From Actinomycetota bacterium (GTDB taxonomy: Bacteria > Actinomycetota > Rubrobacteria > Rubrobacterales > Rubrobacteraceae), in assembly GCA_004563715.1 (NCBI GenBank), contig SIRX01000146.1, positions 1 to 61,400 of the forward strand: a stretch of DNA of 61,400 nucleotides. The letters are read 5' to 3'. This document shows, piece after piece, positions 1 to 61,400 of this stretch. The notes beneath the pieces are model-generated. The model was given only the letters and a program-made list of their open reading frames with translations. It made no database searches and was not told where the DNA came from. A program made the position numbers and the translations under genes. Within the stretch, counting starts at the first letter, position 1. Each line of letters starts with the position of its first letter.

Positions 1-95
1 TTCGCCAGCCAGAACACGTCTCGAAAGCCGTCTCCCGACTTCGCCTCCGGCTTCGGCGTGTACCGCGCCCGCCGTCTGTGCCTTAGCCCGTTCAT
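1..95 (-). CDS. N-terminal fragment of an unidentified protein, cut by the window edge
   Basis: A minus-strand reading frame opens with ATG at 95 (purine-rich GGGGA about 8 nt upstream) and stays open to the window edge. It gives about 31 residues beginning MNGLRHRRRARY and ending GFRDVFWLA. The Arg-rich start followed by a hydrophobic patch is not enough to name a family. The 21-bp palindrome at 116-136 lies just upstream, where a promoter and operator of this gene would be, so a repressor or repressor-controlled gene is possible. That is inference only. Whether this is a real gene depends on sequence left of the window. Confidence 0.45.
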   Translation of the reverse strand, partial: MNGLRHRRRARYTPKPEAKSGDGFRDVFWLA

Positions 96-115
96 CTTTC
101 GTCCCCTATTACTAG

Positions 116-136
116 TGTGTATATTCGATATACACA
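116..136. promoter_or_regulatory. Perfect 21-bp palindrome, probable repressor operator
   Basis: Two 9-bp arms, TGTGTATAT and ATATACACA, flank a 3-bp TCG spacer without mismatch, in an AT-rich patch of an otherwise GC-rich sequence. It sits about 20 bp upstream of the minus-strand ATG at 95 and about 160 bp upstream of the plus-strand gene at 294. A palindrome of this size is typical of operators for dimeric repressors such as PadR, TetR or GntR types. Which one binds cannot be read from the site. Confidence 0.55.
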
Positions 137-293
137 ATAAAACAACAACATCCGCCGGGTGTCAAGGGCGGGCCGAAAAAATATGCGGTCCGGGCGGTGG
201 GGTATGGGGGTGTGTACCGGTTACGGGGCGCTTTGTTCTGGCGGCATTGTAAGATGACTTGATGAGCGAGCTTGGCAACCCGTATCGGGCAGG

Positions 294-1019
294 ATGTCCG
301 GAGCCATGAGCCCCCGGATGGTCCGCTGGGGCCGGTTCGCGCTGGTGATGGCCCTGGCGGTGGTGTTCGGGGCGCTCTACTCCTTCTCCGACGTGTTCCG
401 CTCGGAGGTCAACGAGGCCGCGGGCATCTTGAGCCGGGGGGACATAGCGGCCTTGAGGGACTACATACTCTCTTTCGGGCTCTGGGCGCCGGTAGCCTCG
501 CTCCTGTTGATGATCCTGCAGGCGATCGCGGCTCCGCTGCCGTCGTTCCTGATCACCTTCGCCAACGGGCTGGCGTTCGGCACGTTCTGGGGCTGGATGC
601 TGAGCATCCTCGGCCACGTCGTGGCGGCGATGGTGTGCTTCTGGATCTCGCGCGCCCTCGGGCGGGGGCCGGTGGAGGTGCTGGTTGGGAAGGTGGGCCT
701 TGAGTCCGCCGACCACTGGTTCGCCCGGTGGGGGCTCTACGCGGTCTTCGTTGGCCGGCTCGTTCCCGGCATCTCGTTCGACGTGATCTCTTACGCCTCC
801 GGTCTCACCCGGATGCGGTTCCGGAGCTTCTTGCTGGCGACGGCGCTCGGTATCGCGCCGCAGACCTTTCTCTACTCTTACCTCGGGCGCCAGGCGCCGG
901 AGTACGTCGGCGTCTTTCTCGTGTCGTCCGCCCTGGTCGTCGTTGGCGCGGTGGCGCTGGTTCTCTTCCGCCGCAGAAAAGCGGTGCGGGACGGTTCCCG
1001 GAAACGGACGGTAAGATAA
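294..1019 (+). CDS. TVP38/TMEM64 family (VTT/SNARE-associated) membrane protein
   Basis: A 241-residue polytopic membrane protein. After a short basic N-terminus there is one membrane segment (about residues 12-30). The VTT domain follows (about 65-195) with the family's reentrant-helix features: FGTFWGWMLSILGH, then GRGPVEVLVGK and GRLVPGISFDVISYASGLTRM. The last membrane helix ends in a basic tail, RRRKAVRDGSRKR. Family members are thought to act as lipid scramblases or transporters; the substrate here is unknown. ATG 306 is a possible alternative start, but ATG 294 leaves better room for a ribosome binding site. No operon partner is obvious; the next gene starts about 100 bp downstream on the same strand. 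Confidence 0.85.
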   Translation: MSGAMSPRMVRWGRFALVMALAVVFGALYSFSDVFRSEVNEAAGILSRGDIAALRDYILSFGLWAPVASLLLMILQAIAAPLPSFLITFANGLAFGTFWGWMLSILGHVVAAMVCFWISRALGRGPVEVLVGKVGLESADHWFARWGLYAVFVGRLVPGISFDVISYASGLTRMRFRSFLLATALGIAPQTFLYSYLGRQAPEYVGVFLVSSALVVVGAVALVLFRRRKAVRDGSRKRTVR

Positions 1020-1116
1020 ACGGGCACGGCAGCGTGGATATCGGGAGGTTTCTCTGGGTTTCTTCGAGAGGATAAAGCGTGGGATCTTCGGGGGTAGCGG
1101 CCGGGACGGTGAAGAA

Positions 1117-1494
1117 ATGTCCCCGGTGCTCGAAGCGGGAGAGGCGGAGAAGGTCGGTACCTCCGAAGACCCCCTGCACGGTTACGAGGAGGCGTTGGAG
1201 CGCAACTTCGCGGCGATGGAGGCCGAGCAGCGGGGGGAGGTGGACCGGGCGATCTCCCTCTACGAAGAGAGCCTCGCCGGGGAGTTCGTCGAGAGCCATC
1301 CTTACGAGCGGCTCGCCAACCTCTACGAGCAACGGCGGTCCTACGGGGAAGCCTTGCGGGTGCTGGAGACGTATATCCGGCTCGCGCGCAGCGGGAAGCT
1401 CCCCCGGGGAGCCCAGCGTTCGGCGGACCGGAGGCTCCCTGACATAGAGCAGCGGGCCGCCCGGTACCGGGGCCTGTTGCACGGGTCGGAATGA
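1117..1494 (+). CDS. Small tetratricopeptide-repeat-like protein
   Basis: A 125-residue soluble, acidic protein made mostly of paired amphipathic helices. Residues about 24-55 (GYEEALERNFAAMEAEQRGE onward) and 60-90 (HPYERLANLYEQRRSYGEAL) have TPR spacing: small residues at positions 8 and 20, and the pattern A-x-x-L-E near repeat ends. Such proteins usually mediate protein-protein contacts. The stop codon overlaps the start of the thymidine kinase gene (ATGA), so the two are probably translationally coupled, though the functional link is unknown. The start is uncertain because the frame is open a little further upstream. Confidence 0.6.
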   Translation: MSPVLEAGEAEKVGTSEDPLHGYEEALERNFAAMEAEQRGEVDRAISLYEESLAGEFVESHPYERLANLYEQRRSYGEALRVLETYIRLARSGKLPRGAQRSADRRLPDIEQRAARYRGLLHGSE

Positions 1495-2060
1495 GCGGCC
1501 GGCGGACGACGGGCTCCCTCACCGTCATCACGGGCTCGATGTTCGCGGGGAAGACGGAGGAGTTGATCCGTCGGGTGCGCCGCGCCCTCTACGCCCGCCG
1601 CACCGTTCAGGTGTTCAAGCACGCGCTCGATACCCGATCGGAGTCCACCGAGGTACGTTCCCACGACGGCGCCTTGCACGAGGCCGTAGCGGTCACGACG
1701 GGCGAGGAGGTGGTCGCGGGCGTAGAAGAGCCTACCGATCTGGTGGCCATCGAGGAGGCGCAGTTTTTCGACGCGGAAATCGTAACCGCGGTCGAGGAGT
1801 TGGCGGATGGAGGGTACGAGGTCGTGGTCACGGGGCTCGACATGGACTTCCGGGGCGAGCCCTTCGGCCCGATGCCCGCGTTGCTCGCCGTGGCCGACGA
1901 GGTCGTCAAGCTGCGCGCCATCTGCGCCCGCTGCGGCCGGGACGCTTCACGTTCCCAACGCCTCATAGACGGCGAGCCCGCGGCCGCTTCCGCGCCCACC
2001 ATACTCGTCGGCGCGCGGGAGAGCTACGAGGCGCGGTGCCGCCAGTGCCACCAGGTCTAG
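1491..2060 (+). CDS. tdk: Thymidine kinase (type II, TK1-like)
   Basis: A 189-residue enzyme that phosphorylates thymidine to dTMP with ATP (pyrimidine salvage, cytoplasm). The P-loop GSMFAGKTEEL is at about residues 15-25. DALDTRS-type and EEAQFF motifs follow, the latter being the Walker B region that carries the catalytic Glu. The C-terminal region carries the four structural zinc cysteines as CARC and CRQC pairs. The length is typical of the bacterial TK1 family. The ATG overlaps the stop codon of the TPR gene, so translation is probably coupled. Nothing is missing from the active site. Confidence 0.95.
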   Translation: MSGRRTTGSLTVITGSMFAGKTEELIRRVRRALYARRTVQVFKHALDTRSESTEVRSHDGALHEAVAVTTGEEVVAGVEEPTDLVAIEEAQFFDAEIVTAVEELADGGYEVVVTGLDMDFRGEPFGPMPALLAVADEVVKLRAICARCGRDASRSQRLIDGEPAAASAPTILVGARESYEARCRQCHQV

Positions 2061-2144
2061 AGGTTTGAGATCGACCCGGGTAAGATGGTTTCCGGTGGGT
2101 AAGTATTTCCCGGAACCGCGTCGGGGATTTTTAGGAGGAAGTCA

Positions 2145-2423
2145 TTGGTTGCAAGAGAGAGGCCGGAAGCCTGGGTGGGCGAGATGGTAACCGTGACGCT
2201 GGCCGTGCGTAACCCGCAGGAATTCACGGGCCGGCTGGAAGAAGTCAACGACCGGGGCGTGGTGTTGACCATAGCCCCGGACCGGCCGGGAGCGTTGGAA
2301 GCGTTCTACCCCTGGAGCGCCGTGCGGCGGCTGCGGCCAGGCTCCGAGGGAGAAGGGGAGCCGGACCGGGGCGGCCCGGACCGCCCGGAACGGCTTCCGG
2401 GGGACCCCGGCTGGTTTTCGTAA
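2145..2423 (+). CDS. Small conserved-looking hypothetical protein
   Basis: A 92-residue protein starting at TTG 2145, chosen because a strong GGAGG (2134-2138) lies 6 nt upstream. Residues 10-60 form an alternating beta-rich pattern (GEMVTVTLAVRNPQEFTGRL, then GVVLTIAP and FYPWSAVRRL) resembling a small barrel of the Sm-like/SH3-like kind. The C-terminal 30 residues are Gly/Pro/Asp-rich and probably disordered. No function is assigned. It stands alone between thymidine kinase and a GC-rich gap. Confidence 0.6.
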   Translation: MVARERPEAWVGEMVTVTLAVRNPQEFTGRLEEVNDRGVVLTIAPDRPGALEAFYPWSAVRRLRPGSEGEGEPDRGGPDRPERLPGDPGWFS

Positions 2424-2745
2424 CGGCTCGTACGCAGCCGGGCCGCCCGGCGTGTACCGGCCCGCGTAGACGGAAGCCAGCCGGCTGCCGGGACCCTAGA
2501 CCGTGTTTCTCGTAGCCTGGGGCACCGTGCATCACGCTCTTCAAGCCTGCCGCCCTGAGGGCGGAGATCATCTACCGGGCCGGGGCGCCGGTTTCTACGG
2601 CCTTCGACGCATTCCCCGGTGTTCTCGGCGGCGCGGCGGGTGCCTGGTTCGCCGGCCGTTTCCGCGTCCGCCAGGACGGGACGCCCGTCGAACCAACATC
2701 TATACTCGAGACCGCGTAGTGAGGCAGAATCGAAAGGTGGTGCCG
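2424..2745. other. 322-bp region with no convincing gene
   Basis: GC-rich stretch between the small ORF and carbonic anhydrase. A frame in phase with carbonic anhydrase is open back to 2503, but its translation (Arg/Gly/Pro-rich) does not resemble a folded domain and has no ribosome binding site. A perfect hairpin CCGCCC-TGA-GGGCGG is at 2550-2564, without a T-run. TATACT at 2701-2706 could be the -10 element for the carbonic anhydrase gene; no good -35 is visible. Confidence 0.4.
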
Positions 2746-3246
2746 GTGGCGATCTTTGACGACTTGAAGGCTGCGAACCGCGAGTACGCGGGCTCGTTCG
2801 AGGGCGGAGACCTGCCGGTGCCCCCGGCCCGGCGGGTGGCCGTCGTGACCTGCATGGACGCCCGGCTCCACCCCGAGAAGTTCCTCGGCCTGGAACTGGG
2901 CGACGCCCACGTTATAAGGAACGCCGGCGGGCGGGTCTCCGAAGACGCCATCCGCTCGCTCGTGATCTCCCAGCGCCTCCTGGGCACCCGGGAGGTCGTC
3001 GTAATACAGCACACCGACTGCGGCATGATGACCTTCAAAAATGAAGACCTGGTAGCGAAGGTCCGGGAGGAGCTGGGGGCGGACGCCTCGCATATGGACT
3101 TCCTGCCCTTCTCCGACCTGGAGCAGAGCGTGCGCGACGACGTGCGAAAGCTCCGGGACTCAGACCTTATCCCCGACGACATCACCCTCGTGGGCGCCGT
3201 CTACGACGTGGAGAGGGGCGAGGTTCGTGAGGTCTTGCGGGCCTGA
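2746..3246 (+). CDS. Beta-class carbonic anhydrase (Rv1284-like)
   Basis: A 166-residue cytoplasmic zinc enzyme that interconverts CO2 and bicarbonate. The zinc-binding signatures CMDAR (with the Asp/Arg catalytic dyad) and HTDCG are both intact, and the middle segment HVIRNAGG matches the short actinobacterial beta-CA subgroup of about 163 residues. I chose GTG 2746 because AAAGGTGG lies just upstream (2733-2740) and the protein then has the family length; the frame's upstream extension looks non-coding. It is probably monocistronic. A bicarbonate-supplying role for carboxylation is likely but not shown by context. Confidence 0.93.
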   Translation: MAIFDDLKAANREYAGSFEGGDLPVPPARRVAVVTCMDARLHPEKFLGLELGDAHVIRNAGGRVSEDAIRSLVISQRLLGTREVVVIQHTDCGMMTFKNEDLVAKVREELGADASHMDFLPFSDLEQSVRDDVRKLRDSDLIPDDITLVGAVYDVERGEVREVLRA

Positions 3247-3339
3247 GGGGACTATACGTTGGCCGCGTTACGAAAACTCCGTTTCCGGGCACAATATTAG
3301 GGACGTTCTTCGGGTAGACCGGGAAAAGGAGGATAACCC

Positions 3340-4008
3340 TTGGACACTACGACGCTGGTGATCATCATCGTGGCGGCCGCCGTGGTAATCGCCCTGATCG
3401 CGCTGTTCTTCTTCCTGCGCGGTAGCGGGGACGGCGAACAAGAGGAGCACGAGCGCGAGCGGGAGCAGGAGCGCGAGAGCCGGCGGGAGCGGGCCCGGGA
3501 GGAGTTCGGGCCAGAGTACGAACGCGCGGCGCGGGAGCGCGGCTCGGAGGATGAGGCCGCCGAGGAGTTGCAAGAGCGCCGCGAGAAGGTACGCCGCGAG
3601 ACGGAGCCGCTCTCCGACGAGAGCCGCCAGCGCTACGAGGGCCGCTGGGAGGAGGTCGAGCAGGTCTTCGTGGACAACCCGGCGCGCTCCATAGAGATGG
3701 CCGACCGGACGGTCTCGGACCTCATGGAGGAGCGCAAGTTCGTCGCGGACGTCGCCCAGGACGACGCGGAGACGGAGAAACGTCTGGGCGTGGCCTACCC
3801 GGACGTCGCCGACGACTACCGGGAGGCGCGCAGGATGCGGGCCGGCATGATCGGCCGCGCGGACGACAGCGGTGAGGCGCGGGACGGGGACGCGGAAGGG
3901 CATTCCGAGGGCTCCGACCAGGGCTCCCGCGGGGAAGACGACACCGAGACCCTGCGGCAGGCGCTGCGTAAGTACCGGACGGTGTACAAAAAGCTGATCG
4001 AAGGTTAG
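3340..4008 (+). CDS. Membrane-anchored, highly charged coiled-coil protein
   Basis: A 222-residue protein starting at TTG 3340 with AAAGGAGG 8 nt upstream. Residues 4-28 are one hydrophobic helix (TLVIIIVAAAVVIALIALFF), most likely a signal anchor leaving the rest in the cytoplasm. The remainder is almost entirely Glu/Arg-rich and helical, including runs such as EEHERERE and RERAREEFGPEYERAARERG, followed by a short segment around EQVFVDNPARSIEMADRTV. The C-terminal third is acidic and ends in a small helix (QALRKYRTVYKKLIEG). This layout is common in uncharacterised actinobacterial proteins, and I assign no function. Confidence 0.75.
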   Translation: MDTTTLVIIIVAAAVVIALIALFFFLRGSGDGEQEEHEREREQERESRRERAREEFGPEYERAARERGSEDEAAEELQERREKVRRETEPLSDESRQRYEGRWEEVEQVFVDNPARSIEMADRTVSDLMEERKFVADVAQDDAETEKRLGVAYPDVADDYREARRMRAGMIGRADDSGEARDGDAEGHSEGSDQGSRGEDDTETLRQALRKYRTVYKKLIEG

Positions 4009-4024
4009 CGAAGGTTAGAGAAAG

Positions 4025-4043
4025 CCCGGCGAACGTCGCCGGG
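4025..4043. terminator. Hairpin without T-tract, weak terminator candidate
   Basis: Arms CCCGGCGA and TCGCCGGG pair perfectly around ACG just after the 3340-4008 gene. No T-run follows, so this may be a Rho-assisted or mRNA-stabilising hairpin rather than an intrinsic terminator. Confidence 0.35.
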
Positions 4044-4105
4044 AGCATCCGCCGTATAAAAAATACGGGCAGAGGTTTCGAGCCGACGGGCAGGGGTGAT
4101 GCACA

Positions 4106-6127
4106 GTGGCGGAGAACCTGGTCACCAAGATACTCAAGGAACACCTGATCAGCGGCGAGCTGGAGCCCGGCGAGGAGGTCGGGCTCGGCATAGACCAGAC
4201 GCTGTTGCAGGACGCCACGGGGACGATGGCGTGCCTCCAGTTCGAGCGGATGGGGGTAGATAGGGTCCAGGTCCCCTTCGCCGTACAGTACGTGGACCAC
4301 AACATCATCCAGCTCGACCACAAAAACCCCGACGACCACCGCTTTCTGCAGGCGTTCGCGGCGAAGTACGGCATGCGTTACAGCCGGCCCGGCAACGGCA
4401 TCTGCCACTACCTGCACGTCGAGCGCTTCGCCAAACCCGGGGCCACCCTTATCGGGGCCGACTCCCACACCACGACCTCGGGGGCGGTGGGCTCCATCGC
4501 CATCGGGGCCGGCGGGCTCGACGTGGCTCTGGTCATGGCCGGCAGACCCTTCGAGACGCCCGCGCCCAAAGTGGTCGGCGTCGAGGTCACCGGCGAGTTC
4601 CCCGGCTGGGTTACTCCTAAAGACGTGATCCTGGAGCTGCTCCGGCGGCGGGGCGTGAGCGGCGGCCTGAACCGCATCTTCGAGTTCTACGGACCGGGAC
4701 TGGAGAACATAGACATTACGGGACGGATCACGATCTGCAACATGATCGCCGAGCTGGGCGCGACCACCGGCGTCTTCCCCTCCGACGATAGGACCCGCGA
4801 GTGGATGGAGGCCCAGCAGCGTCCGGACGACTTCCGGGCGCTGGCCGCCGACGAGGGCGCGGACTACGACGAGCACGAGCACGTAGACCTCTCCGAGCTT
4901 GTCCCGCTTATCGCGCAACCCCACTCGCCGGGCAACGTGGTGCCCGTGGAGGAAGTGGCCGGCACGAAGGCCGCCCAGGTCTGTATCGGCAGCTCGGTCA
5001 ACTCCGGCTTCGAGGACCTGGCGGTGGCCGCGGCGGTTTTGCGGGGCGAGGTGGTCCATCCCGGCGTCGTCATGACCGTCACGCCGGGGAGCCGCCAGAT
5101 CCTGGACTCCATCGCCCGGTCCGGCGTGTACTCGGACCTGGTGCGGGCCGGGGCCCGAATGCTGGAGCCCGTCTGCGGGCCGTGCGTCGGGATGGGCCAG
5201 GCCCCGCCGTCGGACGCCGTGAGCGTCAGGACCTTCAACCGCAACTTCCCCGGCCGCTCGGGGACGCAGACGGACCAGGTCTACCTCACCACCCCGACGG
5301 TGGCGGCGGCTACCGCGCTGCGGGGCGTTATAACCGACCCGCGCGATCTGGGCGACTACCCGGACCTGCCCGAAGCGCCGGTGGAGCCCGCGGTGGATGA
5401 CCGCCAGATCCTGGAGCCCGCGCCGGAGGACGAGGCGGCGGGCATCGAGATACCGCGCGGCCCCAACATAAAGCCGCCGCCGGAGCCCGAGGAACTGCCG
5501 GACGACCTCTCGGCCACCGTGACCATCGTGGTCGAGGACGACGTCTCCACCGGCGACCTGGCCCCCGACGGCGTGGAGGTCATGTCGTTCCGCTCCAACG
5601 TGCCGGAGATCGCGAAGTTCACCTTTCGCCGCTTCGACCCCGAGTACCACGAGAAGGCGCAGGAGATGGCGCCGGGCATTATCGTGGGGGGCGAGAACTA
5701 CGGCCAGGGCAGCAGCCGGGAGCACGCCGCGCTCGCGCCGCTGCATCTCGGCATCCGGGCGGTGGTCGCCAAGAGCTTCGCCCGCATCCACCGCCGCAAC
5801 CTGGTCTCCCAGGGCATCCTGGCGCTGGAGTTCGAGGACGGCGGAGACTACGAGAAGTTCGAGCAGGGCCAGGAGTGGGAGCTGCCGGACATCCGCCGGC
5901 GCCTGGAGGACGGCGACGAGAAGGTGAAGGCCCGCCGGGACGGCGAGGAGGTGACGCTGCTCGCCAACCTCTCGGAGCGGGAGCGCAGGATCCTGCTGGA
6001 CGGCGGCATCCTGCGCCAGCTACGCCGGGAGCAGCAAGAGGCGCCCGCCACCGGCAGGCACGAGCCCGAAAGCGCCGAGGCCCGCAACGCCGGAGACCGC
6101 CCGAACCCCGAGGCGCCAAGGGGCTAG
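4106..6127 (+). CDS. Aconitate hydratase, short bacterial/archaeal-like type
   Basis: A 673-residue [4Fe-4S] enzyme interconverting citrate and isocitrate (TCA cycle), of the shorter clade rather than the AcnA or AcnB type. Landmarks are [13 protein letters not shown] (about residue 120), the cluster-cysteine regions VCIGSS and CGPCVGMGQ, and the swivel-domain active-site motif [13 protein letters not shown] near residue 535. Start is GTG 4106 behind AGGGGTG. The last 35 residues (rich in E, P, R, A) form a disordered tail beyond the usual end. A closely related alternative would be another hydro-lyase of the aconitase superfamily, but no isopropylmalate genes are nearby. A second, AcnA-type aconitase lies at 20587. 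Confidence 0.88.
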
Positions 6128-6163
6128 AAACAGAAGATCTCTATCGCCGGGTTCCCCGTCCCG

Positions 6164-6907
6164 TCATGCGATCACCGGCCACCAGTAGAAGACTATGTAC
6201 GCTCCGGCCACCGCCAGCAGTACCCCGGAGAGAAGCCGGACGTAAGGCACGGCGCTGCGGACCCGGGAGACCACCCCTTTCTTGAAAAACGCCAGGGCCA
6301 GGGTGAGGACCAGCAACACCGAGGCCATGCCCAGACCATAGCTCGCGAACTGTACCGTCCCCGATACGAAGCTGCCGCTGGTAAAGCTGGTCCCCATCAC
6401 CGCGAGGAACACCGGCAGGGTGCAGCTTAGCGAGGCCAACCCGTAGGCCAGACCGAAAAGGAAAAAACCCCGAACGCCCACCGAGGTGGGGTCTCCAACG
6501 CGCGCGGCGAGACGCTCGAAGGCGCCGGTGTAGAACGTACGACCGGCTAGCACCCAGAGCCCCATCAATACGAGCGCCACGCCGATAACCGTACCGACCC
6601 AGGGCATCGCGCCCAGGAGGGCGTTCCCGCCGGACGCGACGACCACGCCGGCCAGCCCGAAAAGCAGGATAAAGCCCAGGGAGACCACGCCCCCGATCAG
6701 GACCGCCCGGAACGCCCGGCCCGCGGCCGGGCGTTTCTCGAAGCCTTCCTCCTGGCTGCCGAGGTAGAGTGAGAGGTAGGCGGGCAGCATCGCGAAACCG
6801 CAGGGGTTGACCGCCGCCACGATGCCCGCGCCGAAGGCGAACCCGAACGGGAGCAACGCGCCGAGGCTCGTCAACCACTGGGTAAAGAATTCCTGGAGCC
6901 CGGTCAC
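6164..6907 (-). CDS. ccdA: Cytochrome c biogenesis protein CcdA (DsbD transmembrane domain family)
   Basis: A 247-residue protein with about six membrane helices. It carries reducing equivalents from cytoplasmic thioredoxin across the membrane to an extracytoplasmic thiol protein. The two redox cysteines of the family are present: AAVNPCGFAMLP in the first helix and SLSCTLPVF in the fourth. GTG start at 6907 overlaps the stop of the upstream thioredoxin-fold gene (GTGA), so it is the last gene of the three-gene operon with the DUF3179 lipoprotein. The context makes the neighbouring thioredoxin-fold lipoprotein the obvious electron acceptor. No cytochrome c biogenesis genes are adjacent. Confidence 0.92.
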   Translation of the reverse strand: MTGLQEFFTQWLTSLGALLPFGFAFGAGIVAAVNPCGFAMLPAYLSLYLGSQEEGFEKRPAAGRAFRAVLIGGVVSLGFILLFGLAGVVVASGGNALLGAMPWVGTVIGVALVLMGLWVLAGRTFYTGAFERLAARVGDPTSVGVRGFFLFGLAYGLASLSCTLPVFLAVMGTSFTSGSFVSGTVQFASYGLGMASVLLVLTLALAFFKKGVVSRVRSAVPYVRLLSGVLLAVAGAYIVFYWWPVIA

Positions 6908-7632
6908 AGCACGCTTTCCAGCGTTGCCCGTATCGTCCCGGCGTCCGTGATGGCGACGTCCCGGAAGACCTCCTCCCCGGCTTTGTCGAGGATGATGGTG
7001 GTCTCCAGAGCGCTCGCCCCGAACCTCTGGGCTATATCTCCTCCGTCGAGTACGGTAGGCAAGGGCTCGGTGATACCGGCCTGGTTGTTGAACGCCTCGA
7101 TGGACTGCTCCGTTTCAAACGGGTCGATGGATATCATCAGCATGTTGAGCCCACGATCCTCGTAGGCCGGGAGGATCTCGGACCACGTCCGAGCTTCCTC
7201 CATGCACCGCGGTCACCAGCCCGCCATGAAAAACAGCGCCGTCACCTCCCCCTGGCCTATGCTGACCTCCTCGCCTCCGATCGTGGTGACGACCAATCCG
7301 GAAGGGTCTTCTTGATCCGAACCAGTCCCCGGCTCGTCTTCAGCGGCTCCGTTATCGGCCGGGGCTGGGTCCGCGCCCTCTGTCGCAGCCTCCTCCGAAG
7401 CGGTCTCCTCGGGTGCGGCCTCCTCCGGAACGGTCTCCTCGGGTGCGGCCTCCTCCGGAACGGTCTCATCCGGGGTGGCCTCTTCGTCGGCGCTACCGGG
7501 GGTGGTAGCCTCCTGGGTTTGGGGTTCGGGCGAGTCCGGGCGTTCGGCCTGGCCGGCATCGTCGCCGCAAGAAGCCAGAACGAACATCGTCGCCAGGAGC
7601 AACATTAACGTCAGGGATCGCTTCATCCTCAC
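6904..7632 (-). CDS. Putative selenocysteine-containing thioredoxin-fold (TlpA/redoxin-like) lipoprotein, read through in-frame TGA
   Basis: Read through one internal TGA (7213-7215), this frame encodes 242 residues. Residues 1-21 are a lipoprotein signal ending in the lipobox LASC. About 90 residues of acidic Pro/Glu/Ala repeat linker follow, then a thioredoxin fold beginning VTALFFMAGW. The TGA falls exactly where the first Cys of a WCxxC motif belongs, giving W-U-P-R-C-M-E-E; the second Cys is present. The frame continues uninterrupted for 99 residues after this motif (MISIDPF, PLPTVLD, TTIILDKAGEEVF), all normal for TlpA-like proteins. A strong hairpin follows the TGA. GTG start at 7632 overlaps the DUF3179 stop. 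The alternative is a nonsense mutation (TGC to TGA) or two separate ORFs; the downstream ATG 7203 has no ribosome binding site. Confidence 0.72.
7170..7201 (-). promoter_or_regulatory. SECIS-like hairpin immediately after the in-frame TGA
   Basis: In the mRNA (minus strand) the hairpin starts 11 nt after the TGA. GGAGGA pairs with UCCUCC (6 bp), a 2/1-nt internal loop (AG opposite A) follows, then CUCGGAC pairs with GUCCGAG (7 bp) around a 3-nt GUG loop that begins with G. Bacterial SECIS elements are hairpins placed directly downstream of the Sec UGA with a G near the top of the loop, and this fits. The structure is seen in the sequence; SelB binding is inference. Confidence 0.6.
7401..7460 (-). 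repeat. Two perfect 30-bp tandem repeats in the linker of the thioredoxin-fold gene
   Basis: 7401-7430 and 7431-7460 are identical, with degenerate partial copies on both sides. They encode a 10-residue unit of the type E-E-T-V-P-E-E-A-A-P in the linker between lipid anchor and redox domain. Such repeats vary in copy number by slippage and would tune the reach of the domain from the membrane. Confidence 0.8.
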
Positions 7633-8840
7633 CTCTCGTTTTGGGGGTCGTAGACTCGCGTTTCGGGCCGGAAGGCGGCCCAGGAGAACCAGAAGTGGTC
7701 TATGCTCACGACGGGCTCCAGCCGGCTACCCGCTAGCTCTCCGGCTACGGCTTCACCGAGCACGTTCCATTCGCTGCCGGTCTCTTTGTCGAGTATAGTG
7801 CCTCCTTCGGAACGGAAAGTGAGCGTCCTGCCGTCGGCCTCTCTGGAGAACGCGTTTGCGGAGCCCACGTCCCGGCCCGCGTCTATAGAGCCTTCATCCA
7901 GGGCTGAGGCGGTTCCCTCTTGCCAGAAAACAGCCACGGGCTCCCCGGCCACGGTGTCGTTTACGGCGCGGTGTTCGCTGAGGACCCCGTAAGGGTAGGC
8001 GACGGCTTCCTCGGGGGCGTCCACGGTTATGACGCGCGCCATGGGCGGTAGATCGCCCGGGGTGTCCGGCCCGTCGTAGAGGAACGGCGAGGAGTCTACG
8101 TCATCGTAGCCGGCGTAGGGGTTGCGCCCGTAGTCGCGGTTGAAGCCGGTCTCCCGCGAGAGGACTTCGGCGTCCGGGTGGGCGGCTCGGACTTCGTCCC
8201 AGGATACGATAGGAGAAGGAAGGGTTTCGAGCTTCTCGCCGTTAAGCTCTCCGGCGATGGCCTCGCCCGTGGCCTGCTGCCACCAGCTCTCGGTCTGGCG
8301 GTCGTACATGATCAGGTTAGAGAACCTCAACCTCCCGGTGGTGCCGAAGTCCAGTTCCCGGCCCTCCACGGTCCTCTCGAAGGTAATGGCCGTGTTGCAC
8401 AGCGGACAGAAGGTCACGGACACAGGGATGCCGCCCACGGTGTCGTTGACGATCTCGTGCCACACGATCAACTGGATGGGGTACGCTCGGACCTCGCCGG
8501 CCACTTGCAAAAGGATCACCGGCTCCCGGCCTTCGAGCCACCGGTCCGCCTCCGAAACACCGGCGAAGCGCGGCTTGTCGATGGCGGGTATGCCGTCTTT
8601 GGGCGGGCCTCCGGAGCGTATCTCCTCGTAGGATACGCTGTGCCGGTTGAAATCCGTGTCGAACTCCCGCTCGGCTCCGGATGGCGGTTCTTCGGCGGTC
8701 GTGGTCTGTCCTCCGGGGGTAACGCCGGAGCCGGCTCCTTCCTCACCGGATGAACCGCAGGCTGGTAGAAGCAGCATCGCGGCAACGGCGACCATCGCCG
8801 CCACGAGGACGAACGGGCTTCTCGAAGCCACTACTCCCAC
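7629..8840 (-). CDS. DUF3179-domain lipoprotein
   Basis: A 403-residue exported protein. Residues 1-29 are a lipoprotein signal with lipobox LPAC; a short disordered linker follows, then the DUF3179 domain. The family motifs are clear: AYPIQLIVWHEIVND, VSVTFCPLCNTAITF and RQTESWWQQATGEAIAGELNG. The domain repeats weakly in the C-terminal half (AYPYGVLSEHRAVNDTVAGEPV and WNVLGEAVAGELAG). DUF3179 has no established biochemical role. The conserved FCPLC motif is a CxxC that could be a redox partner of the co-transcribed thioredoxin-fold protein. GTG start at 8840 behind GAGGTGG. First gene of the operon with the putative selenoprotein and CcdA. Confidence 0.9.
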   Translation of the reverse strand: MGVVASRSPFVLVAAMVAVAAMLLLPACGSSGEEGAGSGVTPGGQTTTAEEPPSGAEREFDTDFNRHSVSYEEIRSGGPPKDGIPAIDKPRFAGVSEADRWLEGREPVILLQVAGEVRAYPIQLIVWHEIVNDTVGGIPVSVTFCPLCNTAITFERTVEGRELDFGTTGRLRFSNLIMYDRQTESWWQQATGEAIAGELNGEKLETLPSPIVSWDEVRAAHPDAEVLSRETGFNRDYGRNPYAGYDDVDSSPFLYDGPDTPGDLPPMARVITVDAPEEAVAYPYGVLSEHRAVNDTVAGEPVAVFWQEGTASALDEGSIDAGRDVGSANAFSREADGRTLTFRSEGGTILDKETGSEWNVLGEAVAGELAGSRLEPVVSIDHFWFSWAAFRPETRVYDPQNER

Positions 8841-8870
8841 CGTATAGCCACCTCATCTCACGAGCCGGAC

Positions 8871-8900
8871 GGCTGAACCCTGCGCTTTGAACGTTCAGCC
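8871..8900. promoter_or_regulatory. Inverted repeat upstream of the DUF3179 operon
   Basis: GGCTGAAC (8871-8878) and GTTCAGCC (8893-8900) are perfect inverted copies separated by 14 nt, and the inner part contains the 10-bp palindrome TGAACGTTCA (8888-8897). It lies 31-60 bp upstream of the DUF3179 start. It could be an operator or a leader hairpin; there is no further evidence to choose. Confidence 0.4.
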
Positions 8901-9133
8901 TCTTTGCATAACCTCTCTGCTGTTTCTACTGACTGCCCGCGGTCCAGATTTCTTACGGAAAGCCGCGTTCGTAACCGCCCGGGAAAACCTGGTGAAAGAC
9001 GGGCGGGGGACGAAGTAAGAAATCCCCACCTTGCTCGATCAGTGTGAGAGAAAGGCGAAATGGCACGGTTGACGCAAATGTTTACCAGGTGTTCATGCGA
9101 AACGTCGGACAACCAACGAAGGAGGAGATCTCT

Positions 9134-9553
9134 GTGGAAGCACTGGATCCGGTAGCACGGTACGCGCACTGGGCCCTGCGCCTGGCGTTGGGTAGCGTGT
9201 TTCTCTACCACGGCCTGGAGAAGCTGTTCGCCCTGGGCCCGACGGCGGAGATGATGGGGATGCCCGTGTTCGTGTTGTTGCTGGTCGCGCTGGCGGAGAC
9301 GGCGGGAGGAGCGCTAATTCTCCTGGGCGGTGTGTTGTACGATTGGATGACGCGGCTCGGGGCGCTCCTGATCATCCCGGTGATGATCGGCGCGATCTCC
9401 CTGGTCCACTGGGGGCAGTGGAGCTTCGTGCCCTCCGAGACTCATCCCATGGGCGGCATGGAGTTTCAGGTTACGCTCATACTCATCTCCCTGTACTTCC
9501 TACTGAAAGGCAACGGGGTCAACAACGCGGGCGCGCCAAAGACCAGCGGCTAG
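9134..9553 (+). CDS. DoxX family membrane protein
   Basis: A 139-residue protein with four membrane helices and the DoxX-family start ALRLALGSVFLYHGLEKLF, then ALAETAGGALILLG and a final helix FQVTLILISLYFLLKG. DoxX-like proteins are linked to thiosulfate/quinone oxidation and to redox-stress complexes in actinobacteria; the exact role here is unknown. GTG 9134 is preferred over the longer frame from 9044 because GGAGGAG (9121-9127) is 6 nt upstream and the extension is not family-like. TTGACG at 9069-9074 could be a -35 element, but the -10 is unclear. The gene converges on lspA. Confidence 0.85.
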   Translation: MEALDPVARYAHWALRLALGSVFLYHGLEKLFALGPTAEMMGMPVFVLLLVALAETAGGALILLGGVLYDWMTRLGALLIIPVMIGAISLVHWGQWSFVPSETHPMGGMEFQVTLILISLYFLLKGNGVNNAGAPKTSG

Positions 9554-9569
9554 AATCGGGGCACAGAAA

Positions 9570-10064
9570 TCATCTCGCTTCCCGGTCCGGGTGGTTGGGT
9601 TTCCCGGGGGCCAGGAGCGTAGCGAGCAGCAGGGTTACCCCGACGACTATCGCGATGTCCGCGGCGTTGAAGATGGGCCACTGCCGGAGGGGCCAGAACT
9701 GCAGGTCCAGGTAGTCGGTTACCTCCCCGGCGGCGAGACGGTCGAAGAGGTTACCGGTGGCGCCTCCCAGGATCAGGCCGCACCCCAGCGCCGTTAGCCG
9801 GGACGGCGGGCTGGCGAGCAGCATCCAGAACACGACCACCAGGGCCAGAAAGCTACCCACGAGGAGCACGAGTTGGTTGTCGCCCAGGATGCCGAACGCG
9901 CCCCCCGGGTTCTTGACGTAGGTGAGCCAGATGACGCCGTCCAGCACGACAACGCTCTCGCCGAGCCTCATCGAGCCCTCTACGGCGCGTTTGGATACCT
10001 GGTCGATGGCGAACACGGCGAGGGCGAGGGAAACGGCGAGCAGAGAGCCGGCCCGGCGGCTCAA
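9570..10064 (-). CDS. lspA: Lipoprotein signal peptidase (signal peptidase II)
   Basis: A 164-residue membrane aspartyl protease that removes signal peptides from prolipoproteins after lipidation. Four membrane helices are visible. Catalytic aspartates sit in GNLFDRLAAGEVTDYLDL and FNAADIAI, with the conserved upstream Asn in VKNPGGAFG. TTG 10064 is chosen because it overlaps the stop of the upstream gene (TTGA) and gives the family length; the frame's extension to 10340 is an out-of-frame shadow of the neighbouring gene. At least three lipoproteins in this window (DUF3179, the thioredoxin-fold protein, the metal-binding protein) would be substrates. Confidence 0.93.
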   Translation of the reverse strand: MSRRAGSLLAVSLALAVFAIDQVSKRAVEGSMRLGESVVVLDGVIWLTYVKNPGGAFGILGDNQLVLLVGSFLALVVVFWMLLASPPSRLTALGCGLILGGATGNLFDRLAAGEVTDYLDLQFWPLRQWPIFNAADIAIVVGVTLLLATLLAPGKPNHPDREAR

Positions 10065-10687
10065 GCCGGGTCCCCCGGTCCCGGAGGCCCCAGGGCGTCT
10101 TCGGTGCTGTCCTGGCGCTTTTTGATCCGGACGACGACGTTGGATTTGCGGATCATGAGCAACAGCGCACCGCCGCTGAGCGCGGTAAAGACCAGTCCTC
10201 CCACGGGATCGAACACCGGGTATCCGAGGGTGAGGTTCATGCCGATGCCCCAGGTGGCCGCCCAGGAGAGCGGCCAGGAGAGCGCCACGACCGGCGGCCA
10301 CAAAGCGGAGAACCAGAGGTACTCGCGCAACACGGACCACTGCGCCAGCCCCACGGCGACGCCCGCCGACAGACCGATAACCAGCAGGTCACCGATCTCC
10401 GCGCCACCACCCGTCAGCAGGAACCCCACGGTGTTGCCCAGCGTCAAGCCAGAGATGGTAGAGAGGATCCAACCCAACCCCATGACCAGGTGGCGGCGCA
10501 GGATCACGAGCTGCGCTGCACCGACCAGCGCGCCCGCGAGCGCCCCGCCGAGCGCCGCCGGCAGCACCCCGTTCATCGGGCCTACAAAGGAGATCGTGGC
10601 GATACCGCCGAGCGGGAAGCCCACGAAGGTGAGCATCCACTCGGCGAAAAAGCGGTTCTCGTTGATCTGCGGGGTGTCGTCGCTCAC
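10061..10687 (-). CDS. Hypothetical polytopic membrane protein
   Basis: A 208-residue protein with about six hydrophobic segments and Gly-rich helices, such as LPAALGGALAGALVGAAQL, ISGLTLGNTVGFLLTGGG and VGLAQWSVLREYL. The repeated small-residue pattern with Q-W/Q-L suggests an internal duplication (AAQLVILRRHL and LAQWSVLREYL). The C-terminus is a short cytoplasmic Pro/Gly tail. GTG start at 10687 with GGAGG 10 nt upstream. It overlaps and probably is co-transcribed with lspA. No function is assigned. Confidence 0.7.
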   Translation of the reverse strand: MSDDTPQINENRFFAEWMLTFVGFPLGGIATISFVGPMNGVLPAALGGALAGALVGAAQLVILRRHLVMGLGWILSTISGLTLGNTVGFLLTGGGAEIGDLLVIGLSAGVAVGLAQWSVLREYLWFSALWPPVVALSWPLSWAATWGIGMNLTLGYPVFDPVGGLVFTALSGGALLLMIRKSNVVVRIKKRQDSTEDALGPPGPGDPA

Positions 10688-10719
10688 GGGTTACTTACCT
10701 CCGTGGGTAGCAGGTAATA

Positions 10720-11364
10720 TCAACCGGCCGCCGGCGCCTCGGCCGCGCCCTGGACGTGCGGCGTAAAGCCCGCGAGCGGGACCGGGGGGTTGAACCGTTC
10801 GAGCGAGACGACCCGAAAGCCCGTCTCCTCGATGGCGGCCACGGTGTCCCGGTTGGGATGGCACCCGGCCAACAGCCGCCGCCAGAGCGGCTCGATCCGG
10901 TCCTGCCAGCGGGCTGTACCGCCCTCCGCCCGCACGTGCTCGATAAACAGCAGCCCGCCGCCCGGGCGCAGTACTCGCCGGACCTCGGCGAGCGCCGCCC
11001 GCTGGTCCGGCACGGTGCACAGCACCAGCGTGGCGACGACCGCGTCGAAGCTGCCGTCTGCGAACGGCAACGCCTGGGCGTCGGCGTCGGAGACCTCGAC
11101 CGGCACCCGGGCTTCGGCCAGCCTGGGCCGCAGCTTCTCGCGCATGTAAGGGTCGGGCTCGGAGACGACTAGGCGCTCCAGGTTCCGGTAGTAGGGCAGG
11201 TTGGCGCCGGTGCCGCCCCCGATCTCCAGCACCGCGCCCCGGGCTTCGGAGAGCAACCGGGCGCGCCGCTCGCCCATGTAGGCTCTCTCGGCCGCCGCGC
11301 CCAGCCGGTCGTAGAGGGCGGCGAAGAGCCGGTGGCCTTCGGGTTTTCTCGCGGAGCAGCGCAT
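10720..11364 (-). CDS. Class I SAM-dependent methyltransferase (UbiE/phosphatidylethanolamine-type)
   Basis: A 214-residue cytoplasmic methyltransferase. Motif I VLEIGGGTGANLPYY binds S-adenosylmethionine, followed by the acidic position SEPDPYM, DAQALPFADGSFDAVVA (motif II) and LRPGGGLLFIEHV (motif III). The TATLVLCTVPD- and RIEPLWRRLLAGCHPNRDT-type segments resemble the group of methyltransferases acting on quinones or phospholipids; the substrate is not determinable. ATG 11364 is preferred to 11418 because GGGGAG lies just upstream and the extension is atypical. It is divergent from the DUF4870 gene. Confidence 0.85.
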   Translation of the reverse strand: MRCSARKPEGHRLFAALYDRLGAAAERAYMGERRARLLSEARGAVLEIGGGTGANLPYYRNLERLVVSEPDPYMREKLRPRLAEARVPVEVSDADAQALPFADGSFDAVVATLVLCTVPDQRAALAEVRRVLRPGGGLLFIEHVRAEGGTARWQDRIEPLWRRLLAGCHPNRDTVAAIEETGFRVVSLERFNPPVPLAGFTPHVQGAAEAPAAG

Positions 11365-11494
11365 CTCCCCGATTGTAGACCAAAGGGGCGTGGTTCCCAC
11401 GGACCATACACATTCCATCCCGAGACCGATGGCGGAACAGGGGTCCCGGCGTACGCTCTACTCGCAGGCCGCTGGAGACAGAGAAGGAGCGAAG

Positions 11495-11935
11495 ATGCAG
11501 ACAGAACAGCGTAGAGCAGAGCAAGAAGAGGGTTACGGGTTGGCGAGAGAACCCGCGGCGGTGATGAGCCCCCAGGACGAGCGGACGTGGTCGGTGCTCG
11601 CGCACCTCTCCATCTTTCTGAACCTGCTGACCGGGTTTCTCGGGCCTGTGGCGTCTCTGCTGGTCTGGTTCTTCTACCGGGACCGCTCGCAGAAGGTGGC
11701 CTTCCAGGCGCTACAGTCGACGATCTATCAGGGAGCCTGGATCGTCATACTCGCCGCCGGGTGGGCCATAACGGGCCTGCTGACCTTTATCCTCATCGGC
11801 TTCCTGCTCGTGCCCGGCATGGCGCTTATCAGCGTGTTTCCCTTTGCCCACTCCGCGTACGCCGCCTACCGGGTGAGCCGGGGTGAGAACTACCGCTACC
11901 CCTGGGTGGCGGACCTGATCGAGGACCGCGCGTAG
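11495..11935 (+). CDS. DUF4870-type membrane protein
   Basis: A 146-residue protein with a hydrophilic N-terminus (Glu/Gln/Arg-rich, about 35 residues) followed by the DUF4870 fold: W-S-V-L-A-H-L-S-I-F-L-N, FYRDRSQKVAFQALQSTIYQ, then two long membrane segments and a final HSAYAAYRVSRGENYRYPW. ATG 11495 has GAAGGAGC 5 nt upstream and matches the family start better than upstream codons. Function of the family is unknown. A strong intrinsic terminator follows at 11959. Confidence 0.85.
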   Translation: MQTEQRRAEQEEGYGLAREPAAVMSPQDERTWSVLAHLSIFLNLLTGFLGPVASLLVWFFYRDRSQKVAFQALQSTIYQGAWIVILAAGWAITGLLTFILIGFLLVPGMALISVFPFAHSAYAAYRVSRGENYRYPWVADLIEDRA

Positions 11936-11958
11936 TATTCCCGGGAGGCGACGCCGAG

Positions 11959-11988
11959 GCCCCGGCCTTTATCTGGCCGGGGCTTTTT
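11959..11988 (+). terminator. Intrinsic terminator after the DUF4870 gene
   Basis: GCCCCGGCC (11959-11967) pairs perfectly with GGCCGGGGC (11975-11983) around a 7-nt loop, followed directly by TTTTT and a T-rich tract. Confidence 0.88.
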
Positions 11989-12115
11989 CTTTCTTTTCTT
12001 CTTTGTCGGGACGTAGGTCTCGGGTCCCGGTCAGATTCGTACCGCAGCCCGATGCCCGTTGTCCGCAACCCCCTTACAGTTGCTGCGTAACCTGTATGCG
12101 AGCGAGGAGGTTCCC

Positions 12116-12880
12116 ATGACCGGAAAGAGAGGCACCGCTGTGAGAGAAGGATCGGAGACGAGGCCGGTGGAGGACCGTTCGAACGGCTCGATCATCGAGG
12201 CCCGGGGAGCGCAGAAGGTCTACGACACCGGCGAGATCAAGGTCCACGCGCTCAAGGGGGTGGACCTCTCGATCCGGCGCGGCGAGATGGTCTCCGTTAT
12301 GGGGCCTTCGGGTTGCGGTAAGACGACGCTCCTCAACTGCCTCTCCGGCCTGGACGGGCTGGACGGTGGAGAGGTCCTTATAGAAGGCGAGCCCCTGAGC
12401 AAGATGTCCGACAGGAAACGCACCCGCTTCCGGGCGGAGAAGATGGGCTTTATCTTCCAGTCGTACAACCTGATACCGGTGCTCTCCGGCGTGGAGAACG
12501 TGGAGCTGCCGCTGCTGGTGGCCGGAGTGAAGCCCCGGGAGGCCCGCCGCCGCGCTCACGAGGCGCTGGCGCTGGTGGGGCTCGACGACCAGGCCGGGAA
12601 GCGTCCGGCGGAGATGAGCGGCGGCCAGCAGCAGCGGGTCACGGTGGCCCGGTCGCTCGTGAACGAGCCGGCCATCGTGTGGGGCGACGAGCCCACCGGC
12701 GCCCTCGACTCCGAGACCTCCAGCGAGATCATGGACCTCCTGGTCGAGCTTAACGAGGAGCGGGAACAGACCTTCGTCCTGGTTACCCACGACGCCTCGG
12801 TCGCCCACCGGGGTCACCGCATAATCCGCATGCGCGACGGCCTTATCGAGAGCGATCGGGCCAACGGAGAGGAAAGCTAA
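12116..12880 (+). CDS. ABC transporter ATP-binding protein (MacB/LolD type)
   Basis: A 254-residue ATPase subunit with Walker [14 protein letters not shown]-loop [10 protein letters not shown], signature [13 protein letters not shown], Walker [14 protein letters not shown] and the switch His in [12 protein letters not shown]. The subclass is the one that pairs with FtsX-type permeases in lipoprotein, peptide or drug efflux and mechanotransmission. ATG 12116 (GAGGAGG 6 nt upstream) is preferred over the frame's earlier start at 12059. It is followed after a single base by its permease, so they form one operon. The transported substrate is unknown. Confidence 0.93.
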
Positions 12881-12881
12881 G

Positions 12882-15878
12882 ATGGACACCCTCTTCGGCG
12901 TACCCGTAGACCAGCTGATGTGGATCCTCCTGGCCGTCTTCGGGGCCGGGGCTGCGGTCATGATCCTGTCGGCCGTCCGCAACCGGGTGGCCTTCAAGAT
13001 GGCCGTCCGCAACATCCCGCGCCGCAAGGCCCAGTCGGGTCTGATCGTGCTCGGCTTGATGCTGGCGACGCTCCTCTTTTCGGCCTCCTTCACCACCGGC
13101 GACACCCTGACGGAGTCGCTCCGCACCCAGGCCCTCGACGAGATCGGGCAGGTCGACGTGGTCCTCGCGAAGGACGCGCCGGAGCCCGAGGGAGAGTTCG
13201 GCCCCGGCGGACCGGGCGGGCGCGGGGCGTACTTCGACGAGGCCGTCCTCGACGAGACGCGCGAGGCGCTCGCCGGCCGTGAGGAGGTGGCGGGCGTCGC
13301 GCCCCTGGTGGCCGAGACCGTGCCGGTGCTCTCTTCGGGAGATGCCCTGAGCGAGCCGGCGGTCGACGTGCTCGGCCTGGACCCGGACGCGACGCGGGGC
13401 TTCGACCGGCCCACGGGAGCCTCGGGGAATACGCTCGCCGTAGGCGACCTCGGAGAGAACGAGGTCTACGTCAGCGACGAGACTGCCGGCCGGCTGGACG
13501 TAGAGGCTGGAGACGAGGTCCAGGCCGTCCTCGGCCCGCAGCCCACGGAGTTCACGATTGCCGGCGTTTACACGGAAGGCGCCAACCCGGCCGCCGAGAC
13601 CTCGCTGGTCATGCCGCTGGAGCGGCTCCAGGAACTTACTGGCAACGAGGGCCGCATAAACAACGTCATCATCACCCACGAGGGGCCCGCGGTCGAGGGC
13701 GGTGCGCCCACGGACGGGACCGTGGACGCGCTGGCGCCCGTCCTGACGGCCAACGACCTGGAGGCGGATCCGGTCAAAAAAGACGCGCTAGAGCAGGCCG
13801 ACGAGACCGGCGAGCAGTTCTCCAGCATCTTCCTGCTTTTCGGCCAGTTCTCGATCGCGGTCGGGATACTCCTCATCTTCCTGATCTTCGTGATGCTCGC
13901 CGCCGAGCGCAAGCGCGAGCTGGGCATCGCCCGCGGGGTCGGGATGCAGCGCGGGCATCTGGTTCGGATGTTCGCCTTCGAGGGCGCCCTCTACGCCCTC
14001 GCGGCCGCGGCCCTCGGCAGCCTGCTCGGGGTCGCGGTTGGCTGGGCCATGGTGCGGGTTATCGGGCGGGCGTTCGCCCAGTTCGACGGCTCCGGGATGG
14101 AGATCTCCTTCGCCGCCAACCCCGCGAACGTGGTAATCGCGTTCACGCTCGGCATGGTGCTGACGTTCCTGATCGTGCTGGTCTCCGCCTGGCGGGTGAG
14201 CCGGATGAACGTCGTGCGGGCCATCCGCGACATCCCCGAACCGGACCGCAAGGGCCGCAGCGTGCGGGGCGTCCTTTTGGCGGTGTTCGTACCTGTCGTG
14301 GGCGCGCTGGCCTTCTGGCAGGGGGCGCAGGCGGAGCAGGCCGGGCTGTACCTGTTCGGCATCTCGCTCGTCGTCATCGGGGCGGCGCTTCTGGCCCGCA
14401 TCGTCCGGGTGCCGGACCGCATTTCCTTCACGGTTGCGGGGCTGGCCCTGGTCGGGCTGTGGGTCTCGCCCTTCGACCTCGGGACGGACGGTATGGCCCA
14501 GGGCATAGACCTGTTCTTTGTCTCGGGCATCATGATCGTTATCGGCGGGGTGTGGGTGGTGATCTACAACTCCGACCTGCTGCTGCGGGCCATCGTCGCG
14601 GTGTTCGGGCGCATCCGGGGGCTGCCCCCGGTCCTCAAGGCCGCCGTTTCATACCCGATGCAGAACCGCTTCCGCACCGGCATGATCCTGGCCCTGTTCT
14701 CCCTGGTCATCTTTTCGCTGGTGACGATGAGCTTTATCAACAAGTCCGTGGCCAGCATCTTCGAGGACACCGACCGGCTCTCCGGCGGCTTCGAAATTCG
14801 GGCTTCGGGTTACGCCGCCCCGGTCCCCGACATGCAGCAGGCGCTCCGGAACGCGGAGGAAGTCGACCCGGACGACATCACCGGCGTCGGCAGCGTCTAC
14901 GGTCTGCCCACGGAGGCCAAACAACGAGGCACCGAGCGCGAGGTGCGGGACCTCTTCGTGCAGGGTGTGGACGAGGGCTACGCGCAGAGCGTGGGCTACG
15001 GCTTCAAGACCACCGCCGCGGAGTTCGGCTCGGCGGAGGAGGTCTGGACGGCACTCCGGGAAGAGGAGAACCTCGCGGTGATCTCCGCCGCCCTCGCGCC
15101 GACCCGCAGCAGCTTCGACTTCGGCGGGCCGGAGCCGCCCATAGAGCTCTCGGGCTTCTACCAGGAGGACGCCGCGCTACCGGACGACCTGTACATCCGG
15201 GTCGAAGGCCCGAACGGCGGCGAGGTCCGGGACCTGCGCGTGATCGGGATCGTGGAGGACACGGCTTTCTACGTCGGGGACGTCACGACTTCCCGGGCGA
15301 CGCTCGAAGGGATCTCCGGCGCCCCGCTGCCACCGCAGAGCTACATGTTCGACCTGGCCGACGGCGCGGACGCCGCCGCGACGGCCCGGGACATAGAAAG
15401 GGAGTTCGCGCAGAACGGCCTGCAGGCAGCCGTACTGCAGAAAGAGATAGACGACATAGCCGCGGCCAACACCATAATCAACGACCTGCTGACCGGCTTT
15501 ATGGCCCTGGGCCTGCTGGTTGGGATAGCTGCTCTGGGCGTGATCGCCGCCCGCTCCGTCGTGGAGCGGCGGCAGCAGATCGGGGTGCTCCGCGCCCTGG
15601 GCTTCCAGAAGGGACAGGTGCGCCTGGCCTTTTTGCTGGAGTCCTCGTTTATCGCGCTGCTGGGCATAGGCCTCGGTATTGCGCTGGGGGCGGCCCTCTC
15701 CAACGAGGTCATAAACAGCCTCACCGAAGATCTCGCGGGGGCCAGCTACCAGGTCCCGTGGACCACGCTCGCCCTGATCGTGGCGCTCGCCTACGGGGCC
15801 TCGCTCCTGACCACCTTCCTGCCCGCCCGGCAGGCTTCGAGGGTCTATCCGGCCGAGGCCCTGCGCTACGAAGAGTAG
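12882..15878 (+). CDS. ABC transporter permease with two FtsX domains
   Basis: A 998-residue protein of the MacB-like permease type. It begins with a short membrane segment, then the ARNIPRRKAQSG-type start. A large extracytoplasmic domain (about 70-300) follows, then the first FtsX core (three helices, about 305-440, with RKRELGIARGVGMQRGHLVRMF). Central membrane helices lie at about 460-580 and a second extracytoplasmic domain at about 630-840. The second FtsX core runs from about 860 to the end, with RRQQIGVLRALGFQKGQVRLAF. The RxxEIGVLRALG-type coupling motif appears in both halves. It pairs with the adjacent ATPase and is followed by a terminator and a two-component system that may regulate it (inference from proximity). 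Confidence 0.92.
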   Translation: MDTLFGVPVDQLMWILLAVFGAGAAVMILSAVRNRVAFKMAVRNIPRRKAQSGLIVLGLMLATLLFSASFTTGDTLTESLRTQALDEIGQVDVVLAKDAPEPEGEFGPGGPGGRGAYFDEAVLDETREALAGREEVAGVAPLVAETVPVLSSGDALSEPAVDVLGLDPDATRGFDRPTGASGNTLAVGDLGENEVYVSDETAGRLDVEAGDEVQAVLGPQPTEFTIAGVYTEGANPAAETSLVMPLERLQELTGNEGRINNVIITHEGPAVEGGAPTDGTVDALAPVLTANDLEADPVKKDALEQADETGEQFSSIFLLFGQFSIAVGILLIFLIFVMLAAERKRELGIARGVGMQRGHLVRMFAFEGALYALAAAALGSLLGVAVGWAMVRVIGRAFAQFDGSGMEISFAANPANVVIAFTLGMVLTFLIVLVSAWRVSRMNVVRAIRDIPEPDRKGRSVRGVLLAVFVPVVGALAFWQGAQAEQAGLYLFGISLVVIGAALLARIVRVPDRISFTVAGLALVGLWVSPFDLGTDGMAQGIDLFFVSGIMIVIGGVWVVIYNSDLLLRAIVAVFGRIRGLPPVLKAAVSYPMQNRFRTGMILALFSLVIFSLVTMSFINKSVASIFEDTDRLSGGFEIRASGYAAPVPDMQQALRNAEEVDPDDITGVGSVYGLPTEAKQRGTEREVRDLFVQGVDEGYAQSVGYGFKTTAAEFGSAEEVWTALREEENLAVISAALAPTRSSFDFGGPEPPIELSGFYQEDAALPDDLYIRVEGPNGGEVRDLRVIGIVEDTAFYVGDVTTSRATLEGISGAPLPPQSYMFDLADGADAAATARDIEREFAQNGLQAAVLQKEIDDIAAANTIINDLLTGFMALGLLVGIAALGVIAARSVVERRQQIGVLRALGFQKGQVRLAFLLESSFIALLGIGLGIALGAALSNEVINSLTEDLAGASYQVPWTTLALIVALAYGASLLTTFLPARQASRVYPAEALRYEE

Positions 15879-15892
15879 GCAACCTCGCACAG

Positions 15893-15922
15893 GGGGTTCG
15901 CCGGTGCTGGCGAACCCCTTTT
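15893..15922 (+). terminator. Intrinsic terminator after the ABC permease
   Basis: GGGGTTCGCC (15893-15902) and GGCGAACCCC (15909-15918) form a perfect 10-bp stem with a 6-nt loop, followed by TTTT. This separates the ABC operon from the histidine kinase gene. Confidence 0.88.
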
Positions 15923-15982
15923 CGTCCTCCGGGACTACTCCAGCTGCGTCTCCGGAACGATGCGGTTCCGGGCGGCGCGGGG

Positions 15983-15988
15983 TAGAGT
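15983..15988 (+). promoter_or_regulatory. -10 element TAGAGT, probable leaderless start
   Basis: TAGAGT lies exactly 6 nt before the ATG of the histidine kinase gene, and there is no ribosome binding site. A transcript starting about 7 nt after the -10 would begin at the ATG. The same arrangement occurs at 18254 and 35658. Confidence 0.55.
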
Positions 15989-15994
15989 TAAGTC

Positions 15995-17488
15995 ATGAAG
16001 CGGAGCATCTTCTCTCTGCGGCGGCTGCGCTGGAAGCTGACGTTCAGCTACACGCTGGTCACGGTCGTGGCGTTGTTAGCCCTGGAGCTGTTGCTGGTGG
16101 CCGCCCTGATCGGCTTTCTCAACTCGCCGCTGTTGCCGCGTCTTATCGCCCAGCAAATAAGGGACGAAGGCGCGCCGCGGCTGGAGGAGCCGCTAAACCA
16201 GACGCCGCCCGACGTCGAAGTCCTGCGGGAAGAGCTGAACTGGCTGGCCGAGGGTTCGGACGTGCGGGGGGCGGATCAGGCCCCGCGGCAAGAGGATGGC
16301 ATCGGGGTCCGGGTCAGCCCAGACGAGGGCACCCTGTTCGTGCTGGACGACCAGCGCCGCCTGCTGGTCTCGGTGCCCGAGCTGGAAGACTTCCCCGAGG
16401 GGGAACGCTTTGAGGCCGCCCGCATCCCTGGTCTGGAACCGCTGCTGGATAAAGGCTACAGCGGCGTGGAGAACTCCGGCGAGCTCTCGTCCAACACCCC
16501 GGAGCGCCGGGTGCTCACCGTCACGCCGATACAGGGCGAGGGCGGCGAGGTAGCCGGGTTGCTCGTGGGAACCCTGCGGATGCCCAACCTCACGGGGCCG
16601 CTCCTGATAGCGGTGGGCGTCAGCGCGATCGCGCTCACCATACCGGCGGCCATCCTGGGCACGCTCTTCGGCTTCGTGACGGCCTGGGGCCTAACCCGGC
16701 GGCTCCAGCGGCTCGCCCGCGCCGCCCGATCCTGGAGCCGGGGCGACTTCTCGGCGCAGGTCCGGGACCGCTCCAGAGACGAGCTCGGCCAGCTCTCGCG
16801 GGAGCTGAACAGCATGGCCGAGGACCTGGAGGCCCTGATGCAGGCCCGCGGGGAGCTGGCTACCATGGAGGCCCGTAACCGCTTTGCCCGCGACCTGCAC
16901 GACTCGGTCAAACAACAGGTGTTCGCCACGTCGCTGCAGATCGCCACGGCCCGGTCCCTCCTCCGGCGCGACGAGGAGGCCGCCGAGGAGCACCTAGCCC
17001 AGGCCGGCGAACTGGTGCGCCAGGCGCAGAAGGAGCTGAACGTCCTGATCCACGAGATGCGCCCGGCGGCGCTGGAGGGCCGGGGTCTGCCGAAGGCGTT
17101 GCAGGAGTACGCCGCCAAGTGGTCGGAGGGGGCCGAGATCCCCGCCGAGGTCCACGTTCGGGGCGAGCGGGAGGTGCCGCTGGAGATCGAGCAGGCCGTG
17201 TTCCGCGTCGCCCAGGAAGCCCTGGCGAACGCCGCCAAGCACAGCAAGGCAGAAAGCGTGGAGGTGGACCTGATCTACACCCCCGACGACCTGACGCTCC
17301 GCGTCGCCGACGACGGCCGCGGCTTCGAGCCCGCCGAGAACCCCGGGGAGGGCTTCGGCCTGCAGAGCATGCGCGAGCGGGCGCTCAGGCTCGGCGGCCG
17401 CGTGGGCGTAGACAGCGCGCCGGGCAAGGGCACCCGCATAACCTGCACCGTTCCGCTCACAAAAGCTGTGGCCGAAGAAAGGAACTGA
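15995..17488 (+). CDS. NarL-family sensor histidine kinase
   Basis: A 497-residue membrane sensor. The first membrane helix is at about 15-45, the extracytoplasmic sensing region at about 46-200, and the second helix (SAIALTIPAAILGTLFGFVTAW) at about 208-232. A HAMP region and coiled linker follow to about 285. The HisKA_3 dimerisation box has phospho-acceptor His302 in RFARDLHDSVKQQVFA, and the C-terminal HATPase domain has the N-box AQEALANAAKHSKA and DDGRGFEP/GFGLQSMRERA glycine boxes. It partners with the response regulator that starts 5 bp downstream. The signal is unknown; the adjacent ABC exporter suggests envelope stress or antimicrobial sensing, as in similar gene neighbourhoods. Confidence 0.93.
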   Translation: MKRSIFSLRRLRWKLTFSYTLVTVVALLALELLLVAALIGFLNSPLLPRLIAQQIRDEGAPRLEEPLNQTPPDVEVLREELNWLAEGSDVRGADQAPRQEDGIGVRVSPDEGTLFVLDDQRRLLVSVPELEDFPEGERFEAARIPGLEPLLDKGYSGVENSGELSSNTPERRVLTVTPIQGEGGEVAGLLVGTLRMPNLTGPLLIAVGVSAIALTIPAAILGTLFGFVTAWGLTRRLQRLARAARSWSRGDFSAQVRDRSRDELGQLSRELNSMAEDLEALMQARGELATMEARNRFARDLHDSVKQQVFATSLQIATARSLLRRDEEAAEEHLAQAGELVRQAQKELNVLIHEMRPAALEGRGLPKALQEYAAKWSEGAEIPAEVHVRGEREVPLEIEQAVFRVAQEALANAAKHSKAESVEVDLIYTPDDLTLRVADDGRGFEPAENPGEGFGLQSMRERALRLGGRVGVDSAPGKGTRITCTVPLTKAVAEERN

Positions 17489-17493
17489 AAGTC

Positions 17494-18156
17494 GTGGAGA
17501 AGACCGGCGACCAGATAACCGTCCTCCTGGTGGACGACCACGCGCTCGTGCGCCAGGGGGTGCGGGCGTTCCTCGAAACGCAGCCGGACATCACCGTCGT
17601 CGCCGAGGCGGGCGACGGTGAGGAAGCCGTCCGGTGCGCCGCCGAGTACGCCCCAGACGTGGCGCTGATGGACCTGATCATGCCCGGCATGGACGGCGTG
17701 GAGGCCACCCGCCGCCTGACCGCACGCTCCCCGCGCACGAACGTCGTGATGCTCACGAGCTACCACGATGACGAGCACGTCTTCCCCGCTATAAGGGCCG
17801 GGGCGCTCTCCTACGTGCTGAAGGAGATCGGCCCCGAAGAGCTGGCCGACGCGGTCCGCAAGGCCGCCGCCGGGGAGGCGGTGCTGCACCCGCGGGTGGC
17901 GGCCCGCGTCGTGCGGGAGCTGCACGGCGCCCGGCGCGACGCGCCCAACGTCTTCCACGAGCTCTCCGACCGGGAGATGGAGGTGCTCAAGCTCATAGCC
18001 GAGGGGTTGGGCAACGCCGAGATCGCGCAGCGCCTCTACCTGAGCGAGAAGACCGTCAAGAGCCACGTCTCCAATATCCTCGGCAAGCTGCACCTGGCCG
18101 ACCGGACCCAGGCCGCCGTCTACGCCTGGCGCGAGGGCGTAGTCCGCCGCGGCTGA
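17494..18156 (+). CDS. NarL/LuxR-family response regulator
   Basis: A 220-residue transcription regulator. The receiver domain (about 8-125) has the phosphorylation site Asp60 in ALMDLIMPG, acidic pocket VDDHALVR, conserved LTSY and the K of YVLKEIG. The LuxR-type HTH (about 152-215) reads LSDREMEVLKLIAEGLGNAEIAQ and then LSEKTVKSHVSNIL. GTG 17494 has AAAGGAA 9 nt upstream and starts just after the kinase stop, so the pair is one operon. The target could include the preceding ABC operon; no shared binding site was identified. Confidence 0.94.
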   Translation: MEKTGDQITVLLVDDHALVRQGVRAFLETQPDITVVAEAGDGEEAVRCAAEYAPDVALMDLIMPGMDGVEATRRLTARSPRTNVVMLTSYHDDEHVFPAIRAGALSYVLKEIGPEELADAVRKAAAGEAVLHPRVAARVVRELHGARRDAPNVFHELSDREMEVLKLIAEGLGNAEIAQRLYLSEKTVKSHVSNILGKLHLADRTQAAVYAWREGVVRRG

Positions 18157-18253
18157 GACGAGCAAGCGAAGCTCGCGTGTTGCTACGAGTTCTGGTGTCT
18201 CCTCCAAAGATCGTTCGTGGTGCTCGGTTCGAAAAAACAAACCAGGAACGACC

Positions 18254-18259
18254 TAGAGT
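18254..18259 (+). promoter_or_regulatory. -10 element TAGAGT, probable leaderless start
   Basis: TAGAGT followed by 6 nt (GTACTC) and then the ATG of the hydrolase gene at 18266, with no Shine-Dalgarno sequence. The spacing is identical to that at 15983. Confidence 0.5.
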
Positions 18260-18265
18260 GTACTC

Positions 18266-18901
18266 ATGAGTCGTGGTCGAGAAAGCTTTCAGTATCGCTT
18301 TTTGGCGGGAGAACGTAGCGGAATGCTCCTGACGCTCTTGCTGCTGCACGGTACGGGAGGCGACGAGAACTATATGATCCCTCTGGGCCGCGCGCTGTCT
18401 GGAGAAGCGGCGCTGCTGAGCCCGCGGGGCACGGTAGTAGATGCCGGGAAGGTGCGCTTTTTCCGTCGGTTAGCAGACGGAGCGTCCGACCTGGAAGATC
18501 TAAAGGAGCGTACACACCAGCTGGCAGATTTCATAGAGCGGGTTGCGGTAACGCACGGATTTGAGCCGGCCAGGCTCTTCGCCGTTGGCCTCTCGAACGG
18601 GGCTGACATAGCGGCGAGCTTGCTGCTCTCGAGGCCAGGGCTTTTGCGGGGCGCGATCCTCTTCAGGCCGATGGTGGTGCCGAGGCCGCAGGTGTTGCCG
18701 GATCTCTCCAGCCTTCCAGTCCTCATATCCGCCGGGATCACGGACCCGACCTCGAAAAAGGAGCGGGCCCATCAACTCGCGCGCGTCCTCGACGAGGCCG
18801 GGGCAGAGGTCTGCTTCCGTTGCTGGCGGGCGGGTCATGATTTGAAGCTGGCCGAGATAAAACAGGCCCGCGAATGGCTCTCCGGGCGGACAAGGGTCTG
18901 A
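18266..18901 (+). CDS. Alpha/beta hydrolase, phospholipase/carboxylesterase type
   Basis: A 211-residue cytoplasmic esterase. The oxyanion segment LLLHGTGGDENYMIPL is near residue 25; the nucleophile Ser110 lies in VGLSNGADIAAS (GxSxG elbow). The acid is in ISAGITDPTS and the general-base His in RAGHDLKL. Length and motif order match the small carboxylesterases that hydrolyse acyl esters; the natural substrate is unknown. It lacks a signal peptide. It is monocistronic, with a leaderless-looking promoter immediately upstream. Confidence 0.88.
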   Translation: MSRGRESFQYRFLAGERSGMLLTLLLLHGTGGDENYMIPLGRALSGEAALLSPRGTVVDAGKVRFFRRLADGASDLEDLKERTHQLADFIERVAVTHGFEPARLFAVGLSNGADIAASLLLSRPGLLRGAILFRPMVVPRPQVLPDLSSLPVLISAGITDPTSKKERAHQLARVLDEAGAEVCFRCWRAGHDLKLAEIKQAREWLSGRTRV

Positions 18902-19010
18902 TTTCAACGTCAGGAGCCGGCGACAGGCTGCAGCGATCGAAGAAAGAAGAAAGCGGAGAAGCTTCAATACTTCCGACCCTCGGTAGGAGCGAAACAAACG
19001 AGCGCAAGCG

Positions 19011-19039
19011 TTTACGCAAAACTTGCTCAACGTTACAAT
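19011..19039 (+). promoter_or_regulatory. Promoter upstream of the dicarboxylate symporter
   Basis: TTTACG (19011-19016) and TACAAT (19034-19039) with an optimal 17-bp spacer, about 155 bp before the symporter start. The long leader (to 19193) has no obvious riboswitch. The rest of the 18902-19193 gap shows no other feature to me. Confidence 0.5.
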
Positions 19040-19193
19040 AGCCACAAGCGGGCCTGGAAGAGAAGAGGAGGGAGTAGGCCTATAAGACGAGCATTGCCCC
19101 CGGCGGTTCCGAACTCCTGACCGGACAGCTCCACGTATTCTCTAAACGGCAGGACGTATCCGGCAAGACACATCAGGCAAAGGAGACTAGAGG

Positions 19194-20456
19194 ATGGCCC
19201 CTGAGTCAAGCAGGTCTTGGTGGCGGAGGTATTTAGAGTTTCCCCTCATCTGGAAGTTCGCTATCGCCCTGGTGCTGGGGGCCGTAGCCGGGTTGGTCGT
19301 GGGGCCGCCCATCACGGTGGTAGAGCCTCTGGGAGACTTGTTCTTGCGGCTCTTGCAGATGTTGATCGTGCCGATCGTCCTGTTCACGCTGGTCGTCGGG
19401 GTCTCCTCGATCGGCCCGGCGCAGTTCGGGAGGGTCGGCGTCAAGGTTCTGGGCTTCTACGTGGTCACGTCGGTCGTCGCCATAACGGTCGGCCTGTTCA
19501 TCGCCCTGGCCGTCCAACCTGGAGCAGGGCTGAGTATACCGGAAGGAGCGGGCGAGGAGCCGGAAGAGGCGCCGCCGGTAAGCGAGACGCTGCTCAACAT
19601 CGTCCCCGAAAACCCCATAGAGGCGATGGCCGAGGGTAACGTGCTGGCCGTGATCTTCTTCGCCGTGGTGGTCGGTATAGCGCTGGGCGTTATGCAGCAG
19701 AGCGACAGCGAGCGGTTGCGCGAGTTGAGCCAGCTCACCCGGCGTCTGTTCGAGGCGGGGACCGAGGTCATATTCCTCGTCGTGCGGGGCGTGCTCGAGT
19801 ACGCTCCCATAGGCATCTTCGCCCTGATCGCGGTTACGCTGGCGGAGACGGGCGTCTCGGCCCTCGTGCCCCTGGCGAAGCTGACGGGGGTCGTGTACGG
19901 GGGCATAGCGCTCCAGATCGGCTTCTACGCCCTGGTGCTCGCGCTGTTCGGCGCCAACCTCTGGCAGTTCTTCAGTATGGCGAAAGAGCCTATGGCAACG
20001 GCGTTCGTCACGCGCTCCAGCGGCGGGACGCTCCCCGTGAGCGAACAGGCTGCGGAAAAGATGGGCATCAACGAGGGAGTCTACAGCTTCTCCTTGCCGC
20101 TGGGGGCGACCGTCAACATGGATGGCACCGCGCTCTACGTCGGTGCCTCGGTAGTCTTCGTGGCGAACGTGGCGGGCGTCGACCTGAGCCTCGGACAGCT
20201 CCTCGGGGTCGTCCTGGTGGGCGTGCTGGCCTCCATCGGCACGGCGGGCGTGCCGGGCGCCGGGCTCATCATGCTGTCGCTCGCGATAAGCCAGGCGGGG
20301 CTCCCCTTTGCCGCCGTGGCGCTGGTAGCCGGGATCGACGCCATCCTGGACATGGCGCGGACCATGTGCAACGTGACCGGAGACCTCACCGGGACCCGGG
20401 TGATCGCGCAGACGGAGGAGGGCATGCTGGAGGAGCCAGAGGCCTCCGCCGCGTAG
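19194..20456 (+). CDS. Dicarboxylate/amino acid:cation symporter (DAACS family)
   Basis: A 420-residue inner-membrane secondary transporter that imports C4-dicarboxylates, glutamate or aspartate with H+ or Na+. It shows eight helices plus two re-entrant loops. Family signatures are LQMLIVPIVLFTLVVG, the serine-rich first hairpin TRSSGGTLPVSE, and the substrate/cation motif SFSLPLGATVNMDGTALY; DMARTMCNVTGD matches the conserved last helix. Start ATG 19194 lies behind AAAGGAG. It stands just before an aconitase gene, which would fit import of TCA intermediates (inference). Confidence 0.93.
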   Translation: MAPESSRSWWRRYLEFPLIWKFAIALVLGAVAGLVVGPPITVVEPLGDLFLRLLQMLIVPIVLFTLVVGVSSIGPAQFGRVGVKVLGFYVVTSVVAITVGLFIALAVQPGAGLSIPEGAGEEPEEAPPVSETLLNIVPENPIEAMAEGNVLAVIFFAVVVGIALGVMQQSDSERLRELSQLTRRLFEAGTEVIFLVVRGVLEYAPIGIFALIAVTLAETGVSALVPLAKLTGVVYGGIALQIGFYALVLALFGANLWQFFSMAKEPMATAFVTRSSGGTLPVSEQAAEKMGINEGVYSFSLPLGATVNMDGTALYVGASVVFVANVAGVDLSLGQLLGVVLVGVLASIGTAGVPGAGLIMLSLAISQAGLPFAAVALVAGIDAILDMARTMCNVTGDLTGTRVIAQTEEGMLEEPEASAA

Positions 20457-20533
20457 GCATCAAGGGCGCCAACGGGTTCGTCAGTCGTGGCTGGTGATCA
20501 GGCTATCCGTCGGGTAAAACCGGCCGGATCATC

Positions 20534-20539
20534 TATAAT
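20534..20539 (+). promoter_or_regulatory. -10 element TATAAT for acnA
   Basis: A perfect TATAAT 47 bp before the acnA ATG. No clear -35 at the right distance was found. Confidence 0.45.
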
Positions 20540-20586
20540 CCACCCAGGGACGCGTACCGGATTCCAGAGAAGAGGGTGCAGAGAAC

Positions 20587-23496
<2,910 letters not shown>

Positions 23497-23521
23497 AACA
23501 AAGTCTGGAGGGGAGGAGCCC

Positions 23522-24472
23522 GTGAAGGTACTCGTCACCCGCGAGATCCCCGAGGCCGGGCTCCGCCGCCTCGAAGGCTTCGACGTGACCGTTCTTTCCG
23601 AGGAGCCGCCGGAGAGAGCAGACCTCCTCGAAGCCGTCCGCGGCGCCCACGGCATCCTCTCGGTCCTCACCGAGAAGATAGACGCCGAGGTCCTGGACGC
23701 CGCTGGCGAGGACCTCGAGGTCGTAGCCAACATGGCCGTCGGCTACGACAACATAGACGTAGAGGCCGCGGAGGAGCGCGGCGTGGCCGTCACCAACACC
23801 CCCGGCGTCCTGGACGAGACCACCGCCGACACCGCCTTTATGCTGCTGCTCGCCGCCGCCCGGCGTCTCGGCGAGGGCGAGCGTCTCATCCGCTCCGGCA
23901 ACTGGCACGCCTGGGGGCCCAAGCAACTCACCGGCCCCGACGTGTGGGGCAAGACTTTGGGCATAATCGGCTTCGGCCGCATCGGGCAGGCCGTCGCCTG
24001 GCGGGCGAAGGGTTTCGGCATGGAGGTCCTGTACACCGCCCGCTCCCGCAAGGAAGACGCCGAGAGAGAGCTGGACGCGAAGCTCCGGGACCTGGACGAC
24101 CTGCTCCGGGAGAGCGACTTCGTCTCCATCCACACCCCGCTGACCGACGAGACCCATCACCTCATAGGTGAGAAGGAGTTCTCCCTCATGAAGCCCACCG
24201 CCGTCCTCGTCAACACCTCGCGCGGCCCCGTGGTGGACGAGGCGGCCCTGGCGGAAGCCCTCGCGCAGAAGCGCATCTTCGCCGCCGGCCTCGACGTGTA
24301 CGAGGAGGAGCCGAAGGTCCACTCGAAGTTCCTTGAACTCGAAAACGTCGTCCTCGCGCCGCACATCGGCAGCGCCTCCATCGAGACCCGCAACCGGATG
24401 GCGGAGATTGCGGCGCAGAACCTGCGGGCGGTGCTGGAGGGTAGGGAGCCGGAGAACCCGGTAGAAGGCTAG
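23522..24472 (+). CDS. D-isomer-specific 2-hydroxyacid dehydrogenase (glyoxylate/hydroxypyruvate reductase type)
   Basis: A 316-residue NAD(P)H-dependent reductase of 2-ketoacids. The Rossmann motif is GIIGFGRIGQAVAWRAKGFGM (about residue 143), followed by Y-T-A-R-S, so the residue after the second strand favours NADP (an Arg/Ser rather than Asp). The catalytic Arg is in NTSRGPVVDEAAL, Glu in GLDVYEEEP and His in LAPHIGSAS. The family signature GYDNIDVEAA is present. GTG 23522 lies behind GGAGGGGAGGAG, 25 bp after acnA, so co-transcription with acnA is likely. Glyoxylate reduction beside aconitase would suit glyoxylate/photorespiration-like metabolism; phosphoglycerate dehydrogenase is an alternative. 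Confidence 0.88.
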   Translation: MKVLVTREIPEAGLRRLEGFDVTVLSEEPPERADLLEAVRGAHGILSVLTEKIDAEVLDAAGEDLEVVANMAVGYDNIDVEAAEERGVAVTNTPGVLDETTADTAFMLLLAAARRLGEGERLIRSGNWHAWGPKQLTGPDVWGKTLGIIGFGRIGQAVAWRAKGFGMEVLYTARSRKEDAERELDAKLRDLDDLLRESDFVSIHTPLTDETHHLIGEKEFSLMKPTAVLVNTSRGPVVDEAALAEALAQKRIFAAGLDVYEEEPKVHSKFLELENVVLAPHIGSASIETRNRMAEIAAQNLRAVLEGREPENPVEG

Positions 24473-24481
24473 GGAGGCCAT

Positions 24482-25270
24482 TTGACTACAGAGCACCGCG
24501 TCGCCCTCGTGACCGGCGCCGCCCGGGGTATCGGGCGCCGGATAGCCCTCACGCTAGCCGGACGCGGCTACGCGGTCATCGCGAACGACCTCGAAGCGCC
24601 GGAGGCTACCGTAGAAGAGCTGCGCCGGGCCGGAGCGCGAGCCCTTTCCGTGCCCGGCGACGTCTCGGACGAGGCTTCGGTGCGGGAGACGGTCCGCCGG
24701 GTGCTGGACGAGTTCGGGCGGGTGGACGTGCTGGTGAACAACGCCGGCATCAGCCTGCTACGGCCGGCCGAGGAGACCACCGCTGGCGAGTGGCGGCGGG
24801 TGTTGGAGATAAACCTTACCGGGCCGTTCCTCATGTGCCGGGAGTTCGGCAAGCTGATGCTGGAGCAGGGCTCGGGGAGCATCGTGAACGTCAGCTCGGT
24901 CGCCGGGCTTCTCGGCGTCGCGGACCGGGCGGCCTACAACGCGAGCAAACACGGCCTGATCGGCCTGACGCGCACCCTGGCCGCCGAGTGGGGCGGGCGG
25001 GGCGTCCGCTGCAACGCCGTGTGCCCCGGCTGGGTAAAAACCGAGATGGACGAGGAAGACCAGTCATCCGGCGGTTACACCGACGTGGACATCGAGGGCC
25101 GCACCCCTATGGGCCGCTTCGCGACGCCCGAAGACGTCGCCGCCGCCGTGGCTTTCCTGGCCGACCCGCGGCAGAGCGGCTACGTCAACGGCCACACCCT
25201 CTCCGTGGACGGCGGATGGTTCGCCGACGGGAGCTGGGAGAGCCTGCGCCACCGCAAGCAGTCTTACTGA
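24482..25270 (+). CDS. SDR-family oxidoreductase (classical)
   Basis: A 262-residue NAD(P)-dependent short-chain dehydrogenase. TGAARGIGRRIA is the cofactor motif, with NNAG, the catalytic Ser in SSVAGL, and YNASK containing Tyr and Lys. The C-terminal part follows the glucose-1-dehydrogenase/3-oxoacyl reductase pattern (PGWVKTEM, GRFATPEDVAAAVAFLAD, GHTLSVDGGW). An acid after the second beta strand (ANDLE) favours NAD. TTG 24482 has GGGAGG 5 nt upstream and starts 9 bp after the previous gene. The substrate is unknown. Confidence 0.9.
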   Translation: MTTEHRVALVTGAARGIGRRIALTLAGRGYAVIANDLEAPEATVEELRRAGARALSVPGDVSDEASVRETVRRVLDEFGRVDVLVNNAGISLLRPAEETTAGEWRRVLEINLTGPFLMCREFGKLMLEQGSGSIVNVSSVAGLLGVADRAAYNASKHGLIGLTRTLAAEWGGRGVRCNAVCPGWVKTEMDEEDQSSGGYTDVDIEGRTPMGRFATPEDVAAAVAFLADPRQSGYVNGHTLSVDGGWFADGSWESLRHRKQSY

Positions 25271-25309
25271 ATTGATGCTTTGATACGAAGCAGGGTCCGG
25301 GAGTTACTT

Positions 25310-25999
25310 CTAGGTCTGTCCGGTGTGCTCCCGGACGAAGACGGAGCTGGCGAGGGCTTCACCGAAGCTGTGTGACTCGCCGCCCTCGTCTTCGACGGTC
25401 GTCACGGAGTCCAGCTCTCTTACCTCCCGCACGGTCAGAAGCCGTCCAGGAACCAGCCCGCGCTCCCCGAGGTAGTCGAGTGCCGAGGCGTCTTCGTCGC
25501 TGACCTTGAAGATGCGGACCCGCTGGCCGGCCTGCGCCTCGCTGAGCGGGAACGAGACGTCCGGTTCCAGCACGCCCTCCGCCGTTGGTATGGGCTCCCC
25601 GTGCGGGTCCTGGTCCGGATGCCCGAGAAACTCCGCCAGCCGCTGGGTAAACGCGTCGGAGACGGCGTGCTCCAACCGCTCGGCCTCCTCGTGGACCTCC
25701 TCCCAGGAGTACCCGAGGTGCTCCAGCAGGAAAGTCTCGATCAGGCGGTGCCGCCGCACCAGCCGCAGCGCCTCCTCTCGCCCCCGCTCGGTCAACGACG
25801 CCCCCCGGTAACGCTCGTGTACCACGAGACCCTGCTCCTGCAAACGTCCCAGCATGTTCGTCACCGACGCTGGCGCCACTGAGAGCCGGACGGAGATCTC
25901 CTTGGTCGAGGCCGACCCCGTGCCCGCGATCGTCCATATGGCCTTTAGATAGTCGCCTATCGAGGAGGAGAGAGGTGCTGTCGGCGTGGAGTCCCGCAT
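25310..25999 (-). CDS. DtxR/MntR-family metal-dependent repressor
   Basis: A 229-residue regulator. Winged helix at about 10-75 (IGDYLKAIWTI, SVRLSVAPASVTNML, GLVVHERYRGASLTERG); dimerisation and metal-binding domain at about 76-140 (RRHRLIETFLLEHLGYSWEEVHEEAERLEHAVSD with the conserved His/Glu ligands). A C-terminal FeoA/SH3-like domain follows (about 150-225), ending in RELDSVTTVEDEGGE. It is divergently transcribed from the metal ABC importer and is its likely repressor. TAAGAT lies 9 nt before the ATG, suggesting another leaderless start. Metal specificity (Mn or Fe) is not decided by sequence. Confidence 0.9.
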   Translation of the reverse strand: MRDSTPTAPLSSSIGDYLKAIWTIAGTGSASTKEISVRLSVAPASVTNMLGRLQEQGLVVHERYRGASLTERGREEALRLVRRHRLIETFLLEHLGYSWEEVHEEAERLEHAVSDAFTQRLAEFLGHPDQDPHGEPIPTAEGVLEPDVSFPLSEAQAGQRVRIFKVSDEDASALDYLGERGLVPGRLLTVREVRELDSVTTVEDEGGESHSFGEALASSVFVREHTGQT

Positions 26000-26102
26000 G
26001 CCACCGGCATCTTAGCACACCGGCGCATCCAGCCCGCCCCAGACGTTTGGCCACCATGCGACGAAGCTCTTGGTGGTCCGAAAAACAAATTTGCATAAAG
26101 CC

Positions 26103-26132
26103 TTGACATAATTTAGGTTAAACTAATAATAT
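26103..26132 (+). promoter_or_regulatory. Promoter of the metal ABC operon with overlapping DtxR/MntR-type operator
   Basis: TTGACA (26103-26108) and TAATAT (26127-26132) with an 18-bp spacer form a strong promoter (TAATAA at 26124 is an alternative). Within the spacer, 26113-26126 reads TTAGGTTAAACTAA, an imperfect palindrome (12 of 14 positions symmetric) whose first eight bases equal the left half of the known DtxR/IdeR consensus TTAGGTTAG. A repressor bound there would block the polymerase. It is in the intergenic region shared with the DtxR-family gene. Confidence 0.72.
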
Positions 26133-26168
26133 GGGTTAACGAAGATCGCAAACGTGCGGAGGGAGACT

Positions 26169-27164
26169 ATGAGCTTCCGGTTGAAGAGCAAGTCGAAAAC
26201 TGGTTCAGAGGGTTCGAGGCGCTTTGGTTGGCGGCGCTGGCTGGCGGCGGGCCTCGTGGGGGCTCTGGCGGTGTTTCTGGTGGCGGGTTGCGGTGAGGGG
26301 CCGGGTGAGGCGGGGGCTGTCGAGGGAACGGTCGAGGCGACGACTACGACGACCATGATCACGGACCTGGTCGAGCAGGTCGGTGGTGAGCACGTGGAGG
26401 TCACCGGGCTGATGGGGCCGGGCGTGGACCCGCACACCTACCGGGCGAGCCAGAGCGACGTGGCGGCTCTGACGGAGGCGGACGTCGTCTTCTACAACGG
26501 GCTCTTCCTGGAGGGGCAGATGCAGGACCTCTTCGTGGACGTGGCCGAGCAGACCTCCACCGTCCGGGTAACGGAGGCGGTGCCCGAGGAGCGGCTCCTG
26601 GAGAGCGAGGATTACGAGGGGCAGTTCGACCCGCACGTCTGGTTCGACGTCTCGATGTGGCAGATGACCATAGACCCGGTCGTCGAGCAGCTCTCCGAGC
26701 TCAAGCCCGACGCTGCGGAGGACTTCGAGCGGCGCGGCGAGGAGTACCGGCAGGAGCTCGAGGAGCTCGACGCGGAGGTGCGGGAGAGGATCTCCTCCAT
26801 CCCCGAGGAGGACCGGATGCTCGTGACCGCTCACGACGCCTTCCGGTACTTCGGCGAAGCGTACGGCATGGAGGTCGTAGGCGTCGAGGGCATCAGCACC
26901 GAGGGCGAGGCCGGAGCCGGAGACATCCGGGAGGTCGTGGACTTCGTGGTCGAGAAGGAGGTGCCGGCCATCTTCGTCGAGGGCAGCGTGCCGCCGCAGA
27001 ACATAGAGGCCGTGCAGGCCGCTGCCCGGGACCGGGGCTGGGACGTGCAGGTCGCCGACGAGGAGCTCTACTCCGACGCCGGCGGCCCGGAGGGCAGTGG
27101 CGCCGAGACCTACACCGGCATGGTGCGGGCCAACGTAGAGACCATCGTGGAGGCGTTGTCGTAG
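26169..27164 (+). CDS. Metal (Mn/Zn) ABC transporter substrate-binding lipoprotein
   Basis: A 331-residue member of the TroA/PsaA/ZnuA cluster. N-terminal signal with lipobox LVAGC anchors it to the outer face of the membrane. Metal ligands by family alignment are His in GVDPHTY, His in QFDPHVWFD, Glu in VEGISTEGE and Asp in EELYSDAG; this His-His-Glu-Asp set is typical of Mn/Fe-type binding proteins, and there is no His-rich loop as in many ZnuA. ATG 26169 with GGAGGGAG upstream is preferred over GTG 26154. First gene of the four-gene operon. Confidence 0.92.
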   Translation: MSFRLKSKSKTGSEGSRRFGWRRWLAAGLVGALAVFLVAGCGEGPGEAGAVEGTVEATTTTTMITDLVEQVGGEHVEVTGLMGPGVDPHTYRASQSDVAALTEADVVFYNGLFLEGQMQDLFVDVAEQTSTVRVTEAVPEERLLESEDYEGQFDPHVWFDVSMWQMTIDPVVEQLSELKPDAAEDFERRGEEYRQELEELDAEVRERISSIPEEDRMLVTAHDAFRYFGEAYGMEVVGVEGISTEGEAGAGDIREVVDFVVEKEVPAIFVEGSVPPQNIEAVQAAARDRGWDVQVADEELYSDAGGPEGSGAETYTGMVRANVETIVEALS

Positions 27165-27165
27165 A

Positions 27166-27948
27166 ATGAAGCCCGTCTTGAAGCCTGGCAGAGAGAGAGC
27201 CGCGGTCGTGGCCCCGGACGCTACTCCCCTGGAGGTCCGGGGCCTCACGGCCGCTTACCGGGAGAAGCCCGTCCTCTGGGACGTGAGCTTCCACGTGCCC
27301 GAGGGACAGCTCGTCGGGATCATCGGTCCCAACGGGGCGGGCAAGACGACCCTGCTGAAGGTGGTGATGGGTCTCATGCAGCCTGCCGCCGGGAGGGTGC
27401 GGGTCTTCGGCCAGAGCTTCCAGAAGGCCCGCCGCTACGTCGGCTATGTGCCCCAGCGTGGCAGCGTGGACTGGGACTTCCCCACCGACGCCCTCGACGT
27501 GGTGCAGATGGGGCTCTACGGGAAGCTCGGCTGGTTCCGCCGGCCCGGGAAGAAGGAGCGGCGCGTCGCGGAGGAGTGTCTGGAGAAGGTCGGGATGGGG
27601 GCGTTCGCGCACCGCCAGATCTCCCAGCTCTCCGGCGGCCAGCAGCAGCGGGTCTTTCTGGCCCGGGCGCTGGCCCAGGACGCCCGGCTCTACCTCATGG
27701 ACGAGCCGTTCGCCGGGGTGGACTACACGACCGAGCGGGCCATCGTGGGCCTGCTGCGCGAGCTCAAGGCCCAGGGCCGGACGGTCGTCGCCGTCCACCA
27801 CGACCTCGGGACCGCCGCCGAGTACTTCGACCGGATCGTCATCCTCAACCGCCACCTCATAGCCGAAGGCCCGGTAGGGCGGGCGCTCACCCGCGAGAAC
27901 CTCGAAGCAGCTTACGGCGGCAGCGGGGCCTTTATCGGCGACCGGTAG
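27166..27948 (+). CDS. Metal ABC transporter ATP-binding protein
   Basis: A 260-residue ATPase with Walker A GPNGAGKTTLLK, Q-loop PQRGSVDWDFP (the D-W-D-F-P sequence is typical of Mn/Zn importer ATPases), signature [15 protein letters not shown], Walker B LYLMDEPFAGVD and His switch AVHHDLGT. It begins 1 bp after the binding-protein gene and precedes two permease genes, so it is the motor of the importer. Confidence 0.95.
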   Translation: MKPVLKPGRERAAVVAPDATPLEVRGLTAAYREKPVLWDVSFHVPEGQLVGIIGPNGAGKTTLLKVVMGLMQPAAGRVRVFGQSFQKARRYVGYVPQRGSVDWDFPTDALDVVQMGLYGKLGWFRRPGKKERRVAEECLEKVGMGAFAHRQISQLSGGQQQRVFLARALAQDARLYLMDEPFAGVDYTTERAIVGLLRELKAQGRTVVAVHHDLGTAAEYFDRIVILNRHLIAEGPVGRALTRENLEAAYGGSGAFIGDR

Positions 27949-27954
27949 GAGAAG

Positions 27955-28863
27955 ATGTTCGAGGTACTCTCGGCCGTCCTCTTCGACTATACCGTGCGCA
28001 ACATCGCGCTCGGCTCGGCCATACTCGGGGTGGCCGGAGGCGTGCTGGGGTGCTTCGCCGTGCTGCGGCGGCAGAGCCTGCTGGGCGACGCGCTAGCACA
28101 CGCCACCCTGCCGGGCATCTGCGTGGTCTTCATGCTCACCCAGACGCGGGTCTCCCTCTGGCTCCTGCTCGGGGCGGGGCTCTCGGCGTGGCTCGGCGCG
28201 CTCGCCATACTCGCCGTGGTGCGCGGGACGCGCATCAAGCAGGACGCCGCGCTCGGGATAGTGCTCTCGGTCTTCTTCGGCGCGGGGGTGGTGCTGCTCA
28301 CGCTCATCCAGCAGACCGGGGCCGCGGGACAGAGCGGGATCGACCGGTTCCTCTTCGGGCAGGCGGCCAGCCTCATCCGCAGCGACGTGATCACTATGGG
28401 GGCGCTCGCCGGGGCCGCGCTGCTGGTAGTCGGCGTGTTCTACAAGGAGTTCAAGCTGCTCACCTTCGACGGGCCGTTCGCCGCGAGCCTCGGCTTCCCC
28501 GTGCGGGCGCTCGACGTGTTGCTCACCTCCCTGATAGTCGTCGCCGTGATAGTCGGCATCCAGGCGGTCGGCGTGATCCTGATGGCGGCCATGCTCATCA
28601 CGCCCGCCGCGGCCGCCCGGCAGTGGACCGACCGGCTCCCGGCCATGATCCTCATCTCCGCCCTGTTCGGGGCGGGTAGCGGGGTGGCGGGCGCGCTCGT
28701 CAGCGCCCTGGGGCCGAACCTGCCCACGGGGCCCCTGATCGTGCTGATCGCCACCGGCGTCTTCCTCCTCTCGCTCCTCTTCGGCGCGAGCCGCGGCCTC
28801 CTGTGGAGCCAACTGCGGGAGCGGCGCAACCGGGCGGCGGCCCTGAGCGGGGGCGGGGCGTGA
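27955..28863 (+). CDS. Metal ABC transporter permease 1
   Basis: A 302-residue polytopic permease (ABC-3 family, about 8-9 helices). Family features are LRRQSLLGDALAHATLPGICV near residue 45, the ALGIVLSVFFGAGV segment, FKLLTFDGPFAASLGFPV and QAVGVILMAAMLITPAAAARQ. It contains no extra domain, in contrast to the second permease. Its stop overlaps the GTG start of that gene. Confidence 0.95.
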   Translation: MFEVLSAVLFDYTVRNIALGSAILGVAGGVLGCFAVLRRQSLLGDALAHATLPGICVVFMLTQTRVSLWLLLGAGLSAWLGALAILAVVRGTRIKQDAALGIVLSVFFGAGVVLLTLIQQTGAAGQSGIDRFLFGQAASLIRSDVITMGALAGAALLVVGVFYKEFKLLTFDGPFAASLGFPVRALDVLLTSLIVVAVIVGIQAVGVILMAAMLITPAAAARQWTDRLPAMILISALFGAGSGVAGALVSALGPNLPTGPLIVLIATGVFLLSLLFGASRGLLWSQLRERRNRAAALSGGGA

Positions 28864-29954
28864 GCGCGGGCTTCGTCATCATCGTGACCGGGATACTGGT
28901 CGCCGTGCCGTGCGCCGTGCTCGGGACGCTGCTGGTGCTGCGGCAGATGGCGATGGTCGGGGACGCCATAAGCCACGCGGTGCTGCCGGGGATAGTGTTG
29001 GCCTTCTTCCTCTCCGGGTCGCTCGGGCCGCTCGCGGCGCTGGTAGGGGCCGGGGCCTTCGGGCTGCTCACGGCGGTCTTTATCGAGGCGCTGCGGAGCA
29101 CGGGGCGGGTCAAGGAAGACTCCTCCATCGGCATCGTCTTCACCGCGCTCTTCGCGCTGGGGGCGTTCTTGATCTCCCGCTACGCCGGCAACGTCCACCT
29201 CGACCTCGAGCACGTGCTCTACGGGGAGATAGCCTTCGCGCCGCTCAACACGCTCGTCGTGGGGGGCGTAGACCTCGGGCCGCGCACGTTCTGGACGCTC
29301 GGGATAGTGACGGTGCTGGCTCTGGGGCTCGTGCTGCTGCTGTACAAAGAGCTGAAGGTCTCGACCTTCGACCCCGGGCTCGCCGTGGCCCTCGGGCTGG
29401 CTCCGGGGGTGGTGCACTACCTGCTCATGGGAGCGGTCTCGGTCACGGTGGTCGGGGCGTTTGATGCGGTCGGCGCCATCCTGGTGGTGGCCTTCCTGAT
29501 CGCGCCGCCCGCCACCGCCTACCTGCTCACCGAGCGCCTCTCTTACATGATGGTCCTCGCGGTGGCGGTGGGGGTAGTCTCGGCGGTGGCCGGTTACTAC
29601 CTGGCGTACGCCGCCAACGTCTCGATAGCCGGCGCGATGGCCGTGGCCGCCGGGGCGCTCTTCGCCACCGCCGTCCTGGCCTCTCCGACGCACGGGGTCC
29701 TGGCTAACGCCGCGCGCCGCCGCCGCAACCGGCGCTCTTTCGCCCGCGGGCTGCTGCTCGCCGGTCTCTCGCGTTCGCGGCGGAGCACCGAGCACGATCT
29801 GGCGCACCACCTCGGCTGGGATGGCGAGCGGGTCTCAACGGTTCTCCGGGCTGCCCGGTCCGGTGGCTTCGTGCTCCAGACCGGGAACGGGGAGGTAGTC
29901 CTTACCCGCAAGGGCCAGGAAGCCGTCGAGAATCTCTCCAGAGCCCTCCGGTAG
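28860..29954 (+). CDS. Metal ABC transporter permease 2 fused to a C-terminal winged-helix-like domain
   Basis: A 364-residue protein. Residues about 1-285 are a second ABC-3 family permease (LRQMAMVGDAISHAVLPGIVL, SIGIVFTALFALGAF, LKVSTFDPGLAVALGL, DAVGAILVVAFLIAPPATA). After a basic linker (NAARRRRNRRSF), residues about 300-364 form a helical domain ending in a wing-like hairpin: STEHDLAHHLGWDGERVSTVLRA, then GFVLQTGNGEVVLTRKGQEAVENL. This strongly resembles the N-terminal HTH of MntR/DtxR proteins. GTG 28860 overlaps the previous stop (GTGA). The soluble domain would face the cytoplasm beside the ATPase, and could sense metal, bind DNA or be a remnant. Confidence 0.9.
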   Translation: MSAGFVIIVTGILVAVPCAVLGTLLVLRQMAMVGDAISHAVLPGIVLAFFLSGSLGPLAALVGAGAFGLLTAVFIEALRSTGRVKEDSSIGIVFTALFALGAFLISRYAGNVHLDLEHVLYGEIAFAPLNTLVVGGVDLGPRTFWTLGIVTVLALGLVLLLYKELKVSTFDPGLAVALGLAPGVVHYLLMGAVSVTVVGAFDAVGAILVVAFLIAPPATAYLLTERLSYMMVLAVAVGVVSAVAGYYLAYAANVSIAGAMAVAAGALFATAVLASPTHGVLANAARRRRNRRSFARGLLLAGLSRSRRSTEHDLAHHLGWDGERVSTVLRAARSGGFVLQTGNGEVVLTRKGQEAVENLSRALR

Positions 29955-30108
29955 AACCAGGGGTCTACTCCCCGAACCAGTCAGATAAAAGGCTGGCTCG
30001 CGGCTGACGAGGTTCGTTCGCTTTCCGGTCGGGTTGCATCGTGCTATCAATTAGGGTCGTGCGTGATTCGGACCCAACACCAGACCGGCCGCCAGCGGAT
30101 GGGCCGCG

Positions 30109-30930
30109 TTGATCGACCTCTTTGCGGGCCTGCCACCGGTCTTACAGGCGTTTATAGCCACGTTGTTTACGTGGGGAATGACCGCGGCCGGGGCGGCGTT
30201 GGTCTTCGGCACCAAGAACGTTCCGCGCAAGCTCCTGGACGCCATGCTGGGCTTCGCGGCGGGGGTCATGATCGCCGCGAGCTTCTGGTCGCTTCTGGCG
30301 CCAGCGATAGAGCTCTCCCGGGACCGGGCGCTGCCGGTGTGGATGCCGCCGGTGATCGGGTTTCTCGCCGGCGGTGTCTTCCTGCGGCTCCTGGACCGGC
30401 TGCTGCCGCACCTGCACCCCGGGATGAAGATGTCGGAGGCGGAGGGCCCCCACACGAGCTGGCGGCGCAGCGTGCTGCTTGTCTCCGCCATAACGCTGCA
30501 CAACATCCCCGAGGGCCTGGCCATCGGGGTGTCTTTCGGGGCGGTGGGGCTCGGCATCGCCGAGGGCGTACCCGGGGCCACACTCGGGGCTGCTGTCGCC
30601 CTGTCCATCGGCATCGGGCTGCAGAACTTCCCCGAGGGCACCGCGGTCTCCATGCCGCTCCGGCGCGACGGCATGAGCCGTGGCAAGAGCTTTTTCTACG
30701 GCCAACTCTCGGGCGTGGTCGAGCCCATCTCGGCGGTCATCGGGGCGGCGGCGGTGATCGTCGCCCAGCCCATACTGCCCTACGCCCTGGCGTTCGCCGC
30801 CGGGGCCATGATCTTCGTCGTCGCCGAGGAGCTCGTCCCGGAGGCCAAGCGCGGCAGCCCGGACATCGCCGCCATGTCCCTGATGGTTGGCTTCGCCGTG
30901 ATGATGACGCTCGACGTAGCCCTCGCCTGA
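30109..30930 (+). CDS. ZIP family divalent metal transporter
   Basis: A 273-residue membrane protein with eight helices of the GufA-like bacterial ZIP group. The two metal-site signatures are [12 protein letters not shown] (about residue 130) and [11 protein letters not shown] (about 172). A His-containing loop precedes the first ([12 protein letters not shown]). It transports Zn or another divalent cation down a gradient. The TTG 30109 start has no convincing ribosome binding site, so the N-terminus is uncertain. The gene follows the metal ABC operon by about 150 bp and might share its regulation, though no operator was seen in front of it. Confidence 0.9.
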
Positions 30931-30970
30931 TAGCCCACCCGACGCCTGCTGCTATATACTTCCCCGTGCC

Positions 30971-32308
30971 TTGAGTGGTAACCCGTCATCCGGCTCCTCC
31001 GAAACCCGGGACGGCGGCCGGGCCTCGGGGCTCGCGGTGTGGTCGTGGGTACTATACGACTTCTCGAACACCATCTTCTCTATCAGCATTTTGAGCTTCT
31101 TTTTCCCGGTGTGGCTCGGGGAGGAGCTCGGGGCCGGGGCGGACGTCTTCAACTACGCCACGGCGGCGGGCGCCCTCCTGGTGATACTGGCCGCCCCCTT
31201 TCTCGGCGCGGTGGCGGACCTCCGGCAGCGCCGGATGCCCTACATGGTCCTGCTGACCCTCCTGGCGGTCGCCCTGACCGCCGGCCTGGAGTTCGCCGGC
31301 GGCGTGGCGGCGGTTGTAGCCTTATTCATAGCGGCGAACTTCGCCTACCAGTCGGCGCTGATCTTCTACAACGCCCTCTTGCCCGCCGCCGCCGCCGGGA
31401 GGGGGGCCGGAAAGGTCAGCGGTTACGGGGTCGCCGCCGGGTACGTCGGCACGATCTTCGCCCTCCTGTTCCTGACCCTTTTCGTCACCGAGGCCGAGGC
31501 CGTGCGCTCCCTGCTCGGGCCTCTGGGTGGCTGGATCGAGACCGGCGCTCAGCGCAGCTCTAACGCCTTCGTGCCGACGGCCGTTCTGTACCTGCTCTTC
31601 AGCCTGCCGGCCTTCTTCTTCGTGCCGGACCGGGCGGTGCGGCCGCCGCGGCGGGTGAGCCCGGTCTCTGTATACCGGGACGTCTACGCCACGATAAAGA
31701 ACATCCGCGGCTACGCCGGGCTCGGGACGTTCATCATCGCCACGGCGCTCTACACCGACGCGGCCAACACCGCGGTCTCCAACATGGCGCTCTACGGCCA
31801 GCAGGTCTTCGGGATGGATAGCGGCGCTATCCGCAACCTGCTCCTGTTCTCGACCGTCTTCGCCGCCGTCGGCTCTGTGGGCTTCGGCTTCGCCACGGAC
31901 CGCGCCGGGCCGAAAAGGACGCTTATGGTGGTGCTCGTCCTCTGGCTCGGGGCCATCGTGCTCGCGGTGGTGGCCGTCGCGCCTTGGATGCTGCTGCTCG
32001 CCGGCCCGCTCGTGGGCATCGCGCTCGGCGCCACCTGGACCGTCAGCCGGGTCATGCTCGTCGCCCTCTCGCCGCCGGAGAAGCTCGGCGAGTTCTTCGG
32101 GCTCTACGCCCTCTCGCAGAAGCTCTCCGCCGTGGTGGGACCGGCGATGACGGGGTTCCTGATCGGGGCTTTCGAGGGGTACGGTACGGGTGTCTCCTAC
32201 AGGATCGCCATCAGCTCGCTGGTCGTTACCATGCTCCTGAGCATCTTCTTTCTCTCTCGCGTCCCCGACGCCCGCCCCGATCCGAAAGTGGAGCGGTATG
32301 CTCCCTGA
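30971..32308 (+). CDS. MFS transporter, UMF1/Atg22-like family
   Basis: A 445-residue 12-helix major facilitator protein. It carries the family's opening VWSWVLYDFSNTIFS and SILSFFFPVWL, the helix 2-3 loop GAVADLRQRRMPYM, and the late motif LGEFFGLYALSQKLSAVVGPAMTGFL. Members resemble the vacuolar amino acid exporter Atg22, but the bacterial substrates are unknown. TTG start at 30971 lacks a Shine-Dalgarno sequence; TATACT at 30955-30960 would place the transcript start within a few nt of the TTG, so this may also be leaderless. It precedes nagA by about 70 bp on the same strand. Confidence 0.87.
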   Translation: MSGNPSSGSSETRDGGRASGLAVWSWVLYDFSNTIFSISILSFFFPVWLGEELGAGADVFNYATAAGALLVILAAPFLGAVADLRQRRMPYMVLLTLLAVALTAGLEFAGGVAAVVALFIAANFAYQSALIFYNALLPAAAAGRGAGKVSGYGVAAGYVGTIFALLFLTLFVTEAEAVRSLLGPLGGWIETGAQRSSNAFVPTAVLYLLFSLPAFFFVPDRAVRPPRRVSPVSVYRDVYATIKNIRGYAGLGTFIIATALYTDAANTAVSNMALYGQQVFGMDSGAIRNLLLFSTVFAAVGSVGFGFATDRAGPKRTLMVVLVLWLGAIVLAVVAVAPWMLLLAGPLVGIALGATWTVSRVMLVALSPPEKLGEFFGLYALSQKLSAVVGPAMTGFLIGAFEGYGTGVSYRIAISSLVVTMLLSIFFLSRVPDARPDPKVERYAP

Positions 32309-32377
32309 TCGCGGAACCCGAGGGCCGTGTTGTACCATCCACCCCATAAGGAAAGAAGAGCGTGAGGAGGCGCCGCG

Positions 32378-33517
32378 ATGGGCCATGTAGTGATGCGGGG
32401 CCGCGTGGTTACGGACTATGAGGTTTGGGACGGCGCCGCGTTGCTCCTGGAGAACGGTTGCATCCAGGGGATGATACGAGACGGCGAGGCCCCGGAGAAC
32501 GCCGAGGTCCACGACTACGGAAGCTCCTTTCTGGTGCCGGGCTTTGTGGACCTGCAGGTAAACGGCTGTTTCGGGATAGACGTCTCCACGCGGCCCGAAC
32601 GCCTGCCGGAGCTCTCGGAGAAGCTGCCCGCCACGGGCACCACGGCCTACCTGCCCACCCTGATCTCCTCCCCCGAAAACCTCTACGAGCAGGCCCTGCC
32701 GAAGGTAGGTCTTGCTACGGCAAAATCTGTCTCCGGTGCGGAGGTGCTCGGGGCCCACCTCGAAGGACCGTTTTTGAGCCAGGAGAAGCGGGGCGCGCAT
32801 CCGCCAGCCTGCATCGTTCCACCGGACCCCGTGCTACTCGCGGAGCTTCTGGACCTCGGGCCCGTGCGGATGGTCACGTTGGCCCCGGAGCTGGAGGGGG
32901 CCGACGAGCTCGTGGACTTCGCCGCCGGGCGGGGGGTGGTCGTCTCGGCCGGCCACTCTGACGCCCCTTTCGAGGCCGCCTACGAGGCGTTCGACCGGCG
33001 GGTGGCCGGCGTCACGCACCTGTTCAACGCCATGAGCCCCATGCACCACCGGGCGCCGGGTCTTCCCGGGGCGGCCTTCGCCCACCCCCGGGTGGTCTGC
33101 GGCCTGATCTCCGACGGCCTCCACGTCCATCCGGAGATGGTGAACCTTGCGTTCCGCATGCTGGGCCCGGACCGAGTCTACCTCGTCACCGACGCCACCG
33201 CCGCGACCGGCATGGGGCCGGGCGAGTACGCCCTGGCGACCCGCAAGGTCTACCAGGACGCCAACATGGCGCGGCTCGGCAGCGGGTCGCTCGCGGGGAG
33301 CCTCTTGACCATGAGCGAGGCGTTCCAGAACGTGCTGGCCTTTACCGGCTGTACCCTCCCCGAGGCCGCCCGCATGGCCTCCACCACCCCCGCCCGGCTC
33401 GTCGGCGAGGGCCGGCGCAAGGGCCGCCTGGCTCCCGGATACGACGCCGACGTAACCGTCCTCGCCCCCGACCTCTCCCCCGAAGCCGTCTGGAGCCGGG
33501 GCCGGAGGGTCTACTAG
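32378..33517 (+). CDS. nagA: N-acetylglucosamine-6-phosphate deacetylase
   Basis: A 379-residue cytoplasmic amidohydrolase converting GlcNAc-6-P to GlcN-6-P and acetate (amino sugar catabolism, cell-wall recycling). Metal ligands lie in GAHLEGPFL (Glu, about residue 128), SAGHSDAPF (His) and VTHLFNAMSPMHHRAPG (His), with the catalytic Asp in YLVTDATAATGMGPG. SDGLHVHPEM also matches. ATG 32378 has GAGGAGG upstream. No nagB or PTS genes are adjacent. Alone here, it may serve recycling of wall sugars released by hydrolases. Confidence 0.93.
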   Translation: MGHVVMRGRVVTDYEVWDGAALLLENGCIQGMIRDGEAPENAEVHDYGSSFLVPGFVDLQVNGCFGIDVSTRPERLPELSEKLPATGTTAYLPTLISSPENLYEQALPKVGLATAKSVSGAEVLGAHLEGPFLSQEKRGAHPPACIVPPDPVLLAELLDLGPVRMVTLAPELEGADELVDFAAGRGVVVSAGHSDAPFEAAYEAFDRRVAGVTHLFNAMSPMHHRAPGLPGAAFAHPRVVCGLISDGLHVHPEMVNLAFRMLGPDRVYLVTDATAATGMGPGEYALATRKVYQDANMARLGSGSLAGSLLTMSEAFQNVLAFTGCTLPEAARMASTTPARLVGEGRRKGRLAPGYDADVTVLAPDLSPEAVWSRGRRVY

Positions 33518-33560
33518 AATTCGGGCCGGAGGAAAACCCGAGAGGAACGGAGGCCGGAAC

Positions 33561-34103
33561 ATGCAACGAGAGGTAAACGGCGTAACGGTGGAGGTGGTGC
33601 AAGGGGACATCTCCGACCAGGAGGACGTCGTGGCGGTCGTGAACGCCGCCAACGCCCGGCTCCAGACCGGCGGCGGCGTGGCGGGCGCCATTCACCGGGC
33701 GGCGGGTCCCGGGCTCGCAGAGGAGTGCCGGCCGCTCGCCCCGATAAGCCCCGGCGAGGCCGTTATAACCGGCGCCCACGGCCTGCCCAACGACCACGTC
33801 ATCCACACCCTCGGCCCCGTCTACGGCCAGGACCGTCCCGAAGAAGAGCTCCTCGCCCGCTGCTACCGCAACTCTCTGGCGCTCGCCGAAGAGAACGTCG
33901 TAGCCTCGGTCGCCTTCCCGGCCATCTCGACCGGGGTGTTCGGATACCCGCTCGAAGACGCGGCGGAGGTCGCGCTCCGCGTGGTGCTGGATGAGACACA
34001 GAAGCTGGAGGGCGTGCGCCTCGTCCGCTTCGTGCTCTTCAGCGACCGGGACGCCGAGGTCTTCGAGGGGAAGCTCTCGGAGCTGGCGGAGGGCCGGGGT
34101 TGA
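33561..34103 (+). CDS. Macro-domain (ADP-ribose-binding) protein
   Basis: A 180-residue stand-alone macro domain. VVNAANARLQTGGGVAGAIHRAAG is the signature ADP-ribose-binding loop with the catalytic-type Asn and the Gly run. FPAISTGVFGYPLEDAAEVALR is the second phosphate-binding loop. Proteins of this type bind or hydrolyse ADP-ribose, O-acetyl-ADP-ribose or mono-ADP-ribosyl groups. ATG 33561 follows GGAGG. TAGAAT at 33515-33520 could be its -10 element. Confidence 0.92.
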   Translation: MQREVNGVTVEVVQGDISDQEDVVAVVNAANARLQTGGGVAGAIHRAAGPGLAEECRPLAPISPGEAVITGAHGLPNDHVIHTLGPVYGQDRPEEELLARCYRNSLALAEENVVASVAFPAISTGVFGYPLEDAAEVALRVVLDETQKLEGVRLVRFVLFSDRDAEVFEGKLSELAEGRG

Positions 34104-34124
34104 GCGCCGGATGCGGAATATAGC

Positions 34125-34505
34125 ATGGCGGGCTTTCGTGCGGACAAACCGCCGGCGGAGGTCTACCGGGGCTACCTGGAGTCCGGCCGGCTCGGCTTTC
34201 AGCGGTGCGCGGGCTGCGGGGCGGCGGTCTTCTACCCGCGCGTGCTGTGCCCGGCCTGCGGCGGCACCTCCCTGGGTTGGGAGACCAGCGGCGGCCGGGG
34301 GATGGTCTACGCGACGACCGCCGTCTACCATCGGGACCGCGAGCCCCACAACGTCGCGCTCGTAGAGCTGGAAGAGGGCTTCAGGATGATGAGCCGCGTC
34401 GATGGGTTACCGGCGGAGGAGGTCCGGATCGGGACGCCGGTGGTCTTCGAGGTGCGCCGGGAGGAGGGCGGGCCGGTGGCCGTCTTCGTGCCGGAGGAAG
34501 GATGA
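34125..34505 (+). CDS. DUF35 (rubredoxin-like zinc ribbon plus OB fold) protein
   Basis: A 126-residue protein with the zinc ribbon FQRCAGCG and LCPACG (four Cys, residues about 27-45), followed by an OB-fold half (GMVYATTAVYHRD, HNVALVELEEGFRMMSRV, VRIGTPVVFEV). DUF35 proteins bind acyl-CoA and act as obligate partners of thiolase-like enzymes such as the steroid side-chain aldolases. The next gene, overlapping by 4 bp (ATGA), is exactly such a thiolase-like protein. Confidence 0.9.
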   Translation: MAGFRADKPPAEVYRGYLESGRLGFQRCAGCGAAVFYPRVLCPACGGTSLGWETSGGRGMVYATTAVYHRDREPHNVALVELEEGFRMMSRVDGLPAEEVRIGTPVVFEVRREEGGPVAVFVPEEG

Positions 34506-35650
34506 GCCTCCGGGACCGGGTCGCGGTCGTCGGGGCGGCGGAGTCGGACCTCGGCGAGGTCGGTCCGGGATTTACTCCGCTGGACCTGATCGGGCAGGCC
34601 ACCAGCCGCGCTCTCGACGACGCGGGCCTCACCAGAGACGACGTTGACGGCCTCTTCTCCGCCTCGGCCTACTACCACATGCCCACCCTCTCGGTCGGCG
34701 AGTACCTCGGCATCCGGCCCCGCTACTCGGACGCCACCAACCTGGGCGGCAGCTCCTTCGTCTCCCACCTACTGCACGCCGCGGCCGCCATAGAGTCCGG
34801 GCTCTGCGAGGTCGCCCTCATAACCTACGGCTCGACCCAGCGCTCAGACGGTGGAAGGCTGGTCTCCGGCTCCGAAGCCCTGCCCTACGAGGCATCCTAC
34901 AGGCCCCGCTACCCGGTGAGCATGTACGCCCTGGCCGCCTCCCGGCACATGTACGAGTACGGGACCACCCGCGAGCAGCTCGCCGCGGTCGCCGTCGCCG
35001 CCCGGAAGTGGGCCCGGCTCAACCCCAGAGCGTTCCGGCGCGGTCCCCTGACGGTTGACGACGTGCTGGGCGCCCGCATGGTCTCCTCGCCTTTAGGCGT
35101 CCTCGACTGCTGTCTCGTCACCGACGGCGGGGGAGCCCTGCTGCTGACCAGCGCCGGTAGGGCGCGCGACCTCCGGCAGCCGCCGGTGTACCTGCTCGGG
35201 GCGGGGGAGGCCCACCACCACCGCAACATTTCCCAGATGCCGGACCTCACCACCACGGCCGCCGTAGACTCCGGAAAGCGGGCCTACGAGATGGCCGGTG
35301 TCGCGCCCGCCGAGGTGGACGTGGCGATGCTCTACGACGCCTTCACCATAAATACCATCATGTTCCTCGAAGACTTGGGCTTCTGCGGAAAGGGGGAGGG
35401 CGGCGCGTTCGTGGAGGACGGGCGCATAGCCCCCGGCGGCCAGCTCGCGGTCAACACCAGCGGCGGCGGCCTCTCCTACAACCACCCCGGGATGTACGGC
35501 CTGCTGTTGACCATAGAGGCGGTGCGCCAGCTCCGCGGCGGGTGTGGCGAACGGCAGGTGCCGGGTGCCCGCGTAGCCCTCGTTCACGGAAACGGCGGCG
35601 TCTTCTCCAGCCAAGTCACCGCCGTTCTGGGCACCGGGGACACCGTATAG
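34502..35650 (+). CDS. Thiolase-like protein (SCP2-type, nucleophilic Cys not conserved)
   Basis: A 382-residue thiolase-superfamily protein. Both thiolase halves are recognisable (AVVGAAESDLGEV start; C-terminal QLAVNTSGGGLSYNHPGMYG and RVALVHGNGGVFSSQVT). The usual active-site Cys near residue 85-90 is replaced (DATNLGGSSFVSHLLHAA), and the C-terminal CxG motif is HGNGG. Such Cys-less SCP2 thiolases with a DUF35 partner include retro-aldolases of the Ltp2/ChsH2 kind that cleave branched beta-hydroxyacyl-CoAs. The pairing here suggests a similar lyase, but the substrate is unknown. Confidence 0.88.
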   Translation: MSLRDRVAVVGAAESDLGEVGPGFTPLDLIGQATSRALDDAGLTRDDVDGLFSASAYYHMPTLSVGEYLGIRPRYSDATNLGGSSFVSHLLHAAAAIESGLCEVALITYGSTQRSDGGRLVSGSEALPYEASYRPRYPVSMYALAASRHMYEYGTTREQLAAVAVAARKWARLNPRAFRRGPLTVDDVLGARMVSSPLGVLDCCLVTDGGGALLLTSAGRARDLRQPPVYLLGAGEAHHHRNISQMPDLTTTAAVDSGKRAYEMAGVAPAEVDVAMLYDAFTINTIMFLEDLGFCGKGEGGAFVEDGRIAPGGQLAVNTSGGGLSYNHPGMYGLLLTIEAVRQLRGGCGERQVPGARVALVHGNGGVFSSQVTAVLGTGDTV

Positions 35651-35657
35651 CCCATGA

Positions 35658-35663
35658 TAGAAT
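35658..35663 (+). promoter_or_regulatory. -10 element TAGAAT, probable leaderless start of msrB
   Basis: TAGAAT ends exactly 6 nt before the msrB ATG at 35670, with no ribosome binding site between. The transcript should start at or next to the A of the ATG. Confidence 0.55.
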
Positions 35664-35669
35664 CCGGCC

Positions 35670-36098
35670 ATGACCGATACATCGAGAAACGCCCCGAACA
35701 AGGTAGACCTGACCGACGAGGAGTGGAGGGCGGCGCTCACGCCCGAGCAGTACCGCGTAACGCGCAAGAAAGGCACCGAGCGGGCCTTTACCGGCGAGTA
35801 CCACGACAAAAAGGATCCGGGCGTCTACCGTTGCGTCTGCTGCGGCACGCCGCTCTTCTCCTCCGAGACCAAGTTCGACTCGGGCACCGGCTGGCCCAGC
35901 TTCTACGCCCCCATCTCCGGGGAGAACGTCGAGACCGAGGAGGACCGCAGCTTCTTCATGCGCCGCACGGAGGTTCACTGTGCCGCGTGCGGGGCGCACC
36001 AGGGCCACGTCTTCGACGACGGGCCCGCCCCGACCGGCCAGCGCTACTGCATAAACTCCGCCGCCCTCCGCTTCGACCCGGGAGAGTGCTCCGGGTAG
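35670..36098 (+). CDS. msrB: Peptide-methionine (R)-S-oxide reductase
   Basis: A 142-residue repair enzyme reducing methionine-R-sulfoxide in proteins. Structural zinc cysteines are in [11 protein letters not shown] and [11 protein letters not shown]. The active site is in [12 protein letters not shown], where the catalytic residue is a normal Cys (TGC), not Sec. SGTGWPSFY is the substrate region. It is a complete single-domain MsrB without MsrA fusion. A leaderless promoter lies directly upstream. Confidence 0.95.
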
Positions 36099-36280
36099 GG
36101 TTGCCGCGAAGAAGCCTGGTCCTCCTGCCGGGTACGGCGTCCGCGCCACCCGGCCACTTCTTACGGAACCTCGACGAAACTCTGCGCTCCCGGACCGGAT
36201 ATTGTGGTTTCTCATCCACCTGGCCGGGCCGGATGCGCCTATGCTTCCGGGGTAGGCTACAACCCGGAGGATAGACCACG

Positions 36281-37666
36281 ATGGCTACGAGCAGGATCCA
36301 GGACGAGCGCGTACAACACTTGAACGACGAGGAGGTCCGCCGCGGCGACTACGTGCTGTACTGGATGCAGTCTTCGCAGCGTGCCGACCACAACCACGCC
36401 CTGGAGTACGCTGTGCAACGGGCCAACGACCTGGACCAGCGCCTGCTCGTCGTCTTCGGCCTCACCGACGACTACCCGGAAGCCAACCTTCGCCACTACG
36501 CGTTCATGCTCGAAGGCTTGCAGGACGTAGAAGAAGCGCTCAAGAAGCGCAAGATAAAGTTCGTCGTCCGCCGGGGCTCGCCGGATGGGGTGGCGCTCGA
36601 AGCCGGGGAAAACGCTTCGCTCATCGTCACCGATCGCGGCTACCTGCGCCCGCAGCGGGCGTGGCGCGAGAAGGTGGCCAGAGAGGCCTCCTGCCGCGTG
36701 ACGCAGGTCGAGTCGGACGTTGTGGTCCCCGTCGAGCTGGCCTCCGGCAAGGCCGAGACCGCCGCCCGGACGCTGCGGCCCAAGATCCACGAGTACCTGG
36801 ACGACTTCCTCTTGGGGCTGAACCCGACAGAGCCCGCGAAGCAGTCGCTGAACATGGGTGAGAAGGGGCTCGACCTCTCGGACGTGGGCGAAGTACTCGA
36901 CGAGATGGACCTCGACCGCGGCGTGGAGGCGCTGAGCCACCTCTACCGGGGCGGGAACTCGGAGGCGAAGAAGATCTTCCGGCGGTTTCTCAAAAAGAGC
37001 CTGCCGGACTACGACGCCAACCGCAACCAGCCGCAGACGGACTACGTCTCGCACATGAGCAAGTACCTCCACTTCGGCCACGTCTCCCCGGTCTGGCTCG
37101 CCCTGGAAGCGATGAACGCGGACGCCGGAAAAGACGACACTGACTCGTTTGTGGAAGAGCTGATCGTGCGCCGCGAGCTGACGTTCAACTTCGTCTACTA
37201 TACGGAGGACTACGATTCCTACTCGTGTCTTCCGGGTTGGGCGAGGGAGACCCTGGAAGAACACAGGGACGACGAGCGCGAGCACGTCTACACCCGCAAA
37301 GAACTGGAGAGCGCCGAGACCCACGACGAGTACTGGAACGCGGCCATGAGGGAGATGGCCCACACCGGTTACATGCACAACTACATGCGTATGTACTGGG
37401 GAAAAAAGATCCTGGAGTGGATGAAGACCCCCGAGTACGCGTACGAGACCACGCTCTACCTCAACAACAAGTACTTTCTGGACGGGCGGGACCCCAACTC
37501 CTACGCCAACGTCGCCTGGGTCTACGGCCAGCACGACCGCGGTTGGACCGAGCGGCCCGTCTACGGCAAGGTCCGCTACATGTCCGAGGGCGGCCTGCGG
37601 CGCAAGGCGAAGCCGGATCAGTACGTTGAGAAGGTGGGGCGCCGCGTGCGGGACGGGCGTCAGTAA
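36281..37666 (+). CDS. phr: Class II CPD photolyase
   Basis: A 461-residue FAD enzyme repairing UV-induced cyclobutane pyrimidine dimers with light energy. The N-terminal alpha/beta antenna domain (about 1-170) starts GDYVLYWMQSSQRADHNHALEYA, a class II hallmark. The C-terminal FAD domain contains SHMSKYLHFGHVSP, EELIVRRELTFNFVYY, the catalytic region HTGYMHNYMRMYWGKKILEW and FLDGRDPNSYANVAWVYGQH. ATG 36281 has GGAGG upstream. A UV-repair role suits a radiation- or sun-tolerant actinobacterium. Gene is probably monocistronic. Confidence 0.95.
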   Translation: MATSRIQDERVQHLNDEEVRRGDYVLYWMQSSQRADHNHALEYAVQRANDLDQRLLVVFGLTDDYPEANLRHYAFMLEGLQDVEEALKKRKIKFVVRRGSPDGVALEAGENASLIVTDRGYLRPQRAWREKVAREASCRVTQVESDVVVPVELASGKAETAARTLRPKIHEYLDDFLLGLNPTEPAKQSLNMGEKGLDLSDVGEVLDEMDLDRGVEALSHLYRGGNSEAKKIFRRFLKKSLPDYDANRNQPQTDYVSHMSKYLHFGHVSPVWLALEAMNADAGKDDTDSFVEELIVRRELTFNFVYYTEDYDSYSCLPGWARETLEEHRDDEREHVYTRKELESAETHDEYWNAAMREMAHTGYMHNYMRMYWGKKILEWMKTPEYAYETTLYLNNKYFLDGRDPNSYANVAWVYGQHDRGWTERPVYGKVRYMSEGGLRRKAKPDQYVEKVGRRVRDGRQ

Positions 37667-37770
37667 CCTCGTAGCGTCCGCAGACGCTCGCGGGCGTTTG
37701 CGGCTCTCGCGCACGGCGGCGAAAAACCAGGTCCGGCTGGTAATCTATTTGCAGGCCGAGAGGAGGGCTT

Positions 37771-39498
37771 GTGGACTGGCTGGCTACACTATATGCGGCG
37801 CCTCTGTACGCGGTGGCGTTGCTGTCCGCCGGCCTCGCCGTCTACACCTGGCGCCGGCGCGGCACCAACGGGGCGGGCGCCATGACGGTCTTCCTGCTCG
37901 CGCTGACTACGTGGGCGGCGGGGGCCGCGCTAGAGATCAGCGTAGCCGGGCTGCCCGCGAAGCTGGTCTGGTCGCGGCTGGAGTACCTGGGTATCGTCAC
38001 CGTGCCGCCGGCCTGGTTGGTGTTCGTCCTGCAGTACACCGGCCAGCAGCGGTGGCTGACGCGGGCCCGGGTTCCGCTCCTCTACGCGATGCCGCTCGTT
38101 ACGTGGGTCGTGTTCTGGACCAACGAGGCGCACGGGTTGATGTGGCGCGAGGTGCGTCTGGAAGGCGGGCTCCCGTTCCCGGCGCTGGAGGTCGTCGAGT
38201 ACGGCGCGTGGTTCTGGGTTCATTCGGCCTACTCCTACACGCTGATGCTCGTCAGCGCCGGGTTGTTGGGCCGGGCGATGTTCCGCCGGTCGCGGCTCTA
38301 CCAGGTGCAGAGCGGCGTGTTCCTGACGGCCCTGCTCGTGCCGCTGCTGGTCAACCTCTGGTACATAACCGGCCTCAGCCCGATACCCCACCTGGACCCC
38401 ACGCCCTTCGCGTTCGCGGTCAGCGGGGTGCTCGCGGTGTGGGGCCTGTTCCGCTTCCGGCTGCTGGACCTCGTCCCCGTGGCCCGGGACGCGGTGATCG
38501 AGGGTATGAGGGACGGCGTGATCGTGGCCGACAGCTACGGCCGCGTCGTGGACCTGAACCCCGCCGCCCAGGAGGTTCTGGGCTACCCGGCCTCCAAGGC
38601 CGTGGGACGGGACGTCGGGCGTCTTCTCGGAGGCCGCGAGCTTCCGGCCCGGGGTAACGGGGCGGAGATAAAGCTCGGCGCCAGGAACCAGCAGCGCGAC
38701 TACGAGCTCTCTGTGTCGCCGTTGCATGATCGCCGGGGCCGTGACCAGGGGCGGCTGATCCTGCTGCGCGACGTGACGGAGCGCAAGCGCCAGGAGGAGG
38801 AGCTGCGGCAGCGGGCGGCGGAGCTGGCCGTATCCAACGCCGAGCTGGAGAACTTCGCGTCTTTCATCTCCCACGACCTGCGCGCGCCGCTGCGCAGCAT
38901 CGAGGGCTTTGCCCGGATTCTGGCCGAAGACTATTCGGAGGCGCTGGACGAGCAGGGCCAGGACTACCTGCGGCGGGTCCGGGCCGCCGGACGGCGCATG
39001 GGCTACTTTATCGACGACCTGCTAGACCTCTCTCGGGTGGCGCGCCGGGATATGCAGAACGACACCGTGGACCTCGCGGTCGTAGCCCGGGCCGTGGTCG
39101 AGGACCTCCGGGCGAGCGACCCGGATCGCGAGGTGGAGTTCACCGTCGTCGGAGAGATGCTCGTCGAGGCGGACCCGAACCTGATCCGGGTCGTTATCCA
39201 GAACCTCCTGGAGAACGCCTGGAAGTTCACCGGGCCCCGGAAGCACCCCCGCGTGGAGTTCGGCGTGACGCGGCGGGATGGATCCCCGGTCTACTACGTG
39301 CGGGACAACGGCGTGGGGTTTGATCCGGACCACGCCGGTAAGCTCTTCGAGACCTTCCAGCGGCTTCATACCCACGACGAGTTCGAGGGAACGGGCATCG
39401 GTCTCGCCACCGTCCAGCGTATCATTCACCGTCACGGCGGCGAAGTGTGGGCCGAGAGTTCGGAAGGAGAGGGGGCGACCTTCTACTTCACGTTGTAG
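37771..39498 (+). CDS. Sensor histidine kinase with 7TM, PAS and HisKA domains
   Basis: A 575-residue hybrid membrane kinase. An N-terminal seven-helix sensor (about 1-225, hisKA_7TM type) is followed by a PAS domain (about 240-345: IEGMRDGVIVADSYGRVVDLNPAAQEVLGY). A coiled linker leads to HisKA with phosphoacceptor His368 in FASFISHDLRAPLRSIEGF, and HATPase_c with NLLENAWKFT, DNGVGFDPDH and GTGIGLATVQRIIHRHGGEVW. It has no receiver domain and no response regulator nearby, so it is an orphan kinase. The H-D-L-R-A-P-L-R-S-I form is typical of phytochrome-like kinases. GTG 37771 follows GAGGAGGG. Confidence 0.92.
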   Translation: MDWLATLYAAPLYAVALLSAGLAVYTWRRRGTNGAGAMTVFLLALTTWAAGAALEISVAGLPAKLVWSRLEYLGIVTVPPAWLVFVLQYTGQQRWLTRARVPLLYAMPLVTWVVFWTNEAHGLMWREVRLEGGLPFPALEVVEYGAWFWVHSAYSYTLMLVSAGLLGRAMFRRSRLYQVQSGVFLTALLVPLLVNLWYITGLSPIPHLDPTPFAFAVSGVLAVWGLFRFRLLDLVPVARDAVIEGMRDGVIVADSYGRVVDLNPAAQEVLGYPASKAVGRDVGRLLGGRELPARGNGAEIKLGARNQQRDYELSVSPLHDRRGRDQGRLILLRDVTERKRQEEELRQRAAELAVSNAELENFASFISHDLRAPLRSIEGFARILAEDYSEALDEQGQDYLRRVRAAGRRMGYFIDDLLDLSRVARRDMQNDTVDLAVVARAVVEDLRASDPDREVEFTVVGEMLVEADPNLIRVVIQNLLENAWKFTGPRKHPRVEFGVTRRDGSPVYYVRDNGVGFDPDHAGKLFETFQRLHTHDEFEGTGIGLATVQRIIHRHGGEVWAESSEGEGATFYFTL

Positions 39499-39510
39499 GC
39501 TATGCCACAG

Positions 39511-40344
39511 CTACGTCGAACGGCTCGCGGCGCGCTCCTCGAGGGCCTGGCGGTCCAGAACGAAGATGCGGCGGTTGCGGACCTCGATCAAACGCTCCCG
39601 CTGAAGCTCGGTCATGGCCTTGGAGACCGCCTCGCGGGTGGAGGCGATCATGCTCGCCAGCTCCGCGTGGGTGAGGCGGAGGTCCAGCATGGTCTCCTCG
39701 CCTTTTTCCCGCCCGAACCTCCCGGAGAGGTTGAGTAGCAGCGCCGCCAGCCGGCTGGAGACCTCCCGGTGCAGGAGGGTTACTATGAGCGCGTCCGACT
39801 GCCGCATGCGGTCGGAGATCGCGGAGAACAGGGCGAGGGCGAGGTCCGGCCGCCGTTTGACGAGCCAGGCCACCGCGGGCTTGCGCACCATCGCGACCCG
39901 GGCTTCGGCCTGGGCCTCGGCGAAGTCGTCCTGCGCGCCGCCCTCGGTCAGGTCGAGCCTGCCGAACATGCCGCCGTCTTTGAGCAGGGCTACCGTGGCC
40001 TCCTTGAAGTCCCCGTAAGTCTTGTATACCCGGACCGTGCCCGAGCGCAGGAAGTAGAGGTACTCACCGGGGTCTCCGGGGCTGAAGATCATCTCTCCCG
40101 TTTCGAAGCGCCGCTCGACCACCCGCAGCCCGGACCGTTCGAACTCCTTGAGTACGGAGGCCTCTGGAGGAGCGGTGGGGGCGGCCGGCGAACCGTTTCT
40201 CGGGCGCGAAGCCTCCCGCAGCGGCGCCCGGTCCATCGTGGCGAGCACCCCGGCCGCCGCCATTGCGTAGAGTCCGGCGGCCATCCCGGGCCTCTGGTAT
40301 GTCTTCCGGGTCACATCGACCAGCTTTTCCAGAAGGATCTTCAC
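39511..40344 (-). CDS. Crp/Fnr-family transcription regulator
   Basis: A 277-residue regulator. A 75-residue N-terminal extension of low complexity precedes the cyclic-nucleotide-binding fold (about 95-205: GEMIFSPGDPGEYLYFLRSGTVRVYKTYGDFKEATVALLKDGGMFG). The C-terminal winged helix has LTHAELASMIASTREAVSKAMTELQRERLIEVRNRRIFVLD. The glycine-rich phosphate cassette is not a clean cAMP site, so the ligand is unclear. GTG 40344 (GGGAGAG upstream) fits the TATATA at about 40371-40376 as -10. The frame upstream of that overlaps the promoter. It converges with the histidine kinase gene and is divergent from the sphingolipid-like locus. Confidence 0.85.
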   Translation of the reverse strand: MKILLEKLVDVTRKTYQRPGMAAGLYAMAAAGVLATMDRAPLREASRPRNGSPAAPTAPPEASVLKEFERSGLRVVERRFETGEMIFSPGDPGEYLYFLRSGTVRVYKTYGDFKEATVALLKDGGMFGRLDLTEGGAQDDFAEAQAEARVAMVRKPAVAWLVKRRPDLALALFSAISDRMRQSDALIVTLLHREVSSRLAALLLNLSGRFGREKGEETMLDLRLTHAELASMIASTREAVSKAMTELQRERLIEVRNRRIFVLDRQALEERAASRST

Positions 40345-40467
40345 CCTCTCTCCCTTCAGCGTCTTTTCCTCTATATACTGTTTGCGGGAGCCCGCCGGAT
40401 TGCTCAAATGCTCTCTTACCGCACCTAAAAGCGCCCACTGTCCGCTTTTGTGGTAGCTCTTTGCGGG

Positions 40468-40495
40468 GCTGGCCACTCGCCGGGCACAGGCCAGC
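40468..40495. promoter_or_regulatory. Inverted repeat in the divergent crp/spt intergenic region
   Basis: GCTGGCC (40468-40474) and GGCCAGC (40489-40495) are perfect inverted copies 14 nt apart, between the divergent Crp/Fnr gene and the serine palmitoyltransferase-like gene. TTGTGC (40496) and TATATT (40522-40527) nearby may be part of the rightward promoter, but spacing is imperfect. An operator for the Crp-type regulator is possible, not shown. Confidence 0.35.
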
Positions 40496-40600
40496 TTGTG
40501 CAACTGTCGTTTACTATGGTGTATATTCCGGGATGCTGTTTTATGGTCGCCCGCCCGGATAAATCGTAAACTCCCTGCTCAAGCGTCTCGGAGGGATGAC

Positions 40601-41863
40601 TTGCCAGACCACATTGACTTCAATCGCGTTCAGGAACGGTCGGCCCCGGGTTCGACGAACGGTGCCTCGCGCCGCGACGACATATTCGACAAGACACATG
40701 CTTTTACCCGGGCCGACGAGGCGATGGCCCTCGGGGTCTACCCGTACTTCAAGCCGATCTCCGGGCAGGGCACCGGCACCGTCGTGGTCGACGGGCGGGA
40801 GATGATCATTACCGGCTCCAACGACTACCTGGGGCTTACCCAGGACCCGCGCTTGCAGGAGGCGGCGTCCGCCGTCTTCGACCGGTACGGTACGAGCTGC
40901 ACCGGCTCGCGGTTTCTGACGGGCACGCTGGAGCTGCATGAGGAGCTGGAGCGGCGGCTGGCGGGCTTCATGGGCGCCGAGGCGGTGCTCACGTTCAGCA
41001 CCGGCTTTCTTGGGGCGCTCTCGGTGATCAGCGCCCTCGCGGGGCGTCAGGACATCCTGTACTTCGACCGGGAGAACCACGCCTGCCTCTACGACGGGGC
41101 GCGGCTCTCGTTCGGCACGCTGCGCAAGTACCGCCACAACGACCTGGAAGACCTGGAGCGCCTGCTGGAGAAAGACGCGGGCAAGCCCGGGGGGCGCATG
41201 ATCGTCACCGACGGCGTGTTCTCGATGAGCGGGCACGTCGCCGACCTGCCGGGCATCGTCGAGCTCGCCCGGACCTACGGGGCCCGGGTAGCCGTGGACG
41301 ACGCCCACGCCACCGGCGTGCTCGGCGCTTCCGGACGCGGGACGCCGGAGCACTTCGGGCTCCAAGGCGAGATAGACCTGGTCATAGGGACCTTCTCGAA
41401 ATCCTTCGCCTCCGTGGGCGGTTTCGTCGCCGGCCCGGAGCCGGTCGTGAAGTACGTAAAGCACCACGCCCGGCCGTTCATCTTTACCGCCGCGCTCCCG
41501 GCCATGCAGGTCGCCGCCACCCTCAAGGCCTTAGACATCATGGAGACCGAGCCCCAGCACCGCGAGAAGCTGCTGGCGAACGCCGAGCGGTTGCGCGGGG
41601 GCTTGGGCGGCCTCGGCTACGACACTCTAGGCTCCGAGACGCCCATAGTGCCCGTCGTCATAGGGCCGGACGACCTGACGGTGATCTTCTGGAAGGCCCT
41701 CTGGGAGGGCGGCGTGTTCACCACCCCGGCCTTGCCACCCGGCGTCCCGCAGAACCAGAGCCTCATCCGCACCAGCGTCAACGCCACCCACACCACTCAG
41801 CAGGTGGACGCCCTGATCGAGGTCTTCTCCAGGGTCGGCCGGGACCTGGGCGTAATCGGCTAG
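40601..41863 (+). CDS. Serine palmitoyltransferase-like alpha-oxoamine synthase
   Basis: A 420-residue PLP enzyme of the alpha-oxoamine synthase family, which condenses an amino acid with an acyl-CoA. GTSCTGSRFLTGTLELHEELE and the PLP-lysine region TFSKSFASVGGFVAG (Lys267) resemble bacterial serine palmitoyltransferases more than AONS (biotin) or KBL (threonine degradation), whose equivalents read differently (GSRLVSGNHxLH; TLGKA). PLP partner motif VDDAHATG and the HH-motif HACLYDGA are present. TTG 40601 has GGAGGG 5 nt upstream. The following bCerS-like and reductase genes support a sphingoid base role. No biotin genes are near. Confidence 0.8.
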   Translation: MPDHIDFNRVQERSAPGSTNGASRRDDIFDKTHAFTRADEAMALGVYPYFKPISGQGTGTVVVDGREMIITGSNDYLGLTQDPRLQEAASAVFDRYGTSCTGSRFLTGTLELHEELERRLAGFMGAEAVLTFSTGFLGALSVISALAGRQDILYFDRENHACLYDGARLSFGTLRKYRHNDLEDLERLLEKDAGKPGGRMIVTDGVFSMSGHVADLPGIVELARTYGARVAVDDAHATGVLGASGRGTPEHFGLQGEIDLVIGTFSKSFASVGGFVAGPEPVVKYVKHHARPFIFTAALPAMQVAATLKALDIMETEPQHREKLLANAERLRGGLGGLGYDTLGSETPIVPVVIGPDDLTVIFWKALWEGGVFTTPALPPGVPQNQSLIRTSVNATHTTQQVDALIEVFSRVGRDLGVIG

Positions 41864-41875
41864 GAGACAGGCCCG

Positions 41876-43015
41876 TTGGCCGGCCGGCAAGCAGTAGGTT
41901 CAGGAGCCCCAAAGGTCCGGCCCGTCGGGACCCGCCGAGACCTCACGCGGTTTATCCGGTACCCGTTCAAGAAGTACCGGGAAGACCCGTGCTGGGTGCC
42001 GCCCCTGGTTTTCGACGAGCGGCGGAAGTTCGACCCTAGAAAGAACCCCTTCTACGAGCACGCCCGGATCCGGCTCTTTCTCGCCGAGCGAGACGGAGAG
42101 GTGGTGGGGCGCGTCGCCGCCATAGACGACGACAACCACAACGCGGCCCACGCGGAGAACCTGGTCTTCTTCGGCTTTTTCGAGGCGGAGGACGCGGCGG
42201 CCGCCGGGGCGCTGCTGGCGGAGATAGAGGCGTGGGGGAGGAGCCTCGGCCGAAACGCGGTGCGGGGTCCGGCGAACCCCTCGATGAACGACGGCGCGGG
42301 CTTCCAGGTGGACGCATTCGATACGCAGCCCTTTGTCATGATGCCGTACAACCCGCCCGCGTACCCACGCTACGCCGAGGCCGCCGGTTACGAAAAGGTC
42401 AAAGACCTCTACGCCTACCTATTCGAGCGCGACTGGGAGGTGGGAGAGAAGATCGGGCGCCTCGCCACCCGGGTCCGCCGCCGCTACGATCCCGTCGTCC
42501 GCACCGGCGACGCAAAGAACTTCGACGCGGAGCTCGGGCTGTTCAAGAAGCTCTACAACGAAGCCTGGGTAGAGAACTGGGGCTTCGTGCGCTACACCGA
42601 CGCCGAGTTCGACCGTCTCGCCCGCGAGTTGAAGCTCGTCGTGGACCCGGACCTGGTGGTCTTTGTCGAGCTTGGAGGCGAGGTGGCCGGCCTGGGCCTC
42701 TGCCTGCCCGACGTAAACCAGGTGCTCAAAAAGGCCCGCGGCAGGATCTTCCCCAGCGGCCTGATGGCGTTCCTGAACCGCAAACGGATCGTAGACCAGA
42801 TCCGGCTCGTGATCCTGGGCGTCATGCCCCGCTTCCGCGGCAGGGGGCTCGAAACGGTGATCATCGACGAGCTCTACCGCCACGCCATCCGGAAGGGCTA
42901 CCGGCGCTGCGAGTGCTCGTGGGTGCTGGAGGACAACCGGGCGGTGATGCGCGGCCTGGAGGCGGCGGGCGCCCAACGCTATAAAACTTACCGAATGTAC
43001 CAGAAGCCTCTGTAG
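41876..43015 (+). CDS. GNAT-fold acyltransferase similar to bacterial ceramide synthase (bCerS)
   Basis: A 379-residue soluble acyltransferase of the large two-lobed GNAT type. Landmarks are FIRYPFKKYREDPCWVPPLV near the start, RIRLFLAERDGEVVGRVAAI, NPSMNDGAGFQVDAFD and MMPYNPPAYPRYAEAAGYEKVKDLYAY. The C-terminal GNAT A-motif is LGVMPRFRGRGLETVIIDELY, followed by CSWVLEDNRAVMRGLEAAGA. This arrangement is that of the Caulobacter ceramide synthase family, which N-acylates sphingoid bases. TTG 41876 start (AGGAG upstream) 12 bp after the spt-like gene implies an operon. Specificity is inferred from family and context. Confidence 0.82.
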   Translation: MAGRQAVGSGAPKVRPVGTRRDLTRFIRYPFKKYREDPCWVPPLVFDERRKFDPRKNPFYEHARIRLFLAERDGEVVGRVAAIDDDNHNAAHAENLVFFGFFEAEDAAAAGALLAEIEAWGRSLGRNAVRGPANPSMNDGAGFQVDAFDTQPFVMMPYNPPAYPRYAEAAGYEKVKDLYAYLFERDWEVGEKIGRLATRVRRRYDPVVRTGDAKNFDAELGLFKKLYNEAWVENWGFVRYTDAEFDRLARELKLVVDPDLVVFVELGGEVAGLGLCLPDVNQVLKKARGRIFPSGLMAFLNRKRIVDQIRLVILGVMPRFRGRGLETVIIDELYRHAIRKGYRRCECSWVLEDNRAVMRGLEAAGAQRYKTYRMYQKPL

Positions 43016-43021
43016 GCCCGG

Positions 43022-43987
43022 ATGCCGGAGAGCGTACTGGTGACCGGAGCAACGGGCTTTCTCGGCAGCCACATGGCGGAGGCCTTCGCCGCGGCGGGAT
43101 ACGAGGTGCGCTGCGGCCTGCGGGCCACGAGCGAACCGCGTTGGATCTCCGGCCTTCCCGTCGAGCCCGTGCCGCTCGACCTCGACCGTCCGGCGGACCT
43201 GACCCGCGCGCTGCGCGGCGTGGACGTGGTGGCCCACGCCGCCGGTATTACCCGGGCGCGCCGGCCGGAGGACTACGAGCGGGTGAACGCCGTCGGCACC
43301 CGGCGGCTCGCCGCCGCCGCGCGAGAAGCCGGGGTGCGGCGCTTCGTACTGGTCAGCAGCCTCGCCGCCCGCGGCCCCGACGGCTTCGGGTATCCCGCCA
43401 GCGCCTACGGCCGCAGCAAGCTGGCGGCCGAGACGTATCTCCGCTCCCTCGGTGGGCCGATGAAGACCGTCGTCCTGCGTCCAGCCGCCGTCTACGGACC
43501 GCGCGACACGGACCTCCTACCCCTGTTCCGGATGGCGGCCTCCGGCCTGCTCGCGCTCCCGGCCGGACCGGGCCTCCTGCAACCCGTATACGCGGCCGAC
43601 GCGGCGGCCGCCGTCCTGGCCGCCGCCCGCGAGCCGGAGGTAGGCTCCGGACCCTTCCCGGTGGCCGAGGCCGCCCGCTACACGTGGCCGGAGGTCGCCC
43701 GCCATCTGGCTGCCACGCTCGGATATTCCGTCCGCACCGTTCGCCTCCCGGCCGCGGCTTTCCGGATAGGGGGCCGCCTGGCCGAACGGGCGGCGAAGCT
43801 CCAGGGCTCCCCACCACTCTTCGACGAACGTCGGGCCGAGGACCTAGCCGTTTACACCTGGACCTGTGACCCCTCGGCTACGGAGAAAGCGCTCGGGTGG
43901 CGGGCGGAGGTGCCGCTGCCGGGGGGCCTGGCGCGGACCGCCCGTTGGTACGAGGAGGCGGGTTGGCTCCGTACCGGGTCGCGATGA
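43022..43987 (+). CDS. NAD-dependent epimerase/reductase, CerR-like
   Basis: A 321-residue extended SDR. NAD-binding motif VTGATGFLGSHMAEAF at residue 6; catalytic YGRSK with upstream Ser (LVSSLAARGPDG) near residue 120; RPAAVYGPRDTDLLPLFRM; C-terminal half with TWPEVARHL. In Caulobacter an enzyme of this class (CerR) reduces the 3-keto group of 3-ketoceramide. It begins 6 bp after the acyltransferase gene and its stop overlaps the next start (ATGA). Because the family is broad, sugar or dihydroflavonol-type substrates cannot be excluded by sequence alone. Confidence 0.8.
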   Translation: MPESVLVTGATGFLGSHMAEAFAAAGYEVRCGLRATSEPRWISGLPVEPVPLDLDRPADLTRALRGVDVVAHAAGITRARRPEDYERVNAVGTRRLAAAAREAGVRRFVLVSSLAARGPDGFGYPASAYGRSKLAAETYLRSLGGPMKTVVLRPAAVYGPRDTDLLPLFRMAASGLLALPAGPGLLQPVYAADAAAAVLAAAREPEVGSGPFPVAEAARYTWPEVARHLAATLGYSVRTVRLPAAAFRIGGRLAERAAKLQGSPPLFDERRAEDLAVYTWTCDPSATEKALGWRAEVPLPGGLARTARWYEEAGWLRTGSR

Positions 43988-45126
43988 GCGGCCGGCCCCT
44001 CATCCTCTTCGCCACCATCGCCGCCGGCGGCGGGCACGTGGCGACGGCCCGGGCGATGGCCGAGGCCGTCGAGCTTCTCCACCCGGGGCGCTTCGACCTG
44101 CGCGTCTCGGACTACATGAAAGAGGTCGGCGTCGCGGGCCTCGACCGGCGGCACAAGGACTCCTGGCGCCGGGCGTTGCGCTACCCGGTCCTCGCCCGCA
44201 CCGGCCAGCGCCTCATAGACGCCTCCCCCCGGCTGACCGTCGCCGCGCAGCGCCGCCTGCTGAGAGGTTTTGCCCGCGCCGCCGCCGAGGACCTGGGCAG
44301 AAAAAGGCCGCTGCTCGTCGTCTCCAACCACGGCCTCATCACCGCGGGGCTGGCCGAGGCTCGGCGGCTCCACGGCCTGCGGGTTCCGGTCCTCACCTTC
44401 GCCACCGAGCCTCACGGCATCAGCGCCTACTGGGCGGAGCCGCGGGCGGAGCACGTCGTGGTTCCTTCTGAGAGCATCCGCCGCCGGCTCGCGCGTTTCG
44501 GCGTGCCGGCGGCGAAGCTGGCGGTGGTGGGCTACCCGGTGCGGCAGGCGTTCCTGAACGCGCCCACGAAAGAGGAGGCCCGGGCCCAACTGGGCCTTCG
44601 GCAACGCCTCACCTGCCTCGCCGCCTTCGGGGGCGAGGGTGTAGGAGGCAACCAGCGGCGCCTGGTGCGTACCCTCCTGGACTCGGAGACCGCCCCGCAG
44701 GTCGTCGTGGTTACCGGGCGCAACCCGGCCGCGAGGGCCGCGCTGGAGGAGCTTGCCGTCGAAGACGACCGGCTCCGGGTAGAAGGTTACGTGGACGACG
44801 TCGCCTCCTACCTGGCGGCGGCCGACGTGTTCGTGGGCAAGGCGGGGCCGGCCTCGGTCTACGAGGCGCTGGCGGTGGGGCGGCCCGCGATCCTCACCGG
44901 CTACGCCGGCCTGAACGAGCGCGGCGTAGCCCGCTTTGTCGAGCGAGAGGAGATGGGCGTCTTCGCCGGGACCGGCGCGAGGTTCCGGGAGAGCCTGCGG
45001 CACTACGCCTCAAACCCGGCACTTCTGGAGGAGACGGCGCTGCGGTGCCGGGCGCTGGACCTGGGGTACGCGACGGAGCGCCTGGCCCGCTACGTCGTCC
45101 GCTACGCGCTGGAGAGGGGTAGCTAG
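43984..45126 (+). CDS. MGDG-synthase-like glycosyltransferase (GT28 family)
   Basis: A 380-residue glycosyltransferase. N-terminal part ILFATIAAGGGHVATARAMAEA is the MGDG synthase/MurG-like acceptor domain; the C-terminal donor half contains FGGEGVGGNQRRLV, VVVTGRNPAAR and the UDP-sugar-binding region YVDDVASYLAAADVFVGKAGPASVYEALAVGRPAIL. The family transfers a sugar from UDP-sugar to diacylglycerol or other lipids. Overlapping the reductase gene, it may glycosylate the lipid product of this locus, that is, make a glycosphingolipid (inference). ATG 43984 is chosen by ATGA overlap. Confidence 0.85.
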   Translation: MSGRPLILFATIAAGGGHVATARAMAEAVELLHPGRFDLRVSDYMKEVGVAGLDRRHKDSWRRALRYPVLARTGQRLIDASPRLTVAAQRRLLRGFARAAAEDLGRKRPLLVVSNHGLITAGLAEARRLHGLRVPVLTFATEPHGISAYWAEPRAEHVVVPSESIRRRLARFGVPAAKLAVVGYPVRQAFLNAPTKEEARAQLGLRQRLTCLAAFGGEGVGGNQRRLVRTLLDSETAPQVVVVTGRNPAARAALEELAVEDDRLRVEGYVDDVASYLAAADVFVGKAGPASVYEALAVGRPAILTGYAGLNERGVARFVEREEMGVFAGTGARFRESLRHYASNPALLEETALRCRALDLGYATERLARYVVRYALERGS

Positions 45127-45127
45127 C

Positions 45128-46180
45128 GTGCTCCGAAACTTGCTGGTCCGGACCGGGGTCTTCCTCGCGCTCAGCCTGGGACTCGGTATTTCGGGCCTGT
45201 ACCTGGTGGCCGGCGCGGAGGTTTTCCGGGCTGAGACCTACCGCGTCAAGGACCTGAGCGCCGGCATACTTTTCGTGTGCCTGGCGGCGTTCCTGATGGA
45301 GTGGCTGATGCCGCCCGTGAGGCTCCTGCTGTTGTGCAAAAACCAGCGCGTAGGCATGACCTACCGTGCGGCGCTGCTCGTGCACCTCGTCTCGGTCTTC
45401 GGGGCCGTGGTCACGCCGGGCAACGCCGGGCAGGCCCCGGCGGCCGTGGCGGCAATCAAAAGCACCGGCGCGCCCCTGGGCAAGAGCCTCGGGGTCGTAC
45501 TGCAGGTCTTTATCCTGGACCTGTTCTTCTTTGCCTGGGCCGTACCGCTGAGCCTCTTGTTCTTGATCTCCACCCGCGCCGTCGCGCTGCCCGGGAGCGT
45601 CGAGGCCGCAGCGCTCCTGATGTCTGTCCTGGCGCTCGCCGGAGCCGTGGCGCTAGGCCGCTATCCCCGGCCCTTAATGGCCGCGCTGCACGCCCTGGCG
45701 AAGCCTCCGCCGCTCCGCCGCTTCGAAGCCCGGCTGCGCCGGGTCGCCCGGGATTACGGCCGGAGCGTCTGGCTCTACCGGAGCACGCCCCTCGCCCGGC
45801 GCCTGGCGCTCAACACCGTGACCGCCGTCCACTGGCTCGCCGCGTTCGTTCTCCTCTGGGGGCTGCTCGAGGTCTACGGCGTGGACGTGGGCCTCGGGGT
45901 GACGCTGGCGCTGCTCAACATCCTCACGCTGGTCTCCCAGGCCGTGCCCACACCGGGCGGGGCGGGTTTCGTGGAGGCCGCCGTAGGTTTGAGCCTCGGC
46001 ACCTACGCCACGGGTGGCAGCGTGGCCGCGGCCCTGCTCATCTGGCGGCTGCTGGCCTTCAATGTCATCTTCCTGATCGGTCCCGCTGCTGGCTGGCTTC
46101 TGTACCTCCGGGCGGGCGGCCCAGGCCGGAGAGCCGCAGAAAGAAAGCGTCCCGGACGGCGGTCGGCAGCAGGGCCATGA
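45128..46180 (+). CDS. Lysylphosphatidylglycerol-synthase-type transmembrane protein (flippase-like)
   Basis: A 350-residue protein with about eight helices (PF03706-type). Signature residues lie in FGAVVTPGNAGQAPAAVAAIKSTGA (about 95) and VPTPGGAGFVEAAVGLSL (about 277). It lacks the soluble lysyl-transferase domain of MprF, so a lipid flippase or export role is more likely than lipid lysinylation. Start GTG 45128 is 1 bp after the glycosyltransferase stop. The C-terminal 30 residues (RRAAERKRPGRRSAAGP) are basic and overlap, on the opposite strand, the end of the converging SDR fusion gene. Confidence 0.85.
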   Translation: MLRNLLVRTGVFLALSLGLGISGLYLVAGAEVFRAETYRVKDLSAGILFVCLAAFLMEWLMPPVRLLLLCKNQRVGMTYRAALLVHLVSVFGAVVTPGNAGQAPAAVAAIKSTGAPLGKSLGVVLQVFILDLFFFAWAVPLSLLFLISTRAVALPGSVEAAALLMSVLALAGAVALGRYPRPLMAALHALAKPPPLRRFEARLRRVARDYGRSVWLYRSTPLARRLALNTVTAVHWLAAFVLLWGLLEVYGVDVGLGVTLALLNILTLVSQAVPTPGGAGFVEAAVGLSLGTYATGGSVAAALLIWRLLAFNVIFLIGPAAGWLLYLRAGGPGRRAAERKRPGRRSAAGP

Positions 46181-47930
46181 CGCGGGCCGGGACCGCGTCG
46201 AGCGTGGCGAGCCGGCGCGCCGGCGTCCGCCGCGAGAGCGCCGCTTTTACCACGGTGTCCGCCACCTTCTCGACGCTGGTCGCGTTGCCGGTGCCCCACA
46301 GCGGGCTCTCCAGGAAAGCCTCCAGGTAGCCGCCCCAGCCGTCGCGGGCGGCGGAGGCCTGCTTTCTCAGGGAAGCCTTCGCCTTCTCGGCGAAGCCGGT
46401 GTCTATCGCGCCGGGGATGAGCACCACGACTTCCACGCCCCAGGGCTTGAGCTCCATGCGCAGGGCGTCGCTCATGGCTTCGAGGGCGTATTTCGAGGCC
46501 GAGTAGGCTCCCATAAACGGCGTCGTGACAGAGCCGTTGGTGGAGCTGATGTTGATGATGCGGCCCCAACCCCGCTCCCGCATCCCGGGCGCCACCGCCC
46601 GCGCCAGCAGGAGGGGGCCGTAGGCGTTGACGCCGAACTGCAGCTCCACGTCCCCGAACGCCTGCCTTTCGAGGGCGTCCGGCCTGGCTAGCCCCGCGAC
46701 GTTTACCAGCAGGTCCACGGCTCCGCCCCGGCTTTCTATCTCCTCCACGGCCGCCGCGACGCTCTCTTTGGAGGTGACGTCCAGGGCGAGTGGGTGTGCG
46801 TCCTCGATGCCTGCGGGCGGCTCCAGGTCCGCCGCCCAGACCGTTATTCCCTTTCCGGCCAGCTTGCGGGCCACGGCCCGGCCCAGGCCGCCCGCCGCGC
46901 CCGTGACGAGCGCGACCGAGGGCCGCCGCAGCAGGCCCGCACGCCGCAGCCACGCCTCCGTCTCCCGCAAGCCGGCCTCCAGGCTCACCTCGGGCTCGAA
47001 GCCCAGGATTCGTCTCGCTCTCTCTCCGGCGTACGTCGCGCGGCTCGTCATCACGCCGACCATCTCGGGGACGGCGCGGGGCCGCCGGCCGAGGGCGCGC
47101 TCCGCCCTCTCTGCCGCCCGGGCGCCGGCCCGGGCCAGCGGGGCCGGTACGCGGCGCAGGGGTTTCCCCGTCATCGTTGCGTAGGAGCCCAGAAACTCGT
47201 TCCACGTCACGGGTCCCGCGCCGACGTTGAACGTCTCGCCCGCGGCCTCCGGGACGGAGCCGGCCAGCTCGAAAGCCCGGGCCACATCCTCAACGTAGAC
47301 CGGGTCCGCCAGGTCTTCACCGTCGCCGATCACGACGGGCAGCCCTCTGGAGATCGCGGCGAACGGCGCCTCCGTCCAGGACGGAGACCCGGGACCGTAG
47401 ATCATGGTCGGCCGCAACACCACGAGATCCAGCCCGGCACGCCCGGCCTCGCGCCGCGCCGCCCTCTCGGCCTCTATCTTGGTATCCCCGTAGAGGTCGC
47501 CTACGCTTCGGAGCGGCCGCTCCTCGGTGACGAACCCTTCCCGCACCGGGCCGTACACCGCGATGCTGCTCGCCAGCACCACCCGCCGCGTACCGGCCTC
47601 CGCGGCGGCCCGCACCACGTTCTCCGTGCCGCCGACGTTCACCGCGTAGGCCAGCTGCTCATCGAAAGGCGTCCCCATCCAGGCCGCCAGGTGGAACACC
47701 ACCTGACATCCCCGGACGAGCTCCCCGACGTTTCTGGCCTCCCGAACGTCGCCACGCACCGGCTCCGCCCCGGTGCTGCCCAGGCGTTCCGCACCGGCTT
47801 GGTCGCGCACCAGCCCCCGGACGCGATGCCCCTGCTGCACGAGACGGCGAACCAGCGCCGTTCCCAGGGAGCCTCCGGCCCCGGTGACCGCGACCGCCGC
47901 CGGGGAGCTTCTCGTTTCGTTGTTCTGCAC
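46065..47930 (-). CDS. Fused NAD-epimerase/reductase and classical SDR protein
   Basis: A 621-residue two-enzyme fusion. Residues about 1-330 form an extended SDR (VTGAGGSLGTALVRRL; YGDTKIEAERAARR; LRPTMIYGPGSPSW). Residues about 335-600 form a classical SDR (VTGAAGGLGRAVARKL; NVAGLARP; NISSTNGSV; YSASKYALEAM) resembling 3-ketosphinganine/acyl-ketoreductase enzymes such as KDSR. Both active sites look intact. Its stop overlaps the end of the plus-strand flippase-like gene by 116 bp. GTG start at 47930 overlaps the stop of the GT4 gene by 1 bp. Role in lipid ketone reduction is suggested by location only. Confidence 0.85.
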   Translation of the reverse strand: MQNNETRSSPAAVAVTGAGGSLGTALVRRLVQQGHRVRGLVRDQAGAERLGSTGAEPVRGDVREARNVGELVRGCQVVFHLAAWMGTPFDEQLAYAVNVGGTENVVRAAAEAGTRRVVLASSIAVYGPVREGFVTEERPLRSVGDLYGDTKIEAERAARREAGRAGLDLVVLRPTMIYGPGSPSWTEAPFAAISRGLPVVIGDGEDLADPVYVEDVARAFELAGSVPEAAGETFNVGAGPVTWNEFLGSYATMTGKPLRRVPAPLARAGARAAERAERALGRRPRAVPEMVGVMTSRATYAGERARRILGFEPEVSLEAGLRETEAWLRRAGLLRRPSVALVTGAAGGLGRAVARKLAGKGITVWAADLEPPAGIEDAHPLALDVTSKESVAAAVEEIESRGGAVDLLVNVAGLARPDALERQAFGDVELQFGVNAYGPLLLARAVAPGMRERGWGRIINISSTNGSVTTPFMGAYSASKYALEAMSDALRMELKPWGVEVVVLIPGAIDTGFAEKAKASLRKQASAARDGWGGYLEAFLESPLWGTGNATSVEKVADTVVKAALSRRTPARRLATLDAVPARVMALLPTAVRDAFFLRLSGLGRPPGGTEASQQRDRSGR

Positions 47931-49123
47931 TATAGGTCCGTCCTCTCGTCCGGTTTCTCTCTACGTGCGGCCGTCGCCGGGGCCAGCAGTGAGGCGTAGA
48001 TCTCCTCCAGCCGGCGTCCGCTCTCGTGTACGTCGTGCGCCCGGGCAGTCCGCCCGGCGTTTCGTTGCAGACGCCGGAGCCTCTCCGGGTCCTGCAGCAG
48101 GCCGTCTACGGCTCGCGCCGCTCTCTCCAGATCGTCCGCCTCGTAGCAGAGACCGCAGCCGGCTTGCCGGACCATGTCGCACACCGCGCTGGTCGCCGAC
48201 CGGAGGGCTATTACGGCGCATCCCCGCGCCATCGCCTCCAGGGTGGCGATGCTCTGGAGCTCGGTCGGAGAAGGCATCAAGAACAAATCGCTGGCCTCGA
48301 GAAGGTCCTGCTTCTCCGTTTCCGGCACGTAGCCCAGAAAGCTCACCACTTCTTCCAGACCCAGCTCCTTTCTGCGCCGCTCCAACGGCTGGCGCAGCGG
48401 CCCCGCACCGGAGATCAACAGTCGGAAGTCCCGGCGTCGCGCTGCCAGGGCCGCGGCTATGTCCAGCAGGTCCAGGGGACGTTTCTCGTGCGAGAGGCGG
48501 CCTACGTGGGCGAGCAGGAACTTGTCGCCGGCCAGATGCCGCCCCCGCAGGTTGGCCGCGCGTTCGCGGCTGCCGGGGTCTCTGTGCGGGAGCCGGAGCC
48601 CGTTGGAGACGACGTGGACCGGGCGGGAGGTGTAGGAAGCCGCCAGCCGGGCGGCGAACGGCGTGGGCGCGACCAGGCAGTCCGGGTGGCGGTAGAGGAA
48701 CGTATACCAGGCGTGCAGCACCCGGGAGACCAGAGGCCGCAGCCGCTCGAAGTGGAGCGTCATGCTCTCCTCCTGGGTGTGGAAGCCCATCACGGCCGGC
48801 ACGTCCGCCCTGCGGACGGCCTGGAGCGCCCGCAGGGCGAGCGGCGTCGGGGTGTTGACCTGGAGCACTTCGGCCCAGGTTACCATCTCCGCTATGGCCG
48901 ACCGGCGGGGCAGGGCGAGTTGCGTCTGCTTTCCGCCCGGGCGCCACGCGGGCAACCGGGTGACGCGCACGCCGGGGGGCGGACCGGCCGGCGACTTCTC
49001 GGTTCCGGCCAGGGCACGCACCTCGTGGCCGCGGGCCAGCAGGGCCTCGATGTGCCCCTCCGTGGCGGCGGCCTGGCCGCCGTAACCGGGGTACAGGTCG
49101 TCGGCGACGAACGCTACGCGCAT
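47930..49123 (-). CDS. Glycosyltransferase family 4 protein
   Basis: A 397-residue cytoplasmic GT-B glycosyltransferase. The N-terminal acceptor domain starts RVAFVADDLYPGYGGQAAATEGH. The donor domain (about 200-370) has LAHVGRLSHEKRPLDLLDIA, the nucleotide-sugar motif FLMPSPTELQSIATLEAMARGCAVIAL (E-x7-E type) and RQAGCGLCYEADDLE. Close in type to enzymes glycosylating lipids (for example alpha-glucosyl or mannosyl transferases of the GT4 family). ATG 49123 is preferred; the frame extends to TTG 49207 with no ribosome binding site. It precedes the double SDR gene by 1 bp overlap. Confidence 0.87.
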   Translation of the reverse strand: MRVAFVADDLYPGYGGQAAATEGHIEALLARGHEVRALAGTEKSPAGPPPGVRVTRLPAWRPGGKQTQLALPRRSAIAEMVTWAEVLQVNTPTPLALRALQAVRRADVPAVMGFHTQEESMTLHFERLRPLVSRVLHAWYTFLYRHPDCLVAPTPFAARLAASYTSRPVHVVSNGLRLPHRDPGSRERAANLRGRHLAGDKFLLAHVGRLSHEKRPLDLLDIAAALAARRRDFRLLISGAGPLRQPLERRRKELGLEEVVSFLGYVPETEKQDLLEASDLFLMPSPTELQSIATLEAMARGCAVIALRSATSAVCDMVRQAGCGLCYEADDLERAARAVDGLLQDPERLRRLQRNAGRTARAHDVHESGRRLEEIYASLLAPATAARREKPDERTDL

Positions 49124-49358
49124 CCGCCTGCGCGCCCGGGTGTTCGGGGTGTGGTGGCGGGGATCTTCGGCACCTCCGTCTTCTGAGATCTTTTTGTTTT
49201 CCAGCAAGAAAGACTACACCACACGGCCGGGAGCGGTGAGTTAGTTACCGGCGATGGCATCCCCGGTTTGCTAGACTCTCGGAGATGGATGGCTTGCTTG
49301 TGCCGGGTTTGACGAGAAGGACGTCGGGTCCCGGTCTGCAAAGGGTGAAGGGAAAAAC

Positions 49359-50957
<1,599 letters not shown>

Positions 50958-50988
50958 CGCCCGTTACCGCCGGGGTTTGCCACAGCCT

Positions 50989-51990
50989 CTAGAACGCGAG
51001 ATGCGGGGCCAGAAGCCCTTCCAACGGTTCGCCCGACATCGCCGCTACCGGGAGCGCGGCCATGAGCAGGACACGCGCCTTCTGGCCGTTCAGGCTGCCG
51101 GCGAAGATGGCCCCCGCCGCGTGCAGATCGTGGCCGCCGCCGTTGCCGTAGACCGGCTCTGCCCGGCCCTCCGCGCAGCGGGAGACGACCAGCACCGCGA
51201 CACCGGCCTCTACGCAATGCCTCACCTCTTCCAGAACCTCGTGGTTTCCGTTGCCGATGCCGAAGGCTTCCAGGATTAGGCCCCGGGCGCCGGCATCCCG
51301 GGCGGCCCGCAGCAAAGCACCGTCCGCGCCCGCGGCGAGCTTGATCAGGTCCACCCGGGGCAACTCGCGTAGTTCCCGGGCCAGGTTTCCGGGACGGCGG
51401 CGGGGGTGGAAGACGTGGACGCCCTCCCCCGTAACGGACCCGACGGGACCGCAGCCGGGTGAGGCGAAGGCCCGCGGGTCCGTGGTGTGGGCCTTGGTGG
51501 CCTCGCGGGCGCCCTCGACGGTGCCGCCCATCACGATGACGGCTCCCAGGCCGCGAGACGCCGGGTCCGCGGCCACCCGGACGGCGTCCCGGAGGTTACG
51601 GGGGCCGTCGGTGTCGAGAACGGCGGCGTTGCGCTGCGCCCCGGTAAAGACGACGGGCTTCTCCCCGGCGTAGAGGAGGTCCACCAGGTAGGCCGTCTCC
51701 TCCATAGTGTCGGTGCCGTGGGTGACGACCACGCCATCCACGGCCGGTTCGGCGTCCAGCGCGCGGACCCGGCGGGCCACCTCCAGCATGTTTTCGGGGG
51801 CCATCAGGTAACCGCCGATCTCGAACACCTCCTCGGCCCGGACTTCGGCGGCTTCTTCGAGGCCCGGCACGCCGGAAAGGAGCTCCTCGCCCGGCACCGA
51901 CGCTACCACGCCGCCCGCGGGGTCGGGCCGGGACGCTATGGTCCCGCCGGTCGTAAGAACAACGACTCTCGCTCTGGATTCTCTCTCCAC
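50989..51990 (-). CDS. ansA: L-asparaginase
   Basis: A 333-residue amidohydrolase converting asparagine to aspartate and ammonia. First active-site motif VVLTTGGTIASR (nucleophilic Thr near residue 14) and second VVTHGTDTMEETAYL (Thr-Asp-Lys set completed by GAQRNAAVLDTDGPRNL). Domain 2 is complete. No signal peptide, so a cytoplasmic (AnsA-like) enzyme is likely. GTG 51990 has GGGAG upstream. It converges with pckA with only about 30 bp between the stops. No aspartase neighbour. Confidence 0.92.
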   Translation of the reverse strand: MERESRARVVVLTTGGTIASRPDPAGGVVASVPGEELLSGVPGLEEAAEVRAEEVFEIGGYLMAPENMLEVARRVRALDAEPAVDGVVVTHGTDTMEETAYLVDLLYAGEKPVVFTGAQRNAAVLDTDGPRNLRDAVRVAADPASRGLGAVIVMGGTVEGAREATKAHTTDPRAFASPGCGPVGSVTGEGVHVFHPRRRPGNLARELRELPRVDLIKLAAGADGALLRAARDAGARGLILEAFGIGNGNHEVLEEVRHCVEAGVAVLVVSRCAEGRAEPVYGNGGGHDLHAAGAIFAGSLNGQKARVLLMAALPVAAMSGEPLEGLLAPHLAF

Positions 51991-52035
51991 AGAACCGCTC
52001 CCGGGCTCGCCTCCTGACCGGCGCGGATTCTACCA

Positions 52036-53034
52036 GTGTCCGTGGACGTTTATCTCACCGGGCACTATCCTGTGTCAGCCCTGTACCCGATACCCGAAGG
52101 AGTCGAGATAGCGAGGATACCCCCGCACGTCTTCCTCGCGCTCGCGGCCCTTTTCTGGGCCGGCAACTTCGTGGTGGGAGGACCTCTCGCGGAGGTGCTG
52201 CCGCCCTTCGGTTTGAACTTCCTCCGGTGGTGCGTGGCGTGCGCGGTCCTGATCCCTCTCACCTTCGCGCGCGAGGGCACCGCTTTCCTCCGGCCGGCCC
52301 TGCGGATGTGGCCCTCGATGCTGGTGATGGCGGTGACCGGTGTGCTGCTCTTCAACTCCCTAGTGTACCTGGCCCTGACGGAGACCACGAGCATCAACGC
52401 GGCCCTCATCAACGGGGCGACCCCCATCCTGACGCTCTTTGTCGCCGCGGCGCTCGGGGGCGGCGCGCCGACGGGCCGGCGGCTCTTCGGCTCGGCGGTC
52501 TGTCTCGCGGGTGTGGCGTGGATCGTCTCCCGAGGCTCTCTGGAAGTTCTGCTGGGCCTGTCGCCGAACCGGGGTGACCTGCTGATGCTGATCGCGGCGT
52601 TTTGCTGGGCCGTCTACACGGTGCTGAGCGGCGGGGCGGCGCGCCGGATCTCCCCGCTCGCCGCTACGACGGTGAGCGCGGTCATGGCCCTGCCGCTGCT
52701 CGGGCTCTTCGGCGGCTACGAGTTGTTGACGCAGCCGGTGGGGGAGGTCTCACCGGCCGTGGTGTCGGGCCTTCTGTACATCGGCCTCGCCGCCTCGGTG
52801 GCGGCCTTCCTCTGCTGGAACACCGGCATCGGCAGGCTGGGGGCCGCCCGGGGCGCTATCTTCCTGAACCTGGTGCCGGTGTTTACTGCGGCCATCGCCG
52901 TGCCCGCGCTGGGCGAGCGCCTGTTGCCCGTGCAACTCCTCGGCGGCCTGCTGGTCTTCGTGGGCGTCACCATAGTGTCCCGGCCGGCCCGGGAGGGCAA
53001 GAGGACCGCGCCGCCGGGCACCCCGGCCCCGTAG
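52036..53034 (+). CDS. EamA/DMT-family transporter
   Basis: A 332-residue inner-membrane protein with ten helices in two EamA repeats, starting PPHVFLALAALFWAGNFVVGG and again GDLLMLIAAFCWAVYTVLSGG. The second repeat ends in the family pattern GRLGAARGAIFLNLVPVFTAAIAV. Transporters of this family export amino acids or metabolites; substrate unknown. GTG 52036 has no clear ribosome binding site and gives a hydrophilic 25-residue N-terminus, so the true start may be internal (about residue 27). It is divergent from ansA. Confidence 0.88.
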   Translation: MSVDVYLTGHYPVSALYPIPEGVEIARIPPHVFLALAALFWAGNFVVGGPLAEVLPPFGLNFLRWCVACAVLIPLTFAREGTAFLRPALRMWPSMLVMAVTGVLLFNSLVYLALTETTSINAALINGATPILTLFVAAALGGGAPTGRRLFGSAVCLAGVAWIVSRGSLEVLLGLSPNRGDLLMLIAAFCWAVYTVLSGGAARRISPLAATTVSAVMALPLLGLFGGYELLTQPVGEVSPAVVSGLLYIGLAASVAAFLCWNTGIGRLGAARGAIFLNLVPVFTAAIAVPALGERLLPVQLLGGLLVFVGVTIVSRPAREGKRTAPPGTPAP

Positions 53035-53125
53035 CAGAAGCAGAAGAACGTCTTTCGCTTTACACAGCCGGGGGGCCTCGGGTGCTATAAAGCGGGCAAC
53101 GGTGGTTCTACAAGGAGGTTGGCGG

Positions 53126-53641
53126 TTGGCGCGGAGCATCGAGTGGGTCGGATGGGCGGGGGACACGCCGGTCCCCAACGGGGCGCCCCCGGGGTTCGTG
53201 CCGCACGTCCATCGCCGGGTGTTTGAGGTCGCGCGTCCGCGGGAGCGGGTGTGGGCGTGGCTCAACGATCCGGCCACGTTCGTCGAGGGCCAGGTGTGGC
53301 CCTTCCGGGTCGAGTTCGTGGGCGGCGGCTTCGAGCCCGGGGTGCTCAACACCCACCACGGCCCGCTGATGAGCTTCGCCGGAGCGATAGGGGAGGTAAG
53401 AGGGCCGGAAGAGGGCGGGGCTGCCTACCGGGATCTCAGGTACTTTTACGGGAGCTACGCGATCAGCCCGCGCCTCGTCCGCCCCACGCGGCTTCAGTTC
53501 TGGGCCGGGGATGCGGGCCCGGGAACGCGGGTGACCTTGCAGGTGGACAGCCTGGTGCGGGATTTTTTCTCGGGCCCCTGGACCCTGATACAAAAGGTGT
53601 TCTGGAGCCGCTTCCCCCGCTGGATGGCCTCCGCCCTCTGA
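53126..53641 (+). CDS. SRPBCC (START-like) domain protein
   Basis: A 171-residue protein with the helix-grip fold typical of SRPBCC: HVHRRVFEVARPRERVWAWLNDPATFV begins the first strand and helix, with a beta sheet through FRVEFVGGGF, GTRVTLQVDSLV and a long C-terminal helix (SGPWTLIQKVFWSRFPRWMASAL). Such proteins bind lipids or hydrophobic ligands. TTG 53126 has AAGGAGG 7 nt upstream and is preferred over the longer frame from 53102. TATAAA near 53085 could be its -10. Function unknown. Confidence 0.75.
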   Translation: MARSIEWVGWAGDTPVPNGAPPGFVPHVHRRVFEVARPRERVWAWLNDPATFVEGQVWPFRVEFVGGGFEPGVLNTHHGPLMSFAGAIGEVRGPEEGGAAYRDLRYFYGSYAISPRLVRPTRLQFWAGDAGPGTRVTLQVDSLVRDFFSGPWTLIQKVFWSRFPRWMASAL

Positions 53642-53723
53642 ACCGGGAAGGCTTGCGCGGCTTTCCGACCGGGTATAGACGTACGGGCAACAGGTTGGAG
53701 TACAAGAACCCGGGAGGAGAAAC

Positions 53724-53882
53724 GTGGACATCATCCGCATCGTGGCGGCGATAATCCTGCCGCCGCTGGGCGTTTTCCTGCAGGTAGGTATCGGCAAGCA
53801 ATTCTGGCTGAACATCCTGCTCACGATCCTGGGGTACGTGCCGGGCATCGTGCATGCGGTCTGGATCATCGCCCGGAGGTAG
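53724..53882 (+). CDS. Pmp3/YqaE-family small membrane peptide
   Basis: A 52-residue protein. Start GTG 53724 with GGGAGGAG 5 nt upstream, stop TAG 53880-53882. The sequence shows two hydrophobic segments (IIRIVAAIILPPLGVFLQVG and FWLNILLTILGYVPGIVHAVW) with the family's L-P-P-L-G-V-F-L and GYVPGIVHA patterns, which are diagnostic for the UPF0057/Pmp3 group of stress-associated membrane peptides that affect membrane potential and cation tolerance. It is too short for a general length cutoff but is clearly real. Confidence 0.9.
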   Translation: MDIIRIVAAIILPPLGVFLQVGIGKQFWLNILLTILGYVPGIVHAVWIIARR

Positions 53883-53966
53883 ACCCGGGGCGGCCCTTTT
53901 CTGGCGGAGGGGACGTGAGGCCCGTCCACGCCCCCTTCCCCGCTTCTGCTTACATCGCGTCCTGCT

Positions 53967-54926
53967 TTACGCCTCGGCGACGCGCAGGACCAGCTTGCCG
54001 CGTCCGTGTCCGGAGTCGAGGCGTTCGTGGGCCTCGCCGACCCGGCTCAGGTCCAAAACTTCTTCTACCAGTGGCTTTACCCGCCCTCGCTCCGCGAGCC
54101 GCGTGAGCGCGTCCAGCCGCGCCCGCTCGCGCAGGAGCAAGACGCCGTAGAGGGTCTGGTTGTTTACGTAGAGCGGCGTGAGGTCGCCCTGGGCGCCCAG
54201 GATGGTTGCCAGGCGGCCGAAGGGCCTGGTCGCCGCGATGCTCTCCACGATGGTGGTGCCGCCCACGCAATCTAAGACGGCGTCCACGCCTTCCCCGGCG
54301 GTGGCTTCCAGGGTGGTCTGGGCGACGTCCCCGTTCGTGTAATCTAGCTGCTGGTCCGCGCCGAGCGTTCTGAGGGTCTCCTGGTTGTCGGGGCCGGCGC
54401 TGGCGATGACGCGGGCCCCGGCGGCCCGGGCGATCTGCACGGCGAAGGAGCCGACGCCGCCGGCCCCGCCGTGGATCAGGACCGTCTCGCCGACCGTCAG
54501 CCCGAGCCGCCGGACGAGCGCCTCGTAGGCCGTTCCCCCGGCGAGTGGGACGGCGGCGGCCTCCTCGTGCGAGAGCGAGGCCGGCTTCTTCGCGACGATA
54601 TCCGCCGCGGCGACGTTGTACTCGGCGTAGGCTCCGTTGGAGCCGGGGCCGAAGATCTCCGGCGTGTAGTACACCTCGTCACCGGGGGTGAAATCCTCCA
54701 CCCCCGGCCCGGTCTCCTCGACCACGCCCGAGACGTCCGCGCCCAGCACCACCGGCGGCTCCAGGCCGGCGAAGCTCCCGTCGGCCCGCAGCTTGGCGTC
54801 TATCGGGTTGGTACCCGCGGCCACGACCCGCACCAGGACCTCGCCCGGTCCGGGCTCCGGTTTCGGTACGTCGCGCTCCTCGAACAAGTCCGGGGGGCCA
54901 AACTCCGGTGTTACCATAGCCCGCAT
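53967..54926 (-). CDS. NADP-dependent quinone oxidoreductase (MDR superfamily)
   Basis: A 319-residue medium-chain dehydrogenase/reductase without structural zinc (zeta-crystallin/quinone reductase type). N-terminal GroES-like domain begins MVTPEFGPPDLFEERDVPKPEPGPGEVLV; cofactor motif IHGGAGGVGSFAVQIARAAGARVIASAG with an A-x-x-x after the strand suggests NADPH; C-terminal QTLYGVLLLRERARLD. The catalytic zinc Cys/His set is absent. Typical substrates are quinones and enones. ATG 54926 with GGGAGA upstream. Confidence 0.9.
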   Translation of the reverse strand: MRAMVTPEFGPPDLFEERDVPKPEPGPGEVLVRVVAAGTNPIDAKLRADGSFAGLEPPVVLGADVSGVVEETGPGVEDFTPGDEVYYTPEIFGPGSNGAYAEYNVAAADIVAKKPASLSHEEAAAVPLAGGTAYEALVRRLGLTVGETVLIHGGAGGVGSFAVQIARAAGARVIASAGPDNQETLRTLGADQQLDYTNGDVAQTTLEATAGEGVDAVLDCVGGTTIVESIAATRPFGRLATILGAQGDLTPLYVNNQTLYGVLLLRERARLDALTRLAERGRVKPLVEEVLDLSRVGEAHERLDSGHGRGKLVLRVAEA

Positions 54927-55050
54927 GGGGTCTCCCTTCGTTCGTTACCGGTCCTCTGATGACCAGAGACCCTATCATCCGGGATACGCCCGGGCTGTGA
55001 ACGGGTAGAATACCGGGCAGGCGGGAGGCGTCAATAACAGGAGGTCCCAG

Positions 55051-55605
55051 TTGACGGAGGAAAACCAGCCCGGATCGGGGCGGATGACGGCGGACCGGAT
55101 GGCGGAGGCGCTCGGCGAGTCCTACAGGAGGATCGTGGAGAGCGCCGTCGAGTCCCAGCAGCGGAACATGGGCCTGGCCCAGAATTGGGCCGACAACCTC
55201 TCCGGCGTGCTGGAGAGCCAGGTGGAGACGAACCGGGCGCTCACCCGGGCGATGGAGTCCTACGTAAAGGTGGTGGAGGAGGCCCTCGAGAGCCAGGAGC
55301 GCACCAACCGGGCGCTCTCCGAGAGCCTGGAGTCCTACCGGGAGGTCATAGACCGGGTGGCCAACCTCCAGGACCAGAACACGGAGATGGTCCGGGGCTT
55401 TTTCGAGGGCGTGATGGGTGAGATGAAGACGCAGACCGACCAGAACCTGCGGATGGCCGGGGAACTCGTGGAAGGCTCGGAGAAGCAGGCCGACGCCTTC
55501 CAGAAGATGTTCCAGGAGGCGGTCAACTCCTACATGGAGCTTATGAACGCGCCCTACGAGCTCTACCGGAAGAACCTGGAGGCTTTCGGCGGCCAGGGCC
55601 GGTAG
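55051..55605 (+). CDS. Phasin-like coiled-coil protein with internal duplication
   Basis: A 184-residue soluble protein, almost wholly helical. The central part has two similar segments of about 29 residues, SQVETNRALTRAMESYVKVV and SQERTNRALSESLESYREVI, each with heptad-like hydrophobics; the C-terminal part (FQKMFQEAVNSYMELMNAPYELY) resembles phasins or apolipoprotein-type helices that coat granules or membranes. TTG 55051 follows AGGAGG; TAGAAT at 55006-55011 is a likely -10. Binding of PHA or lipid granules is possible but not shown. The mmsA gene follows after about 40 bp. Confidence 0.7.
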   Translation: MTEENQPGSGRMTADRMAEALGESYRRIVESAVESQQRNMGLAQNWADNLSGVLESQVETNRALTRAMESYVKVVEEALESQERTNRALSESLESYREVIDRVANLQDQNTEMVRGFFEGVMGEMKTQTDQNLRMAGELVEGSEKQADAFQKMFQEAVNSYMELMNAPYELYRKNLEAFGGQGR

Positions 55606-55646
55606 GCCCGCCGGGAGCGCCGGTCCGAAAAGAGGAGGCGGTAGCC

Positions 55647-57110
55647 GTGCAAGAGCTGCGCGAGAGAGAAGTCAGGAACCTCATCGGGGGCGAGTGGGAC
55701 CCGGCCGACGGCCGGGAGACCGAGCCGGTCTACGATCCGGCCACCGGCGAGGTTATAGCCGAGACCCCGCTGTCCACCGCCGGGGACCTGGATCGGGCGG
55801 TGCGCAAGGCGCGGGAGGCTTTCCCCGGCTGGGCGGCCACGCCCGTGACCGAGCGGGCGCGCCTGCTCTTCCGCTTCAAGATGCTCCTGGAGGAGCACTT
55901 CGAGGAGCTCAGGGACCTGGTCACCCTGGAGAACGGCAAGGATCGCAACGACGCCGCCGGCGAGGTCCGACGCGGGATAGAGGTCGTGGAGTTCGCCTGC
56001 GGGATGCCCACCCTCATGATGGGCGAGAGCGTGCGGGACGTGGCAAGGGGTATAGACAACGTTTCCTACCGCTTCCCGCTCGGGGCGGTGGCGGCGATCA
56101 CGCCGTTCAACTTCCCGTGCATGGTCCCGCTGTGGACCCTGCCCGTCGCTATCGGGGCGGGCAACACCTACATCCTCAAGCCCTCCGAGCGCACCCCGCT
56201 TTCGGCCCAGCGGCTCGGGGAGTTGCTCTCTGAGGCGGGGCTGCCGGAGGGGGTCTTCAACATCGTCAACGGCGCCCGGGAGGCGGTGGACGGCATCCTG
56301 GAGCACCCCGGCATCGAGGCCGTCTCCTTTGTGGGGTCCAAGCCGGTCGCCGAACACGTCTACAAGGGCGGCACGGCCCACGGAAAGAGGGTGCAGGCGC
56401 TCGCGGGAGCCAAGAACTCCATGATCGTCATGCCCGACGCCGTGCTCGACAAGACGGTGGAGAACATGATCTCCTCGGCCTACGGCAACGCCGGAGAGCG
56501 GTGCCTGGCCGGGAGCGTGGTAGTGGCGGTCGGAGAGGTGGCCGACGACCTGGTGGCGAAGCTCAGGGAACAGGCCGCCGCCATGAAGGTCGGGCCGGGC
56601 AGCGAAGAGGGCAGCGAGCTTACCCCGGTGATCCGGGACTCCCACCGCCAGAAGGTCCGCCAGTACATAGACCTCGGCGAGGAGGAAGGGGCTGAGGTCG
56701 TTCTCGACGGCCGGGAGCCGCCGTTGGAGAAGGGCTTTTTCCTCGGGCCGACCCTCCTCGACCACGTTACCGGCGACATGCGGGTGGGGCGGGAGGAGAT
56801 CTTCGGCCCCGTTCTCTCCGTGGTCCGCGTGGACGACCTCGACGGGGCTATAGAGTTCACCAACGGCTCGCCCTTCGGCAACGCCTGCTCCATCTTTACC
56901 GAGTCGGGCGCGGCGGTGCGCAGGTTTCGGGAGAACGTCGGGGCCGGGATGCTCGGCGTGAACGTCGGCGTCGCAGCCCCGATGGCCTTTTTCCCGTTCA
57001 ACGGTATAAAGGATTCCTTCTGCGGCGACCTGCACGCCACCGGCAAGGACGGGGTACGCTTCTTCACCGAGAACAAGGTCGAGATCACCCGCTGGTTCTC
57101 CGGTCCCTGA
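55647..57110 (+). CDS. mmsA: CoA-acylating methylmalonate-semialdehyde dehydrogenase
   Basis: A 487-residue NAD-dependent aldehyde dehydrogenase that converts methylmalonate semialdehyde to propionyl-CoA or malonate semialdehyde to acetyl-CoA (valine, pyrimidine or inositol catabolism). Catalytic Cys286 lies in AYGNAGERCLAGSVVV. The family-specific start IGGEWDPADGRETEPVYDP, AITPFNFPCMVPLWTLP and the C-terminal GINVGVAAPMAFFPF-like stretch (NVGVAAPMAFFPFNGIKDSF) are present. GTG 55647 follows GAGGAGGCGG. It follows the phasin-like gene and may share its transcript. Confidence 0.93.
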   Translation: MQELREREVRNLIGGEWDPADGRETEPVYDPATGEVIAETPLSTAGDLDRAVRKAREAFPGWAATPVTERARLLFRFKMLLEEHFEELRDLVTLENGKDRNDAAGEVRRGIEVVEFACGMPTLMMGESVRDVARGIDNVSYRFPLGAVAAITPFNFPCMVPLWTLPVAIGAGNTYILKPSERTPLSAQRLGELLSEAGLPEGVFNIVNGAREAVDGILEHPGIEAVSFVGSKPVAEHVYKGGTAHGKRVQALAGAKNSMIVMPDAVLDKTVENMISSAYGNAGERCLAGSVVVAVGEVADDLVAKLREQAAAMKVGPGSEEGSELTPVIRDSHRQKVRQYIDLGEEEGAEVVLDGREPPLEKGFFLGPTLLDHVTGDMRVGREEIFGPVLSVVRVDDLDGAIEFTNGSPFGNACSIFTESGAAVRRFRENVGAGMLGVNVGVAAPMAFFPFNGIKDSFCGDLHATGKDGVRFFTENKVEITRWFSGP

Positions 57111-57285
57111 TCCCTTTTCCGGGTAGGAGCCAGACCCGGGGGGCGCGCCGTTCGCCGCCTCCGGTCTGCACCCGCGTTCTTCCTCGTATACTAGAGCGCG
57201 AAATGCCCGGGGCAACCAGCTGGTATCGGCCGGTATCGCCGGGCGGAAACGGGATAAACTGGCTGCTGGCTTTGGAGGAGCCTAC

Positions 57286-58761
57286 ATGAATCCGGAAAAC
57301 CAGGCTTCAGCTTCCCATACCGTACCGGGGACGCCGGTGACCCGCGGAGGACGATTGGACCGGGCGCTGGCGCGCGCCAGCGACGCGCAGCTCAGGGAGG
57401 GAAACCGTCTCTCGCTCCTCAAAGACGGGCCGGAGACGTATGACGACTGGCTGGCGGCGATCTCGCGCGCCAAACGGTGGGTGCACCTCGACAACTACAT
57501 CTTCAAGAACGACACCACCGGGGAAAAGTTCGCCGAGGCTCTCGCGCAGAAAGCCTCCGAGGGCGTCCGGGTCCGAGTGCTGCACGACTGGTTCGGTTGC
57601 ATGAACGTGCCCCGCTCGTTCTGGAAGGCGCTCCGGGAGACGGGCGTCGAAGTCCGATCCGTAAACCCTCCGACCCTGGGGGCGCCGCTCGGGATGATAC
57701 AGCGCGACCACCGGAAGCTCATCGCCGTCGACGGAGAGTACGCCTCGACGGGCGGCGTGTGCATCTCGGACGGCTGGCTGGTCCGTTCGCCGGAGACGGG
57801 CCTGCCCTACCGCGACACGGCGGTCCGGGTACGCGGTCCGGCGGTGGCCGATATAGAACGCGCCTTCGCGACCTTGTGGGACCAGACAGGCGATCCGCTC
57901 CCCGCAGACGAACGGCCGCACCCGGAGGGGATCCCGCCCTCCGGGGAGGAAGCGGCGCGCGTGGTGGTTCAGGAACCGCGCAAGATGCGGACCCTGCGCA
58001 TCCTGCAACTGCTGACCGCGGGGGTCGAGCGGCGGTTCTGGATCACCGACGCGTACTTCCTCTCCATGCCCATCCTCACGCAGGCGCTGATGGCTACCGC
58101 CAGGGACGGTGTGGACGTCCGGGTCCTGGTGCCGGCCACGAACGACCTGCCCTGGATCGGGGCCGTCTCCCGCGTCGGTTACCGGCAGTTTCTCGAAGCG
58201 GGGGTGCGTATCTTCGAGTACGGAGGCCCTATGATCCACGCCAAGACCGCCGTCGCCGACGGCTGGTGGTCGAAGGTCGGCTCTACCAACCTGAACTTCA
58301 GCAGCCTGGCGGCAAACTGGGAGATAGACCTGGTGGCCGAGGACCGGGGCTTCGCCTCCCGGATGGAGGATCTCTTCGAGGAAGACCTCGCCGACGCCCG
58401 GGAGGTGCGTCTGGTTCGCACCGCGGCGGCCGCGAAGGTCCGGACGGACCGTCCGATAGACACCTCGAACCGCAGAGCCCGGCGCGGCGCCGTGGGCAGT
58501 GGTTCCGGGTCCGCCTCCACGCTCGCCCGGGTCGGTAGCGTAACCCTTCAAAAGAGCGGGGCTCCGCTGGATACGCGCGAGCACGCGCTCGCCGGGGCGA
58601 TAAGCGGCAGCCTGCTCGCCCTCTCTCTTCTCGGGGTCCGCTTTCCGCGGCTCCTGGCGTGGCCGCTCGCGGCCCTCGGGCTGTTGCTCGGCGGGCTGGG
58701 CGTAGCGCGCACGATCCGCTCGACGCTTACCGGCGCCTCGCCCGACGACCCCGAAGGCTAG
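57286..58761 (+). CDS. Phospholipase D-like cardiolipin synthase
   Basis: A 491-residue phospholipase-D superfamily protein with both HKD motifs: HRKLIAVDGEYASTGG (His142) and IHAKTAVADGWWSKVGSTNLN (His318). Unlike Escherichia coli ClsA, the membrane segments are at the C-terminus (about 425-485: ALAGAISGSLLALSLLGVRF and LLAWPLAALGLLLGGLGVA). Such enzymes join two phosphatidylglycerols into cardiolipin. ATG 57286 has GGAGGAG upstream; TATACT about 95 bp upstream is a possible -10. Confidence 0.9.
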   Translation: MNPENQASASHTVPGTPVTRGGRLDRALARASDAQLREGNRLSLLKDGPETYDDWLAAISRAKRWVHLDNYIFKNDTTGEKFAEALAQKASEGVRVRVLHDWFGCMNVPRSFWKALRETGVEVRSVNPPTLGAPLGMIQRDHRKLIAVDGEYASTGGVCISDGWLVRSPETGLPYRDTAVRVRGPAVADIERAFATLWDQTGDPLPADERPHPEGIPPSGEEAARVVVQEPRKMRTLRILQLLTAGVERRFWITDAYFLSMPILTQALMATARDGVDVRVLVPATNDLPWIGAVSRVGYRQFLEAGVRIFEYGGPMIHAKTAVADGWWSKVGSTNLNFSSLAANWEIDLVAEDRGFASRMEDLFEEDLADAREVRLVRTAAAAKVRTDRPIDTSNRRARRGAVGSGSGSASTLARVGSVTLQKSGAPLDTREHALAGAISGSLLALSLLGVRFPRLLAWPLAALGLLLGGLGVARTIRSTLTGASPDDPEG

Positions 58762-58782
58762 ACCCGGACCGGCTGCGAACCT

Positions 58783-58802
58783 CTTTAACCGACTTTAACC
58801 AA
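58783..58802. repeat. Tandem 10-bp repeat in the intergenic region
   Basis: Two adjacent copies of CTTTAACC(G/A)A lie just after the cardiolipin synthase stop. Short direct repeats of one helical turn often mark regulator binding sites, but nothing else here identifies one. Confidence 0.35.
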
Positions 58803-58882
58803 CTCCCGGTTTGCCGCGCCCGCCTGCGAACCAGGGCAACCCCGAAAACCGCGCAAGCCACCCTTCGGCGCCTGTACAGCAT

Positions 58883-58915
58883 TTTCGTTACATCACAGAC
58901 ACGATTTCGTAACAT
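58883..58915. promoter_or_regulatory. Direct repeats TTTCGTTACAT/TTTCGTAACAT upstream of an NlpC/P60 gene
   Basis: TTTCGTTACAT (58883-58893) and TTTCGTAACAT (58905-58915) are 22 bp apart, two turns of the helix, in an AT-rich region about 100 bp before the secreted hydrolase gene at 59009. The GT(A/T)AC core recalls MtrA-type sites known near wall hydrolase genes of other actinobacteria; assignment is inference. Confidence 0.4.
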
Positions 58916-59008
58916 TTTTTCAATATTTTCTTGACGAGCCGGTGACTTCGCCCGGGAGGTTGGTTAACATGCGGGCCGACCACGCCAGACGTTTACGGAG
59001 GGGGATAT

Positions 59009-60016
59009 ATGCGTCGGTCTGTGTTGTTCGCGGCAGCCTTTCTTCTGGCTGCGATTGCCGCCACGTCTGCTTCGCTGTTCATCTTCTACGAATCTTCCGA
59101 GGCCCGGACGCCTTCGCAGGGGTCCGTAGCCAGCGGCCCGGAGCTTCCGGAGGAAGACTTCCCGGCCTACTCTCAGACCGTGGACAACTCCTCGGAGTCG
59201 CGCTTCGAGGCGCCGGGTTGGGAGTCGGAGTCCTCCAGTTCCGAGCGTTACGGTGAAGACTACCGGATCGCCGGGCCGCGCGGAGACGTCGAGCGGGCCC
59301 GCTACAAGGTGAGGATACCTGAGACGGATACGTACTCGGTCTACGCCTGGTGGCCTTCGGCGGGCGTGGACAACGTCTCCGCCCGGTACGGCATTAGCAC
59401 TACCTCGGGGGTGGAGTGGACCGAGGTAGACCAGGGAAAGGACGGTGGCTCCTGGGTAAAGCTCGGTGAGTATCGGATGAAGGGTGGCGACCGCTACGCG
59501 GTGCAGATCGCGCCCGGTTCCGACGGCGCGGGCCACCTGGTAGCCGACGCCGTGGCCGTCGTGCGGGGCGTACAATCGGGGCCGCCCGAGAAGAGCTACG
59601 GCCCGGCGGACGGCGAGACGTTTGCGGCCCAGGGCAAGCGTCCCTCGCGGAAGGCCATAGTCCGGCAGGCCAGGAGACACCTGGGCACGCGGTACGTCCT
59701 GTCGCCTCCAGGGCCTTGCCGGGCGTTCAGGAAAGAAGACTGCTCCTGCCACACCAAACTCGTCTTCCGGAAGTTCGGAAAGCGCCTTCCGGACGACCCG
59801 GCCCGCCAGTGGCAGCGCGGACGCCGGATAGCCAAGTCCAACGTCCGGCCCGGGGACCTCGTGTTCTTCCGGGAGAACGGCCGGAACATCACCCACGTCG
59901 GGATCTACTCCGGCAACGGAAATATCATCCACGCCTCCAGCTACTTCGGCAAGGTCGTGGAGAGCAAGATGAAGTACATCAGAGGGTACGTAGGCGGGAG
60001 ACGGCTGAACTGGTAA
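59009..60016 (+). CDS. Secreted NlpC/P60 wall hydrolase with an N-terminal beta-sandwich domain
   Basis: A 335-residue exported protein. Signal peptide at residues 1-30 (SVLFAAAFLLAAIAATSASLF). A golvesin-like/carbohydrate-binding beta-sandwich (about 55-190: SQTVDNSSESRFEAPGW; VKLGEYRMKGGDRYAVQIAP) precedes an NlpC/P60 domain (about 210-335). The catalytic Cys is in KEDCSCHTKLVFRKFG, the His in ITHVGIYSGNGNIIHASSYFG. Note the residue after Ser is Cys instead of the usual Gly (DCSG). It probably cleaves peptidoglycan stem peptides. ATG 59009 lies behind GGAGGGGG. The next gene is a paralogue. Confidence 0.9.
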   Translation: MRRSVLFAAAFLLAAIAATSASLFIFYESSEARTPSQGSVASGPELPEEDFPAYSQTVDNSSESRFEAPGWESESSSSERYGEDYRIAGPRGDVERARYKVRIPETDTYSVYAWWPSAGVDNVSARYGISTTSGVEWTEVDQGKDGGSWVKLGEYRMKGGDRYAVQIAPGSDGAGHLVADAVAVVRGVQSGPPEKSYGPADGETFAAQGKRPSRKAIVRQARRHLGTRYVLSPPGPCRAFRKEDCSCHTKLVFRKFGKRLPDDPARQWQRGRRIAKSNVRPGDLVFFRENGRNITHVGIYSGNGNIIHASSYFGKVVESKMKYIRGYVGGRRLNW

Positions 60017-60089
60017 CCGCTACGGGACAGCGTTCGCGGGAGGAAAGAGGAGAGACCAACAAACCATAGGAACCCACCACGGCCAGAGA

Positions 60090-60116
60090 AGCCGGTTCGC
60101 TTCGCGCGGACCGGCT
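60090..60116 (+). terminator. Stem-loop after the first NlpC/P60 gene
   Basis: AGCCGGTTCGC (60090-60100) pairs with GCGGACCGGCT (60106-60116) across a 5-nt loop, with one G-T wobble, followed by TTCGTCTC, a weak T-tract. It likely terminates or stabilises the upstream transcript. Confidence 0.65.
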
Positions 60117-60188
60117 TTCGTCTCGGGGACCGGACAACGATCAGTTGCCAACAAAACTTAATAAAGAAACAAAATATGCAAAAAACTA

Positions 60189-60219
60189 AAAGAATTTGTT
60201 GAACGTGTATAAATTCTTT
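60189..60219. promoter_or_regulatory. AT-rich 9-bp inverted repeat upstream of the second NlpC/P60 gene
   Basis: AAAGAATTT (60189-60197) and AAATTCTTT (60211-60219) are perfect inverted copies separated by 13 nt in an AT-rich island about 60-90 bp before the TTG start of the downstream gene. TTGTCA (60218-60223) with TAATAA (60240-60245) at 16 bp could be a promoter, so the repeat would overlap its -35, as an operator would. Confidence 0.45.
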
Positions 60220-60280
60220 GTCACAATACGGCAACAGTTTAATAACAGCACAAAGCGTACATACGACGGAGGGGGGAAAA

Positions 60281-61246
60281 TTGCTCCGGCTGGTATTGGC
60301 TTCATTGGCGGTTGTCCTGGCGAGTTCCATAGCCTTGGGGGTGGCTCTTTTCGCCGTTCCGGAGACTTCGGAGGCCGCCAGCAAGCGGTACTCGCAGGTG
60401 ATCGACAACTCCACCAAGGGTCGTTTCAGGGCCACCACGAACTGGGGTGTGAGCTCTTACAGTAACCAGCGGTACGGAAAAAACTACCGGTTTGCCAAGC
60501 CGGCCAAAAGGGGCCTGGCGATGTACAAGACCAGGATTCCCCGGGGTGGATACTACACCGTGTGCGGTAGATGGCCGGCCAACAACGGTTACAACAGGGC
60601 GACGCCCATAAGGATCCGGACCGCTGAGGGGGTCAAAGTCCGGCGGGTCAACCAGCAGAGGAACGGCGGCCGGTGGGTGAGGCTGGGCACGTACAGGATG
60701 AGGGCCGGGGACGCTTACAACATCCGGGTCTCCCGGAACGGCAAAGGAAACAAGTACGTTATCGCCGACGCCTTCAAGATCATCCGGGCGCCGGATGCGA
60801 AAGGTGTGCGGTGCCGGGCGGCTTCTACGACGACCTCCAAGTCTTCGACGGCCCCCAGGGGGGAGCGGGTCCTCGAGGAGGGGAAGAAGTACCTCGGCAA
60901 ACCGTACCGGCTGGGCGGCCAGGCCATGTGCGACCAGGGCCGTTACATAGATTGCTCGTGCCTCACGCAGAGGGCCTACAAGGCGATAGGCCTCTCGCTG
61001 CCGGACGACCCGGTGAGGCAGTTCCAGTACGGCCGCAGGGTAGATAGCCCACGAAAGGGCGACCTGCTGTTCTACGACGAAGACGGTCCCGGCGGCCTGC
61101 AAGTAACCCACGTCGGCATCTACGCGGGCAAGAACAGCAACGGAACCGACTTGATCCTCCACGCCTCCAGTTACTGGGGTGAGGTGGTGATCAAGCCGAT
61201 GCGCTGGCCGCGAGACGGATATCTGGGGGCCAGGAGGCTCACGTAG
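60281..61246 (+). CDS. Secreted NlpC/P60 wall hydrolase, paralogue of the upstream gene
   Basis: A 321-residue exported protein. TTG 60281 is chosen because GGAGGGGGG (60268-60276) is just upstream and the product then begins with a clean signal peptide (LRLVLASLAVVLASSIALGVALF, cleavage near SEAASK). The N-terminal beta-sandwich domain is at about 30-175 (YSQVIDNSTKGRF; VRLGTYRMRAGDAYNIRV). The NlpC/P60 domain is at about 195-321, with catalytic Cys in YIDCSCLTQRAYKAIG and His in VTHVGIYAGKN and LILHASSYWG. It shares the DCSC variant, the N-terminal domain and overall layout with its neighbour, so they arose by tandem duplication. A free wall-turnover role is likely. Confidence 0.9.
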   Translation: MLRLVLASLAVVLASSIALGVALFAVPETSEAASKRYSQVIDNSTKGRFRATTNWGVSSYSNQRYGKNYRFAKPAKRGLAMYKTRIPRGGYYTVCGRWPANNGYNRATPIRIRTAEGVKVRRVNQQRNGGRWVRLGTYRMRAGDAYNIRVSRNGKGNKYVIADAFKIIRAPDAKGVRCRAASTTTSKSSTAPRGERVLEEGKKYLGKPYRLGGQAMCDQGRYIDCSCLTQRAYKAIGLSLPDDPVRQFQYGRRVDSPRKGDLLFYDEDGPGGLQVTHVGIYAGKNSNGTDLILHASSYWGEVVIKPMRWPRDGYLGARRLT

Positions 61247-61289
61247 CCACGTAGCTTTTTACGGGCTTACGAGGATACTGTTGGTTTAT

Positions 61290-61400
61290 TCAACACGCCG
61301 GAGCCAGGGCTGCCAGATGGGAGCGCCGGGTAGCGGCGATGGGGGCTCCGTTCAGCCAGTTGCTCACCCGATTGACGTTGACCGCCGCCGCGGTTCCCAA
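61290..61400 (-). mobile_element. C-terminal end of a transposase, cut by the window edge
   Basis: A minus-strand frame enters at the right edge and stops at TGA (61290-61292) after 36 residues: LGTAAAVNVNRVSNWLNGAP, IAATRRSHLAALAPAC. The A-A-x-N-x-x-R-x-x-x-W-L and T-R-R-S-x-x-A-A-L-A pattern matches the last helices of DDE transposases of the IS1182/IS5 type. No terminal repeat can be identified in the part available, so the family assignment is tentative and the element may be intact or a fragment. Confidence 0.55.

Follow-up and report, generated by a model that had tools for sequence, protein, structure and literature searches.

A fused pair of SDR domains in Rubrobacteraceae, kept with glycosyltransferase and flippase genes and proposed to invert a hydroxyl group

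A stretch of 61,400 nucleotides from a Rubrobacteraceae assembly (3.47 Mb in 176 contigs, 99% complete), hereafter the window, was found to encode an extended SDR and a classical SDR joined in a single protein of 621 residues. The fused gene is shared by three genomes of the family, and in each of them it lies beside genes for a GT4-type glycosyltransferase, a GT28-like glycosyltransferase and a flippase-like membrane protein. We tentatively propose, as a possibility rather than an expectation, that the protein is a fused oxidoreductase of single origin that serves a glycolipid module made up of these partners, where it may invert a hydroxyl group, and that it stands outside ceramide backbone synthesis.

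Two intact SDR domains in one reading frame

The fused gene and the features that it encodes are as follows.

46065–47930, minus strand: fused extended SDR and classical SDR, 621 aa, GTG start (open frame, Pfam, orthologues, dN/dS)
46941–47897, minus strand: N-terminal extended SDR domain, residues 12–330 (Pfam Epimerase; AF2 pLDDT 93; nearest fold 3wj7)
47862–47885, minus strand: TGxxGxxG cofactor motif of the N domain, residues 16–23
47805–47807, minus strand: R42 after beta-2 of the N domain, NADP-type signature
47478–47492, minus strand: YxxxK catalytic motif of the N domain, Y147–K151 (invariant in alignment A3)
46131–46919, minus strand: C-terminal classical SDR domain, residues 338–600 (Pfam adh_short)
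46881–46904, minus strand: TGxxxGxG cofactor motif of the C domain, residues 343–350
46827–46829, minus strand: D368 at the beta-2 tip of the C domain, NAD-type signature (all three orthologues)
46491–46505, minus strand: YxxxK catalytic motif of the C domain, Y476–K480

The frame has the codon-position GC pattern of a coding gene (0.74/0.55/0.87). Its N-terminal part matched Pfam Epimerase (PF01370) over residues 13–237 with 154 bits, against 61 bits for NAD_binding_4, and possesses the TGxxGxxG motif, S121 and Y147xxxK151 of an extended SDR. The C-terminal part matched adh_short (PF00106) over residues 339–518 with 171 bits. It has the TGxxxGxG motif and the tetrad N435, S463, Y476 and K480 of a classical SDR, and its NNAG motif reads NVAG. 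Both active sites are thus intact, and the description of the region in an earlier note, as two complete reductase domains in one protein beside a lipid locus, was borne out. Nearly no linker separates the two domains: in the AF2 model the final N-domain helix stops at about residue 331, and the C-domain match begins at 338–339. The full-length AlphaFold model, built from three sequences, reached a pLDDT of 55, and the N domain modelled separately reached 93.

Recurrence of the fusion and its gene partners

The identical fused architecture was present over the whole length, at 69% identity, in two more Rubrobacteraceae assemblies, G005 (L005; 98% complete) and G017 (L004; 60% complete), which comprise one Rubrobacter MAG and one MAG of an uncultured actinobacterium. 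The presence/absence search found it in no further genome of the 40 from the class, nor did the matches listed for 397 genomes across the phylum include an extra fused frame. Three candidates were scored in each genome of the phylum search, and the collection scan relied on exact peptide patterns, so that distant fusions may escape them. In each domain of the fusion dN/dS was 0.16–0.26, which indicates purifying selection on both halves. Because the fused frame recurs at this level of identity and both domains are under such constraint, an assembly or frameshift error is very unlikely. The three fusion copies formed one clade in the N-domain tree (support 100/100) as well as in the C-domain tree (99/98), with L004 and L005 paired inside the clade in both. 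This is most simply read as a single fusion, after which both halves stayed under selection. When N-only, C-only and fused proteins were aligned together, the C rows seemed to land on the N domain, and this alignment was left out.

Two other candidates for a fused gene were rejected. L017, which matched across both domains, consists of two adjacent genes, and a supposed 764-aa fusion in L015 owes its additional part to an overlong read-through at the 5' end, its SDR starting at an internal ATG. Neighbouring extended and classical SDR genes were also seen in three unrelated bacteria (L006, 4398–9875; L010, 7980–13366; L041, 1526–7730), each pair beside a glycyl radical enzyme, and all three of these enzymes scored under every NCBIfam equivalog cut-off. 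As sources of the fusion these adjacent pairs were discarded: their N genes group elsewhere in the tree, their C genes sit on very long branches and are no nearer to the fusion than unrelated SDRs, and it is glycyl radical enzymes that they adjoin.

Three genes make up the stable surroundings of the fusion.

47930–49207, minus strand: GT4-type glycosyltransferase (Pfam; adjoins the fusion in three of three genomes)
45128–46180, plus strand: LPG_synthase_TM or flippase-like membrane protein, convergent with the fusion (GTG start from the sequence)
43981–45126, plus strand: GT28-like glycosyltransferase that resembles diglucosyl-diacylglycerol synthase (probable ATG start)

The GT4 gene lies upstream of the fusion on the same strand, and in the window its TAG stop shares one base with the GTG start of the fusion. 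Overlap of the GT4 stop with the fusion start is found in all three carriers (TAGTG in the window, ATGA in L004 and TTGA in L005), and the fusion is probably coupled translationally to the GT4 enzyme. In every carrier, moreover, the GT4–fusion pair is convergent with the GT28–flippase pair. The GT28 and GT4 genes face each other with no gene between them in G007 and G018. In the window the fusion and the flippase gene, which lie on opposite strands, share about 116 bases at their 3' ends (46065–46180), and L004 and L005 have comparable tail overlaps. The probable ATG start of the GT28-like gene overlaps the 3' end of the gene at 43022–43987. In L004 (5613–7103) and L005 (8868–9734) the GT28 gene is preceded by a membrane-type protein that has no Pfam match and takes the place of the serine palmitoyltransferase (Spt) set of the window. 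The constant company of the fusion is therefore GT4, GT28 and flippase, and Spt accompanies it only in the window. With three carriers, two of them from one genus, the shared neighbourhood partly reflects shared descent.

The neighbouring ceramide-type gene set

Next to this group, on the plus strand of the window, lie three genes outside the conserved company of the fusion.

40496–41863, plus strand: serine palmitoyltransferase-like enzyme (NF047600, 442 bits, below the cut-off of 640)
41876–43015, plus strand: GNAT acyltransferase, candidate bCerS
43022–43987, plus strand: CerR-like extended SDR

Spt, bCerS and CerR constitute the known bacterial ceramide backbone pathway, whose genes are often clustered (PMC11334938). 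The GNAT protein and the product of 43022–43987 were assigned as putative bCerS and CerR by gene order and domain type. Near orthologues of Spt (73–77%) were found in five relatives (G004, G006, G009, G051 and G054), always with GNAT and CerR-like genes after them. In six genomes, then, Spt is followed by GNAT and by a CerR-like extended SDR, as in the published three-gene pathway, and 40496–43987 is probably a ceramide backbone set in these actinobacteria. The set suggests the presence of ceramide-type lipids in part of the Rubrobacteraceae. Since it already looks complete in all six genomes, no further reductase is missing from it.

The distribution of the fusion does not follow that of this set. 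The fusion was absent from all five Spt-bearing relatives, which retain the set, and an Spt match was absent from both of the other fusion genomes, the 98% complete G005 and the 60% complete G017. Presence and absence over 40 genomes thus ruled out a link between fusion and Spt, and the fusion is no part of the set. The earlier note had suggested reduction of a ketosphingoid base as an example of the function, an idea that these genomes do not support; nor did any of the five Spt loci examined contain the two domains as separate neighbouring genes, another arrangement that it had raised. A sphingolipid gene next door is, in this instance, no ground for assigning the fusion to sphingolipid synthesis.

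In the window (43022–46180) and in G006 (L034, 5124–10684) the ceramide set runs straight into the GT28-like gene and the flippase gene. This run suggests synthesis and export of a glycosylceramide.

Cofactor signatures and possible reactions

The residues at the tip of beta-2 differ between the two halves of the fusion. A carboxylate at this position binds the two hydroxyls of the ribose, to the exclusion of NADP (PMC4777477), a rule of thumb from which the direction of a domain in the cell does not strictly follow. In the N domain the tip carries V41–R42, where the sister clade (L018, L020, L021 and L015) has Asp. The C-domain beta-2 reads TVWAAD, with A367–D368 at its end, in all three orthologues, and the seven nearest free-standing relatives read ATAR. 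Compared with their nearest relatives, the two halves look as if their cofactor types had been switched in opposite directions.

With an NADPH-type and an NAD-type site in one chain, a pair of oxidation and reduction fits better than two reductions. From these residues and the gene partners we infer the cofactor use, the directions of the half-reactions, the substrate and the coupling of the following scheme. The fusion would act in the same substrate line as the GT4 enzyme. Most likely, the NAD-type C domain would oxidise a hydroxyl to a ketone and the NADPH-type N domain would reduce the ketone again with the opposite stereochemistry, the keto intermediate being handed from one domain to the other within the fused chain. 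Overall, a hydroxyl would be inverted on the lipid part of a glycolipid or on a lipid-linked sugar. We place this scheme in the glycolipid module because the GT4–fusion overlap and the convergent GT28–flippase pair are kept in all three carriers, while fusion and Spt part company. In mycobacteria, DprE1 and DprE2 invert a hydroxyl on a lipid-linked sugar by oxidation followed by reduction, DprE1 being a flavoenzyme; the likeness to the mechanism suggested here would be one of working principle only. If the inversion proposal is true, a single polypeptide would combine an NAD-type SDR with one of NADPH type and thereby use the cell's two nicotinamide pools to power a one-way stereoinversion, which would be tied to glycolipid assembly and would indicate an undescribed glycolipid in Rubrobacteraceae. 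A narrower version, which we regard as speculative and unlikely in this exact form, is that of an inverter acting at the level of the lipid, its N domain changed from NAD- to NADP-type and its C domain from NADP- to NAD-type, redox-neutral within one polypeptide and devoted to such an undescribed glycolipid.

The main rival to hydroxyl inversion, which we consider rather doubtful, is the tailoring of a nucleotide sugar, in which the N domain would epimerise or oxidise an NDP-sugar, the C domain would reduce the keto-sugar and the product would be the donor of the GT4 enzyme. This reading agrees with the overlap of the fusion and glycosyltransferase genes and with the location of a partial homologue, L014, in a sugar-nucleotide cluster of the deoxysugar type. 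It also agrees with the relatives of the N domain. The best curated match was HpnA (TIGR03466), the 'hopanoid-associated sugar epimerase', at 160 bits over residues 13–332, which is below the cut-off of 367.65; the N domain differs from HpnA in being joined to a classical SDR and in having glycosyltransferases and a flippase as partners. Among the top fold matches of the N domain, UDP-sugar epimerases and related enzymes are the majority. The best over the whole length, however, is Gox2253 (PDB 3wj7; TM 0.81/0.81), which has the same LVR-type beta-2, although it is a stand-alone enzyme with 26% identity to the N domain. The Asn of the LRxxN signature in nucleotide-sugar enzymes contacts the UDP diphosphate (PMC12820599). 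Where such epimerases often have R-x-x-N, the N domain has R173-P174-T-M176, with Met in place of Asn, and R42 replaces the beta-2 Asp that holds NAD in these enzymes. The Asn is not universal, as MoeE5 has Thr at that site. To judge by R173–P174 and M176, the N domain differs from many epimerases of nucleotide sugars and fits a reductase-like group.

It appears unlikely that the fusion carries out a pair of successive reductions on some keto-lipid that is not a sphingoid base. The intact active sites in both domains and the adjoining lipid genes speak for such a pair, and this much of the coupled reductions envisaged in the earlier note stands; the combination of NADP-type and NAD-type residues suits them less well. 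The KDSR-like character ascribed to the C domain held only as far as a generic classical SDR. The KdsR model (NF049977; BT_0972) covers the C domain with 157 bits, sharing the classical fold and catalytic motifs, but its cut-off is 400 bits and the generic PRK06182 scored 201. In addition, the KdsR activity of BT_0972 is NADPH-dependent (PMC9278070), whereas the C domain has the NAD-type D368 in all three orthologues, and two of the three fusion genomes, G005 and G017, have no Spt partner, in keeping with the lack of any tie to Spt across genomes.

Quite unlikely, in our estimate, is a role specific to ceramide in the organism of the window, as an extra tailoring step on glycosylceramide. The genes for Spt, GNAT, CerR, GT28 and flippase do follow one another on one strand in the window and in G006. 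In G006, though, a DNA ligase gene comes after this full run of five and the fusion is missing, and G005 and G017 have the fusion without Spt.

Polypeptides with two SDR parts are already known. FCR1 (Rv3391) of M. tuberculosis and Maqu_2220 of Marinobacter are single chains of about 600–660 aa in which, as in the fusion, an extended-type N part precedes a classical SDR C part. That the fusion is a fatty acyl-CoA reductase of this kind, converting acyl-CoA to alcohol, is highly improbable despite the comparable size and a match to NCBIfam PRK07201 (NF005539; 657 positions, cut-off 549 bits), since it scored 122 bits with the C part as the best stretch, none of 40 family genomes passed that cut-off, and its N domain prefers Epimerase to NAD_binding_4. 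Its N domain is Epimerase- or HpnA-like rather than NAD_binding_4-like and it was found in only three Rubrobacteraceae; the fusion is a separate, new combination of known domain types.
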